Shown: one piece after another, positions 1 to 64,000 of the stretch
Layout: every line of letters starts with the position of its first letter
Numbering within the stretch: position 1 is the stretch's first letter
Assembly (NCBI RefSeq): GCF_032854445.1
Contig: NC_088307.1
Span: forward strand, 29,790,484-29,854,483
Length of the DNA: 64,000 nt
Source of the DNA: Liolophura sinensis
Taxonomy: Eukaryota > Mollusca > Polyplacophora > Chitonida > Chitonidae
Reading direction: 5' to 3'
Program-made: the position numbers and the translations under genes
Notes under the pieces: model-generated
What the model saw: only the letters and a program-made list of their open reading frames with translations
What the model was told of the DNA's origin: nothing
The model's database searches: none

Positions 1-194
1 CCACGCTGAAGATACATACGCGCAAATTCACTGGCCCAAGACTATAAATAAGTACGTCTGAATTAATAAAATGTTGTGTTTATCTAGTGAAATCCACAAG
101 TTCCAAAATCCAAGAAAACCGCCTGTCTAAATGTCAATTAAAGACGAGAAACATGTATGTTTGGGCAAAATAAATTCCTTCCCATTGACCATTT

Positions 195-430
195 GCCAAC
201 TACCGGACTGTCGTCGCTTCCCAGGGTTTGCTCGCTATGCTGTCAGGCTGTCGTCACAGCCCAGGTGTTGTTCGCTATGCTGTCAAGCTGTCGTCACTGC
301 CCGGGTTTTGCTCGCTATGCTGTCAAGCCGTCGTCGCTGCCCAGGTTTTGCTCGCTTTGCTGTCAGGCCGTCGTTGCTGCTCAGGTTTGGTTCGCTATGC
401 CGTAAGGCGGTCGTCGCTGCCTAGGCTTTG
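195..430. repeat. 40-bp minisatellite, about 5 copies
   Basis: A 40-bp unit containing gctcgctatgctgtcaag and cgtcgctgcccagg recurs about five times with point differences. Because 40 is not a multiple of 3, all three forward frames give overlapping repetitive open frames, which are artefacts. The array runs into the tRNA-like head of the SINE that follows. Confidence 0.85.
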
Positions 431-695
431 CTGGCTAATTGGTTAGCGTGCTAGCCCAGGGTAAACACCCAGGAGTCTCTCACCAATGCGGTCGCTGTGA
501 GTTCACTCAGCTCATGCTGGCTTCCTCTCCGATCGTATGTGGAAAGGTCTGCCACCAACCTGCGGATTGTCGTGGGTTTCCCACGGGCTCTGCCCGGTTT
601 CCTTCTACCATAATGCTGGCCGCCGTCGTATAAGTGAAATATTCTTGAGTACGGCGTAAAACACCAATCAAATAAATGAATAAATAAATAAATAT
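430..695 (+). mobile_element. tRNA-derived SINE, family A, plus orientation
   Basis: The left end is tRNA-like: a box A-like ggttagcgtgctagc, then a box B-like gtgagttca. The family body follows (catgctggcttcctctcc, tgctggccgccgtcgtat, attcttgagtacggcgtaaa) and it ends in an (aaat)n tail. The same body recurs about a dozen times in this window on both strands, which makes it a dispersed repeat. The tRNA-like head suggests RNA polymerase III transcription and LINE-driven mobility (inference from SINE biology). Confidence 0.8.
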
Positions 696-1244
696 TGTGT
701 TCCTGCATAAGCTAGTTTTGTGCTTACAGACTAAGTATCCCTGAGGACGTAAATATAAGCGTCATGTCCGACATTCGTATACCATTCGTAGTCCTTAAAG
801 GGTGTTCCAAGTCGAACGGACCATTACGTCTTTCCCGTTAATATGGGGAACCTTAACTCATGTCCCTCGCTTTGTATTGCTTTAATGTTATTGTTTGTCC
901 TGTATGTTGATAACAAAGTATTTTGAGCAATTCCAGACATGTCCAGTGACGTCTAATAAATGAAAATTAACATCACTGCATCTTTTCTGCGTAAGCCATG
1001 GTGCTAGGAAGAGTAGAATCAGCTGCTATTTAAGCACTTACGTGAACAATTGGAATAAAGCTCTAACTGAGGTGAGTTAACAACTGGCTCTGGTTTTACA
1101 ATCTATGCTGTAAGTCTATCCTGTAAGTCTTTACATCTATGCTTAAGACAACAAAACTAAACACGTGGGCGCGGTTGTGATATGTCTTTCAATCTGTATA
1201 CAACAGGCAAGATTTGTTTCAAAACTAGTCTCTAAACAGAAGAA
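696..1244. other. Unassigned AT-rich gap
   Basis: No recognisable gene, RNA or element was seen in this stretch. It has short ordinary sequence with stops in all frames. Confidence 0.6.
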
Positions 1245-2360
1245 TTTGCGTTACACCAGAATTACAGACAAATGAACAATACTCCAAGGATGAACAACAG
1301 ACTTTGTAATTTCCACTAGAGTTAGGAAGAAATGGACAATACACCAAAGATGAACATTAGACTTTATAACCGCCTCTAGAATTACGGAGAAATGGACAAT
1401 ACACCAAAGATGAACACTAGGCTTCATAACTTCCACTAGGATTGCTGAGAAATTCACAAGGATAAGGATAAGACTTCATAACCGCCTCTAGAATTACGGA
1501 GAAATGGACAATACACCAAAGATGAACACTAGGCTTCATAACTTCAACTAGGTTTGCAGAGAAATTGACAAGGATGAGCATTAGACTTCATAACCGCCTC
1601 TAGAATTACGGAGAAATGGACAATACACCAAAGATGAACACTAGGCTTCATAGCTTTCACTAGGTTTACAGAGAAATGGACAATATGCTCAAGGCGAACA
1701 TTAGACTTTATAACCACCTCTAAACTTACGGAGAAATGGACAATATACCAAAGATGAACACTAGACTTCATAACTTCAACTAGGTTTACAGAGAAATGAA
1801 CAATATGCCAAAGACGAACATTAGACTTTATAACCGCCTCTAGAATTACGGAGAAATGGACAATATACCAAACATGAACACTAGACTTCATAACTTCCAC
1901 TAGGTTTACAGAGAAATGGACAATATGCCTAAGGCGAACATTGGACTTTATAACCGCCTCTAGAATTACGGAGAAATGGACAATACACCAAAAATGGACG
2001 CCAAGCTTCATAACTTTCACTTAAATTTTAGACAGAAAGATAGTATGCCAAGGATGAACAGACTTCATAGCTTCCACTAGAATTACGTAGAAAGGAGCAA
2101 TATGCCAAATATGAACAATGTACTTCATAAATCCGACTAGAATTACATGGACAATGGACAATACGCCAAGGATGAGCATAACTTCCACTAAAATGACAGA
2201 GAAATGGAAAATATGCCAAGGACGAACAATATACTGATCAATAAACTTCATAACCTCCACTAAAATAACAGAAAAATGGACAATGTTCCCGGGATTAACG
2301 AGAGACCATAACTTCCACTAGACTTCCATTTCTAAAGAGAAATGGACAATACACCAAAGA
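1245..2360. repeat. 60-bp array, left half (interrupted by a LINE)
   Basis: The unit is about 60 bp with the core gagaaatggacaatacacca then aagatgaacactag. Adjacent units alternate between two types, one with accgcctctagaattacgg and one with acttccactaggtttacag, so the higher-order period is about 120 bp. The right half of the array is at 5,313-6,060. The long minus-strand open frames here are only the translated repeat. Confidence 0.85.
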
Positions 2361-2639
2361 TTGTATTGTATTTTATTTATTCACCATGCGTATAATTAGA
2401 AAACATGTTTACAGAAAATAAAGCATGGCGGGAATCAAGCCACAAAGGGCTTGATCTATCCCGAGGAAGTAGAAGTATGTAAGATGGCGCTGACTGTAGG
2501 TGAATTATAAGTAAATAATACCAGAGTAAACGTTTTACATATTTAGGAAAAACACAAGGCATTGTCATGTGCCAAAAGAAATGTTGTCGTGCATGGCTAT
2601 GAGAAATTTATATGTTTGAAAGTAAGTCAGAATTGTTTC

Positions 2640-3566
2640 ATCTGATTGTTTTCGAAACATTTTACGACAGTTTAGGGGTATTTTATAGGGGTGATATATA
2701 TATTTATGACCGATTAATAAAGAAGACTGAAGGATGGAGAATTTTGCCGCTAGAATATTCAGCGCTCTGTTCTATTCAGAGTGGGTCTGTGTGGTCGAGT
2801 CGATTAGATAGGGTTACTAAACGCATTGCGCGTCTTTGTAACAGACTCAAGGGTCTGAGATGAGAGGGATAAGTGTTACCTCCTAAAACATAGTTCAGAA
2901 AAGGGGAAATTAAGGAGTTGTAAAGTATTAGTAGAGTTGGTTTGTTTATAAAGTGTTTAATATGGTTAATTATGCCAATGTTGCGAGATACTTTTTTGCA
3001 TATGTAGCTGATATGGGATGTCTAGGAATGTTTGCTGTTAAACGATATACCCAAAAATTTTAATTCGGAAACATAATCTACAACTGACCCTAGCATAGAA
3101 AGTCGAGGAATGTCCTTAGAAGAAGAGGATACTGGTCCGATGACCAAACATTTGGTTTTGTTAATGATTAACGATAGTCTGTTTGAAGTCATCCAGATCC
3201 CTGTGTGACTCCGCAGTCAACTTGGGCAAAAGAGGAATCTATAGAGTCATATTGGACACACTGAGTCCGCCCAGCTAAATAACCTGACAGCCATAGGAGT
3301 GGTTTGGCCTGAACGCCGTAATGCTTAAGTTTAGTCAGGAGTATCTTGTGATTCCCGGTATCAAATGCTTGAAATAAATCTAAGAAAGTAACAAGACTAG
3401 TTTTGTTCTTTTCTCGAGCAGATACACGAAAATCGTGTAAAGAACACTTTGCATGCTTGGTGGAATGATGGGCACGAAAACCATTTTGATTATGCGATAT
3501 GATAATATTTTCTTCGAGATATTTTGTAATATTGATTGCTGTAGATTTTTCAAATATTTTACTCAT
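2640..3566 (-). pseudogene. LINE reverse transcriptase remnant, catalytic box deleted
   Basis: The open segment 3,566-3,189 shows RT fingers and palm motifs: NGFRAHHSTKHA, FLDLFQAFDTGNHKILL and GVTQGSG (normally GVPQGS). Directly after GVTQGS the sequence jumps to a part resembling the region well after the F/YADD box (INKTKCLVIG, then ELKFLGISF). The catalytic aspartate pair has therefore been lost in an internal deletion near 3,175-3,190. The thumb-like part (NIGIINHIKHFINKP) continues near 2,870-2,990 in broken frames. The copy is dead. Confidence 0.78.
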
Positions 3567-4416
3567 GGGTGGGAGGATAGCTATCGGTCGATAATTTTCG
3601 AGTAGGTTGGGTTCTCCTGACTTATTAATGGGTGAAATTTTAGCAATCTTTAATGAGTCTGGGATGTGACCACTTTCGAAAGATAAGTTAGTGATGTGAG
3701 CTTACGGAGTAGAAATATACTCGAAAACTAGTTTGAGATCGGACATATTGATACCGTCAGTTCCTGATGCAGAAGATTGTAAGATTTCAGTTGTTTAAGA
3801 AATGGCTGCATGTGAGACGGGAGAGAAATTGAACGTATTTGAGATTGACTGGCCAAGGTATTGAGAAAAGTCGCATGTAGCATGCGGTATTTTTGACTCA
3901 AAGTTTAGATGCCATGGCAGAAAAATAATTATTGAAATTGTCGGCTATATCTTCTTCGTTAGACGCATCACAATTATTTATAGTATAAATACTATATTTA
4001 TATTAAGTTTATGGAAGAGAGAGCGATTTACCTCTGACAAGTATTTTATTGAGAACTTTCTGAGTGGCCTTTATGTCATTATTGCACTGTACTTATTTTC
4101 GAAATATGTTTTGCGATAGAATTTAATCATAATATTCAGCTTATTTCTGTATTTCCTATAATTATTTTCGAGCACTTAGGGAGGGAAACTTAAGTTGCTC
4201 GCTGTACAGTTTTTTTTTCGTTAATTGATGTAAGGAGAGATGACGTTATCCATGGTTTGCGTATTCTTTGACAGGGAGTGGCGACAGTCCGCTCAGGGAA
4301 AACCTCATCATAAACTTTTTCAAACCTTTGTACAAAAATTTCAAGAGGCTTGTTAACGGTTGTTTTTGTTATGACTTCGTCCCAGTTAAGGTTTTTAATC
4401 ATTTCCTTGAACTGAC

Positions 4417-5231
4417 CTATCTGAGCAGGTGACTTTGGTCGGTAGGTAAAACTCTAGGGCGGTCTTGCAGAAATAGGTGTTTAAAAGTATTGAACACAGG
4501 TAAACGATCAGAGATATCAGTCAAGAGGATACCTGGAGTGATGTCAGAATCGTGAAAGTTTAGGAAAATATTGTCGATCAGGGTTGCAGATCTCGTTGTC
4601 ACTCTAGTCGGCTTAGTTGTTAGAGGGGAAAAATAATTACATTTCATGGTTTCCAAGAATTCATTGGAGGCGACATGTTTATTAGTGTGAAAAAGATCGA
4701 TATTAAAATCGCCCATTATTATACATTTTTTGGTGGGCGGAATGTTTCTGAGCGTTAAACTAAGACGCTCGTTAAATATTGATAACGGACAAGACAACAC
4801 CTCCTCCTTCTTATTTTGACGTGACTCTGAGAACATTGTATAACCGGGGATTTCATACAGGATTCATTTGATTCTGTTAGCCAACATTCCGTGAACCCCA
4901 ACACAGTGAAGTTAAAATTAAGATTCTACAGAAATGCAAGTGTCATCAAAGTCTTGCCTCATGCTACGTGGGTTAAAGTGAGAGACAGAGAATAGACCTT
5001 TGCTGTCATAAAATGTTGAGATAAACTGAGTTTGCGTAAAATAACTAGACTGACGATGGGATAATTTATTCCATTGTGATATTTCGTAATGATTGTCGTC
5101 TGTAGATGATTTACAGCGTTCATTTTCATTGAGGTCGATGGGGTTAAAGCACATGTTGTCGATGAAATCAAGGTTGACATCACGTGAGAACAGAGGATGG
5201 CTATTGGAGGAAAATTCGGGAAGAGATTCAT
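4417..5231 (-). pseudogene. LINE endonuclease domain remnant
   Basis: Two minus-strand open segments match a LINE AP-endonuclease. The upstream one (about 5,154-4,918) has the N-terminal FSVSHFNPRSMRQDFDD stretch. The downstream one (4,836-4,417) has the metal-site region IMGDFNIDL, then TRSATLIDNIF, and an S-D-R-L-P-V-F version of the usual SDHLPV box. The S-D-R change at the position of the catalytic histidine would itself damage nuclease activity. The two segments are in different frames, so this is a decayed copy. A further short linker segment lies at 4,402-4,190. Confidence 0.75.
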
Positions 5232-5312
5232 TGTGGAAAGGAAGGATGGAAAGTTAGTTTGGTAGTGGAGCAGGATCGGTATTTATGATATTATCCATTA
5301 TGGGTACAAGAC

Positions 5313-6060
5313 AGATGAACACTAGACTCCATTACTTTCTCTAGAATTACGAAGAAATTGAAATGCCAAGGTTGAACAGTAGACTTCTGACCTTGCACGA
5401 GAATTGCAGACAAATGTAAAATACACCAGAGGTGAACAATAAACTTCAGAGCTTCCTCAAGAATTGCTGACAAATGTACAATACACCAGAGGTGAACAAT
5501 AAACTTCAGAGCTTCCTCAAGAATTGCTGACAAATGTACAATACACCATAGATGAACAATAAACTATAGAGCTTCCTCAAGAGTTGCTGACAAATGTATA
5601 ATACACCAGAGGTGAACAATAAACTTCAGCGCTTCCTCAAGAATTGCTGACAAATGTACAATACACCATAGATGAACAATAAACTATAGAGCTTCCTCAA
5701 GAATTGCTGACAAATGTACAATACACCAGAGCTGAACACTTCAGTGATTCCACAAACATTAGAGCAAATTAAACAATACACCAGGGGTAAACAATAGTCC
5801 GTAACTATTACAGACAGTTACACAATGCACTTTGATTGAACAATAAATTTCAAAGCTTCCACAATACACCCAGAGAGAACAACAAAATTCTAATCTTCCT
5901 CAATACCACGGGGTGAACAATAAATTTCAAAGTTTCCACATTACCCGGGTTGAACCACAAATTTCAAAGCTTCCACTAAAATTACAGACAAATGGACAAT
6001 ACACAAAGTACAGAAAATAAACTTTAGAGCTTTCCCTAGAATTACAAACAAACGGTCTGC
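5313..6060. repeat. 60-bp array, right half
   Basis: Continuation of the 1,245-2,360 array beyond the LINE. Units here carry ttgctgacaaatgtacaat, acaccagaggtgaacaataa and cttcagagcttcctcaagaa. The period is about 60 bp, with more divergent units toward the right end. Confidence 0.8.
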
Positions 6061-6370
6061 TTATCCCAGATGAAAAGCGCAAATGGTCAGCAGAGTATTC
6101 CAGTTCTTCCATGAACGTCTATCTACATGCGAACATATGTATTGTGCTGCAGGTGTTAGCGTTTCTTTCTTTATGATGTCCTTTGAGTGTCGTTCTAACC
6201 AGTCGCTTAAATGTCTGATTACTTTTTATCGATCTTACGTCACGCGCTTTGGGATGTACAGTACCTGGCTGATTCTACCTGGTTTCGTCCACAGATAAAC
6301 CTCTCTCTGGCTCCACAGGCAAAAAACTTTTGAGCACGTTACGTGAAAAAAAAATTCAGAATACCTAAAT
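6061..6370. other. Unassigned gap between two arrays
   Basis: No gene or known element was recognised in this short unique stretch between the 60-bp and 21-bp arrays. Confidence 0.5.
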
Positions 6371-8090
6371 GATAGGGTTTGAAATCCGGTGTGAGGGTTT
6401 GACGTACCGGTATGAGGGTTTGACGTACTGGTATGAGGGTTTGGCGTACCGGTATGAAGGTTTAACGTACCGGTATGAGGGGTTTGACGCACCGGTATGA
6501 AGGTTTGATGTACCGGTATGAAGGTTTAACGTACCGGTATAAAGGTTTGACGTACCGGTATGAAGATTTGACATACTGGTGTGAGGGTTTGACGTACCGG
6601 TATGAGGGTTTGACGTACCGGTATAAGGGTTTGACGTACCGGTATGAAGGTTTAACGTACAGGTATGAGGGTTTGACGTACATGTATGAAGGTTTGACGC
6701 ACCGGTATGAAGGTTTGACGTACCGGTATGAAGGTTTAACGTACCGGTATGAGGGTTTGACGTACCGGTATAAGGGTTTGACGTACCGGTATGAAGATTT
6801 GACATACTGGTGTGAGGGTTTGACGTACCGGTATGAGGGTTTGACGTACCGGTATAAGGGTTTGACGTACCGGTATGAGGGTTTAACGTACCGGCATAAG
6901 TGTTTGACGTACCGGTATGAGGGTTTGACGTACCGGTATAAGGGTTTTGCCGTACCGGTATAAGGGTTTGGCGTACCGGTATGAGGGTTTGACGTACCGG
7001 TATAAGGGTTTGACGTACCGGTATGAGGGTTTGACGTACCGGTATGAGGGTTTGACGTTCCGGTATGAGGGTTTGACGTACCGGTATAAGGGTTTTGCGT
7101 ACCGGTATGAGGGTTTGACGTACCGGTATAAGGGTTTGACGTACCGGTATGAGGGTTTGACGTACCGGTATGAGGGTTTGACGTACCGGTATGAGGGTTT
7201 GACGTACCGGTATAAGGGTTTGACGTACCGGTATAAGTGTTTGACGTACCGGTATGAGGGTTTTGACGTACCGGTATGAGGGTTTGACGTACCGGTATGA
7301 GGGTTTGACGTACCGGTATAAGGGTTTGACGTACCGGTATGAGGGTTTGACGTACCGGTATAAGGGTTTGACGTACCGGTATGAGGGTTTGACGTACCGG
7401 TATAAGGGTTTGGCGTACCGGTATGAGGGTTTGACGTACCGGTATAAGGGTTTGACGTACCGGTATGAGGGTTTAACGTACCGGCATAAGTGTTTGACGT
7501 ACCGGTATGAGGGTTTGACGTACCGGTATAAGGGTTTGACGTACCGGTATAAGTGTTTGGCGTACCGGTATGAGGGTTTAACGTACCGGCATAAGTGTTT
7601 GACGTACCGGTATGAGGGTTTTGACGTACCGGTATGAGGGTTTGACGTACCGGTATGAGGGTTTGACGTACCGGTATAAGGGTTTGACGTACCGGTATGA
7701 GGGTTTGACGTACCGGTATGAGGGTTTGACGTACCGCTATAAGGGTTTGGCGTACCGGTATGAGGGTTTGACGTACCGGTATAAGGGTTTGACGTACCGG
7801 TATGAGGGTTTGACGTACCGGTATGAGGGTTTGACGTACCGGTATAAGGGTTTTGCGTACCGGTATGAGGGTTTGACGTACCGGTATAAGGGTTTGACGT
7901 ACCGGTATAAGGGTTTGACGTACCGGTATAAGGGTTTGACGTACCGGTATGAGGGTTTGACGTACCGGTATGAGGGTTTTGACGTACCGGTATGAGGGTT
8001 TGACGTACCGGTATGAGGGTTTGACATACCGGTATGAGGGTTTTGACGTACCGGTATAAGGGTTTGGTGTACCGGTATGAAGGTTTGCCT
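6371..8090. repeat. 21-bp minisatellite, about 80 copies
   Basis: The 21-bp unit is ggtttgacgtaccggtatga plus one base, with frequent ataagg/atgagg alternation. Because 21 bp is seven codons, nearly all frames on both strands stay open. The resulting long repetitive peptides (TYRYEGL-type on plus, YRYVKPS- and IPVRQTL-type on minus) are not supported as genes. Each unit contains the 8-bp palindrome taccggta. Units with an extra t (ggttttgacg) recur at 7,261, 7,619 and 7,977, spaced 358 bp (17 units plus 1 base), so the array has a higher-order repeat. Confidence 0.92.
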
Positions 8091-8325
8091 CAGTATATTG
8101 CGCCATTGAGTTACCGAAGGCAAGTAAGCTGCCCCACCCTAGCCATTATACTGACATGTGTCAACCAGTCGTTGCACTATCCCCTTCATGCTGGACGCCA
8201 AACGAGGAAGTTACAACTTCCTCTTTTAAAGTCTTTGGTTTGATTCGACCCAGGAAAGTCCTAGATCTACCGGTCCCGAAGCGGACGCTCTACCCACTAT
8301 GCAATCCGGGCAAGTATATTGCGCC
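8091..8325 (-). mobile_element. tRNA-derived SINE, family B, partial
   Basis: On the minus strand the tRNA-like head begins near 8,310 (ttgcccggattgcatagtgg, then gtagagcgtccgcttcggga). The body shares gaagttacaac, tatccccttcatgctg, caaccagtcgttgcac and ccgaaggcaagtaag with the longer copy at 43,078-43,553. It is truncated at the side next to the 21-bp array. Confidence 0.75.
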
Positions 8326-9234
8326 ATCGTAGGCCTACTTTTCAACAAACAGAAACGTGGAATAAATGTGACTTACAGTGAATAAGGTGTTTAGACGCTA
8401 TCACGCGCGACGAGATATCACGAGATCCCGCAGGTTATTCTTGATCAACCGAAATATAATATTTCAGCAAAGAAAAGTGTTCCCTACTTCCTAGTAGGCT
8501 ATTTGTCTCTGTGTAAGTGCTCTATGAGGAACTGCGTGCTAGTGTAGATGTACCGCCCTATTTGTGTTTGTATTTCATTCAACATTGTTTGGTCCTATCT
8601 GTTAGAACTCCCAGTGACAACATGAACTCCTTTCACTAATCAGCTACCTATTGACATGATCTGGACCTGTGGCATTACCAGGACGGTGTTTTGTGATCCG
8701 TCAAAAGCCACCTGTCTACCATCGTCTCGAATGAACGAGGACAGGCTCTGTGGATCAGGAGTGGCCAATAGCTGTTAATTTGTCTTCAACAGAGCTATGG
8801 TAGTATGGCTGTGACGGAATTCCAGGCAGGTTTCTGATTCCGCCCCAGTCAACCGTCACAATAACCTGCCGTCAACTGACAGCTAATGTATGTGGTAGGG
8901 GTTGGGTGGTGATATCCGGGAGGAGTGGGGGGGGGGGGGGGGGGTTGGGAAGACTATTCCCAAGATGTCAGTGTTACATGCATCGAAGACCTGTATTTTT
9001 CTCCATAAAATAAACTTACATATTTACTTGTTTACACAAATGGGGCGGGAAACTCTTTTCAAATAGCGGATCTTAATCAAGATTCGATTTGTGGTAAGAG
9101 TATGTACAATTCAGCAAAATGGAAAGAACTGTCAGTCAATGTAGTCGGAAAGTATAAATTGTAAGAAAGAGAGTGTTCGTATTTTGATGCGATATTTCAC
9201 ATTTAACAGGTCGATTCAACAAATCTCACCGTCT
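8326..9234. other. Unassigned region with an 18-G run
   Basis: No gene was recognised. The notable feature is an uninterrupted run of 18 G at 8,927-8,944, preceded by ggtaggggttgggtgg. This G-rich tract could fold as a G-quadruplex and is likely to vary in length between individuals or assemblies. Confidence 0.5.
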
Positions 9235-9525
9235 GAATGCGAGGTCTAGACCAATCAGGTCGCATGTTTTTGTTGATGGACTGCAAATCTAGACCAATCA
9301 GGTGGCTAGTTCACCCTGAGGAACTACCATCTCTAGACCAGTCAAGTGGCTAATTCTCCCTGAGGGATACAAGCTCTAGATCAATGAGGTCGAATGTTCT
9401 CTTTGAGGGAGTAAAAGCTGTAGAACAATCAGGCTGCTTGTTCTCCCCGTGGGATTATAATCTCTAGGCTAATTAGATCTCTTGATTTCGTTGAGGGACT
9501 AAAAACTCAAGAGCAATCAGTTCGC
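9235..9525. repeat. Degenerate 43-44-bp repeat, about 7 copies
   Basis: The core tctagaccaatcaggt followed by gttctccctgagggac recurs every 43-44 bp (tctaga starts near 9,245, 9,288, 9,332 and 9,375, with more diverged units to 9,506). Copies differ noticeably, which points to an older array. Confidence 0.75.
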
Positions 9526-10624
9526 AACTTCTATATTGTCATTAAAACACTTTCTTCATTATTTAAATGAAATCTGAGCATCTTTTGGAGGAAGCGAAGA
9601 CTAAACAGAAACAATACATCTGACATAGTGGCGCGATTGGTGTGGCAAGAAGAAATATTCAGCTTGGAAAGGTTCTAAATGTGATCTGCTTCGGCGTTGT
9701 GTATTCCGGGGAAAGTACGCCTGCATGACATGTCCTTACCAAAACTATGATTATCGGATACAGTTACATTATATATGTAAAGAAAACACCTGGTAGTGTC
9801 AGTTAAAGGTCGCCTTTAAAAGCGTTATGGCCAAGGTAGGGCACTATAGTTATGATGAGGGCATATCTTGTTCATACATACTACATAGACCGACAGTACT
9901 TTCTTGTACAACTACTTGCTTGCTCTCAGTGAAGTCTTTATCTTATCAACATACCATGAATAACATCACTGAAGTGTAACACATTTTCCTTTTACGATTA
10001 CTTGTGTGTTTACCTGTAGTGTTACTGCGCGTCGTCTCTTCAAAGGGCTAGATCTTCCCGGAGACCATGCTTTAACCAGGATGCCGGGTTGCCCTCTTTG
10101 ATGAGAAAACCAGCTTTCTTCCATGGAACACGACTGGTGGTATGTTAAAAGCACTATTCCTTTTGATCACGTTATGAACAAGCGGAAAATGTTGGGATAA
10201 ACTTTTTTCTCGATTTTCCTCCCAGTGCTGAGGACAGAGTGATGTTTGAAGTTTTCACTGGTTTCATTCGTACTAAGTGTCGGTGTGGGAACCAGCTACG
10301 TTTACTTGGATTTTGTCCCAGCTATCTCCATCTAAATCCATTCTTTAAAAATCTATATAAGTAACGCCATACATGCTGATGAAGAGAGCTATTGTGATGT
10401 AGGCCTAAATCAAGATGAACATATTTAAAACCAGCCAAAATCACTCAAATGTCAGGTAAAAGTCGAAAACCAATTCCTATGTTTAAAATATATAATCGAG
10501 ACATATAATAATAGGTATATAATCTAAGAAAGTGAATGGAGATATGTAATCTAGAAAAGTGTGCAGAAATAAAACAAACACCTGGAAAAGTGCGTATAGA
10601 AATGTGTTAGAATTAAAATATATT
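9526..10624. other. Unassigned gap
   Basis: No gene, RNA or known element was recognised. At 10,490-10,600 there is a weak AT-rich short repeat built on tataatctaagaaagtg / tgtaatctagaaaagtg. Confidence 0.5.
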
Positions 10625-10870
10625 CGGGGTGGTCCATGACTGAGGTGGTTAGTGTACCAGAGCGGCTCAATGACACAGAAGTCTCTCGTCAATACGGTAG
10701 CTATGAGTCCAAGTTCAGATCATGCTGGCTTCTTCTCTGGCCGTACGTGGAAAGGTGATGCTCGTGAGTTTGCCCCGGTCTCTGTCCGGTTTCTTCCCAC
10801 CATAATGCTGTCCGCCGTCGTATAAATAAAATATTCTTGAGTACGGCGTAAGACACCACTCAAATACAAT
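10625..10870 (+). mobile_element. SINE family A, plus orientation, with body deletion
   Basis: The family body is recognisable (catgctggcttcttctctgg, taatgctgtccgccgtcgta, attcttgagtacggcgtaag). The tRNA-like head is at the left (gaggtggttagtgtaccaga). The middle that normally reads tctgccaacaacctgcagg is partly deleted. Confidence 0.75.
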
Positions 10871-11189
10871 ATGGGTGAAATAACTCAGATATGGAGGCGG
10901 GTTTGCAGAGTGTTTGCCGAACATGGGTAAAGCAGTCAACAAGGATATGATTGATGCCGTATTGGCGTCACCGGACATACGCTCTTGACTCGACCAATGC
11001 CTCTAACGAGTATAAAATGGTGTATTAAACGAGAATGCCGGATACGATACCACGTTATCACTTCTTGATCTCGCTACACATGACACACCATGAGTTTAAG
11101 GAATATGACAAAGGGCTACAAATTACGAATAACTCCTTAAAATACATAAATAACATACATGTATAAATATATAAGCAAGTCTTTCTATC
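10871..11189. other. Unassigned gap
   Basis: Nothing recognisable was seen. Confidence 0.5.
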
Positions 11190-11545
11190 TGAGGTACACA
11201 TTACATATGGTGCATATTACACGCGGTGCACATCACGTATGGTATGCATTGCACGTGTTATACATTGCGGATGACTAACAATACACATGGTAGACATTAC
11301 GGATGATTAACAATACACATGGTAGACATTAAACATTTGACATATTAAACGTGGTACACATTGCACATGGTACACATTACACATGGTACACATTACGGAT
11401 GACTCACATTACACATGGTAGATATATCACACTGGACATATTACACATGTTACATGTTACACATTACACATGGTACGCATTACACATGGTACACGTTACA
11501 CATGGTACACATTACACATGGTACACATTTTGTATGGTAAACATT
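11190..11545. repeat. Short repeat (acacatggtacacatt-type, about 16-20 bp)
   Basis: Variants of acacatggtacacattac recur irregularly about 18 times, with units such as acatggtagacatt and acggatgac mixed in. The array is AT-rich and imperfect. Open frames across it give repetitive HMVHITHG-like peptides and are not genes. Confidence 0.8.
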
Positions 11546-12445
11546 ATGCATTGTACACGCATTTTATTATGTATTTTGTATTTTATAATGGCTATGGACC
11601 TAGCTAAGCTAATGACAAATATAAAACTACAGAATCTATAACTAGTGGTAGTTTGAGTGGTGGAAAGCATTGGAAACCCGGCAGGACATGCATATAAAGG
11701 GTATATGCTCAGAATAAGATGGTTTAACATTTTAGAAAAGTTTATGAGATTGTGGACAATTTGGACCAGACGTAAAGTACGCAGAGGCACAGGACTGGAG
11801 TGTTAGGCATATAATCCAATATTTAATATTAAACGGCCTTAAAAGTTATAAATGTATATAATAGGCAAAAATCTAACAGACACCTTCTACTGAAATGGGG
11901 AAAAATAATAAAAAAACTTACATATGGTGAGCCAGCTGTTATTTTTGTTTGAAAAGGCGGTGAAAGTCATGGCGGCTCGTGAGCTTTCCACATCTATCCC
12001 TCAGCAATTTGCGCGAAATATGATCAGGAAAAAATAATCACTTCCCTATAGTGGGTCTACAACTAATCATTCTTTCTAACACATATTGCAGCCTCGCTTT
12101 AAAACTTTCCTTATGCGCACTGAAGCGCAGCAGACATACTTCGGGATTCATCTTACATGTGCTGTATGAATAATACTCAACTCTTTATATCCATGTTGTT
12201 TGGGCCCGCTGTAGGGATTCCCTAAATAAGGTGTGGCGTGCCCTAGTTTTGACAAGAAACGAGTTTTGTACATTGTATATGTATAAGTGGGGGTTGTAAT
12301 GGCGTACTCCACACCGTCCAACTCAATGACATACCCGATCATTCACCTGCTCAGTTTTCTTATACCTTACATAGTAATGATCAATAATATAGGCATGATC
12401 AATAATCCTCTTATTTAAGCAGCTATCGTTATTTCCAAGTCAATA
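11546..12445. other. Unassigned AT-rich gap
   Basis: No gene or element was recognised. Confidence 0.5.
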
Positions 12446-12690
12446 TTTATTTAATTATTTATTTATTTATTTACTTATTTAATAATTTATTTATTTGATT
12501 GATGTTTTACGCCGTACTCAAGAATATTTCATTTATCTGAGGGCGGCCAGCACTAAGGTGAGAGGAAACCAGGCAGAGCCTGGGGGAAACCCATGACCAT
12601 CCACAGGTTGCTGGAAGACGTCCCCACCTAAGGCCGGAGAGGAAGCCAACATGATCTGGACCCGAACCCACAGCGACCGCACTGGTGAGT
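12446..12690 (-). mobile_element. SINE family A, minus orientation
   Basis: Starting from its tail, the copy reads (attt)n, gatgttttacgccgtactca, agggcggccagcact, ccacaggttgctgg, ggccggagaggaagcc and cacagcgaccgcactggtga. The head lies to the right, where a second partial copy follows at once. Confidence 0.8.
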
Positions 12691-12765
12691 TATTATTTAT
12701 TTATTTATTTGTTTGATTGGTGTTTTACGCCGTACTCAAGAATACCGCACTGGTGAGAGGCTCAT
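12691..12765 (-). mobile_element. Second, internally deleted SINE family A fragment
   Basis: Immediately after the previous copy comes another tail (tatttatttatttgtttgat) with gtgttttacgccgtactcaa. This jumps directly to accgcactggtgagaggctc, so most of the body is deleted between the two ends. It appears to be a tandem or nested SINE event. Confidence 0.7.
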
Positions 12766-14274
12766 GGAGCATTCAATTCTGTACAAGCGGTCATTAAAGT
12801 AAATCTGCAGAAGTTGTTTGTTAACTAGATCTGTAAACCAAATCCAAGTCGTTTCAAAAAGAGTAGTGAATAACTCCGAGCTAGAGATCTTTGGGCACAG
12901 AAAGTGCAAAACAAGTTGAATTTATTTCATGATACGCATTTTCTCGGTAGCATAACTCGTATAATCGTGACATATGGATGATATCTCAGTATTTTAAACA
13001 TACTGGTTATGCAATCACAACAGTGTGTATGTTAGACTAAACTGGAAAGTGATCAAACTGGCTATGCATAAGCACTCGCTTACCCGACTCATCTGCGCGT
13101 GTTTGTGACGAAGCTCATATAGGCAATTGCTTAAACAGTCTTAACTCATCCAAGACTATACATAAAATTTGTACTGATGCTCCTGTTTTATGAATGTGAA
13201 TATAATACAGACGAAAACAGATATATCTATAGTGTTCTGTTTATCAATTCACATGACGTCACGTGCCTTCAGTCTCTTTCAGAACCATTCTGAGATAAAA
13301 TTAGTCCTATGAGTGCGTGTCTTCATTTTTCGGTTTACTGGAGCATAAACTCAGAAACTGGAACAATCGGACTGTGTCTTACGAACGTAAATTCGGGAAA
13401 ATTAAATTATTTGTGGATATACGACGTAACTGTTTGTGCATCGTAACGATAAGCTATAATTGCTTTGTTTTGAGACTTTTCTGTCTACTGAGATAGGTTT
13501 CGTCTGCTAGCAGTTCGATACGAGTCATTCTCAGTGCAATGATTCATGTAATTTTCTGTTAGGATGCAGATTGCGCAGTGTTTTTACCCTGTTTGATCTA
13601 TTGGGGAACAGTAGAGGGTCTTCAGCCAAACTAAAACCGAACTTTTTGTCATGCAATGGAGGCCGCGTGCTGGTTTGAAAGGAGGACCTGGGGTTAACTA
13701 GGAACTAAATTCTCTGGGAGTGAGGCGGTATATCCGGTTTACATTTATTTACAGACTGTATATCGTTTCATACAATATTTATTCTTATTGTTCATTATAG
13801 CTGAAATGTTAGATACTTACTAATGGTGAAGAACATTTCGCTTTTAATCAAGTCACTCTGTGCACCGCACAGCATTCAGAACACTGTCCATGTCGTTTTG
13901 CACTCGGGCCTAATTACTTGAGCCAATGAAACCGTACCAAACAAATTATACTGCACGAAGTCTCACATTTCCCATGAACGATGGCCTTATGTGCCAGTCT
14001 GTGAATTTAGTTAGACGAAAATAATATTATATTAGGCTACGGTATGATGCTATCGGAGTTTTTGTAACGTGGTTTGACAACGCCGCTATGGTCGCTAGGG
14101 TAATACTACATTGCTAGAAAATTATATCGTGTGTAAGGGTAGATAAATCATTTTAAAGGACTCACAAATTGTACAATATCCTCATCAAAAAGATGACAAC
14201 AAATCATATAACGTGTCAGGAAGTGGGATTGAACTGGGCTTAAACGGCGCAGTCATTTTTTTCTTATATGCATT
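12766..14274. other. Unassigned 1.5-kb stretch
   Basis: No coding exon with convincing similarity, RNA gene or repeat was seen. Stops are dense in all frames. Confidence 0.5.
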
Positions 14275-16849
14275 GTAAATCCAAATACCATTAACTGTTG
14301 TAGCCAAAACATGTATTTCATAACTGTTGTGATACCCTACACAAGTATTTCATAACTGTTGTTATAGCCTAAACATGTGTTTCATAACAATTGTAACAGT
14401 GTATACATGTATTACATAAATGTTGTTAAGGCCTACGAATGTTTTTCATACCTGCTGTTATGGCCTACACATGTATTTCATAACTGCTGATAGCCTAGAC
14501 ATCTATTTCATAACTGTCGTGATGGCCTACACATATATTTCATAACTGTTTTCATAGCCTACATATGTATTTTATTAATGTTGTTATGGCCTACACATGT
14601 ATTTTATAACTGCTGTGATGGCCTACACATGTATTTCATAACTGTTGTGATGGCCTACACATGTATTTCATAACTGTTGTGTTGGCCTGCACATGTATTT
14701 CATAACTGCTGTGATGGCCTACATCTGTATTTCATAACTGTTGTGATAGTCTACAAATGTATTTCATACCTGTTGTTATAGCCTACACATGTATTCTATA
14801 ACCGTTCTTAAAGCCTAAACATGCATTTCATAACTGTTGTGATAGACTACACTTATAGGCCATAACAACGGCTCTGAAATACATGTATAGGCTATCACAA
14901 GAGTTTTGAAACACATGTACAGGCTATTACAACAGTTATGAAACACATGTATAGGCCATCACAACAGTTATGAAAAACATGTACAGGCTATTACAACAGT
15001 TATGAAATACATGTGTAGGTCATCACAACAGGTAAGAAATACATTTGTAGGCCATGTGCAGACACATGTATTTCATAACTGTTGTGATAGCCTACACATG
15101 CATTTTATAAGTGTTGTCATGGCCTGTACAAGTATTTCATAACTGTTTTGATAGCCTACACATGTATTTTATAACCGTTCTTAAAGCCTACACATGTATT
15201 TCATAACTGTTGTGATGGCCTACACATGTATTTCATAACTGTTGTGATGGCCTACATCTGTATTTCATAACTGCTGTGATCGCCTACACATGTATTTCAT
15301 AACTGTTGTGATCGCCTACACATGTAGTTCATAACTGTTGTGATCGCTTACACATGTATTTTATAACTGTTGTGATTGCCTACACATGTGTTTCATAACT
15401 GTTGTTAGGGCCTACACATGTATTTCATAACTGTTGTGATGGCCTACACATGTATTCCATAACTGTTGTAATGGCCTACACATGTATTTCATAACTGCTG
15501 ATAGCCTAGACATCTATTTCATAACTGTTGTAATGGCCTACACATGTATTTCATAACTGCTGTTATGGCCTACACATGTATTTCATAATTGCTGCTATGG
15601 CCTATACATGTATTTCATAACTGCTGTGATCGCCTACACATGTATTTCATAACTGTTGTGATGGCCTACATCTGTATTTCATAACTGTTGTGATAGTCTA
15701 CAAATGTATTTCATACCTGTTGTTATAGCCTACACATGTATTTTATAACCGTTCTTAAAGCCTACACATGCATTTCATAACTGTTGTGATGGCCTACACA
15801 TGTATTTCATAACTGTTGTAATGGTCTACACATGTATTTCATAACTGTTGTGATGGCCTACACATGTATTTCATAACTGTTGTGATGGCCTACACATGTA
15901 TTTTATAACTGTTGTGATGGTCTACACATGTAGTTCATAACTGTTGTGATGGCCTACACATGTATTTTATAACTGTTGTAATGGTCTACACATGTATTTC
16001 ATAACTGTTGTAATGGTCTACACATGTATTTCATAACTGTTGTGATGGCCTACACATGTATTTCATAACTGTTGTGATGGCCTACACATGTATTTTATAA
16101 CTGTTGTTAGGGCCTACACATGTATTTCATAACTGTTGTGATGGCCTACACATGTATTTCATAACTGTTGTGATTGCCTACACATGTGTTTCATAACTGT
16201 TGTAATGGCCTACACATGTATTTTATAACTGTTGTGATGGCCTACACATGTATTTCATAACTGCTGTGATCGCCTACACATGTATTTCATAACTGTTGTG
16301 ATGGCCTACATCTGTATTTCATAACTGTTGTGATAGTCTACAAATGTATTTCATACCTGTTGTTATAGCCTACACATGTATTTTATAACCGTTCTTAAAA
16401 GCCTACACATGCATTTCATAACTGTTGTGATAGACTACACTTATAGGCCATAACAACGGCTCTGAAATACATGTATAGGCTATCACAACAGTTATGAAAA
16501 ACATGTACAGGCTATTACAACAGTTATGAAATACATGTGTAGGTCATCACAACAGGTAAGAAATACATTTGTAGGCCATGTGCAGACACATGTATTTCAT
16601 AACTGTTGTGATAGCCTACACATGCATTTTATAAGTGTTGTCATGGCCTGTACAAGTATTTCATAACTGTTTTGATAGCCTACACATGTATTTTATAACC
16701 GTTCTTAAAGCCTACACATGTATTTCATAACTGTTGTGATGGCCTACACATGTATTTCATAACTGCTGTGATCGCCTACACATGCATTTCATAACTGTTG
16801 TGATGGCCTACACATATATTTCATAACTCTTTTCATAGCCTACATATGT
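14275..16849. repeat. 32-bp minisatellite, main block
   Basis: The 32-bp unit is made of tgatggcctacacatg and tatttcataactgttg. About 80 copies lie here. Two internal blocks are inverted relative to the rest (about 14,855-15,060 and 16,443-16,580). The second block and its flanks repeat the first with about two units missing, so the array has expanded by segments of several hundred bases. It continues at 17,529 after a LINE insertion. Confidence 0.92.
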
Positions 16850-17528
16850 CAGCATTACTATTTCCGTACTGTACGATTCTTTTGTGACATTTTCCTCGAT
16901 TCTGCATTGTAGGATGCTGATGGGACAGAGCGCTCTTCACGCAGACTTATTTACCAATGGCCTTTCAGATGACCAGTCATGTCATAAATGTAATTACAAA
17001 TGTGAAAATTCTCATCATTTTCTTATTGAATGTCCCGCATATGCCGCTCAAAGGAAGCACATGTTCGACAGGTTTACTAAAACGATTTCTCCAAATGCTC
17101 ACTTATCTATTTTCCTTCCGTATTGCTCAAAACATATCTCAAATATTTTACTTTTTGGATCAAATGACCTATCTCTTGAAGACAATAAAACCATATTCTG
17201 TTCTGTGCACAAATTCATTCAAGATACTCGAAGATTTATCCATCGTACTCACCAAGTGGTTCAAACAAGCTCCTTTTAAGGTACAAAGTGCTAAGACTGA
17301 AACCCATTCCTAAATCTGTTATATAATCGGTACTTAATGAAGTATATGAGTGTGTGCAGTATTGGATGCCTATGTGTATTGTAAATATTGTAAATATTTT
17401 ATTCTTCACTATCAAGTTTTGATTATATAAATGCATGATGTATATAAGTTTGAGGAGACCCCCTAGTGACCCATGGGTTGTGGGATATCCTCAGTAAATA
17501 AATAAAGAATTAAATTAAATTAAATTAA
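16850..17528 (+). mobile_element. 5'-truncated LINE 3' end inserted in the 32-bp array
   Basis: The insert starts at cagcattactatttccg and ends in an A/T-rich (aatta)n tail. It is flanked on both sides by atatgt (16,844-16,849 and 17,529-17,534), a likely target-site duplication. The same target appears uninterrupted at 14,521-14,600 as cctacatatgtattttatta, so the pre-insertion sequence is visible within the same array. Only the LINE C-terminal coding end and the 3'UTR are present. Confidence 0.85.
16884..17279 (+). pseudogene. LINE ORF2 C-terminus with CCHC-like knuckle
   Basis: The open frame encodes about 120 residues with SCHKCNYKCENSHHFLIECP and YAAQRKHMF. This is the C-x2-C...H...C cysteine/histidine arrangement found at the C-terminal end of several LINE polyproteins after the RT (or RNase H) domain. 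The upstream part (endonuclease and RT) is absent because of 5' truncation, so the fragment is not expected to be functional. The clade was not determined. Confidence 0.7.
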
Positions 17529-17795
17529 ATATGTATTTTATTAATGTTGTTATGGCCTACACATGTATTTTATAACTGCTGTGATGGCCTACACATGTAT
17601 TTCATAACTGTTGTGATGGCCTACACATGTATTTCATAACTGTTGTGATGGCCTACACATGTATTTCATAACTGTCGTGATGGCCTACACATATATTTTA
17701 TAACTGTTGTGATAGCCTACACATATTTTTTATTACTGTTGTTATGGCCTACACATGCATTTCATAACTGTTGTTATGACCTGTGTATGTTTTTA
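17529..17795. repeat. 32-bp minisatellite, continuation
   Basis: The same 32-bp unit as 14,275-16,849 resumes directly after the LINE and ends about 140 bp beyond the 3' end of the mannanase gene. Confidence 0.9.
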
Positions 17796-17928
17796 CTACT
17801 GTTAGACAGGCATCAATCAATGAGTCAATAAAATGATCCAAGGTAAGTGAAGGGTATTCCACAACTTATTTAGACCAAACGTTTCTGGACCATTAACAAG
17901 TCACCAGTAACATGTACGCGGACTAATG

Positions 17929-17934
17929 TTTATT
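17929..17934 (-). promoter_or_regulatory. Poly(A) signal AATAAA overlapping the mannanase stop
   Basis: The minus strand reads GTTTAAATAAAC, so the TAA stop and an AATAAA hexamer overlap. If used, the 3'UTR would be extremely short. The 32-bp array begins only about 130 bp further on, so a short UTR would keep it out of the mRNA (inference). Confidence 0.5.
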
Positions 17935-18194
17935 TAAACATGCAGATTGAGCTTGACAAGGCCGCCTTTCGATTGGTCGTTATAGTTCCGCACTGACCGG
18001 ATGCCGTCCTCCTGGGTGATGAGATCGTCCGAGCACGACCCCTTGGGGCCCCGGGCATGCCAGCTCCAGGCCCCCGACCAGCCGTGGTTGTAGGCGTACT
18101 GATACTGTTGATTAATCGTCATGCCGCCACCGCAGTATTCACTGAATTCGGCTATCACTATTGGCTTATCCAGCTTGTAGTCGTCGGCATTTTT
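17934..18194 (-). CDS. Mannanase last exon with catalytic nucleophile
   Basis: The acceptor tctttctttttag precedes AAAAATGCCGACGAC. It encodes KPIVIAEFSEYCGGGM (nucleophile Glu) and GWSGAWSWHARGPKG, and ends GGLVKLNLHV then TAA. Confidence 0.9.
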   Translation of the reverse strand, partial: KNADDYKLDKPIVIAEFSEYCGGGMTINQQYQYAYNHGWSGAWSWHARGPKGSCSDDLITQEDGIRSVRNYNDQSKGGLVKLNLHV

Positions 18195-21100
18195 CTAAAA
18201 AGAAAGAACATTAAAATGATTGTCTCTTTTGGAGCCCTCGTCGAAGGGGTCGTTATATTGGATCAGGTAAGTGAAAAAATCGCCGAATTAGGACATCAAA
18301 TAGTTTTAAGTTTACTGAAACTGCGAATTTTAGTTAACAATTACGACTTTCATTGAACGCATTGGTAAATAACATTCTGTTAATGAATGATAATTAATGT
18401 GCTGCTTCACCTTTACTGCAGATATAGTGGTGTAGATATTGTGGTGCAGATATAGTGCCGCTTCACCGAAGCTGCAGATATAGTGGTGCAGATAACGCAG
18501 GTGCAAGAAATCTCATAAATCTTTCGAACAATGACAAAAACTAAGATGAAATCAAAGAGTAGAATTAGTCTCGCTTTTAAATATCCAACATATCCACGAT
18601 CTTTCAAGATAGCCTCGCAAAAACAGTTTAACCATTTGGATGCCTTCTTCACTATCAACAAACATGAACAACATGAACGAACATAAAAGAGAGTATAAAT
18701 TGCAAGTGTGATTAGTTTATATTTAATGTTTTTGACAAATCATGAGTAATTGCTTCGCTTGTGTCGTTAGGGGCCTGCTATAGAGTAGCACTGTTAGGTG
18801 TAGCAACAAGCAGCTCGTCTGTTTCGGAACCTAACCATCTTTTTCCTGTCTTCATTCCTTAAACAGAATGACAGCTGATAGTACATTGGTGACGTCATTG
18901 AAGCGCAACTGACTTATATAACTATACATGTAGGTCTTATGTTGCAGACTTGGGGCCACTAGAGCAAATCTAGATGCCCTGCCCTCACCTTTTGTGGGGT
19001 CATGGTGACAATAAATGTTGACGCTGTCTAAGGTTTGTTGAGGAGCACTTGTCCACCAATACGGTGTACAGATCTGTACGTCACGCGTGGGAAAGTCTGT
19101 CAGTAACTTGCCAAAGGTCGATGAGTCACTTCGTGCACTCCGAAATCCTCCTGTCGTATCTGCTGGCCGCAAACGTACATGTATAAGTGAAAAATTCTTT
19201 AAAATGGCGTTAAGCACTAATGAAATAAAAACACTTCAGGAACTTACCACTGTGGCTGATTGGTATGAATTTAACTGGTTCTGTATCTGGTACTGCGTGT
19301 GTGTTCTTACCAAGAAAGGGGCGTGTCCTTGATAGTGACTACTGGAACTGGCATAAGTATGCACCGTGTAGAAATCCAGATGTCCCTGAGAAATGGGTAG
19401 AAAATATCCATTATGCTGCCAAGTATAAATATGGGTAAAAAGATTATTTGGTTATATTTTTTTGATTGACGTTTTACGCCGTACTCAAGAATATTTCACT
19501 TATACGAGGGCGGATAACATTATGGTCGGACGAAACCAGGCAGCGCCAGGGGGAAACCCACAACCATGCGCAGGTTGCTGTCAGACCTTCCCACTTCCCG
19601 GCCGGAGAGGAAGCCAGCATGAGCTAGACTTTTTTGTTTCACTTGATTTTATATATGAATTCTATTGTAAGCCGTTCTGATTACTTTTATTAAGTTTGTT
19701 TTTAAATTGCAATCGCTTTCCTCTGCTGAAGTGCTTTCAATCCTTGTGATTAAGCATTCCTGAAGTTCATGAATTAGCTTTTATTAAATACAGTAAAATC
19801 TGAAATGAGTTCCATCTCGGCACATTGTGGGTGCAGTCACCTGGTTTCGTGCGCCAGCCAGCTTGAGGCAGTGGTCTGTGTAGAAATTCTTGGCGTAGAA
19901 CTGATCGGTAATGAACCATTGGTTAATCACACCCACAGTCACAAGACTTTTCGGGTCTTCCCGGTGGATGGCGTCCGCTTGCCAGTTCACAAACCTGCAC
20001 GAGGGAACGATGGTAGAGACGGTGTGGAGGGATGGCAGTAAGTGGTAAGAAGCCGATGATATAATAGTGGTAAGAAGCACGGGTTAGTGATAATAGGTTT
20101 GAGATATTGGTAAGGATCGTGGTATAGTGGTAATATTCATCATATAGTAGATATACACAAGCGTGAGATACTGGTAACGAACAAATTGCAGTGGTCACGA
20201 CCGCCATGTGTCTTAGCGCTTTTAATACATAATACATTTGATTGGCACATCCGAATTTTTCCATTTGCATAAATTTTTTGCCACCTAGAGCAGGTAAGTA
20301 CCTTGATGGATAACGGTGCCAGTTAATAAATTACGATCCGGCTAGACAACTTTAGTGTAGCCATCTGTATCAAGGTACAGAGTGGAATAAAACGTAACGA
20401 TACAAGTAATATGCGGCTTGATTTGATGAAGATGAAAGCTCCCTGTCGGTAAATGAAATGTTCCTTTTGAAAACTGATAAAAAACAATCACCAACTGGTC
20501 TCACTTTTGGATTTGTTGCATGGTGTATAGGTGAGCTTTTCCGCCTCCAGCGAAGCTCTTCGTGTCAAAGCAGCGCTCTGAGTTGTACAAGTACGGGATC
20601 ATTACGTTATTAGGCTCGTTGATTATGTCCCAGCCTCCTAGGGCGGGCTCGCTCTTCACCCCGCGAACGATGGGGATGAGGGCTTTGTTGATGTACGTGT
20701 CTAGCTTAGCCTCCGTCTTGATCAGCCCCTCCAGCTTGTCTGTCTGGTGGGTAGCGCCGTTCCACAGACAGAAGAACACGAGGATGTTGTACCTGTAGGC
20801 GGCCTGTAGGTACTGCTTCATGTCGCTGATCAGTGTACCGTCACGGTCTGGCGCTGTGACGAAACCGTGGCTGTCAAACTGCGGAGTGTTCTCACCCTCG
20901 ATGTGCAACCAGATTCCTGGAGCCATAAGTGATAAATGAGCAGACTGAGAAGTCAGTCAAACCCTGTATCTGAAGTAAGATCCGATACAAAAGTCGGTTG
21001 AAGATTATGACGATTTTCCTTTAGAATAGGAATGTCGATTTTATGATAATGTTTCTTTTAGAACAGGAATGCCGAGTTTAAGATTATCAGGTTTCTTTAT

Positions 21101-21863
21101 TAAGGTTTCTCTTGACATAGAAGATTAGGACAGTCCTTTTTCACACTACTCACCCCAGTGTTAGCTTGGCCTGTTTTGGAACGCACCTTATTACCCGATT
21201 GACTCGCAGACTGTGTCTACAGGAGCATTGTGTTTCTTAATCTAACAGAAATGATGACTTAACGTGGTTGATGTCATCTATCAGAACGATCACACCGACG
21301 TTCAGGTAGTACATCTACTAGGCCTATACATAGGTGATTAAACCCATGGATAAGTCTACCTCTATCATTGTTATGTGTTGAAAAAGGGCGTCCACCGAGT
21401 ACGCCGGGTTGGCGGGAGAGATGGTGTGGCAACGGCGTTGTAATCTCAGGGTGTACAAGATCCAAGACTGGTATTACCAAGGTCACGATAACTGCTAGGT
21501 GTTGTCTGACATAGCAATTGTATATTTTGACTGGGGGTGTCGTATAGAGTATTTAGCGAGGCTTTCGAATATGTGTCTTTGTTTCTTTGATGTTTCATAT
21601 TACCTCAATAATGCTGAGAGATGTTACCCGAGAAAGCAACTGTTGTAGGAGATAATGAGACGATCACATACGCACGGAATTGCCTCCAGCGTCATGAATA
21701 GCCTTCAGGTATCGTTCCAAATCCGCCTTGTTTTTGGCGTAAAGATGGTTGCCGAAATCTCTGGCGTAGTCATTCCAAGCTTGATTCATACCCGCCAAGA
21801 AGATTGTCTGACCATTGTGCTTGAACTTCTTTGTGGTTTTGTCCACTGTCAGAAAGTGAGCTC
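17934..21863 (-). CDS. Mannan endo-1,4-beta-mannosidase (GH5), five exons, N-terminal exon missing
   Basis: This is a secreted glycoside hydrolase that cleaves internal beta-1,4-mannosidic bonds in plant and algal mannans, and would be a digestive enzyme. The exons are 21863-21672, 20916-20505, 19994-19841, 19385-19311 and 18194-17934. All have GT/AG borders and matching phases, and together give about 364 residues, close to the mature length I recall for molluscan mannanases. Diagnostic parts in order: NGQTIFLAGMNQAWNDYARD; WLHIEGENTPQFD; GGWDIINEPN, whose E is the predicted acid/base; DFYTVHTYA; KPIVIAEFSEYCGG, whose E is the predicted nucleophile; and YNHGWSGAWSWHARGP. The general resemblance is to abalone, Aplysia and mussel GH5 (subfamily 10) enzymes. 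The first exon starts mid-codon, so a signal-peptide exon must lie upstream; it was not found with confidence. No frame break was seen. Confidence 0.9.
18405..18505. repeat. Small degenerate repeat in mannanase last intron
   Basis: Variants of ctgcagatatagtggtg recur about four times in the intron between exons d and the last exon. Confidence 0.6.
19311..19385 (-). CDS. Mannanase exon d (25 codons)
   Basis: The acceptor catttctcag precedes GGACATCTGG and the donor gtaaga follows TTCTTG. It encodes GHLDFYTVHTYASSSSHYQG and HAPFL. DFYTVHTY corresponds to the substrate-cleft strand with the conserved His-x-Tyr of GH5 mannanases. The exon is short and its frame is supported by phase 0 on both sides. 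Confidence 0.82.
19455..19632 (-). mobile_element. SINE family A in a mannanase intron
   Basis: A same-sense copy between mannanase exons c and d: gacgttttacgccgtactca, ttcacttatacgagggcgga, caggcagcgccagggggaaa, ggccggagaggaagccagca. The tRNA-like head is absent. Confidence 0.8.
19841..19994 (-). CDS. Mannanase exon c
   Basis: The acceptor ccctcgtgcag precedes GTTTGTGAACTGG, giving K-F-V-N-W. The exon encodes FVNWQADAIHREDPKSLVTV and FYTDHCLKLAGARNQ. It ends in phase 0 with donor gtgact. Confidence 0.88.
20505..20916 (-). CDS. Mannanase exon b with NEP acid/base motif
   Basis: The acceptor ggctccag precedes GAATCTGG, which completes the split Arg codon and then reads I-W-L-H-I-E-G. The exon carries the beta-strand residues ILVFFCLWNGA and the catalytic GGWDIINEPN. 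It ends inside the Lys codon of MQQIQK with donor gtgaga. Confidence 0.88.
21672..21863 (-). CDS. Mannanase exon a (N-terminal barrel start)
   Basis: The acceptor is tactctttccacag before GAGCTCAC. The donor comes after the C of the Arg codon in GGNSVR (gtatgtgatc). The exon encodes AHFLTVDKTTKKFKHNGQ through LKAIHDAGGNSV. It opens in phase 1, so one base comes from an upstream exon. Confidence 0.85.
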
Positions 21864-22554
21864 CTGTGGAAAGAGTACGATAAAGAGGTAACGGAAGCAC
21901 CAATGGGTAGTCAATTAAATTAGAGGCAGTATTCTTATAGAAAAAATAAGGCGAAGAGGTAACAAAAAGCAAGAATGACGGTGAATTAAAGTAGCATCTG
22001 TGCTCCTGTAGAAACAATAAGATGAAGAAGTACGAAAGCACCAATGGCGGGTAATAAATCTAGAGTCCGTAGTAATCGTCGTAGCGTGTTTCGTAACCAT
22101 AACCTAGCTTACCGCCGTAGTGTGGTACACGAATGTAATATAGTTACAGGATGCGATGTGACCATTGGAGATTACAGTCTCCGCCGCTCTAAGATTATAT
22201 TCTGTAATGATCACGTGACAAGTATACACATGAACCATCCAGACGGCTGCGTGAACGTTCGGGACAGAACTAGAGCAGAACACAAGGAATGTTTACGTTA
22301 TACGTGGTCTGTATTCCAGTCATGGGGCGACGTTATAACGATGTCTTATAAAATAGTACCTGAAGAACTTGTTACGGTTATGGTCAAAGAACTCCTGCCG
22401 GCAGTTGTCACAAATGTACACCATTATACACGTGTATTTAAATGGATGGATTAGTTGTAAGGCGATGTTTCTGAATACCTCAGCGGATGGACCATTCATC
22501 CATATACACATCTTCACGATACAAGAAAACCTGCCTGGGGTACAGTCAGCTTAA
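21864..22554. other. Region 5' of the known mannanase exons, no exon identified
   Basis: This should be intron or upstream sequence of the mannanase gene. A weak imperfect duplication is visible (21,880-21,960 versus 21,990-22,050, sharing gaggtaac/gaagtacg and gcaccaatgg). No convincing signal-peptide exon was seen. Confidence 0.4.
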
Positions 22555-22955
22555 CAAAGCATGGATGAGCTAGTAAAAAGCAAACATTGATGGGCCAGTT
22601 AAACCAAGTATGGAGGAGTCAGTTAAAACAAGCATGGAGGAGTCAGCTAAACCAAGCATGGAGGAGTCAGCTAAACCAAACATGGAGTAGTCAGTTAAAC
22701 CAAGCATGGATTAGTCAGTTAAACTAAGTATGGAAGAGTCACCTAAACCAAGCATGGAGGAGTCAGCTAAACCAAGCATGGAGGAGTTAGCTAAACCAAG
22801 CATGGATGTCACTTAAACCAAGCATGGATGAGTCAGTTAAACCAAGCACAGAGGAGTCAGTTAAACCGAGCATGGATGAGTCATTTAAACCAAGCACAGA
22901 GGAGTCAGTTAAACCGAGCATGGATGAGTCATTTAAACCAAGCATAGATGGAAGT
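22555..22955. repeat. 24-bp minisatellite, about 16 copies
   Basis: The unit is catggaggagtcagctaaac plus caag, with variants such as cacagaggagtcag and catggatgagtcattt. At 24 bp (eight codons) it gives repetitive open frames that are not genes. Confidence 0.85.
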
Positions 22956-23194
22956 TTGAGACTTAGGAACAGGTGACACCAAATCGACCAAGTAAACCAA
23001 TTATTCCTGAATTCTGCAAATATCATTTGAGAAATTTATTCATTTCGTTACAGAAATTTCGATACACTAAATAACATTGATAACGAGCAATGATAAATGT
23101 TTGGATCGTACTGATGTGTACCTCCAATCATCGAAGAAGGGGTTTGTCTGGTACATGACAAAAGTTGGTGGCATCAAACACCAATAAAAAAAAA

Positions 23195-23805
23195 CATCAG
23201 AAAACATGTTATTTTTGCTGTGTGGATAGTTGTTATTTTAAAGACATGGCATTTTTGCTGTGTGGACAGTTGCTATCATAAAGACATGTTTTTTTTTGCT
23301 GTGTGGGCAGTTGGTATCATAAAGACATGGAATATTTACTATGTGGATAGTTGCTATCATAAAGACATGGTATTTTTGCTGTGTGGACAGTTGCTATTAT
23401 AAAGACATGGTATTTTTGCGGTGTGGATAGTTGCTATCATAAAGACATGGAATATTTACTATGTGGATAGTTGCTATCATAAAGACATGGTATTTTTGCT
23501 GTGTGGACATTTGCTATCATAAAGACATGGAATATTTACTATGTGGATAGTTGCTATCATAAAGACATGGTATTTTTGCTGTGTGGACAGTTGCTATTAT
23601 AAAGACATGGAATATTTACTATGTGGATAGTTGCTATCATAAAGACATGGTCTTTTTGCTGTGTGGACAGTTGCTATCATAAAGACATGGTATTTTTGCG
23701 GTGTGGATAGTTGCTATCATAAAGACATGGTATTTTTGCGGTGTGGACAGTTGCTATCATAAAGACATAGTATTTTTGCTGTGTGGACAGTTGGTATTAT
23801 TAAGC
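23195..23805. repeat. 40-bp minisatellite, about 15 copies
   Basis: The 40-bp unit is gctatcataaagacatggta followed by tttttgctgtgtggacagtt. A variant type with atatttactatgtggatagt alternates with the main type. Confidence 0.88.
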
Positions 23806-23884
23806 TTACCGTTATTTATTCCCAGAAGAGCAGTCACTGCAAAACATGGGGAGAAGCATTGAATTATCTGCACATACATTTTGA

Positions 23885-23922
23885 TTATTTATTTATTTGA
23901 TTGATGTTTTACGCCGTAGTTA
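23885..23922 (-). mobile_element. SINE family A tail fragment
   Basis: Only the 3' end of the family is present: ttatttatttgattgatgtt then ttacgccgtag. Confidence 0.6.
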
Positions 23923-23994
23923 ATTTTGACATTGTAAATTATCTTTACTTGGACAACAATATACCGTTTTACAGGCAGTATAATTCTTTTGTAA

Positions 23995-24155
23995 GTAAAT
24001 ATGGACAGAGCGTCCAGATTCTCTGGCGCTCTGCTTCATGATTGTTTCTAATACCGCGGAAAACGGGTCTGAGGGCTTTATATTCATCGTGTTGAGTTAG
24101 ATCGCCACGTTGGATATATGAACAGCTGTAATCAAAGCGCAACTTTCAAGCATTA
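23995..24155 (+). mobile_element. 3'-end fragment related to the Naiad-type element
   Basis: It matches the 3' part of the Naiad element at 36,548-36,925 in pieces: tatggacagagcg...ctctggcgctctgc against tatgggcagagcg...ctctggcgatctgc; then taataccgc; then tatgaacagctgtaatcaaagcgc against tatgaacagttgcaatgagagcgc. The middle is deleted. It follows shortly after a 40-bp array. Confidence 0.6.
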
Positions 24156-24424
24156 AGACTGGGCTAAAACCGATGGAAAATCACAGCCATCCGCAGGTTT
24201 TCTTATACATGCTATATCTTGTATGTGTGAATCATTGTCAAACAACCTATTGCAATCAAGGCCTCTCTCCAGCTGTAGTGTCTGACTGGTTCTCAAATAG
24301 CCTCTTACAATATAGGCCGCGTGTTCACTTCCAGTTCCCGCTGCGGCTTTACCTCAAACAGTTTTAAAAATAGCCGGGAAAGGTACAACAGCGTCATACG
24401 GGAACTGATCTGCATTTTCCGGGT

Positions 24425-24600
24425 AATATATTTATTTGATTCGTGTTTTAAGAATATTTCACTTATACGAAAACTGTCAGCATTATGGTGGGTGGAAACT
24501 GGGCCGTGCCCGTGGGAAGCCCATGGCCAAGATTTCCGCTTAACAATGCAAGCCTATATAAATGAAGTATTCTGGTTAGAGGCCTAGAACACCAATAACA
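24425..24600 (-). mobile_element. Diverged SINE family A
   Basis: The recognisable order is tatttatttgattcgtgttt, aagaatatttcacttatacg, cagcattatggtgggtggaa and cccatggcc. It is shorter and more diverged than the other copies. Confidence 0.65.
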
Positions 24601-25800
24601 CAAGTAAACACTACATATATAATACAATAAAGTACGAGTCTTTTAGCACTCCAAATCTCAATGTATGAAACAAAACAGGGCTACTTCTTCCGGAGAAACT
24701 TTGCTGATCACAGAGCTAATTTATACCCAAGAGAAACTCTTTAAAATACACACACAGCCTTCGCTACCAGGGTTTGGTAACAACAAATTACAAAATGATA
24801 TCATACAATTTCTATTGTTGCGAATTAAAAATAGGCGCTATAGGTCTACACGTAAATTATACGTGTCATTGTAGCGCGTTCACACACTGGGGGATTCTAA
24901 ATTACGTAAATAGATTACCTATATTCTTGATTTTGAATTCAATTTGTAGGGATATGACCTGCATATTTCATACTTAATCACCGATATGTAGGTTTCTCTT
25001 ACATATTACCAGATTTAGACCTCTATATATCATTTCTTAGATATGTTCTTTTGGAAATGGGTCTTGAAACTATCTACTTGAAATACGCCATCATGGCCGA
25101 CGAATGGCACACATGACATCATGGCGTCATGATTCTAATACACATATTAACGTACAAACAGAGACAGAAAAAATATCAGGTTGATTAGTTTGATTACATG
25201 GGGTTTAACGTCTGAACTCCCGTGAATTGTAGAAAGGTTTACGGGAACAGGAATTTTGTTAGAGCCTGAAGGAAATTATACCATATAACCATGGAAAAAG
25301 TTTACAGACTCCCTGACTTACAGTCGCAGACAAAACCATGCAATGTAATCCTAATTCGACCAGATCAATGCGCCAGCGCTAAAATAAATCCATTGATAAA
25401 CCTTACCACACACCACGACAACGATATGTGAACAAATGGCGTGTACTAAAAATAACTTACAGAAGACCAAGAGTAATGCCTGCCACATGGCGCCTGAATG
25501 GACACTCCAACTGAAAATGGCAGGTGAATTCAAGATAACATTAGTTTCTGGTTAAGGTCAAGGACACGGCAACAGGTGTGTCGGCGAGCATTTCTGACAT
25601 GTTGATTAGAAAGATACCATGGGAGTGACGACAAACCTGTGAGAAAGGAGGCCATGGGTCCGTTGACAGGTGGTATAAGCTGTTTTACATATCTGTCACA
25701 CAGCACAAGGCCGCAGTTTGGCTGTTTTGATGTTTCTTCTGCATTCTTTTTAGTTATCTCAAGTAAATTACAATAATGAATGGTAAAGCATATATTCTAA
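24601..25800. other. Unassigned 1.2-kb stretch
   Basis: No gene could be supported. A short ATG segment encoding MWQALLLVF with a good donor (gtaagt) lies at 25,488-25,461 on the minus strand but could not be joined to any exon. Confidence 0.4.
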
Positions 25801-26000
25801 ACCACATTTTTATTTACTTATTTTTTATTTTATTAGTGTTTTTCGACGTACTCAAGAATACCCCATTCATACAATGGCGACCCGCATTATGGTGGCAGGA
25901 ATCCGGGCAGAGCCGCAAGAAACCCACGAACATCTGCAGGTTGATACCAAACCTTCCCACGTAAATCCTACGGCCGGAGAGGAAGCCATCTCTCCCAGAT
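25801..26000 (-). mobile_element. SINE family A, minus orientation
   Basis: The copy reads ttattttattagtgtttttc, gacgtactcaagaatacccc, gcgacccgcattatggtggc, gaacatctgcaggttg and acggccggagaggaagccat. Confidence 0.75.
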
Positions 26001-26184
26001 TAAATAGGCCGTATAAACAAGTAGAGGAAAATTCGTTTTTAACATTTGAACACAGGAATACTGGTTCGGAAAGAAGATGTATAAGTTTTAGCATACTGTT
26101 ATCGATAAGGATAGTTTGTTGAGGCAGCCAAATGCAACATAAAGTATCATTTGACTTCCTCTACTTCTCAAGTATTAACACAAT

Positions 26185-26365
26185 TGTTATTATCTTAATA
26201 ATACTAATACTACTAGTACTAATAAGTACTAATAAGTATTGGTATTAATAATAATAATAATATTAATAAACTATTAATACTACTACTATTGTTATTATTA
26301 ATATTAATAACACTAATAATAGTATTAATTATAATAATAATAATAATATTATTACTATTAGTGTC
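26185..26365. repeat. Trinucleotide-rich AT microsatellite
   Basis: An imperfect mixture of aat, tta, act and agt trinucleotides runs for about 180 bp. Confidence 0.75.
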
Positions 26366-26689
26366 TATTCATTTGTCTTCCTGAATGGTCGTTAGGAATT
26401 TATCCTAAAATCTTTTATGTGTATTTACACGTACCTTATCTCAGGTTGATAAAACTTTTAAGGCACCCGATCACCTCATTATAGCTGTAACTTTGTGTGA
26501 TTGGGATTGGTGTTTACGCCATATACTCCTGATATTTAAGAGAATCGTTTCCAAACCACCAAACATAGTTGGTGAATCAGAGCGAAATAAAAACGGGAGA
26601 TTGAAAGAGTAAGAGCAAAGGATGGAGCACCCGGCTTGCTTAAAAATCTGAAGGGTAAATAACACAGTCTTTCATTTTTGTAACGTACT

Positions 26690-28440
26690 GGTGAAATAAC
26701 GCAGGAGAGAGTAGTTTTCTCACAACATTAGGGTGAAATAACACGGTAGAGAGAAGAGTAATACTCTAATAGCGTGCCTTCACACAAACACGACAATAAG
26801 GGTGGAACTACGCAGAATAGTGCACTATCCTAACAGTGTTTCTCCACACAGGCGAGACGATAACGGCGAAATAACACGGGACAAAGCTGCATTCGGATAG
26901 CGCTCCCTTAGACAAATATGAGAATAAGGATGATTCAACACAGGAGAGAGTAATATTCGGACAGGGTTCTTCCCACAAACAGAAAAATTACTGTGAAATA
27001 ATACAGGAGAGAGTAATATTCGGAAAGGGTTCCTTCACACAAACATGACAATTAGTGTGAAATAACACAGGAGATAGTAATATTCGGACAGGATTCTTTC
27101 CACAACATGATAATTAGTGTGAAATAACATAGGACAAAGTAATATTCGGACAGGATTCCTTCACACAAACGTGATAATTAATGTAAAATAACACAGGAGA
27201 TAGCAATATTCGGACAGGATTCCTTCACACAAACATGATAATTAGTGTGAAATAACACAGGAAAAAAGTAATATTGGGACAGGATTCCTTCACACAAACA
27301 TGATAATTAATGTGAAATAACACAGGAGATAGCAATATCCGGACAGGATTCTTCCCACAAACATGATAATTAATGTGAAATAACACAGGAGATAGCAATA
27401 TTCGGACAGGATTCCTTCACACAAACATGATAATTAGTGTGAAATAACACAGGAGATAGCAATATTCGGACAGGATTCCTTCACACAAACATGATAATTA
27501 ATGTGAAATAACACAGGAGAGAGCAATATTCGGAAAGGATTCCTTCTCACAAACATGATAATTAATGTGAAATAACACAGGAGAGAGTAATATTCGGACA
27601 GGATTCCTTCACACAAACATGATAATTAATGTGAAATAACACAGGAGAGAGTAATATTCGGACAGGTTTCCTTCACACAAACATGATAATTAATGTGAAA
27701 TAACACAGGAGAGAGCAATATTCGGACAGGATTCCTTCACACAAACATGATAATTAGTGTGAAATAACACAGGAGATAGCAATATTCGGAAAGGATTCCT
27801 TCACACAAACATGATAATTAATGTAAAATAACACAGGAGAGAGCAATATTCGGAAAGGATTCCTTCTCACAAACATGATAATTAATGTGAAATAACACAG
27901 GAGAGAGTAATATTCGGAAAGGATTCCTTCACACAAACATGATAATTAGTGTGAAATAACACAGGACAAAGTAATATTGGGACAGGATTCCTTCACACAA
28001 ACGTGATAACTAATGTGAAATAACACAGGAGATAGCAATATTGGGACAGGATTCCTTCACACAAACATGACAATTAGTGTGAAATAACACAGGAGATAGC
28101 AAATATTTGGACAGGATTCCTTCCCACAAACATGATAATTAGTGTGAAATAACATAGGACAAAGTAATATTCGGACAGGATTCCTTCATACAAACATGAT
28201 AATTAATGTGAAATAACACAGGAGATAGCAATATTTGGACAGTATTCCTTCACACAAACATGATAATTAATGTGAAATAACACAGGACAAAGTAATATTT
28301 GGACAGGATTCCTTCATACAAACATGACAATTAGTGTGAAATAACACAGGGACAAAGTAATATTCAGACGGGGTTCCTTCTCACAAACGTGACAATAAGC
28401 GTGAAATAACACATCAGAGAGTAGTATTCCCTGTTCCTTC
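26690..28440. repeat. 64-bp minisatellite, about 27 copies
   Basis: The 64-bp unit contains aataacacaggagatagcaa, tattcggacaggattccttc and acacaaacatgataatta. Left-end units are more diverged and the centre is nearly homogeneous, as expected for ongoing unequal exchange. Repetitive minus-strand open frames here are not genes. Confidence 0.92.
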
Positions 28441-28464
28441 ACACACACAAGGCAGGTGAGGAAT

Positions 28465-28790
28465 GGAAGGAACATAAATCAATGTTTGTGACTTTACGTC
28501 GTACTCAACATTTTTTTAATCAAATGACGATGAAGAACCATTAGTTGTGTGTGTATATATAATGTATCTTCTTGTTGCAGGAAGCTTCCATGCTACCAAA
28601 GTTCTGCCGCCAATGAAGTATTTTTGCCGAAGACACCCAATCCAGTAACAGTAAACTGACACCGGGCCAACCAGTCATGTTTCTGTGCTCTAACCTCTCA
28701 GTGCTGAGCGCCAAGCGTGGTAGCAACAAGTATCATTTTTAAAGGTTTTGGTATGACCCCACCCGGCTTTGATCCGTTAGGCCACTTGAG
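28465..28790 (-). mobile_element. SINE family B, diverged
   Basis: Shares ttacgtcgtactcaacattt, aatcaaatgacgatgaagaa, cttcttgttgcaggaagc, gggccaaccagtca and gtgctgagcgccaagcgtgg with the copies at 8,091 and 43,078. The tRNA-like head is degraded. Confidence 0.65.
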
Positions 28791-29217
28791 GCGGTCTAGG
28801 TGAGGAATGGAAAAGAGGACAGGAGGATTCCAGTTGGCATTCCAAACGTAAGCTGTGTTGCCGTGTAATGCCCTGACGAACCCCCGCTTACAGTACATTC
28901 AATGCAACAAGCAACGCTAAAGGATAACAGTAAACTGCATGGTAAATCAATAAATATTTTTGCAATAAATGTAAATTTCCCAACATTACATCGTGTATGC
29001 CCATGGAGATAGCACTTAAAAACATATAACCGTCTCTGAACATTTCCCTTTCTCACGGAAACAACAATGTTCATAAATGTTTACCTACAGCAGATTTCTT
29101 AATTACTACTGGAATTGTAAACTATTTTAAACAAACAGATTTATATGATGATATGTGTACCCTTCGACCTCTCCAGTATGATTAAACTCATGACTTGTAG
29201 CCTAAACAAACTTGATT
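28791..29217. other. Unassigned gap
   Basis: No gene or element was recognised. Confidence 0.5.
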
Positions 29218-29400
29218 TACCTATTTATTTATTTATTTCATTGGTGTTTTACGCCGTTCTACGTCGGACATTTCACTTATACGACGGCGGCCAGCATTAT
29301 GGTGGGTGGAAACCGAGCAGAGCTGGGGGGGAAATCCACGCCAATTCGCAAGTTTCTGGAAGGCCTTCCCACGTACGACCGGAGAGGGTCCCAATGATGC
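29218..29400 (-). mobile_element. SINE family A, minus orientation
   Basis: The copy reads tttatttatttatttcattg, gtgttttacgccgttctacg, acggcggccagcattatggt and cttcccacgtacgaccggag. It adjoins the 49-50-bp array to its right. Confidence 0.8.
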
Positions 29401-29612
29401 TAACCCCCTCGGTCCACAGGAGGGGTGATGGGCATTGGGAGTTACGGTGTCCGTACATACACGGCATTGGGGTTGCTGGGCATTGGGAATTACGGCGTCC
29501 GTACATACAAGACATGGGGGTTTGATGGGCACTGAGAATTACGACGTCCGTACATGCAAGACATGGGGGTTTGATGGGCACTCAGCGACTTTGATGGGCA
29601 CTAAGCGGTTTG
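29401..29612. repeat. About 50-bp repeat, left block
   Basis: The unit contains attacggcgtccgtacatac, aagacatggg and tttgatgggcactggga. The array is interrupted at 29,613-29,935 and resumes after that. Confidence 0.8.
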
Positions 29613-29935
29613 AGGTGTACTGAGTTTCAAAGCGCGACTGAAATACCTTGTTTAATTGTTATTTGACATGGAACTCATTCAGGGACAACGAATTTGAACT
29701 TTGATATGGAATTCATGCCTGGAATATCCACTGTCTGCTCGGCATCATTGAAAACTGATGACCGCTTCTCTCTTGTGTGTTACCAGCTTTATTTCCTATT
29801 TGTATAATTTCTTACATACCATTGTCCTTGGGAGCTAGTGTTAAACGTTGTTGTGGAAATGGATCTTGCGATTATCGACTTGGAACTCCGTTTACGGACT
29901 ATGAATGGCATACAAATGTCGGACATGACCCTTAT
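29613..29935 (+). mobile_element. Naiad-type 3'-terminal piece inserted in the repeat
   Basis: About 320 bp that match the extreme 3' part of the Naiad insertion at 36,905-37,228 in the same orientation. Both contain gaatttgaactttgatatgg, tcggcatcattgaaaactga and ggaaatggatcttgcgatta, and both stop matching at the same point (cttat). It splits the surrounding repeat in two, so it looks like a separate 5'-truncated insertion or a detached pseudo-LTR. Confidence 0.7.
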
Positions 29936-30097
29936 CTCCGTACATAAAAGACATGTGTGTTGCTGGGCATTGTGAATCACGGCGTCCATACATACAAGAC
30001 ATGGGGTTTGATGGACACTTTAAATTACGGCGTCCGTATATACAAGACATGGGGTTTGATGGGCACTGGGAATTACGGCGTCCGTGCATAGTACTAC
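29936..30097. repeat. About 50-bp repeat, right block
   Basis: Three further units (cggcgtccatacatacaaga, catggggtttgatggacact) continue the array from 29,401-29,612 up to the start of the Polinton-like sequence. Confidence 0.75.
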
Positions 30098-30169
30098 ATG
30101 TTCTGGGTTCTGGCGCGGCAGCATCTCGCGGCAGCATCTCGCTGCTTCATTTCTCGGTACTTCTCGACT

Positions 30170-31308
30170 TCACCGGACAACCATCCGGCTGACAGCCCAG
30201 AGGGCTACATCTTCAAAGTCGCCCTGGAGTACCCAGCTAACCTACATAACGCGCACAACTCCTACCCGCTAGCTCCAGAGCGTATGGTGGTTCTGAAGGA
30301 GTGGATGTCAGGATACCAACACAGTCTATTTGGCGTTGGGGGAGGGGGGGCGCCAACCGAGGTTGAGAAGCTGGTGCCCAACCTCCGCAACAAGGAACGC
30401 CATGTGTTCCACTACCGCAACCTACAGATGTACCTGTCTCTTGGAATGCGGCTGACAAATGCCGCTTCGATCAGAGCCCTTGGATAGAGTCCTACATCCT
30501 AATGAATACAGAGCTCCAGAAAACGGCAACCAGTGACTTCGAGAAGGACTTGTACAAGTTGATGTACAACTCGATCTTCCGGAAGAAGATCCTCTGCAAG
30601 CGTGTGGATGTTAAACTGGTACGCTCTGGAAAAGAACACAAGCTCCGACGCCTCATAGGCAGCCCGGCCTTCACACGGGCAAGCATATTCGACAATGTCC
30701 TCGAAGCGCTTCAGGTGCACAAGGGCCGCCTAGTCTTAAACCGCTCTGTCTCTAACGGCATGAGCATTCTGGATCTCTCCAGCAGCTGATGTACGATTTC
30801 TACTAAAACCAGATGAAAGCCCAGTACGGAGGGCGCTGCCAGCTCCTCTACACAGTCGGACAGTCTGCACCTCGAGATCAAGAATGAGAATGTTTACAAG
30901 GACATAGCTGGGCATGCGAACCTCTACGACACGTCGGACTACCCCTAAAAAACCCACTATACAGCGTGGCAAACATGAATTACGAATGCGCTAGGCGGCC
31001 GATTGCTGAGTGCATTGGTCTGCGCCCTAAGATGTACTCCATCCTGGAGGCTGGCGGGGCGAACATCAAAAAGGCAAAGGGCGCAAAAAACCACCTTCAA
31101 GAAGCACATACGTCATGAAAAGTACAAGGAGTCCCAGTTTGACAAGAAGACCTTCCATCACGGCATGGACGTGCTGCGGTCCGAGCAGCACCACATCTAC
31201 GTTCAGCACTTGAAAAAGGTCTTGCCGTCTCCCTTAGACAGTCAGCGCTGGATTGCTGAAGATGGGGTTCAAACCTTGGCTTACGGCCATAGAAATGCAC
31301 AGACATGA
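30170..31308 (+). pseudogene. Polinton DNA polymerase B, C-terminal remnant
   Basis: Successive plus-strand segments in different frames (about 30,098-30,487, 30,502-30,789, and parts up to 31,308) resemble the palm and thumb half of a protein-primed family B polymerase. Visible landmarks are AHNSYPLAPERMVV, LVPNLRNKERHVFHYRNL, and the beginning of the metal-binding palm motif near 30,850, where a frame break disrupts it. The exonuclease domain and N-terminal half are absent; the upstream sequence is a tandem repeat. At least three frame breaks and premature stops make it non-functional. Confidence 0.8.
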
Positions 31309-31332
31309 ATGGATTCCTTCACTGAGGAGTTC

Positions 31333-32260
31333 TTAGCGCCATAGAATCCCATCTGGTGGCAGCTGTGTGTCGTGAGGCACTAGGAGCAACTTCTCACGGA
31401 CGACGCCTCGTGGCGGCTCACCCAGCAGGTAGTAGAGCACAAGCTCATCCGGTTTGGTGACCGAGCGCCCAAGCCGATAAACTCCTAGAAACCAGAACGG
31501 GTCTGTCGCGCGACGGTGACCTTTCTTCCAGCTCACCTGACTGCTATAGGTAGCAAACACTAACCTCAGAAGGGATCTTTCACTCATCTTGCCCAACAGG
31601 ACTGCCTGGAACAGTGGTGGAGGGCTTTAGTGTCATTGTTATTGCCTTGATGGCATCCTTGGGTTTCTTGCCAGTTAACCCTGTAACTTCATTGTTGAGA
31701 GCAGACACCACAGCAGGCAGCCGGGCCAACCACTCTGTTCACTGCTGACCGGGAGAGAGGTGCATGGCCGAAGAGCCGTTTAACCAGAGTGCGGTTGAAA
31801 CGCTCCACAATGCCTCGGCGCACATCCACCCACCCACGTCTGATCGACACGCCGTGTTTTGCCAGCGCCTGACTTGTGGCGCCCATGAATTCACACACCG
31901 GGTCAACCTGGAACAGTTTGGGCCATCTCAATGGGCCTCCCTTGAAATTGCGTGCCAGTGCATAAGCGACCTCTTTGGCCTCATTCGACCTCCTTACAAC
32001 GAGAACCCACGTCGACAAGGGTAAGAGCGTATTTGTAGAGCTTCCGTCTTAGACCCGGCTGATCATGAGGCAGAAACAGAAAATCGGCCTAATGGACTTC
32101 ATTCGGCACCGAAACATCGAATTTGGGCCTCGGTATCTGCTTGGGAGGGGGCAAGTATATCTGCCAGATGGCCTGTTTCTTGAGCCAATCGCGAGCTGTG
32201 CCGTCAGAGGCTTAAACTGCGGCTGCTAGCTTCGGTATGGCTGCAATGCCTTTCCAGAAG
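31333..32260 (-). pseudogene. Polinton integrase remnant
   Basis: On the minus strand, three pieces are in order. An N-terminal part lies near 32,230-32,040, with a premature stop. A DDE (rve) core lies at 32,018-31,689 and includes KHGVSIRRGWVDV and GIVERFNRTLVKRLFGH; the E of VERFNR is the expected last catalytic acid. A C-terminal domain lies at 31,596-31,333 with VYRLGRSVTKPDELVLYYLL. Frames do not connect between the pieces. The enzyme would have joined the element's DNA ends to the host genome. Confidence 0.78.
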
Positions 32261-32554
32261 GCCATGGTATTCGAAATAATCCAGCAAGTTGATCAGTCTG
32301 ATCAGTCTGGAACAGGCTTCATCGACCGGTTCTGGCAGCTGCCCGGTCGTCTCTCGGAGGTTGGTCGAGCCCGCCAGCACCCTCGCTGTATGCCTCATCC
32401 TTGCCCTTTCATTACCAAAGAATGGAGTAAAGCCTTTTACGTCTGACCTCGCAAAACACTACCATAGCTTCAATTTGATGTAGCTGAGGCAACCCAAGGG
32501 GAAAAAGACAAGCCTTTCTACTCAGGTTGCGCCCCAGAGGGGCCCTGGGGGTCC

Positions 32555-32790
32555 AGCGCGATACTTGGCGAGTTTAGTGGCTATCCCATACTTACTTGGC
32601 GAGTTTAGTGGCTATCCCATACTTACTTGGCGAGTTTAGTGGCTATCCCATGCTTACTTGGCGAGTTTAGTGGCTATCCCATACTTACTTGGCGAGTTTA
32701 GTGGCTATCCCATACTTACTTGGCGAGTCTAGTGGCTATCCCATACTTACTTGGCGAGTCTAGTGGCTATCCCATACCTAACGAGGCCGG
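32555..32790. repeat. 31-bp repeat made from the end of a Polinton gene, about 7 copies
   Basis: The unit is acttggcgagtttagtggct plus atcccatactt. On the minus strand each unit repeats the last codons (GIATRLAK-type), the TAA stop and the following GTATG of the neighbouring gene at 32,747-33,163. The tandem array therefore grew out of the gene's 3' end. Confidence 0.85.
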
Positions 32791-33163
32791 TCACACACAT
32801 TACCAGGACAATGAAGGTAATCTCACCGTGTTTCTGGTCTTCAGACGGAGCACAGAAATCGGCGAGTTGAGGCTCCGGCCCCACCGGATCAACACGTTTG
32901 ACTGTCACCCTAGCGTACTCGTCGATTGCAAGGTCGAAATGCCGGGAAGTTTGGACGGCATGGCCCTGCCGCCGGAGCTCTTCGTTGATCCAGTCTAAGC
33001 GCTCCGTTCTTTTTCGGGCCCATGCTGCCTGGGAGGTTTGGAGCTGTTCTACTGCCTTGTCGTTGCGCTTCCGCTCCTTGTCCACACCGGCAGCCCTTAC
33101 CATCGAGAAGAGGTAGTTCGACCCTGAAAAGGCAAACACGTTAACCAGCGCGCCGCCCGCCAC
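32747..33163 (-). CDS. Polinton-associated protein, two hydrophobic ends (138 aa)
   Basis: An uninterrupted 138-residue frame. The N-terminal MAGGALVNVFAFSGSNYLF is hydrophobic, the middle is charged and probably helical (KERKRNDKAVEQLQ...RKRTERLDWINEELRRQ), and near the C-terminus is a hydrophobic segment (ITFIVLVMCVTGLV). This looks like a small membrane or virion-associated protein that I associate with Polintons of cnidarians and molluscs. Its function is unknown. It appears among the better preserved genes here. The C-terminal end is where the 31-bp array starts. Confidence 0.55.
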   Translation of the reverse strand: MAGGALVNVFAFSGSNYLFSMVRAAGVDKERKRNDKAVEQLQTSQAAWARKRTERLDWINEELRRQGHAVQTSRHFDLAIDEYARVTVKRVDPVGPEPQLADFCAPSEDQKHGEITFIVLVMCVTGLVRYGIATRLAK

Positions 33164-33190
33164 CAGCCACCACAGTGACGGATGCTATTC

Positions 33191-33430
33191 TTACTTCATG
33201 ATATCTGCTGGAATGAGCCCCTGTTTAATTAACGTGTCCTTGGTCGCCATGGCGAGGGCTACGTCCACGACCACCATCCCGATGTCCCGGGGGAAGAAGT
33301 CTAGCTTGGGAGGGGCGCCTCCAACGACCATCTTTCCCGGCCTCGCGTGCCCCACGGCTAAGACGGAGACGACGGCGCTGTGAAACAGCGCGTTTACGAG
33401 CATCTTCCCATCGGTAGCTGGAGTTGTCAT
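33191..33430 (-). CDS. Small Polinton-associated protein (79 aa)
   Basis: An intact short frame from MTTPATDGKMLVNALFHSA to ...LIPADIMK, with a possible hydrophobic segment (LFHSAVVSVLAVG) and a second one (IGMVVVDVALAMA). It lies 27 bp upstream of the 138-aa gene on the same strand, as expected of a compact virus-like gene cluster. No function is assigned. Confidence 0.5.
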   Translation of the reverse strand: MTTPATDGKMLVNALFHSAVVSVLAVGHARPGKMVVGGAPPKLDFFPRDIGMVVVDVALAMATKDTLIKQGLIPADIMK

Positions 33431-33440
33431 GTTGTTATCA

Positions 33441-33913
33441 TCACAAACAACTTACTTCATATAATGCGGGGTGCAGTTGATGACATGGTGGGTGGCCCGA
33501 CCGTATGTCTGTCGAGTCTGCCGGGTCAATGGCTGCAGGAGGCCGAGGCTTAAGAGCCTCACCGGGTTTGTTGCGCATGAAGAATAGCACTTCAAGACCC
33601 GCGACACCAACCAAGGCCCAGTAGAGCTTTTGACAATCGTCGGCTTCTGCCCCCGCAGGAACCCGGGGCACGCGGGGCCGGCTAGGGGGTGAGGGTGGTC
33701 ATCCGGAGTTGCCACAGAGTCGTGGGCGGGGCCTTGTGCGTGTTGCAGAGAATCTTTCGCTTCCCAAAGTTCATCCAAGATTTTGGCCGCATTGGCCTTT
33801 CCCGCTGCAGCACCAGGCCTTCCAGTGGCAACTCTCTTGGGATCTTTAGCACGTTTGTCACTGCTCACCGCTCTCCACTGGCTGCATCCCCGCATTCCCC
33901 GGCTCTTCTGTAG
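33441..33913 (-). pseudogene. Polinton-associated gene, frameshifted
   Basis: A basic/alanine-rich N-terminal part (RVATGRPGAAAGKANAAKIL) is in one frame. A part with a single hydrophobic segment (LYWALVGVAGLEVLFFM) followed by a proline-rich tail is in another (33,671-33,441). The two overlap and point to one gene broken by a frameshift near 33,650. Function unknown. Confidence 0.5.
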
Positions 33914-33916
33914 AAC

Positions 33917-34100
33917 TCATTTTCGTCCGGTGAACCTGTGTTTAAAAGAACAATGCCTAGCAGTAGTTAGCGCCATGGTTAACGGGGCTAAGTACATGCC
34001 ATAACTGCTATACAGCTGGCGCGCAAAACTGCCAAGCGCGTGTGCAACAAATGAGTCCGCCTCTAGCTCTTCCACTAACTTCGGTCGATTCTCGGTGTGA
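33917..34100 (-). pseudogene. 3' half of a Polinton gene split by the Naiad insertion
   Basis: The minus-strand frame with LVEELEADSFVAHALGS and YGMYLAPLTMALTTARHC looks like the second half of the gene whose first half is at 37,466-37,229. The Naiad-type retroelement lies between the halves. Function unknown; the pairing rests on gene order and my memory of similar Polinton proteins. Confidence 0.5.
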
Positions 34101-34199
34101 TAGAAATCTGCTTGCCGCCATTGAATACATCTGCAATGCAGCCTCCCCGAGAGTGTTACATGTCCATCATTTGATACATCCGCCACTTTTATTTCCTCA

Positions 34200-35126
34200 C
34201 TGACTGGTAAATGTTATTTTGTTAATTCCTACGTTAACTTAAGTTGTATTGCGTCCAATTGTATTTACTTCGTAACATGCAAGAAGTGTGGTCAGCAGTA
34301 TGTTGGGAAGACCACCCAGAAACTACATTTACGGGTGAACGGGCACCGTAGGTCCGTGCGCAAGAAACAATTGCTAATAGGCAAGCATTTCTCTGCCTCC
34401 GACCATGACTGGGACAATTTCAGCAGTCACATCATAAAATCGGTTTATCCATCCACAAATGAGACTGATGTCGAATTTGAACGTAAAATCCGTGACCGTG
34501 AGCTTTTCTGGATGCTAGAGATTGGTTCAGTCTTCCCATATGGGTTGAATAATAACGTTATGGGAATCGGCAATGTAACATCTAGCCAACCACATGACTC
34601 CATCGTAACAAATTTATTCAAACACCATAAACGTAGACCTCGCAGTCATGGTAGGAGGAAGTTCAACAGAAACATGATTCAGAAACACGTTACAGTTAGC
34701 TATTTAGCAGGATTGTCGTATGACACCAACAGCATGCATGCTCTACGCACAGTATTATATGCACTGCCATTAAACTTGCTAAAGCAGATCGTTCAAGACG
34801 TATCCAATAACATACACAATTTTAATGTTCCACCTCACCCTGTACGTCTGTGCAAAGACATATCGTATTTTCGATTGTTTCGCCCTGTAACTACAATTGA
34901 AACTCAACACGATCGACTCTTTCTGAAGATAAAGTATTTAGACAGTGGCCTTGATTTAATTAACCTACCACGCATCTTTAATGAACCTGATGTTCGTAGT
35001 GTTGTGCCTAATTATTTTAATATCCAAGAGCCACCTTGCATTAAAAGCCTATCGATCCAAAATTTTCAATTATTCCCAGGCCATCAAGGAGTTCGATTTG
35101 GCGACGTATACTTCTGGCGGCTATAA
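34200..35126 (+). pseudogene. Naiad endonuclease (GIY-YIG) and spacer
   Basis: The frame from about 34,140 reads NCIYFVTCKKCGQQYVGKT, the GIY-YIG-like strand pair with a C-x2-C, followed by RVNGHRRSVRKKQ and KHFSASDHDW. This gives the Cys-Cys-His-His set typical of Penelope-group endonucleases. The catalytic-region glutamate probably lies in RDRELFWMLEIGSVFP. The spacer (to about 35,030) is long and then shifts frame. The domain would nick target DNA for primed reverse transcription. Confidence 0.78.
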
Positions 35127-35394
35127 CTGTGATTGTGAATCCTCAGTTTTTACCTACGACAAATGTAAATATGTCCTGACTGGTGACCTTAATATTATTA
35201 AGAATCATGATCTAAGAAATCTCTTTGTGAGGGGTCCTAAGTATAGAGAAAAGAGTAATGTCAACATTCGATCAAACAAAAAAATATCATCTCGGCACTT
35301 GAGGAGTATATTAAAAAATGGTCGAAACGGGAGAAAGTGGATTCTTCGGCACTTAACGATTGGCTTGAGATTGTCAAAAAGAAAGTTAGTTTAA
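34981..35394 (+). pseudogene. Naiad CxC linker segment
   Basis: After the first frameshift the coding sense continues here: KAYRSKIFNYSQAIKEFDL, GGYNCDCESSVFTYDKCKY and VLTGDLNIIKNHDLRNLF. The C-D-C is the characteristic CxC motif joining the endonuclease and RT in this element class. A run of A at about 35,279-35,285 coincides with the next frameshift. Confidence 0.75.
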
Positions 35395-35456
35395 CTATAC
35401 ACCGTCTAGACATTGATGCTCTACCTAAAGTTAAATAGGTTCTGAAGGATCCCTCT

Positions 35457-36545
35457 GTGCAAGAAACACTCGCTGACCTTCATAGTAAATTTGTCATCAC
35501 TGTAGCAGACAAGGCTCCTAATAATTTCATCTTTATTTGCCAGAATTATTATTATCAAATTCTTGTTCAAGAGCTATGTGCATCTACAACGACATCCACG
35601 TATTCTGCTACTACATGTACTCTGGAGGAACTATTTAACAAACACAAAACCTTTCTTAAAGAAAGGCGCATAAATATACCTACCCGTCACACCGAAATAT
35701 CCCAACTTTACTGCATTCATAAAATGCATAAATCCCCATACAAGGCTCGATTTATTGCAGGTTCAAGAAGCTGTACCATCAAACTCTTGCCAACCCTACT
35801 TACGACAGCGTTACAAGAAGTAAAGTCATTTTGGAATAAGTATTGTTGTGCCATAACAAAAAATTCAGGTGTCAACTGCATGTGGATTCTTGACAACTCC
35901 AAACGTCTTACAGAAGAACTCGATGCTCATATGCATATACCGTACAAAGACGTATCCACATGGGATTTCTCTACTCTCTATACTACGATTCCTCACAAAG
36001 ATCTTATTGAAAGAATATCGTCGTTAATTGTCTCGGTATTTACTAAAACTGGTCACCGTTACATTAACGTCAGAAGCAATAAGGCTTTCTTTAGTTCTAC
36101 TCTTTATAACGGTTACCACTCATGGGATGTTACATTATTTATTGAATTACTTGAATTTCTCATTAATAACATCTATGTGAAATTCGGAGATACGATTTAC
36201 CAACAGTGCATAGGTATTCCAATGGGTACCAATTGTGCGCCTCTTTTGGCAGACCTGTACCTGTTTTCATATGAATACGACTATATGCAGAAATTACTTA
36301 ACAGTAATATCTTTAAAGTTCGATCCTTTTCATTTACCAAGCGGTATATTGATGATCTACTGGCGTTAAATAATCCCATATTACTGAAGCGGTGAAGGAA
36401 ATCCATCCGCCTTCTCGCCATATCTCGCCTTGTAGCATTTGTCAGATCTTGCGTTAATTGTGATGACTTTACTCTGCGTCACAAGTTGCTAGTTCAAAAA
36501 CTAGTTTCTCTCAAATTTTACAATGAATATAACACTCTCGTTGGC
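35457..36545 (+). pseudogene. Naiad reverse transcriptase, internally deleted
   Basis: RT landmarks in order: YKARFIAGSRSCTIK; TWDFSTLYTTIPH (motif A with its Asp); GIPMGTNCAPLLADLYLFSY (motif B region); and FTKRYIDDLLALNNP (motif C, the catalytic Asp pair). Right after NNPILLKR a TGA is met. Downstream the same frame gives ISRLVAFVRSCVNCDDF, which resembles a part normally much further on, so about 100 codons appear deleted. Upstream, the same frame is open back to a TAG near 35,436. Confidence 0.82.
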
Positions 36546-36904
36546 AGATATGGGCAGAGCGCTCAGAATCTCTGGCGATCTGCATTGTGATCAACCACAT
36601 AGACGGCGCTGTTATCCCTGTGTACATATCTATCACGTACATGGTATTTAACAACATAAATGGCGCTGGTTGCCCAGTGTAACCGTCTATCTTGTATGTC
36701 ATGTGTAACATCATAGATGGCGCCTCTTGTAGCATGAGATCTTTACATATTAACGGGAAAGACGTAATCGTCCGTTACTTTTGAATCATAATCTGATCGG
36801 TTAGGGTCTGTAACGCTCGTCATTTTCAAACTGTATCTAATACCGCTTAAGCTGGGGCTAAGGGCCGTAAAGGTAGCCATGCTAATTAAATCAGCATGAT
36901 GCCT

Positions 36905-37228
36905 TTATGAACAGTTGCAATGAGAGCGCGAATGAGATACTTGTTTAGCTGTTATTTGACATGGAACACATTCACGGACTACGAATTTGAACTTTGATAT
37001 GGAATTCATGCCTGGAATATTCATTGTCTGCTCGGCATCATTGAAAACTGATGACCGCTTCTCTCTTGTGTGTTACCGGCTTTATTTCTTATTTGTATAA
37101 TTTTTTACATACCTTTGTCTTTGGGAGTTAGTGTTAAACGTTGTTGTGGAAATGGATCTTGCGATTATCGACTTGGAACGCCCTTTGCGGACTACGAATG
37201 GTATAGGAATGTCGGACTTGACGCTTAT
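36905..37228 (+). repeat. Naiad 3' end, directly repeated at 29,613-29,935
   Basis: This last ~320 bp of the insertion is the second copy of a direct repeat whose other copy lies 7.3 kb upstream. Its right edge is exactly where Polinton coding sequence (reverse complement of tttagtcacttgggcgccca) resumes, so it belongs to the retroelement and not to the Polinton. Confidence 0.65.
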
Positions 37229-37466
37229 ATTTAGTCACTTGGGCGCCCAGACCGGATTCATTCCGGGAGAACAGCCTTTCGATATCTTCGTCGCTCATGG
37301 AGTTGATTTCGTCGACTGCCACGTCTTTCCCCAAATACCGCTTGGCCTTCCCACCTGCCACAAGTGTGGCCAGCCTATCCCTATGCTGTGCTATCGCCGG
37401 CGGCGGCAGTGCCCTATCGTATGACTGGCCTCCAGACCCATCAGTTTTGGGCACGTTTTGTGTCAC
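37229..37466 (-). pseudogene. 5' half of the Polinton gene split by the Naiad
   Basis: Minus-strand frame with RDRLATLVAGGKAKRYLGKD and MSDEDIERLFSRNESGLGAQ. The coding similarity stops where the retroelement begins. The gene's other half is 33,917-34,100. Function unknown. Confidence 0.55.
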
Positions 37467-37702
37467 GGGCGGAGGCCCAGCGCGGGGATGATGTACGTCC
37501 CCTTCGCCAAGCAGCTCAGGTCGTCACAGTCCATTCTATTCTTTCGAAACGCGCGGAGAAGATGTATGATACTTGTTGCGTATATATCCTCAACCAGGCG
37601 CCTTAGTCTAATATAGTCGTACGTGAGTTCAATAAAAAAACAGGGACTGTACCGCGATTGCTGCAAGCAGCAGTAGCTGTGTGGTAGCACACATGCTAGC
37701 AT
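37463..37702 (-). pseudogene. Polinton-associated fragment (80 aa)
   Basis: A short minus-strand frame with RRLVEDIYATSIIHLLRAFR and KNRMDCDDL. It lies between the ATPase remnant and the split gene. I do not recognise a domain. It may be a fragment of a larger gene. Confidence 0.4.
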
Positions 37703-37714
37703 ACCTGGTATGCA

Positions 37715-38137
37715 ACTGGATGATCAATCTTCAACACCAGCTTAGCGTGCCGCTTCTGTGCGAGCAGCTGTCGAACCACCCTTCTCTCCTCCCGCGTCGG
37801 GATGACATCGTTCTCTCGTAAACATTCTTCAAACGAGTCCCTATCTTTACACGCTTTGGTTTGCGTGCCGGCCGGAGAAAGCTAGGGAAGTGAGCATATC
37901 CTTTTTCTGGGTCAACGCCTTCAAGGCGCTACATTGATCGATGATGTACAGTGTGGGTTCCCCCTGGAAAACCTTGTGCAGGGCTCTCAGATAGTCGTAA
38001 AAACACCCATGTGTGTTAAAAACCAGCCCCCGCTGGTATGATCTTTTATACTGGAGCGTGGGGTATAGGATAACAATGTGGGAGAACGCCCCGCGGAAGG
38101 GACCTTTTCCACGGCGATCCGGCTGTTTCAGTCTCAA
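37715..38137 (-). pseudogene. Polinton A32-like packaging ATPase remnant
   Basis: Two minus-strand pieces. The first (38,137-37,860) has the Walker B strand TLYIIDQCSALKAL followed by KKDMLTSLAFSGRHANQSV, typical of the FtsK/HerA-type A32 genome-packaging ATPases. The second (37,860-37,720, other frame) has FEECLRENDVIPTREERRVV and AQKRHAKLVLKIDHPVAYQV, a conserved C-terminal part. Sequence between them and the Walker A part appears lost. In active elements this motor packages DNA into capsids. Confidence 0.72.
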
Positions 38138-38680
38138 GCAGCATCAAGACGCCATTCAGCGATTTAGCTGGCACATTAAGGTTTATGCTCCAGAGTGTTC
38201 CCGATTTGTCCTTCACCAGTCTGCGGTGCCGGAGAACGCGATTATATAGTATGACGAGCCTCCCAAACTGGTTGGGGATCTGTTTAGCCAACTCCGGTTC
38301 GATGACCATATCGAACTTGACACTAATGTTTTCGAGAGTGTAGCTGGCGGCGGCATCATCTATCGCCTTTATAACCCGGTTGTAGTTGTTGAACGTCAGT
38401 TCGTATTCCAGCCGGTCGTTAAAAGCTCTCTGATAGAATGGCATATGGCTCTCCAGAAGATAGATATCCGGTGGGATGTAGACGCGGTTTCTCTCACGAT
38501 GGTCTTCAGCATCATCATCCTTCTCGTCTTCCGCTTCGACGCGGAGTTTGAGCATGTTGACAGTACCTATGCCTTGGAAATCCGCATTCTGCCGTTCGTT
38601 TTTGGCCAGTCACAGATCACCATAGCATTAGAATACATCGAAGAACCTCGATGGGCATCACTTCATCCCGCTGATTTCAA
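38138..38680 (-). pseudogene. Polinton capsid-like protein remnant
   Basis: Minus-strand frame with RNRVYIPPDIYLLESHMPF, NDRLEYELTFNNYNRVI and LVKDKSGTLWSINLNVPAKS. I associate this family with the capsid-type proteins of animal Polintons (often catalogued near the C. elegans F54H12.2-like group), but a double jelly-roll fold cannot be shown by eye. The downstream part of the protein is missing, because the sequence runs straight into the ATPase remnant. Stops occur upstream of 38,555. Confidence 0.5.
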
Positions 38681-38951
38681 TCGTGGTCCTATTGACCACA
38701 GTGGCGTTGGCGGAGGAGGGGCTCACCCCTGCCTTGGGGCGGGATTACACAAAATTTGAGACTGATTCGGGGAGGGGAACCGGCCTCGTGGTCTATGCAA
38801 ACCTAAACATCGTCAATAGATGGGCTGGTAAGCCTTTGGCACTCTCCACAATCGCTGGCTAGCGTGGTGGGATTAAAGCTGATGATCTTGGCTTTGTCAA
38901 CTGGACGCGCACTAAAGGGCGGTCATCCTTGCCACAGTCCCACACACAACG

Positions 38952-39720
38952 ATGGATGAACTGGGTGCCGCAGCCGCAAGGCTGAAGGATTTGGGCCAGG
39001 CAGCAAAACATGCCCCTGACGCTGTCCAGAAAATGAAAACAAGCCTGACAGACAGCGACATTGATCTGGCCGTTGAAACGATGCTCGACGTACCGATCAA
39101 ACTTCGAGAAATACGTGGGCTGGACAAGGCGCTGCAGACTATCCGGGGAGAACTCACGAATAACTCGCCAAGCTATCAAGGCTCCACGAAGACATAGCTA
39201 GGAGAAAACGGAAAATGGGGGAGGCCAAGGCTGAATTCTCCCGCCGCCGCGTCGCTGAACGGTTACGTGATCTCCAGGATCAGAGGGCTACCCGCCTCGA
39301 GGCACACTCTTCGACGCGCGAAGTTTTGCGGTCCCAAATCATCCGCATCAGGGAAACCCTAGATCGCATCATGCACGAAGATCGTACACTCTTCTGGGAG
39401 CAAGGGATCACGATCGTCTCTATCCTCACGGTACTTGGCGTGGTGGTCTCAACGCTGGAATGGGTCCCCACCAGGTCCTAAGCCACCCACAGGGGTGGAA
39501 TCAAGAATGGGTTAAACAGCACTTACAATCACTTGGGGTGCGTTCTTGGCATGTGGCCGGGGAAGCAGCTGCAGCGCTGCGTGGGATTATTGGCAGTGTT
39601 GTGTCCTGGTTGCTGAATCTCCTCGGAATGACAGCTGGGTGGTTGGCCGAGAATCTCTGGGCTCTGGTCATCGCAGTAGGTAACCCATTGCTCGTGGCAG
39701 CTCGTGGCTGGTTAGTGTAG
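38952..39720 (+). pseudogene. Polinton coiled-coil/membrane protein, split into three frames
   Basis: Three consecutive plus-strand frames read as one broken gene. The first (38,952-39,197) is helical: MDELGAAAARLKDLGQAAKH...LAVETMLDVPIKLREIRG. The second (39,215-39,481) is charged and coiled-coil-like (RRRVAERLRDLQDQRATRLE) with a hydrophobic segment (GITIVSILTVLGVVVSTL). The third (39,460-39,720) has IIGSVVSWLLNLLGMTAGWL and a C-terminal hydrophobic stretch. Known to me as a recurrent Polinton-linked protein of unknown role, perhaps a virion or membrane component. Confidence 0.6.
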
Positions 39721-39959
39721 GGGCCATAACAGCAGTAAGCCACGAGAGCCGGCGACCACGAGAGCTGTCTTCTCCACAGTGGTCCTGTTCATTTGGAACA
39801 AGCAGAAATAAGTCGCCTGGCGGACCTGGTGCTGGCACGGTGTTGGGTGCCGGCCAACAAGGACAACAAAGTAGGTGGCACTTCTTCGTTCACACCCTCG
39901 TTGGCGCCTAGCTTCTGATCCTCCGTGGTTATGACGATTTTGTTATTGTAGTTTGCTAT

Positions 39960-40697
39960 CTACCCGATCTGCAGGAGCCTGTCGCTGGGCGCCATGTACA
40001 GGCCTATGCCGAACACAAAGTCGACGGCACTACCAGCATACTGTAACACATCCTGGTAACGTTTGATGGCAGATGGTAAGTAGACCGGAGAAGCAATGGC
40101 ATCTTCGATGTTGGCAAGAAATTGAATCTGCACGTGGAACGCCGTCTCTGTTCCAAGGATCCGCGCTGGTGTTTGCGCTTGAGCGCCTAATACAGCCCAG
40201 ACGTATGTCCGGATGGAATCGTTGAGGCGCTTATTAAAAGCCTTGGGATTTCTCCACAATGAACGATGCCCAGATGTCCACACTGTCCTGTTCGATGTAG
40301 TCTACGTGCAGAACGCGGTATTTTCTAGGGAATGATATCCTGCTGGAAGGCTCCTTCCCCAACAAGGTGGTAACCGATCCTGGTCAAGTAATAGTAAGCT
40401 AGCCCGAAACCGTGATTTCTCTCATCTCCGTAAGGGTTGTCGAACGCCTCCCAAGCCTTGTCTTGGGGTATGGGGGCTTTCAGCTATTCCAAGATCCGCC
40501 GGACCTGGTTGTAGGTGTGGAATGTGAATAAGGCCTTTATTCGAGGGAACAGCAAAGCTCAGCTGGTTCTGCCAGAACTGCATTGGGTTGTAGTTCCAAG
40601 CTTGGGCTATGAAGTTGCTGGTTACCTTTGGTAAGCGGTACTTCTCAAGCACATGTGTGAACTGATAAAATATAGTACGTGCTGCATAGCTGTTCAT
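39960..40697 (-). pseudogene. Polinton-associated conserved gene, broken
   Basis: Two minus-strand pieces: 40,697-40,422 begins MNSYAARTIFYQFTHVLEKY and includes SNFIAQAWNYNPMQFWQNQL; 40,283-39,960 includes NDSIRTYVWAVLGAQAQTP and DVLQYAGSAVDFVFGIGLYM. They look like the N-terminal and central parts of one ~400-residue protein recurrent in Polintons, of unknown function (structural role possible). Frame breaks separate the pieces. Confidence 0.55.
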
Positions 40698-40760
40698 TCA
40701 TACAAGCTTGTACATCTACCCCAAACGTTGGGAGCCGTTCTAGCTTCTGGCCATGGAACG

Positions 40761-41104
40761 TGAACTAGTAAGTCTGTCTGCTATTGATTGTGTAAGCTGG
40801 AGCGTGTTTCTCTAGGGAAGTTTATGTAAGTGAAAGAGATGCTGCGGCAGAAGCCCAATTACTACTGGGGGAGGGGGCGAGGTGGTGCTGCGCCAGAACC
40901 TTCAGAACATGTACTACTGTACATAAGGCTTGCTGGACTTTGGGAATTGAGGACTATATCTTGTAAATATGCTTTATAACCCGCATTTGAATACAAATCT
41001 ACAGCCTACATTTAGTCCTTCCTAAAAAAAAATTAGCCTATATAACACTTTTATCTTATGATAGAATTCCCCTTACCGTAAATTAATTTGTCTGAAATCA
41101 AAGA
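40761..41104. other. Unassigned gap right of the Polinton
   Basis: AT-rich sequence with no recognised gene. The right edge of the Polinton should fall near the left end of this stretch. Confidence 0.4.
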
Positions 41105-41770
41105 AATAGCCCGAGATCCCAAATGGTAATGTATTACTGGTAGAGGGAACCCTAGTCCGAGATCTCTAATGGTGATGTATTACTGATAGAGGGAGCCATA
41201 AACCGGGATCTCTAATGTATTACTGATAAAGGAAATCGTAGTCAGAAGATCCCTAATGCTAATGCATTACTGACAGAGCGAACCATAGTCCGAGATCTCT
41301 CATGTTGATGTATTACTGATAGAGGACCACAGTCCGAGATCTCTAATGCTAATGTTTTACTGACAGAGGAAACCATAGTCCGAGATCCCTAATGATAATG
41401 TATTACTCAGAGCGAACCATAGTCCGAGATCTCCCATGGTGATGTATTACTGATAGAGGACCACAGTTCGAGATCTCTAATGCAAATGTATTACTGACAG
41501 AGGAAACCATAGTCCGAGATCCCTAATGATAATGTATTACACAAAGCGAACCATAGTCCGAGATCTCCCATGGTAATGGTTCCCTAATAGACAGAACCAT
41601 GGTCCGAGATCCCTAATGGCAATGTATTACTGATGGAGGGAACCATAGTGCAAGACCTCTAATGGTGATATATAACTGATAGAGGGAACCATAGTCCGAG
41701 ATCTCTTATGTTAATGCATTACCGACTGCGGGAACCATAAAACGAGATAACAAATGGTAATGAACCATTT
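41105..41770. repeat. About 46-bp minisatellite, about 14 copies
   Basis: The unit is ccgagatctctaatggtgat, gtattactgatagagg, gaaccatagt. Copies vary in length (40-50 bp). Confidence 0.85.
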
Positions 41771-42924
41771 TAATCTGCCTCTACTGTTCCCTATTAAAGC
41801 AGTGACGCTGACTTCCTCAATTTATGGCACCAATGTAACACCAAGAAATACCTAATTATATTACACATACAGATATTCTCCATACAATATCTAACATTGC
41901 TTACTTTACATAGTCTGCATGAGCCAGATGAGAGTTTCTGTTGCCCATGTAGAACACACCCGACAAGCTGCTCCATTTATCTCCGCCTTCAGAATAAGCA
42001 GCGTAATGCCCTGAACCCAAATATTGCGGAACGGATATTACGACACTTTACCGAAAGTGAAAAAAGACAACAAAACAATGAGAACCCGAAATATTTTGTT
42101 TGCCTGAACTTGTAGAGAGAAGTTTTATATTTAGTTCGCTTTGCTCAAGTTGAATGGCGTATAATCGTAAAATGCATGTCGTTCACCTTTTGCCGGAAAT
42201 ATGCCATTTGGATGAAATCTCATTTTGATCTGTAGAATGAGAACTATAAACACCAGTATGATGGGTCCTGTACCAAATTGCACTCTAAAGATTTGTGATT
42301 GATGTAAACTAAATTCTACCTTCGTGGTTTCCATCATTCACAAATGATTCTAAGAATCTTCATAATGGAAACTGTGTACCTTGTATATGAAAACGATATG
42401 AAGACCTCTCACATTCACCTAACAAGACATATTCCCTACAGTAGGCATTGTCCTCATTAAACAAACTTTAACAGTGTATTTTTCTGTCGGCTGGTGCCAG
42501 TGGACTGTTGACAACAGATCAAAAGGTACAATACAATACCTAAGCCATCTGGAAGTAAAGTACTTTTTTTCACCGTCATTAACTTCACTACATATACCGC
42601 CAAGCATTCTCTATTTATACCAGTTCTTTCTTGCCATTTGTTTTTCTCTTTTTTCATAATCGTGGACACCTTCCACGGTCCGGGCTAAAAGACATGGTAA
42701 CTTGCTAACAGCTTTTATTCACAAATAGCTTTCTTTGTGGCTAAAAAGCTTAGACTTGGCTACATGGAACAGCTAGTTCAGGGTGTGACAAGTACCTGAT
42801 TTTTTGGTCACAGTTAGTCTCTACTCTCTACTGAATTCATCATAGTTTGTGTGATTCCAACCTCATCAGTTCATAGCTCCATGATGTGCATGAAATACAC
42901 TGTTACAATGCAACTGTAATTACT
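41771..42924. other. Unassigned 1.15-kb stretch downstream of PGLS
   Basis: No exon, RNA gene or known repeat was recognised. Confidence 0.45.
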
Positions 42925-43625
42925 CCATGCTGTCGCTGTGAGTTCAACTCCAGCTCATACTGACTTCCTCTCCAACGCTAAGTAGGAAGGTCTGTCAACA
43001 ACCTGCAGATCGTCGTGGGTTTTGCCCGGGCTCTGCCCGGTTGCTACCCCCGATAATGCTCAAGGCCGTCCTATAGTGAGTGAGTGCTTGGGGTTTAACG
43101 TCGTACTCAACAATTTTTCAGTCATATGACGACGAAGGAATCATTAGGGTGCATGTACGTGTAATGTACCTCCTTGTTGCAGGACGGATTTCCACCGCTC
43201 TTTTATTTAGTGCTACTTCACTGAGACCGAAGACAAGTAAGTTGCTGGCAAGTAAGCCGCATGTACGTGTAATGTGCCTCCTTGTTGCAGGACGGATTTC
43301 CACCGCTCTTTTATTTAGTGCTGCTTCACTGAGACCGAAGGCAAGTAAGTTGCTGGCAAGTAAGCCGCCCCGCCCGAGCCATTATACTGATATGGGTCAA
43401 CCCTGATACGGGTCAACCAGTCGTTGCACTATCCCCTTCATGCTGAACGCCAAGCGAGGAAGTTACAACATAGGTGTGACTCGATCAAGGATTGATCCTG
43501 GATCTACCGGTCCCGAAGCGGACGCTCTACCAACTGTGCTATCCGGGCCGGTAAGACCGTCCTATAAGTGAAATATTCTTGAGTATGGGGTAAAACACCA
43601 ATCACATAAATAAATAATTACTCCA
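42925..43625 (+). mobile_element. SINE family A split by a family B SINE
   Basis: The left part (42,925-43,079: tgtcgctgtgagttcaactc, cctgcagatcgtcgtgggtt, gataatgctcaaggccgtcc) and the right part (43,552-43,625: cctataagtgaaatattctt, gagtatggggtaaaacacca) together form one family A copy. Between them lies a family B SINE flanked by the short duplication ccgtcctata. Confidence 0.8.
43078..43553 (-). mobile_element. SINE family B, long copy, nested
   Basis: Read on the minus strand, the tRNA-like head is cggcccggatagcacagttg then gtagagcgtccgcttcggga (A-box-like), with gatcgagtc as the B-box-like part. The other end is tgagtgcttggggtttaacg. A ~110-bp internal segment (gcatgtacgtgtaatg to gcaagtaagc) is tandemly duplicated (about 43,150-43,370). 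It is inserted within a family A SINE. Confidence 0.8.
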
Positions 43626-44041
43626 AACCAAGAAAGTGGTGAGCTAACATTCGCCATTTTCAGACTACATCACATCCTGCTGTATAGTATTATACATGCC
43701 GATGTACACGTAAATGTATACTACCTTCACTTGGAGAAGTTCTGTTGGTTAGCAAGTCAGGTTTCTGTGAGTTTGCGTGCATTTGTCTGTGTATAAATTT
43801 AGTTCTAATCACTAAGCCATGCAGTGCTCATTTCTAACAGCGACCTTGTGCTCATTTCTACCAGACTGTACACACATCAGCATTTTGTGTAACTCATCAA
43901 TATCTAATAACGGGAATGTTGATGGCCTTCAAACAACCACCATGATGAGATAAAATCTCTTGTGTTATGTAAATTCAGCCATGGTTAACAAACATTTTAA
44001 TGAGGATGAAGAAATGTATCCAGTTGTTGTTCAACAGCCAA
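43626..44041. other. PGLS 3'UTR and downstream flank
   Basis: This lies immediately downstream of the PGLS stop. A variant poly(A) signal ATTAAA is present on the minus strand at 43,998-44,003. No other feature was recognised. Confidence 0.4.
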
Positions 44042-44161
44042 TCATAGTGCTGCTTTCAAAAGTTTTGCGGCTGGAGCATCCAGGAACCACACAAGATCCC
44101 CATTGGTTGGTCGGACTCTGGCGGCAGGAAGTGGCTCTGCTTCCTTTTCCTCTAAAACTCG
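44042..44161 (-). CDS. PGLS: PGLS last exon
   Basis: The acceptor cctcattatttttgcag precedes CGAGTTTTAGAGG. It encodes [19 protein letters not shown], then [19 protein letters not shown] and TGA. This is a clear match to the C-terminus of animal PGLS (LPAA-V, W-F-D-AAA). Frame phase 0 from exon 4. Confidence 0.9.
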   Translation of the reverse strand, partial: RVLEEKEAEPLPAARVRPTNGDLVWFLDAPAAKLLKAAL

Positions 44162-47100
44162 CTGCAAAAATAATGAGGAAAATCATGCATGCGTTCAGAC
44201 TTTCTTCCCATCAGGTTTGCAATAACACAGGACACTTTATGCTGCATCTGCAATATGAAAATTGTATCACAGCGACATCATACTGATGAATCAGGTTTTG
44301 ACGAAGGATATGTGTGAAATGCCTCTCATGCATGTACAAAATCCACAAAAAGAGAAGAGCAATTCGTATTTAAGAATCACTTGTTATACACCATAAATAA
44401 ACTGAGTATGTGGCTCAGCTGGTTAGCGCGCTAGCGCAGCTTAATGACCTATGAGCCGCTCAACAATGCGGTCACTGTGAGTTCAAGTCCAGCTCATGCT
44501 GGCCTCCTCTCCGGCCGCAAGTGGGAAGGTCTGGCAGCAGCCTGCAGGTGGTCGTTGGTTTCCCCGGTTTCCCCGAACCATAATGCTGGCCGCCGTTGTA
44601 TCAGTGAAATATTCTTGAGTACGGCGTAAAACACCAATCAAATTAATAAATAAAATCAAAATATGTGTATGTACCTATCAAGTCTCAGCACAATACAGAC
44701 AAGGGCAGCGTCCTAACTTAAAATACCTGTATATACCTATCACGTTTTGGTACACTCCATAAGGCAGTGTCCTAACTCAGAACACCTGTATGTACCTATC
44801 ACGTCTAGGTATATTCCACAGGGCAGTGTCCTAAGTAAGAACACCTGTGTGTTGCTATCACGTCTTGGTACACTACATAGAACAGTGTCCTAACTCAGAA
44901 CACCTGTATGTAGCTATCACGTCTAGGTATATTCCACAAGGCAGTGTCCTAAGTAAGAACACCTGTATGTGCCTATCAAGTCTTGGTACACTACATAGGG
45001 CAGTGTCCTAACTCAGAATACCTGTATGTACCTATCACGTCTTAGTACACTAAATAGAACAGTGTCCTAACTCAGAACACCTGTATGTAGCTATCACGTC
45101 TAGGTATATTCAACAGGGCAGTGTCCTAAGTAAGAACACCTGTATGTGCCTATCAAGTCTTGGTACACTACATAGGGCAGTGTCCTAACTCAGAACACCT
45201 GTATGTACCTGTCACGTCTTAGTACACTAAATAGAACAGTGTCCTAACTCAGAACACCTGTATGTAGCTATCACGTCTAGGTATATTCAACAGGGCAGTG
45301 TCCTAAGTAAGAACACCTGTATGTGCCTATCAAGTCTTGGTACACTACATAGGGCAGTGTCCTAACTCAGAACACCTGTATGTACCTGTCACGTCTTAGT
45401 ACACTAAATAGAACAGTGTCCTAACTCAGAACACCTGTATGCACCTATCATGTATTGGTATACTACACAAGGCAGTGTCCTAACTCAGGATACCTGTGTG
45501 TAGCTATCACGTCTTGGTATATTACACAGGGCAATGTCCTAACTCAGAATACCCCTATGTACTTGTGTGCGCATAACAACCGTAAAATGTCATTTTAATT
45601 TGGAAATTTAACATAAAATGACATGTTGACGTTACCTTTAGAATTTCTGCCTTACTTGCCCCACAGGACACAAACACTGCACAGGCTGCATTGTTGAGGA
45701 CTGGGTAGGTCAAGGTCACTCGGCCTGGTGGAGGTTTGGGCGAGTCGCTGATAGCAGCTGCAATCATATCAGTCACCTGTATCAATCAATAATAATACAG
45801 AAATGATCTTTCACTTAATTCCAACCTGCTGTATTCCCTCATTCTTAAATTAGTTCCACTACTGTTAGGATGTAGCAATGAGCCCTTAAATGACTCAGTT
45901 CTCAAGCCTGAACCACTAAGGCTAGGATTATAGGAGAGGGCCCTTCAATGACTCAGTTCTCATGCCTGAACCACTAAGGCTAGGGTTATAGCAGAAGGCC
46001 TTTCAATGACTTAGATCTCAAGCCTGAACCACTAAGGCTAGGGTTATAGCAGAAGGCCCTTCAATGACTCAGTTATCAAGCCTAAACCACTAAGGCTAGG
46101 GTTATAGGAGAGGGCCCTTCAATGACTCAGTTCTCATGCCTGAACCACTAAGGCAAGGGTTATAGCAGAAGGCCTTTCAATGACTTAGATCTCAAGTCTG
46201 AACCACTAAGGCAAGGGTTATAGCAGAAGGCCTTTCAATGACTTAGATCACCCACTCAGGCTAGGGTTATAGCAGAAGGCCTTTCAATGACTTAGATCTC
46301 AAGCCTGAACCACTAAGGCTAGGGTTATAGCAGAAGGCCTTTCAATGACTTAGATCTCAAGTCTGAACCACTAAGGCTAGGGTTATAGCAGAAGGCCTTT
46401 CAATGACTTAAATCTCAAGCCTGAACCACTCAGGCTAGGGTTATAGCAGAAGGCCCTTCAATGACTTAGATCTCAAGCCTGAACCACTCAGGCTAGGGTT
46501 ATAGTATAAGGCCCTTCAATGACTCAGTTATCAAGCCTGAACCACCAAGGCTAGGGTTATGGGAGAGGGCCCTTCAATGACTCAGTTCTCATGCCTGAAC
46601 CACTAAGGCTAGGGTTATAGCAGAAGGCCTTTCAATGACTTAGATCTCAAGCCTGAACCACTAAGGCTAGGGTTATAGCAGAAGGCCTTTCAATGACTCA
46701 GTCCTCAAGCCTAAACCACTAAGGCTAGGGTTATAGCAGAAGGCCTTTCAATGACTTAGATCTCAAGCCTGAACCACTAAGGCTAGGGTTATAGCAGAAG
46801 GCCTTTCAATGACTCAGTCCTCAAGCCTAAACCACTAAGGCTAGGAATATACCAGAGGGCCCTTCAATGACTTAGTTCTCAAGCATGGGCAAATCAGATA
46901 AGGATTACAGCATGGAAGGATGTATGCCTATGTGGTCTTTCCCTACACAACCCCACACTACTGTGTAACAGTCTGTAACCTGGAAACAAGGAGCATGTGT
47001 GCCCATCTGATTGCTCCCTTGATAACCCCATACTCACCTGTAACAGTCTGTGACCTCGAAACAAGTAGCATGTGTGAGGTGTCTGGTTGCTCCCTTGATA

Positions 47101-50100
47101 ACCCTATACTCACCTGTAACTGTTTGTGACCTGGAAACAAACAGCATGTGTGTCCATCTGATCGCTCCCTTGATAACCCCATACTCACCTGTAACAGGTT
47201 GTGACCTGGAAACAAGGAGCATGTGTGCCCATCTGATCGCTCCCTTGATAACCCCATACTCACCTGTAACAGTTTATGAGCTGGAAACAAGGAGCATGTG
47301 TGCCCATCTGATCGCTCCCTTGATAACCCCATACTCACCTGTAACAGGTTGTGACCTGGAAACAAACAGCATGTGTGCCCATCTGATCGCTCCCTTGATA
47401 ACCCCATACTCACCTGTAACAGGTTGTGACCTGGAAACAAGGAGCATGTGGGCCCATCTGATTGTTTTCTTGATAACCCTATACTCACCTGTAACTGTTT
47501 GTGACCTGGAAATAAACAGCTTGTGTGCCCATCTGATCGCTCCCTTGACAACCCCATACTCACCTGTAACAGTCTGTGACCTGGAAACAAGGAGCATGTG
47601 TGTCCATCTGATCGCTCTCTTGATAACCCCATACTCACCTGTAACAGGCTGTGACCTGGAAACAAGGAGCATGTGTGCCCATCTGGTCCCATGCCTAACA
47701 CGAGAACATCGAAGCGGGGGAGATCAGGCTCCGGGAAAACCTCACGAAGTTTTTTCCTGTAATCTACTGCGGCTTCTTCCACTGTAACACAGAGAAGACA
47801 ACACACATAGACTGATGTGTTCAGCTGTCCTGCATTCATTCTCACCATGGATTCACTGCAACACACAGAAGACAACACACATAGACTGATGTGTTCAGTT
47901 ATGCTGCATTCATTCTCACCCTGGATTCACTGTAATGCAGAGAAGACAACACATATAGACAGATGTGTTCAGCTGTGCTGCATTCATTCTCCCTCTGGAT
48001 TCACTGTAACACACAGAAGACAACACACATAGACTGATGTGTTCAGCTGTGCTGCATTCATTCTCACCCTGGATTCACTATAACACACAGAAGACAACAC
48101 ACATACACTGATGTGTTCAGCTGTCCTGCATTCATTCTCATCCTGGATTCACTGTAACACAGAGGAGACAACACATATAGACTGATGTGTTCAGCTGTCC
48201 TGCACTCAGTATCACCCTGGATTCACTGTAACCCAGAGAAGACAACACACATAGACTGATGTGTTCAGCTGTGCTGCATTCATTCTCACTCTGGATTCAC
48301 TGTAACCCAGAAAAGACAACACACATAGACTGATGTGTTCAGCTGTGCTGCACTCATTCTCACCCTGGATTCACTGTAACACAGAGAGGACAGCACACAT
48401 AGACTGATGTGTTCAGCTGTCCTGCACTCAGTATCACCCTGGATTCACTGTAACCCAGAGAAGACAACACACATAGACTGATGTGTTCAGCTGTGCTGCA
48501 TTCATTCTCCGCCTGGGTTCACTGTAACACAGAGAGGACAACACACATAGACAGATGTGTTCAGCTGTGCTGCATTCATTCTCACCCTGGATTCACTGTA
48601 ACCCAGAAAAGACAACACACATAGACTGATGTGTTCAGCTGTGCTGCACTCATTCTCACCCTGGATTCACTGTAACACAGAGAGGACAGCACACATAGAC
48701 TGATGTGTTCAGCTGTCCTGCACTCAGTATCACCCTGGATTCACTGTAACCCAGAGAAGACAACACACATAGACTGATGTGTTCAGCTGTCCTGCACTCA
48801 GTATCACCCTGGATTCACTGCATTTGTAAACATATTGGTATTTTTTGTCTGTTCATGTAGCCAATGTCATTTTAACACACTGGAAATTAAAACCATAATT
48901 TTATACACACCAATGTGTGGAATCTGTAAATATCAAAATAATTTTAAATCTGATCGGAGTGGTCCTCGATTACCTGATACATTCCAGTCAATTGGATAGA
49001 CTTGGTCTTTCTTCAGGCTTGGAACCCTGGACAGCAAATTGTCCACGTAGATTTGGTATGTACACTCAGGGTCTGTTGGAGGAACGTGTCGCTCATCACA
49101 GAAAAACACTCTCCACTTTGACCAATCTGTTTCTAACTTTGGCAGACCATTACAGAGAAATTTGGACACACTGCCACCTGTAAACAGAGGAAACAAGATG
49201 AAACAGCAATTCATGTTTTATATAAGCAAGACCTGAAATTATACCCTATAACCAAGATTTATTTGACTAATGTTTTACGCTGTAGTCAACAATACCTTAC
49301 TTGTATGACAGCAGCCAGTATTATAGTGGGTGAAAACTGGGGAGAGTGGGGGGGGAACCAACAACCATCCACACTTTGCTGGCAGGCAGACCTTCTCGTA
49401 CAGCCCGTAAGGAATCCAGCTATTGAACTCACAGCAACCACATTGGCGGTTCCAGGTCAATAAGGAATATCTAGATTTTTTGACAGCTCGACACACTTTT
49501 CATCTTAACACTAAAACAAACTTTATTGACTGAGAATTAAATAAAATTGCACAAAATTAAGGTGTATTGATTATTCCTGGCAACATGAGACTACATTATG
49601 GGTGCCAGAACCATTGAGGAGTTTAGCTGAGTCCTGATCTCTGGTAACATGAGACTACATTATGGGTACCAGAACCATTGAGGAGTTTAGCTGAGTCCTG
49701 ATCTCTGGTAACATGAGACTACATTATGGGTGCCAGAACCATTGAGGAGTTTAGCTGAGTGCTGATCTCTGGTAACATGGGAATACATTATGGGTGCCAG
49801 AACCATTGAGGAGTTTAGCTGAGCGCTGATCTCTGATCACATGAGACTACATTATGGGTGCCAGAACCACAGAGGAGTTTAGCTGAGTCCTGATCTCTGG
49901 TAACATGAGACTACATTATGGGTACCAGAACCATTGAGGAGTTTAGCTGACTGCTGATCTCTGATCACATAAGACTACATTATGGGTGCCAGAACCATTG
50001 AGGAGTTTAGCTGACTGCTGATCTCTGATCACATGAGACTACATTATGGGTGCCAGAACCACAGAGGAGTTTAGCGGAGTCCTGATCTCTGGTAACATGA

Positions 50101-53100
50101 GACTACATTATGGGTACCAGAACCATTGAGGAGTTTAGCTGAGTGCTGATCTCTGGTAACATGGGAATACATTATGGGTGCCAGAACCATTGAGGAGCTT
50201 AGCTGACTGCTGATCTCTGATCACATGAGACTACATTATGGGTGCCAGAACCACAGAGGAGTTTAGCTGAGTCCTGATCTGTGGTAACATGAGACTACAT
50301 TATGGGTGCCAGAACCATTGAGGAGTTTAGCTGAGTCCTGATCTCTGGTAACATGAGACTACATTATGGGTACCAGAACCATTGAGGAGTTTAGCTGAGT
50401 CCTGATCTCTGGTAACATGAGACTACATTATGGGTGCCAGAACCATTGAGGAGTTTAGCTGAGTGCTGATCTCTGGTAACATGGGAATACATTATGGGTG
50501 CCAGAACCATTGAGGAGTTTAGCTGAGCGCTGATCTCTGATCACATGAGACTACATTATGGGTGCCAGAACCACAGAGGAGTTCAGCTGAGTCCTGATCT
50601 CTGGTAACATGAGACTACATTATGGGTACCAGAACCATTGAGGAGTTTAGCTGACTGCTGATCTCTGATCACATGAGACTACATTATGGGTGCCAGAACC
50701 ACAGAGGAGTTTAGCTGAGTCCTGATCTCTGGTAACATGAGACTACATTATGGGTGCCAGAACCATTGAGGAGTTTAGCGGAGTCCTGATCTGTTGTGCC
50801 ATGAGTTTACATTATGGATACCAGAAGCGTTAAGTTTACCTGTGTCCTGATCTGTGGTAACATGAGAACACATTATGGGTGCCAGAACCATTGAGGAGCT
50901 TAGCTGAGTGCTGATGTCTGATCACATGAGACTACATTATGGGTGCCAGAACCATTGAGGAGTTTAGCTGAGTGCTGATCTCTGGTAACATGAGAATACA
51001 TTATGGGTGCCAGAACCACAGAGGAGCTTAGCGGAGTCCTGATCTGTGGTAACATGGGAATACATTATGGGTGCCAGAACCATTGAGGAGTTTAGCTGAG
51101 CGCTGATCTCTGATCACATGAGACTACATTATGGGTGCCAGAACCACAGAGGAGTTTAGCTGAGTCCTGATCTCTGGTAACATGAGACTACATTATGGGT
51201 ACCAGAACCATTGAGGAGTTTAGCTGACTGCTGATCTCTGATCACATGAGACTACATTATGGGTGCCAGAACCACAGAGGAGTTTAGCTGAGTCCTGATC
51301 TCTGGTAACATGAGACTACATTATGGGTGCCAGAACCATTGAGGAGTTTAGCGGAGTCCTGATCTGTTGTGCCATGAGTTTACATTATGGATACCAGAAG
51401 CGTTAAGTTTACCTGTGTCCTGATCTGTGGTAACATGAGAACACATTATGGGTGCCAGAACCATTGAGGAGCTTAGCTGAGTGCTGATGTCTGATCACAT
51501 GAGACTACATTATGGGTGCCAGAACCATTGAGGAGTTTAGCTGAGTGCTGATCTCTGGTAACATGAGAATACATTATGGGTGCCAGAACCACAGAGGAGC
51601 TTAGCGGAGTCCTGATCTGTGGTAACATGAGACTACATTATGGGTGCCAGAACCATTGAGGAGTTTAGCTGAGCGCTGATCTGTGGTAACATGAGACTAC
51701 ATTATGGGTGCCAGAACCATTGAGGAGTTTAGCTGAGTCCTGATCTGTGGTAACATGAGACTACATTATGGGTGCCAGAACCATTGAGGAGTTTAGCTGA
51801 GTCCTGATCTCTGGTAACATGAGACTACATTATGAGTACCAGAACCATTGAGGAGTTTAGCTGAGTGCTGATGTCTGATCACATGACACTACATTATGGG
51901 TGCCAGAACCATTGAGGAGTTTAGCTGAGTGCTGATCTGTGGTAACATGAGACTACATTATGGGTGCCAGAACCATTGAGGAGTTTAGCTGAGTCCTGAT
52001 CTGTGGTAATTACATTATACATTATACAGTATAGGTCTCTTTTTTCATCTAAAATAAATGTATACAGAAATTGATTTTTAAAGATGTGTGCCGTGGAGAT
52101 GCTACTGTTTTTCGATGTATTAAGTATAGTACCAATAAACATCATTTTCCTGCATGTGTGTTTTCAATAATGCAGCTGTTTGGTATTCCTGTGATTAATG
52201 TACTTTCAGATATATAAATGTCAAAGTGGTTACTCCAGATACATCATTCTACTGTTTCCGATATAAAGAACTGAAAAGAGGCAACTCATCTATAACAGCC
52301 TTGTGAATCCTCTTACAAAGTTTGTCACTCTTTCCAATTGTCCAAGTGATAAGTGAATATTTACCCCTTCAACACTTATATATATGAATGAGAACTTATA
52401 GAATTTATTTTTTATGTGAACAAATTATTTTTTTCAAACACAATAATTTATTTTAAAGTATATTTCTGTATTTTCAAATTTTCAGGTATATGAAACAGAT
52501 TTATGAAAACAAACATACATGTATATTTCTATATAAAGAATTTTATTATTTATTTGATTGGTGTTTTACACCATACTCTAGAATATTTCTCTTACATGAC
52601 AGCGGCCAGCTTTATGCTGGGAGCGAACTGGCCTGGGCCTGGAGGAACCCATGAATACCCACAAGTTGTGGGCAGATGTTTCCATGTCAGGAGGAGGACA
52701 AAGCCAGTAAATGTGTTGGCGCGAGAATCTTGGTAGGGTCACTGCACCGCACTGGAGCACTAAGTAACTCAGCCATGGAACCCCACCCCTCCCCCCAATA
52801 TACAGAAGATCAAATTTTTTTACCAAATTAAAAGTTAAATTACCAAATTAAAAACGCTTACCAAATTAAAAATTAAATTACCAAATTAAAAATTAAATTA
52901 TGTGTACTATATATGATATGGAAATCAGAAAATTGCTTGTCTTTCACCAAAACAATAATTTGAAATTCAAGTTCGGTTACTTTTATTTATTTATTCTTTT
53001 ATAGCATGTTTCCTCTGCTATACACAACAAACAGGGTATTACTCACCAACCTGGTTTGTTTATATTAGCATATATTTAACTACACATAATCTAGAATTCA

Positions 53101-56100
53101 AGTTTGGTCATTTTTATTTATTTATTTTTTCATAGCATGTTTTCTATGATGTAAACAACAACCAGGGCATTACGCACAAACCCAGTTTGTTTACATTAGC
53201 ATATATTTAACTACACATAATCTAGAATTCAAGTTTGGTCATTTTTATTTATCTATTTTTTTTAAAACATGTCTCCTATGATATAAACAACAAACAGGGT
53301 ATTACCACAAACCAGGTTTGTTTACATTAGCATATATTTAACTACACATGATCTAGAATTCAACTTTGGTCATTTTTATTTATTTATTTTTTATAGCATG
53401 TTTTCTATGATATAAACAACAAACAGGGTATTACCACAAACCAGGTTTGTTTACATTAGCATATATTTAACTACACATAATCTGGAATTCAAGTTTGGTA
53501 ATCTTTGTTTATTTATTTTTTTATAGCATGTTTTCTATGATGTAAACAACAAACAGGGTATTACCACAAACCAGGTTTGTTTACATTAGCATATATTTAA
53601 CTACACATAATCTGGAATTCAAGTTTGGTCATCTTTATTTATTTATTTTTTGATAGCATGTTTTCTATGATATAAACAACAAACATAGTATTACCACAAA
53701 CCAGGTTTGTTTACATTAGCATATATTTAACTACACATAATCTGGAATTCAAGTTTGGTAATCTTTGTTTATTTATTTTTTTATAGCATGTTTTCTATGA
53801 TGCAAACAACAGGGTATTACAACAGACCCAGTTTGTTTACATTAGCATATATTTAACTACACATAATCTGGAATTCAAGTTTGTTCATTTTTATTTATTT
53901 ATTTTTTGATAGCATGTTTTCTATGATGTAAACAACAAACAGGGTATTACCACAAACCAGGTTTGTTTACATTAGCATATATTTAACTACACATAATCTG
54001 GAATTCAAGTTTGTTCATTTTTATTTATTTATTTTTTGATAGCATGCTTTCTATGATATAAACAACAAACAGGGTATTACCACAAACCAGGTTTGTTTAC
54101 ATTAGCATATATTTAACTACACATAATCTAGAATTCAAGTTTGGTCATTTTTATTTATCTATTTTTTTATAGCATGTTTTCTATGATGTAAACAACAAAC
54201 AGGGTATTACCACAAACCATGTTTGTTTACATTAGCGCATATTTAACTACACATAATCTGGAATACAAGTTTGGTAATCTTTATTTATTTATGTTTTGAA
54301 AGCCTGTTTTCTGTGATATAAACAACAAACAGGGTGTTACGCCCAAACCCGGTTTGTTTACGTTAGCCTATATTTACCTACACTGTGCACACTTGGGGAA
54401 AGAAAACAAACACTGAATCCATACACCTGCTAATGGTGGTGGGGGTGGGGGGATGTGAAATGTGTTTACACGCGCATGCAGTGTAGAATCAGCACCCACC
54501 CCACCCTTCCCCACCAACTTTTCTCACATGCAAGAAGACAAAAAACAAAGCTTCAGTCAACAGGACAGCATAATGGCTCAACGTGGATTTCAAAGGTTTG
54601 GGCCATCAGAAAGAATTTACTGCATGCGTTTTTATCACCCCTCTAAATTACGCATTCATCTGATTGGTTGCATCGAAAACAGTAGGCCTGGGCCTTTCGC
54701 AAAATTAGGAACCATCGATTCACATTTTGAGCCAACAAATGCAGGGCATCCCCCCCCCCCCCCACACACACACACACACATTTTTCCCTCCGAACATTTT
54801 AGCCTCAGGACATTTTCTCCTCCCTATATACATACATGTATATATGATAAGTGGAAAATATAAATATGGTCTTCTAAGTGAGGTATCTTGTAATTAATAG
54901 CCCAGGGGGTCAAAATAAGCAATTTTTTTACTTTTTCACCAAATTCAGGTATTTGTCTTAGTATAGTGAAGATTTTAAGGCCTCTGTAGCCTGTCAGGGG
55001 TTCAAAACACTCAGTTTTTTATTTATATATTCACAAAATTCAGGTAGTTGTCTTCATACGGTGAGGATATTATGTTGATAAAATTAAATCGAATTTACTT
55101 TTTTCAATGCAAGAACATCTAGATGTTATACAGACAGGTCTCTGTATGAAAAAATTAAATGATTACTTAAATAATAATTATAGTTAAGTTTTAGTCATTT
55201 TAAATAGGACAATTTGGTAACAGAAGAGTTCGGTTGGGGTGGGGGTGGCAATGGGGCTGGGGATTCAGTATGGTAGAACAATATGTGGCTGGAGACTCGT
55301 TAACACCTGGCGTTAATATTTCTCAGCAGGTGCTGTTTGTGATCGCCTGATCAAGCGCTGACTTGGGTACTTAAGCTGCATGCTACCACCCCCACCCCCC
55401 TTTCACACCCCATCCCAACAGTACACACTGCCAATAAGCACAAAGACTGGGGCCGGAAAAATACAACAGTCCTATAATAGTTTTTTTATCATTTCACGCA
55501 AATAACACACTCATACAACCGAGACCGGGGGAATCCCATGACCATATGCAAGTTGCTGGCAGAACTTCCCATGTGCGACCCAGCAAGAGAGGCACTTGAA
55601 CTCACAGCAACTGCATAGGTGAGAGGCACCGCATTTAGTCGGAAAGCAAAAAAAAAAAAAAAAAGATTTGACTACTTATAGCAATATATTGCTATTTAAA
55701 TAAATTTGTTAGAAATAGAATAAAATTTCAACTAGTGATCAGTTCACTTTTCCATACCCAAAGTCCCAGCCTTCTGTGATAAAAAGTACATTTTGCACAC
55801 TAAACCAATATATACATTTTAGCCCAGCCTTTCACAACAGTGGTTTCTGTTGATATATATGCACTGCAATTTTGCTCATACTTTGTTCTGCATTTAGGGT
55901 TAACTCACAAAAACTTTTAGTCATTTAAGTCAATGTTTCAATGTTAAGAAGTAGCCTATTCTATACTTTTCGTTTACATGTCTATATTTAGCATGCTGTA
56001 ATATACTCTTGTGCTATACCTATCCATGCTACTTAGCACATATTGTAACTTAACATATTGTATTGAAAGAAAATATAATAAAATGATTATCTCCAATAAA

Positions 56101-57328
56101 GATAAGACCATCTCCAATGGTCTTTGTGTATTCTTTGTCTTTATATGTCTTCATAAACATTCATAATATATAGATTAGTCTGTATATAGCCTGACATTTA
56201 GTAGAACAAGATCAATCTATACAATATACAGGCTGATCTATATATACACGTATCGGCCTGTGTATAACATTTTGCAGAACAGTTTTATAATAACCGAAAT
56301 ATAGGCCTATATGTACGTCAAATCCATCATTATTGCAAAAATATTTATTTATTTATTTACTTATTTATTAAATTGGTGTTTCACGCCGTACTAAAGAATA
56401 TTTCACTTATGCGACGGCGGCCAGCATTATGGTGGGATGACACAGGGCAGAGCCCGGGTGAAACCCACAACCATCTGCAGGTTACTGGAGGACCTTCCCA
56501 TGTACAGCCAGAGAGGAAGACAGTATGATATTGCAAAAATAAAGAAAGTGCTCATAGTAAATTTATTTAATAACTGTATTCCTGGTCTTTGTTTTGTCTT
56601 CAATGTCTTCAATGTCTTCATAATTACGTGACTGACCAGAAATAGTGCGCCAGTAATTACATATTTATATGAAAATATATAGGTAAAACTTTGATTGCAA
56701 AAATGAAGAAATGTTCATAATGAATTTATTTAATAACTGTAATTTACTATTTGATGGGTATTGCGTGCTATACATGCCTAGTATTTAATATTTCACATTA
56801 TACCTGAAATCAGATGTGTTATTCCTGCTTAATATATAAGCCGTTTAAGTCCGTTTCCGGCCTCGTGAACGATACGATCCTATTTTCAATATCAGCCGCC
56901 GTTCCCGGGCCTGCGGGAACGTCGTCTTCAGAAATTTGACGATTTCTCGGCAAATAAAGGTCCAATTTAAACATATATGGTATACACAGACAGGTTAAGT
57001 CAATCACAGGGTAGCAGTTTCATATCCAATTTGTCTCGTTCTTATACCTTAAATTGACAGGCCGTCATTAGGTCGTGTTCTAGATCAAGCCGGTCGTGGC
57101 TACGCTAGGTAGCATACTATGTCGACCAGGAAGTAGGGCACTGAGAGCAGAAATGCGTTATAAAGCTTGTTGACAACCTTCTCACCTGAAAGTCCAACGG
57201 TAAACAACCCCTTCTGCTTAATGGCGTTGTTTGCCCTTTCGATAATAAACGCGCAACTTCGTTTGCAACTAAAGTGTCACTTTCCAGCACCTTGACTGTG
57301 GGCGCAGCCATCTTGAATAGCCTCCAAC
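44042..57328 (-). CDS. PGLS: 6-phosphogluconolactonase, five coding exons
   Basis: The enzyme hydrolyses 6-phosphogluconolactone to 6-phosphogluconate, the second step of the oxidative pentose phosphate pathway, in the cytosol. Coding exons: 57311-57186 (exon begins 57328), 49177-48974, 47781-47639, 45776-45636 and 44161-44042. All borders are GT-AG and phases match across every junction. The order [65 protein letters not shown] and [11 protein letters not shown] matches PGLS from end to end. Total coding length is 734 bp, one short of 245 codons, because exon 1 appears to lack a base near 57,250. Introns are large and filled with private minisatellites. CDC73 starts about 2 kb away in the opposite direction. 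Confidence 0.93.
44400..44655 (+). mobile_element. SINE family A, near-complete copy, antisense in PGLS intron 4
   Basis: The best tRNA-like head in the window: tggctcagctggttagcgcg (box A) and gtgagttcaagtccagc (box B). The body follows (tcctctccggccgcaagtgg, attcttgagtacggcgtaaa), with an (aataaat)-type tail. Confidence 0.85.
44680..45560. repeat. 59-bp minisatellite in PGLS intron 4, about 15 copies
   Basis: The unit is gtcctaactcagaacacctg, tatgtacctatcacgtcttg, gtacactacatagggcagt. Three unit types recur in the same order, giving a higher-order period of about 177 bp. Confidence 0.88.
45636..45776 (-). CDS. PGLS: PGLS exon 4
   Basis: The acceptor attgattgatacag precedes GTGACTGATATG. 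It encodes [20 protein letters not shown] then [19 protein letters not shown]. The pyrimidine tract of the acceptor is poor. An alternative AG 15 bp further in (gattgcag) is possible, but spacing to human PGLS favours the first. Donor gtaacg. Confidence 0.88.
45870..46885. repeat. 58-bp minisatellite in PGLS intron 3, about 17 copies
   Basis: The unit is cctttcaatgacttagatct, caagcctgaaccactaaggc, tagggttatagcagaagg. There are two main unit types (acttagatct and actcagttct). Confidence 0.9.
46960..47690 (-). repeat. 75-bp array repeating PGLS exon 3 end plus its splice donor
   Basis: Each 75-bp unit (minus strand) is the last 45 bases of PGLS exon 3 ([11 protein letters not shown]-type codons ending TTACAG) plus the first 30 intron bases (gtgagtatggggttatcaag...). 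Eight extra units follow the real exon end. All nine junctions keep TTACAG/GTGAGTAT exactly. Units 1-7 stay in frame with exon 3 without a stop; unit 8 is shifted. The array forms the first ~0.7 kb of intron 3. Confidence 0.92.
47639..47781 (-). CDS. PGLS: PGLS exon 3 with catalytic-loop signature
   Basis: The acceptor gttgtcttctctgtgttacag-type tract precedes TGGAAGAAGCC (V-E-E-A-A). It includes [20 protein letters not shown] and [20 protein letters not shown], the 6PGL signature whose His is implicated in catalysis. Donor TTACAG/GTGAGT. Both its splice sites are repeated many times in the flanking arrays. Confidence 0.92.
47782..48830 (-). repeat. 74-bp array repeating the PGLS exon 3 acceptor
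   Basis: On the minus strand each 74-bp unit contains gttgtcttctctgtgttacag/TG-type sequence: the pyrimidine tract, AG and first two exon bases of PGLS exon 3. Thirteen extra copies precede the real acceptor at 47,782. Some units have ggttacag or tgcattacag variants. After the AG the units read TGAATCCAGGGTGAGAAT, unlike the exon. The array fills most of intron 2. Confidence 0.9.
48974..49177 (-). CDS. PGLS: PGLS exon 2
   Basis: The acceptor cctctgtttacag precedes GTGGCAGTGTG, giving G-G-S-V-S. It includes [20 protein letters not shown] and [20 protein letters not shown]. The donor gtaatc follows a lone G that is completed by TG of exon 3. Confidence 0.92.
49258..49462 (-). mobile_element. 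SINE family A in PGLS intron 1
   Basis: The copy reads taatgttttacgctgtagtc, atgacagcagccagtattat, gaaccaacaaccatccacac and ctcacagcaaccacattggc, a diverged but near full-length body. Confidence 0.75.
49560..52010. repeat. 64-bp minisatellite in PGLS intron 1, about 38 copies
   Basis: The unit is aacatgagactacattatgg, gtgccagaaccattgaggag, tttagctgagtcctgatctc, tggt. Distinctive variant units (cgttaagtttacctgtgtcc) recur at about 50,829 and 51,409, so a ~580-bp block is duplicated within the array. Confidence 0.93.
52011..52539. other. Unassigned AT-rich part of PGLS intron 1
   Basis: No recognised feature. Confidence 0.45.
52540..52750 (-). mobile_element. SINE family A in PGLS intron 1
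   Basis: The copy reads ttatttgattggtgttttac, accatactctagaatatttc, acagcggccagctttatgct and cccatgaatacccacaagtt. Diverged. Confidence 0.75.
52805..52895. repeat. Short AT repeat (ttaccaaattaaaa)
   Basis: The motif ttaccaaattaaaaattaaa recurs about five times in tandem. Confidence 0.7.
52960..54375. repeat. 131-bp repeat in PGLS intron 1, about 11 copies
   Basis: The unit contains acaaaccaggtttgtttaca, ttagcatatatttaactaca, cataatctggaattcaagtt, an (attt)n stretch and agcatgttttctatgatgta. Copies are spaced about 131 bp. Each has tgtttac, which resembles a forkhead-factor site, but there is no evidence it is used. Confidence 0.9.
54376..55514. other. PGLS intron 1, low-complexity tracts only
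   Basis: It holds a C run followed by (ca)n at about 54,750-54,782 and several purine- or pyrimidine-rich stretches. A pair of related segments sharing attcaggta-ttgtctt lies at about 54,940 and 55,035. No gene was seen. Confidence 0.45.
55515..55645 (-). mobile_element. SINE family A, head-side fragment
   Basis: Only the second half is present: cgggggaatcccatgaccat, atgcaagttgctggcagaac, gaactcacagcaactgcata. Confidence 0.7.
55646..56339. other. Unassigned AT-rich part of PGLS intron 1
   Basis: Poly-A of about 18 at 55,648-55,665. No gene or repeat was recognised. Confidence 0.45.
56340..56530 (-). mobile_element. SINE family A in PGLS intron 1
   Basis: The copy reads tatttatttatttacttatt, ggtgtttcacgccgtactaa, cgacggcggccagcattatg and ccatctgcaggttactggag. 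Confidence 0.8.
56531..57185. other. 5' end of PGLS intron 1
   Basis: Two similar segments (gcaaaaa-aaagaa-tgttcataatgaatttatttaataactg at about 56,530 and 56,695) form a small direct duplication. No other feature was recognised. Confidence 0.5.
57186..57328 (-). CDS. PGLS: PGLS coding exon 1, apparent one-base deletion
   Basis: The acceptor attttttgtcaacag precedes 17 bp of 5'UTR and ATG at 57,311, which implies an upstream noncoding exon. The N-terminal frame gives [20 protein letters not shown]. The end of the exon, which must read FTVGLSG in phase with exon 2, lies in a different frame ([14 protein letters not shown]...). The shift is located at gaagttgcgcgtttatt, about 57,248-57,254. 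Donor gtgaga. Confidence 0.85.
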
Positions 57329-59366
57329 CTGTTGACAAAAAATAGTATAACATCGTCAAGAAACATCTGAGAAATGTAACATCTTGTACAGCATAGCAAA
57401 TGACGAATGTTAAGTAAAATAAAATCTGTGTTTTAAGTGACATAGTTTCTTAAAAGACCGAGAAATTACGTAGATAGTTTTATAATCTGAATAGACTGGT
57501 ACATTTTGGGACGCCTGACAGCTATTCATTTTATAGAACGTGTTTCTCTGCCGTGTTATCCTAGCGTTTTCCTCAATGCGAAGTCGTAAAAACTCCTTCC
57601 CGCCTGTATCAAGACGGTGCAAATCTGTGAATCATTTGTTCTTCCCTTTATCACGCCACTATTATAGGTGTTTGCGTGTTCGTAAAACATATATGATGTA
57701 GGCCTACACACGCACTGCAAACGTCACAGGAAGAAAACGATACATTCTACTGTTATTTGGACCTTCTGTGTTGCTCGTCCTCGAGTCTCGCATTTAGTTC
57801 TACTTACTTTATCAGGAATCGTAGATAAATCAAGCAAAAGAGGCACCTAGAGAATATTTACTTAGCTTGGGAATTTTAATATTCTTTCATTAATATCGTT
57901 AATAATAGAAAATAGACCTACATCAGACAATTTTGGGACCATTTTTAGTTATTCAGCTACTGTTCGTCAGAAATTCGTGATTAATTCATTTCAAGTTCAT
58001 TTTATTTAAGAATTATCATGTATACAATTGTAAACAGATCAACTAATTTACTTTAAAATGTTATATATTATAATTTTCATTGAACGTGCAAATTGTATTT
58101 TATCTCGAAAGTTCTGAGAAAACTTGCTACCCCTGCGATAATGACTTTTTAAACATTTTTGTATTTTCTCCTTTTTTATGTTGATATTAACATGTGTAAC
58201 GGGCCCGCATGTATACGGTCCACAGTGCCTGCATGGGCCTGGTGGGGTACAGGTTAGCTTATATGACTGTCAAACTTTTATCGCAGGTTTGAGTATTCAC
58301 AAGACAACCCGCATTAGTGGCTGGGATTAAGAAAACATAACAAAAACATTACATTACATTAGTAATACGTTTATCAAATTCAAGGTATTTATAATTCGAA
58401 ATTAGATTTCATCTGAAGTTAAGTGAGAGGAAACAAAAGATAAAGGAGACTCAAAATTTTTTGTTTTTATTATACTCTATTGGGAAAGATTTGATCAATA
58501 CAAAATGTCAATGGAATTTTTACTTCCTCGGGATCTATTCTTCGAGACCGATGTTGGAATACCAGCCTGTCAATCATTAAGGATGCCCCAGGTCAGTAAT
58601 CGCAAGGTCAATCCCCAGAACGACGTATAACACATGCAACCCCCACGAAAGTGGGACGTAATCATGCACAGGCAAGTGGTCAACAGTTTTCAATAATGCT
58701 GGGAAAACACCAGGAATGTTCTATGCGACTGAGTGTAAATCAGAATTCAGATCGTGTACCATGCTATAGAATATCAGTTGTCGATAACAAAACATGTATC
58801 TCAGTTGCGCTTTGATTGCAACTGTCCATACATCCAGTCTGTTGAACTAATTCAACACGATGAATATAGGCTTCGGCCCCTAGTCCCGGGTCAAGCGAAA
58901 TTTGACACAATCACGAAGCAAATTTTCCGGAGCTGCTGTGTCTACAAAATAGAGTACAAATTTGGCAAAGAACTGCTGTTCAGTGGCTTGTGGTACACTA
59001 TATAGAGTTAGAATGGGCTAATTCTAACTCTCTGATAGAACTAAGCTGGTATTTAATTTGTTTGCTCTTATTCAAATCCGGTGTAGGGCCTATATGTTTG
59101 GTAATCAGTCTCTTCCTGTGACTGTGCAGGTATGAATGTGTAAGCACGCTTGTTGGTAAAAAAACTGATAACAGACCTCAGTGCCGTGGGGGGGGTCTTG
59201 AAGGCTTATTATAATGTCATTGAAAGGTCTTGCAGACTATAGTGTCCGATATAGTAGCAGGGATGATACTCGTAGTAAGTAGTCGATGAATGGAGAATAG
59301 TCAGTCGTGTGAATTCACACAGGAAATGTACGAGTCAAGCATCGGGGCAATCCGGAGCAAGGCAAG
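57329..59366. promoter_or_regulatory. Intergenic region between head-to-head PGLS and CDC73
   Basis: This 2-kb stretch must hold the PGLS 5'UTR exon and promoter (minus) and the CDC73 promoter (plus). No TATA box, CpG-rich island or transcription start could be fixed by eye. A short open frame at 58,754-59,005 has no recognisable similarity. Confidence 0.4.
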
Positions 59367-59497
59367 ATGGCGGATGCCCTTAGTTTACTACGACAGTACA
59401 ACATCAACAAGAAGGAAATTATTGAGAAGGATGATCAAGTTATCTTCGGAGAGTTTGCCTGGCCGAAAACTACAAAGACAAATTACCTAGTGTGGGG
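59367..59497 (+). CDS. CDC73: CDC73 exon 1
   Basis: The start ATG is in caagATGGCGGATG, a good Kozak-like context, and is the only start giving [12 protein letters not shown]. Ends in phase 2 (tgtgggg/gtaaga). Confidence 0.93.
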
Positions 59498-62400
59498 GTA
59501 AGAATGCCATATTGCTTGTTTTAACTTAACTGGCAGCGTTTTTGCTCTGGGACTTCTCCAGCATGTTGTTATTGTTTACAACAACAACACAGTAACAGAA
59601 AGTATGTGACACATTGTGTGGTGGTGTTGTGATTGGTATGTCCTCCATATGTGTGAAATGTTAAAATGGCACGTCTCACTGACAATCCAATGTTCGCTGC
59701 GCCTTTGGTTCATAATGTACACACATGAGCGGATAGCCCTGGATTATAACACCGACAATAATCCTGCGCTCCTCAGCAGGTCTGCGACACAGCCCAGTAG
59801 AGGGTTTGTCAGGCACCAGTGGAGCGTTATTCAGTATCTGGGAGTATGAGAGGTAAACAATTGACTTTTAGCCTGGGTTGTACTGTATCCTGGCATGGAG
59901 ACATTGTCAAGGTATAAGAACATGCATGATCAAAGCATAAAAAAACAAACCCCTTTACTGAAAGTTATTTTGTGTGTTCGCAAATGCTGAGCTGTGAGAT
60001 GTGTTTGTTTTCAGGACTGGGAAGGATGGCATTGCTAAGGAGTATTACAGTTTGGACTGTATTTTGTTTCTGCTGAAGAATGTCAACCTTGCCCATCCCC
60101 TCTACGTCAGAGAATCAGCGGTAAGATTTTAGCCCACTTTACTGTCAGTTTCTGGTCTCTTTTAACATTCTAGATGTGTTGTTCCATGAGCACAAAGAAT
60201 TTCTCAAGTCCATCTTTTATATACATGCACATGTCAGGGCCTCGCTTGCTCATAACACCAGTTCTAAATCACAGACTTGATGCAACTTACAGTCATGTGA
60301 CCAATGTGCCATGTTTGAATCCATTTCATGCTTAGTTGGCCATTGCTTTAAATCAGAGGGTTTGTCAGGTAGCCAGTGAGGAAGGACAGTTTGCTGTGAG
60401 CACTCTAAATCAGGAGGTTTGTGAGGAAACCAGGGAGGAAGGACAGTTTGCTGTGATCACTCTAAATTAGGAGGCTTGTCAGGTAACCAGGGAGGAAGGA
60501 CAGTTTGCTGTGATCACTCTAAATCAGGAGGCTTGTCAGGTAGCCAGGGAGGAAGGACAGTTTGCTGTGAGCAGTCTAAATCAGGAGGCTTGTGAGGAAA
60601 CCAAGAAGGAAGGACAGTTTGCTGTGATCACTCTAAATCAGGAGGCTTGTCAGGTAACCAGGGAGGAAGGACAGTTTGCTGTGAGCACTCTAAATCAGGA
60701 GGTTTGTGAGGAAACCAGGGAGGGAGGACAGTTTGCTGTGACCACTCTAAATCAGGAGGCTTGTCAGGTAGCCAGTGAAGGGCAGTTTTCTGTGAGCACT
60801 CTAAATCCGGGGGTTTATCAGGTAACCATGGAGGAACGACAGTTTGCTGTGAGCACTCTAAATCAGGAGGTTTGTCAGGTAACCAGGAAGGAAGGACAGT
60901 TTGCTGTGAGCACACTAAATCCAGGGGTTTGTCAGGTAACCAGTGAAGAAGAACAGTTGCTGTGAGTACTCTAAATCAGGGGATTTGTCAGGTAACCAAT
61001 GAGGAAGGACAGTTTGCTCTGATCACTCTAAATCAAGGGGTTTGTCAGGTAACCAGAAGGAAGGACAGTTTGCTGTGAGCACTCTAAATTCGGGGGTTTG
61101 TCAGGTAACCAGGAAGGAAGGACAGTTTGCTGTGAGCACTCTAAATTCGGGGGTTTGTCAGGTAACCAGGGAGGAAGGACAGTTTACTGTGATCACTCTA
61201 AATCAAGAGGTCTTTCAGGTAACCAGGGAGGAAGGACAGTTTGCTGTGAGCACTCTAAATGAGGAGGTTTGTCAGGTAACCAGTGAGGAAGGATAGTTTG
61301 CTGTGAGCACTCTAAATCAAGAGGTTTGTCAGGTAACCAGTGAAGAAGAATAGTTGCTGTGAGTGCTTAAAGTCGGGGGTTTGTCAGGTAACCAGTGAGG
61401 AAAGACAGTCTGCCTTGAGCACTCAGGAGGTGCTGACAAGTAAAGTTGGGATGTTATTTAGATTGTTGATACAAAGCTTACACTTTGATGGCTATATGTG
61501 TAAAACTTTCTGCCATGTAATTTGTCCTTGCTGTAGGGAGATAGATATTATAGTGTGTTGATGTAAGGGATGTATTGTGCAGCTGTTTGGAGGGAAAAGC
61601 TGTTTAATAAACATTGAGTCTGGACAGATATGATTTAATGCTTTATAGATGGTACAAAGAATTGTGTAGTTTACCCTTTTATTATAGTTCATCCATTTTA
61701 ATCTTGGAAATAAAGTTTTTCCAGATGTGTTTATGCTTTCTTTTAGAACTAAATAAGCAGCTCCAACTTGACCATTCTTTCTCTGTTTTTAATGTCACAC
61801 CAAAGACCTTAACATTGGAAGTTGTAACTTCCTTGCTTGGCGTTCAGTATTAAGAGGATAGTGCAATGACTAGTTTGACCCGTATCAGTATAATGGCTCG
61901 GCTGGGGCAGCTTACTGGCCTTTCAATGAAGCATTTCAGTGAAGCAGCACTAGATAAAAGAGCGATGGAAATCCGTCCTGCAACAGGGAGGCACATTACA
62001 TACACTCTGATCCTTTGTCGTCATATGACTGAAAATATGTTAAGTGCGATGTTAAACCCCAAGCACTTACTCTCTCACTCTCTCTATTTTTAATGATGTA
62101 TTTCATGTGAGAAAGTTTACCTGTAACTTGCCAGTCATTAATAGTTAATGCCGTGAATCCAACTCCATCCATAATACTGCATGACATTGATTAATTGAAA
62201 TACTCTTGAGTGTGGCCTTAAGCAGGAGTAACATGAATAAATATGGGTTTTCTACATAAATATCACATTTTGAATGTGTGAAGGGTGCACAAGTTGACAA
62301 GTTGTGTTTGCAAGCCTAAAATTGTAGCCTCTAGTGTAGAGCATACGCGAAGGAGAAAGTACTTGTCCTTGTGATAACTATCATGATTAGTCAAAGCCAT

Positions 62401-62972
62401 TGCCAGTACATGTACATGTAGGCCTCTTAGCATTTAGATGTAAGACATGTTGTAACTGTGGTGTAATTGGCAGGTCAGCCCAGATTGTCTTATTGTACAA
62501 TGTTAATAGTCTGGTGTCGACCTTCTATTTGTACAATGCATGTACATGTAGAGACCACCACTGTGCAATCCTGGTTCTGCTTGTTGATCAAGGTTTGGCA
62601 CTTACCAAGGATCTGCACTTGTTTCTGTGGTATTTCCTTTCTTCATGATCTTCTTATATCCATGAACATGCCATACATCTTGTAAAATATGGAGTGAATC
62701 AAAAATCATGTAGCTATATACAAGTAATATGGGTTATCATTTTAAAAGCAATGTTTCATTAAAGTACTAGGTGCATAGTAGTTGACATTTATGGTAGGAA
62801 GTTGTTGGACTTAAGTTTTTATTGCTGTTTTTTTTTCAGGCTGCCCATGTCCCTGTTGTTCGTCGTCCGGACAGAAAAGATTTACTGGCCTATCTCAATG
62901 GAGAAATTACAAACTCCACCAGTATCGACAAAAGCGCTCCATTAGAAATATCATTACAGAGACCAGCACAAG
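59367..62972 (+). CDS. CDC73: CDC73/parafibromin, first three coding exons (partial gene)
   Basis: A subunit of the nuclear PAF1 complex, which travels with RNA polymerase II and promotes elongation and histone modification. Exons 59367-59497, 60015-60120 and 62840-62972 have GT-AG borders and join in frame: [18 protein letters not shown] and [14 protein letters not shown]; then [19 protein letters not shown]; then [20 protein letters not shown] and [10 protein letters not shown]. This matches the conserved N-terminal domain of animal CDC73. Coding bases 1-131 / 132-237 are split as I recall for human CDC73. The third exon (133 bp) covers what are two exons in human. The remaining two thirds, including the Ras-like C-terminal domain, lies beyond 64,000. 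Confidence 0.95.
60015..60120 (+). CDS. CDC73: CDC73 exon 2
   Basis: The acceptor tgtttgttttcag precedes GACTGGGAAGG. Encodes [20 protein letters not shown] and [14 protein letters not shown]. Donor gtaaga, phase 0. Confidence 0.94.
60355..61430. repeat. 57-bp minisatellite in CDC73 intron 2, about 18 copies
   Basis: The unit is aatcaggaggtttgtcaggt, aaccagggaggaaggacagt, ttgctgtgagcactcta. At 57 bp (19 codons) it is open in several frames; these peptides are not genes. Each unit carries tcag/gtaacc, a weak donor-like string in the sense strand. Confidence 0.9.
61815..62092 (+). mobile_element. SINE family B in CDC73 intron 2
   Basis: The copy reads gttgtaacttccttgcttgg, cgttcagtattaagaggata, gtgcaatgactagtttgacc, gtatcagtataatggctcgg and aaccccaagcacttactctc, the reverse of the 43,078 copy. 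The tRNA-like head is missing. Confidence 0.75.
62093..62839. other. Rest of CDC73 intron 2
   Basis: No recognised feature apart from a possible SINE tail remnant (gaaatactcttgagtgtggc) near 62,195. Confidence 0.45.
62840..62972 (+). CDS. CDC73: CDC73 exon 3 (fusion of two human exons)
   Basis: The acceptor gtttttttttcag precedes GCTGCCCATG. Encodes [20 protein letters not shown] and [19 protein letters not shown]. Donor gtagga, phase 1. Confidence 0.94.
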
Positions 62973-63134
62973 GTAGGATTTGGCAGAACATGGGCCGGTT
63001 TCACAAACATGTACTTAGTGTTAAGTAACCCTTAGATGAGTGCACATTATATCTCTACAACATATGTTGACATTGTAGTTAAGGGCTTCAACTAAGTGCA
63101 CTTTATGAAATTGGCCCAAGGCTCTCACTAGCCA

Positions 63135-64000
63135 AGCAGTCTGATGGGTTTTATGTCTAGTGAGGTTGAGTGTGCAGACCTCTAGCTTACTGCCAATTCA
63201 GGTTGAGTGTGCAGACCTCTAGCTTAAGCCTAGTGAGGTTGAGTGTGCAGACCTCTAGCTTATGTCTAGTGAGGTTGAGTGTGCAGACCTCTAGCTTATG
63301 TCTAGTGAGGTTACTCGTGCAGACCTCTAGCTTACGGCCAATCAAGTCAAGTGTGCAGACCTCTAGCTTATGTCTAGTGAGGTTGAGTGTGCAGACCTCT
63401 AGCTTATGGCCAGTCAGGTAGAGTGTGCAGGCCTCTAGCTTATGTCTAGTGAGGTTACTCGTGCAGACCTCTAGCTTACGGCCAATCAAGTCGAGTGCGC
63501 AGGCCTCTAGCTTATGTCTAGTGAGGTTACTCGTGCAGACCTCTAGCTTATGGCCAGTCAGGTAGAGTGTGCAGACCTCTAGCTTATGTCTAGTGAGGTT
63601 GAGTGTGCAGACCTCTAGCTTATGGCCAGTCAGGTAGAGTGTGCAGACCCCTAGCTTAAGTCTAGTGAGGTTGAGTGTACAGACCTCTAGCTTACTGCCA
63701 ATCAAGTCGAGTGCGCAGACCTCTAGCTTAAGTCTAGTGAGGTTGAGTGTGCAGACCTCTGGCTTATGGCCAATCAGGTCAAGTGTGCAGACCTCTAGCT
63801 TATGTTTAGTGAGAATGAGTATGCAGACCTCTGGCTTATGGCCAATCAGGTCAAGTGTGCAGACCTCTAGCTTATGTTTAGTGAGGTTGAGTGTGCAGAC
63901 CACTAGCTTACGGTCAATCAAGTCAAGTGTGCAGACCTCTAGCTTATGTCTAGTGAGGTTGAGTGTGCAGACCTCTAGCTTATGGCCAGTCAGGATCGAT
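63135..64000. repeat. 36-bp minisatellite in CDC73 intron 3, runs off the window
   Basis: The unit is gtgcagacctctagcttatg plus tctagtgaggttgagt, with variant types (gccaatcaagtcgagt, gccagtcaggtagagt, gaggttactc). About 23 copies are inside the window. The minus-strand repetitive open frame (63,187-63,921) is an artefact of the 12-codon unit. Confidence 0.92.

Follow-up and report, generated by a model that had tools for sequence, protein, structure and literature searches.

Minisatellites at exon/intron boundaries

Tandem copies of an exon/intron boundary have been described in amphioxus under the name 'mirages', namely in the Adh3, globin, troponin C and PGBD5 genes (PMC3087553, PMC3902484). 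As far as the accessible text of these two papers goes, the AG/GT signals are kept in many of the repeated units, not in all of them. The Adh3 data and the globin RT-PCR are said there to suggest that splicing is undisturbed at the mirages (PMC3087553, PMC3902484). The authors of the globin study also considered that the copies could serve as cryptic sites and thereby yield alternative transcripts, and the same text refers to the AG/GT proto-splice-site model (PMC3087553).

Related arrangements have been reported elsewhere. In human segmental-duplication genes, internal tandem repeats are found at exon/intron boundaries, where they are said to be capable of switching on cryptic splice sites and giving rise to new introns (PMC2812944). 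Introns can also be gained by tandem genomic duplication, in which a stretch with splice signals is copied in tandem (PMC4974935, accessible part). A variable intronic minisatellite with a 27-bp unit is shown for abalone in the available text of PMC6905558, which does not touch on boundaries. In the literature searched, no report of mirages under that name was found outside the cephalochordates, the human boundary repeats going by a different one, and the search for duplicated donors returned nothing.

The window analysed here is the whole stretch of 64,000 nucleotides of DNA. Exon 3 of its PGLS (6-phosphogluconolactonase) gene is very probably flanked on both sides by neutral mirage minisatellites, rather than forming part of a system that generates protein variants. 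The original prediction knew of no description of such an arrangement, which is contradicted by the published amphioxus mirages (PMC3087553, PMC3902484). From what is accessible of those papers, the mirages of Adh3, BflGb6, BflGb9 and troponin C (and the imperfect ones of PGBD5) are likewise boundary-spanning arrays at 5' or 3' boundaries, with AG/GT in many units. At PGLS, the unit spans the true exon/intron boundary on the donor side and barely does so on the acceptor side, and splice signals recur in many units (9 donors, 15 AG/TG sites). Unlike the amphioxus cases, exon 3 of PGLS has arrays at both ends, with units of 74 and 75 bp, and the gene is probably lophotrochozoan instead of cephalochordate. 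The cephalochordate origin of the mirages in the cited papers concerns the host group and is not a structural criterion. The human boundary repeats share the minisatellite expansion at boundaries (PMC2812944), whereas at PGLS nothing points to a new intron or an alternative transcript. Intron gain by tandem duplication, as presented in the accessible part of PMC4974935, creates a new intron, whereas at PGLS repeated copies of a boundary that was already there extend into the intron. As far as the literature searches go, the locus extends boundary-spanning mirage minisatellites beyond amphioxus.

The PGLS gene

The PGLS gene lies on the minus strand of the window and consists of five exons (Table 1). 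The exon limits were read by eye from the splice consensus and the alignment, and were then checked by joining the exons. When exons 2-5 are joined, with the innermost splice pair used at exon 3, a single open frame runs to the stop codon, and every boundary has its AG and GT. The product aligns over its length with the 6-phosphogluconolactonases of molluscs, a nemertean, a brachiopod, a vertebrate and others, and the protein made with the innermost pair shows no indel at the exon 3/4 junction in comparison to 17 aligned homologues. A crude joined query matched 15 PDB sequences, most of them named 6-phosphogluconolactonase (best E 6.4e-11), and all 120 matches listed (the best 120 of 5095) have a precomputed PF01182 assignment.

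In exon 1, the frame of the start codon and that of the conserved FTVGLS are offset by one base, near a short T run, while the homologues are without such a break. Either an error in the assembly or a broken haplotype or allele may account for this offset; exon 3 is not affected. The gene, the exon end, the donor copies and the frame had all been correctly recognized in the original prediction, but the one-base break in exon 1 had been overlooked.

Among the listed homologues the best identity is 69%, and each organism name visible in the first 47 matches is that of a mollusc, nemertean, brachiopod or annelid. In a tree of 32 PGLS rows, the window groups with Solemya, Tubulanus and Octopus, and then with Haliotis. 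The forks, however, lie below the mark for strong support, and the lophotrochozoans Lineus, Owenia and Lingula fall elsewhere in the same tree. Judged by these sequences the gene is probably lophotrochozoan, and the tree alone does not settle the group. Amphioxus was discarded as the source on the strength of the organism names among the first 47 matches.

Table 1. Positions in the window of the PGLS exons and of the tandem arrays in and next to them; a slash marks a splice junction.
Feature	Position	Strand	Description
PGLS exon 1	57186..57311	-	counted from the start codon (57311) to the TCAG/GTGAGA donor
PGLS exon 2	48974..49177	-	204 nt; TTTACAG/GTGGCA ... TATCAG/GTAATC; phase 1 at end
PGLS exon 3	47639..47781	-	143 nt; TTACAG/TGGAAG ... 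TTACAG/GTGAGTAT; phase 0 at end; holds the signature catalytic loop
PGLS exon 4	45636..45776	-	141 nt; GATACAG/GTGACT ... CTAAAG/GTAACG
PGLS exon 5	44042..44161	-	120 nt including the stop codon
Acceptor-side array	47780..48820	-	74-bp unit x 14.1 (TRF); ends on the exon 3 acceptor
Donor-side array	46949..47685	-	75-bp unit; nine CAG/GTGAGTAT copies, the true donor among them, and an incomplete tenth unit
Further intron 3 array	45882..46884	-	58-bp unit x 17.4; no exon overlap
Intron 4 array	44666..45562	-	59-bp unit x 15.2; no exon overlap

Two arrays around exon 3

On the donor side, TRF finds 9.8 copies of the 75-bp unit with 89% matches. Each unit combines approximately 47 bases of the exon 3 end with 28 intron bases. 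The junction TTACAG/GTGAGTAT occurs nine times in exact form, with the last exon base at 47639 (the true donor), 47564, 47489, 47414, 47339, 47264, 47189, 47114 and 47038. The donors are thus spaced by 75 bp each, except for a final step of 76. The partial tenth unit ends in TTACACAGTAG and has no donor. The predicted tandem array of the exon 3 end with its donor is therefore real. The coordinates given for it leave out the second array, on the acceptor side, which had been missed.

Use of donors 1-8 gives exon 3 lengths from 143 to 668 nt, all in phase and free of stops. Donors 2-8 (218 to 668 nt) would insert one to seven in-frame blocks of 25 residues, and the frame check bears out the earlier claim of seven extra units in phase and without a stop. 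Likewise, six of these seven blocks keep DGH and one has DGP, as had been stated. Donor 9, which follows the 76-bp step, is out of phase and leads to a stop once joined to exon 4. An exact MAGGTRAGT is present in only one of the 26 arrays examined, namely nine times in the donor-side array; a strong donor confined to this array is what copying from the exon would produce.

Most donor-side units also contain an acceptor-like site, TTTCCAG/GT, 58 nt past a donor where this was measured. Among the nine units, one carries the variant TTTCGAG and one TTTCCAGCT. Given this distance, tiny introns of 58 nt would be formally possible.

The acceptor-side array contains 15 AG/TG sites, which are the true acceptor at 47781 and 14 upstream copies. 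When spliced to exon 2, all 14 upstream acceptors run into a stop after 4 or 6 codons, so that this array is unable to serve a frame-preserving scheme. It reaches only about two exon bases (TG), and acceptor-like motifs are found in some arrays away from exons as well (14 in 41106-41762 vs 11 here, counted with one pattern). For both reasons, the acceptor side is weaker evidence of exon-boundary copying. Together, the two arrays surround exon 3 with repeats of both its splice sites. Their units are of nearly equal length (74 vs 75 bp), and GTTACAG is common to the acceptor and the exon end.

Tandem arrays across the gene and the window

TRF scored the two exon 3 arrays at 1148 and 1697, where the threshold is 50; the existence of the arrays is far from anything expected by chance. 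Tandem arrays with a length of 100 bp or more number 26 in the window and cover 31.7% of it. Within PGLS, arrays of this size make up about 59.8% of the intron bases (48, 87, 91 and 61% per intron). Two of the eight splice sites lie inside arrays. When arrays are placed at random, with positions taken as independent of exons, the probability of at least two such sites is 0.99 at the intron density and 0.78 at the window density. With arrays this dense, two of eight is no excess. A period divisible by 3 is seen in 9 of 25 arrays, the donor-side array included (one hand-picked period per array). One array with a 21-bp unit spans 1.7 kb (6374-8087).

Selection and coding constraint on the donor units

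Across the donor-side units, 19 of the 75 columns vary, and the longest invariant run is one of 15 columns, over the donor. Of 20000 circular column shuffles, 3331 yielded a run at least this long, with the run taken as circular and the 1-bp shift of unit 9 handled by gapping its first nine columns. This count supersedes an earlier one of 395 in 20000, which was obtained with a linear run and with unit 9 misaligned at its start. It is true that the junction is fixed while its neighbours vary, as the original prediction had it, but this is not significant, and donor invariance was rejected as a sign of selection.

The exon-derived and intron-derived parts of the unit vary to a comparable degree: 12 of 47 vs 7 of 28 columns, with mean pairwise differences of 0.095 and 0.077. 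By codon position 1, 2 and 3, varying sites number 1/15, 6/16 and 5/16. Only the scarcity of variation at first positions might point to constraint; second and third positions are about equally variable. In the exon part of the eight in-phase units, 4 synonymous and 7 nonsynonymous changes and no stop were counted (null means 2.9, 7.5 and 0.6). There is no synonymous bias in this part, and the counts fit random placement. Overall, the column and substitution tests, which have low power with nine units, gave no indication that the alternative segments are under coding constraint.

Exon 3 and the donor-side array can also be read through in another sense frame for 149 codons and in an antisense frame for 246 codons. 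Such additional open frames are expected from the repetition of a homogeneous unit. The open frame was therefore rejected as evidence of isoforms, since other frames over the same stretch are open likewise.

Origin and possible effects of the arrays

Of the two alternatives raised earlier, a by-product of local duplication is supported, while a ladder of PGLS isoforms has gained no positive support past the open frame. In this second scheme, competing donors would produce PGLS proteins with one to seven extra signature-loop blocks of 25 residues each. In its favour, donors 2-8 all match the true donor exactly, keep the phase and bring in no stop. However, neither the missing synonymous bias nor second codon positions as variable as the third agree with it, and the 149-codon and 246-codon frames are equally open. 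In addition, the signature loop pattern is present as a single copy in all 120 listed homologues (the best 120 of 5095), none of which has a second copy by this pattern. The spacing from the loop to the next motif is 11-12 residues in 107 of 107 listed homologues in which that motif was recognized (in the 13 others it was not). The species of the window is absent from this list, so these proteins cannot show the use of its own array. The blocks would also sit directly after the catalytic loop, where they would be expected to harm the enzyme. A functional isoform ladder is accordingly judged very unlikely. We give just as little credit to the bolder proposal that decoy sites form two opposed ladders around exon 3, in which the outer donors contribute in-frame copies of the loop and each outer acceptor brings on a stop. 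Array length, differing from one individual to the next, would then tune how much enzyme is made and in which form. If true, a lophotrochozoan would here possess a length-polymorphic splicing rheostat.

Occasional use of the outer donors and acceptors, as low-level splicing noise, would overlap with the neutral reading and is possible, though we hold it for the less probable case. There are many consensus-matching sites, and all 14 upstream acceptors as well as donor 9 lead to stops. Misused acceptors and donor 9 would then give premature stops and donors 2-8 inert proteins, so that the array length would set a small cost in PGLS output. Against such noise, the amphioxus mirages are reported, in the accessible text, to leave splicing undisturbed (PMC3087553, PMC3902484). 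That the arrays are unconstrained because the gene is a decaying pseudogene or haplotype appears improbable. The exon 1 start-codon and FTVGLS frames do lie one base apart, but exons 2-5 are undamaged, as are the splice sites that bound them, and misassembly could account for a single-base offset at a short T run. Tandem arrays are difficult to assemble, so the arrays themselves could be artefacts. However, a distance matrix of the nine donor-side units contains no identical pair; seven of the nine differ from all others at two or more positions, and the closest pair differs at one. An assembly artefact is thus scarcely credible.

The neutral mirage reading can be put as a sequence of steps. 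Short tandem duplications would arise by slippage or unequal exchange. Some of them would by chance have spanned the last ~47 bases of exon 3 with 28 intron bases, and its acceptor. These may then have grown into arrays, like about two dozen other minisatellites in the window, with the copied donors and acceptors as presumable by-products of array growth. In exon definition, the spliceosome pairs an acceptor and a donor across the exon body. At exon 3 it would pair the innermost acceptor and donor over the unique 143-nt body, so that the normal enzyme would be made and the outer copies would mostly be ignored, with leaky use at most. With 15 acceptors and nine identical donors, from which the innermost pair presumably wins, exon 3 is a natural test of exon definition. 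Among the points that weigh against the neutral reading, the nine donors are identical over 15 columns, and judging from this identity competition among them is possible. Moreover, isoforms would need a period divisible by 3 and a unit that stays open in the phase of the exon, and the donor-side array has both.

Other features of the window

A fragment of a reverse transcriptase (PF00078, E 9.9e-14) lies at 3189-3701 on the minus strand. Exon-like frames at 17934-22059 on the same strand resemble, in our reading, a GH5 mannanase, and a Pfam scan of two pieces of this stretch gave no match at E 0.01. On the plus strand, GIY-YIG-like and reverse-transcriptase-like frames, both under the Pfam cut-off, were found at 34125-36395, a pair that we assume to be typical of Penelope-like elements. 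A repeat containing GTGTTTTACGCCGTACTCAAGAATATTTCACT occupies 44380-44640 and is presumably a SINE common in molluscs.
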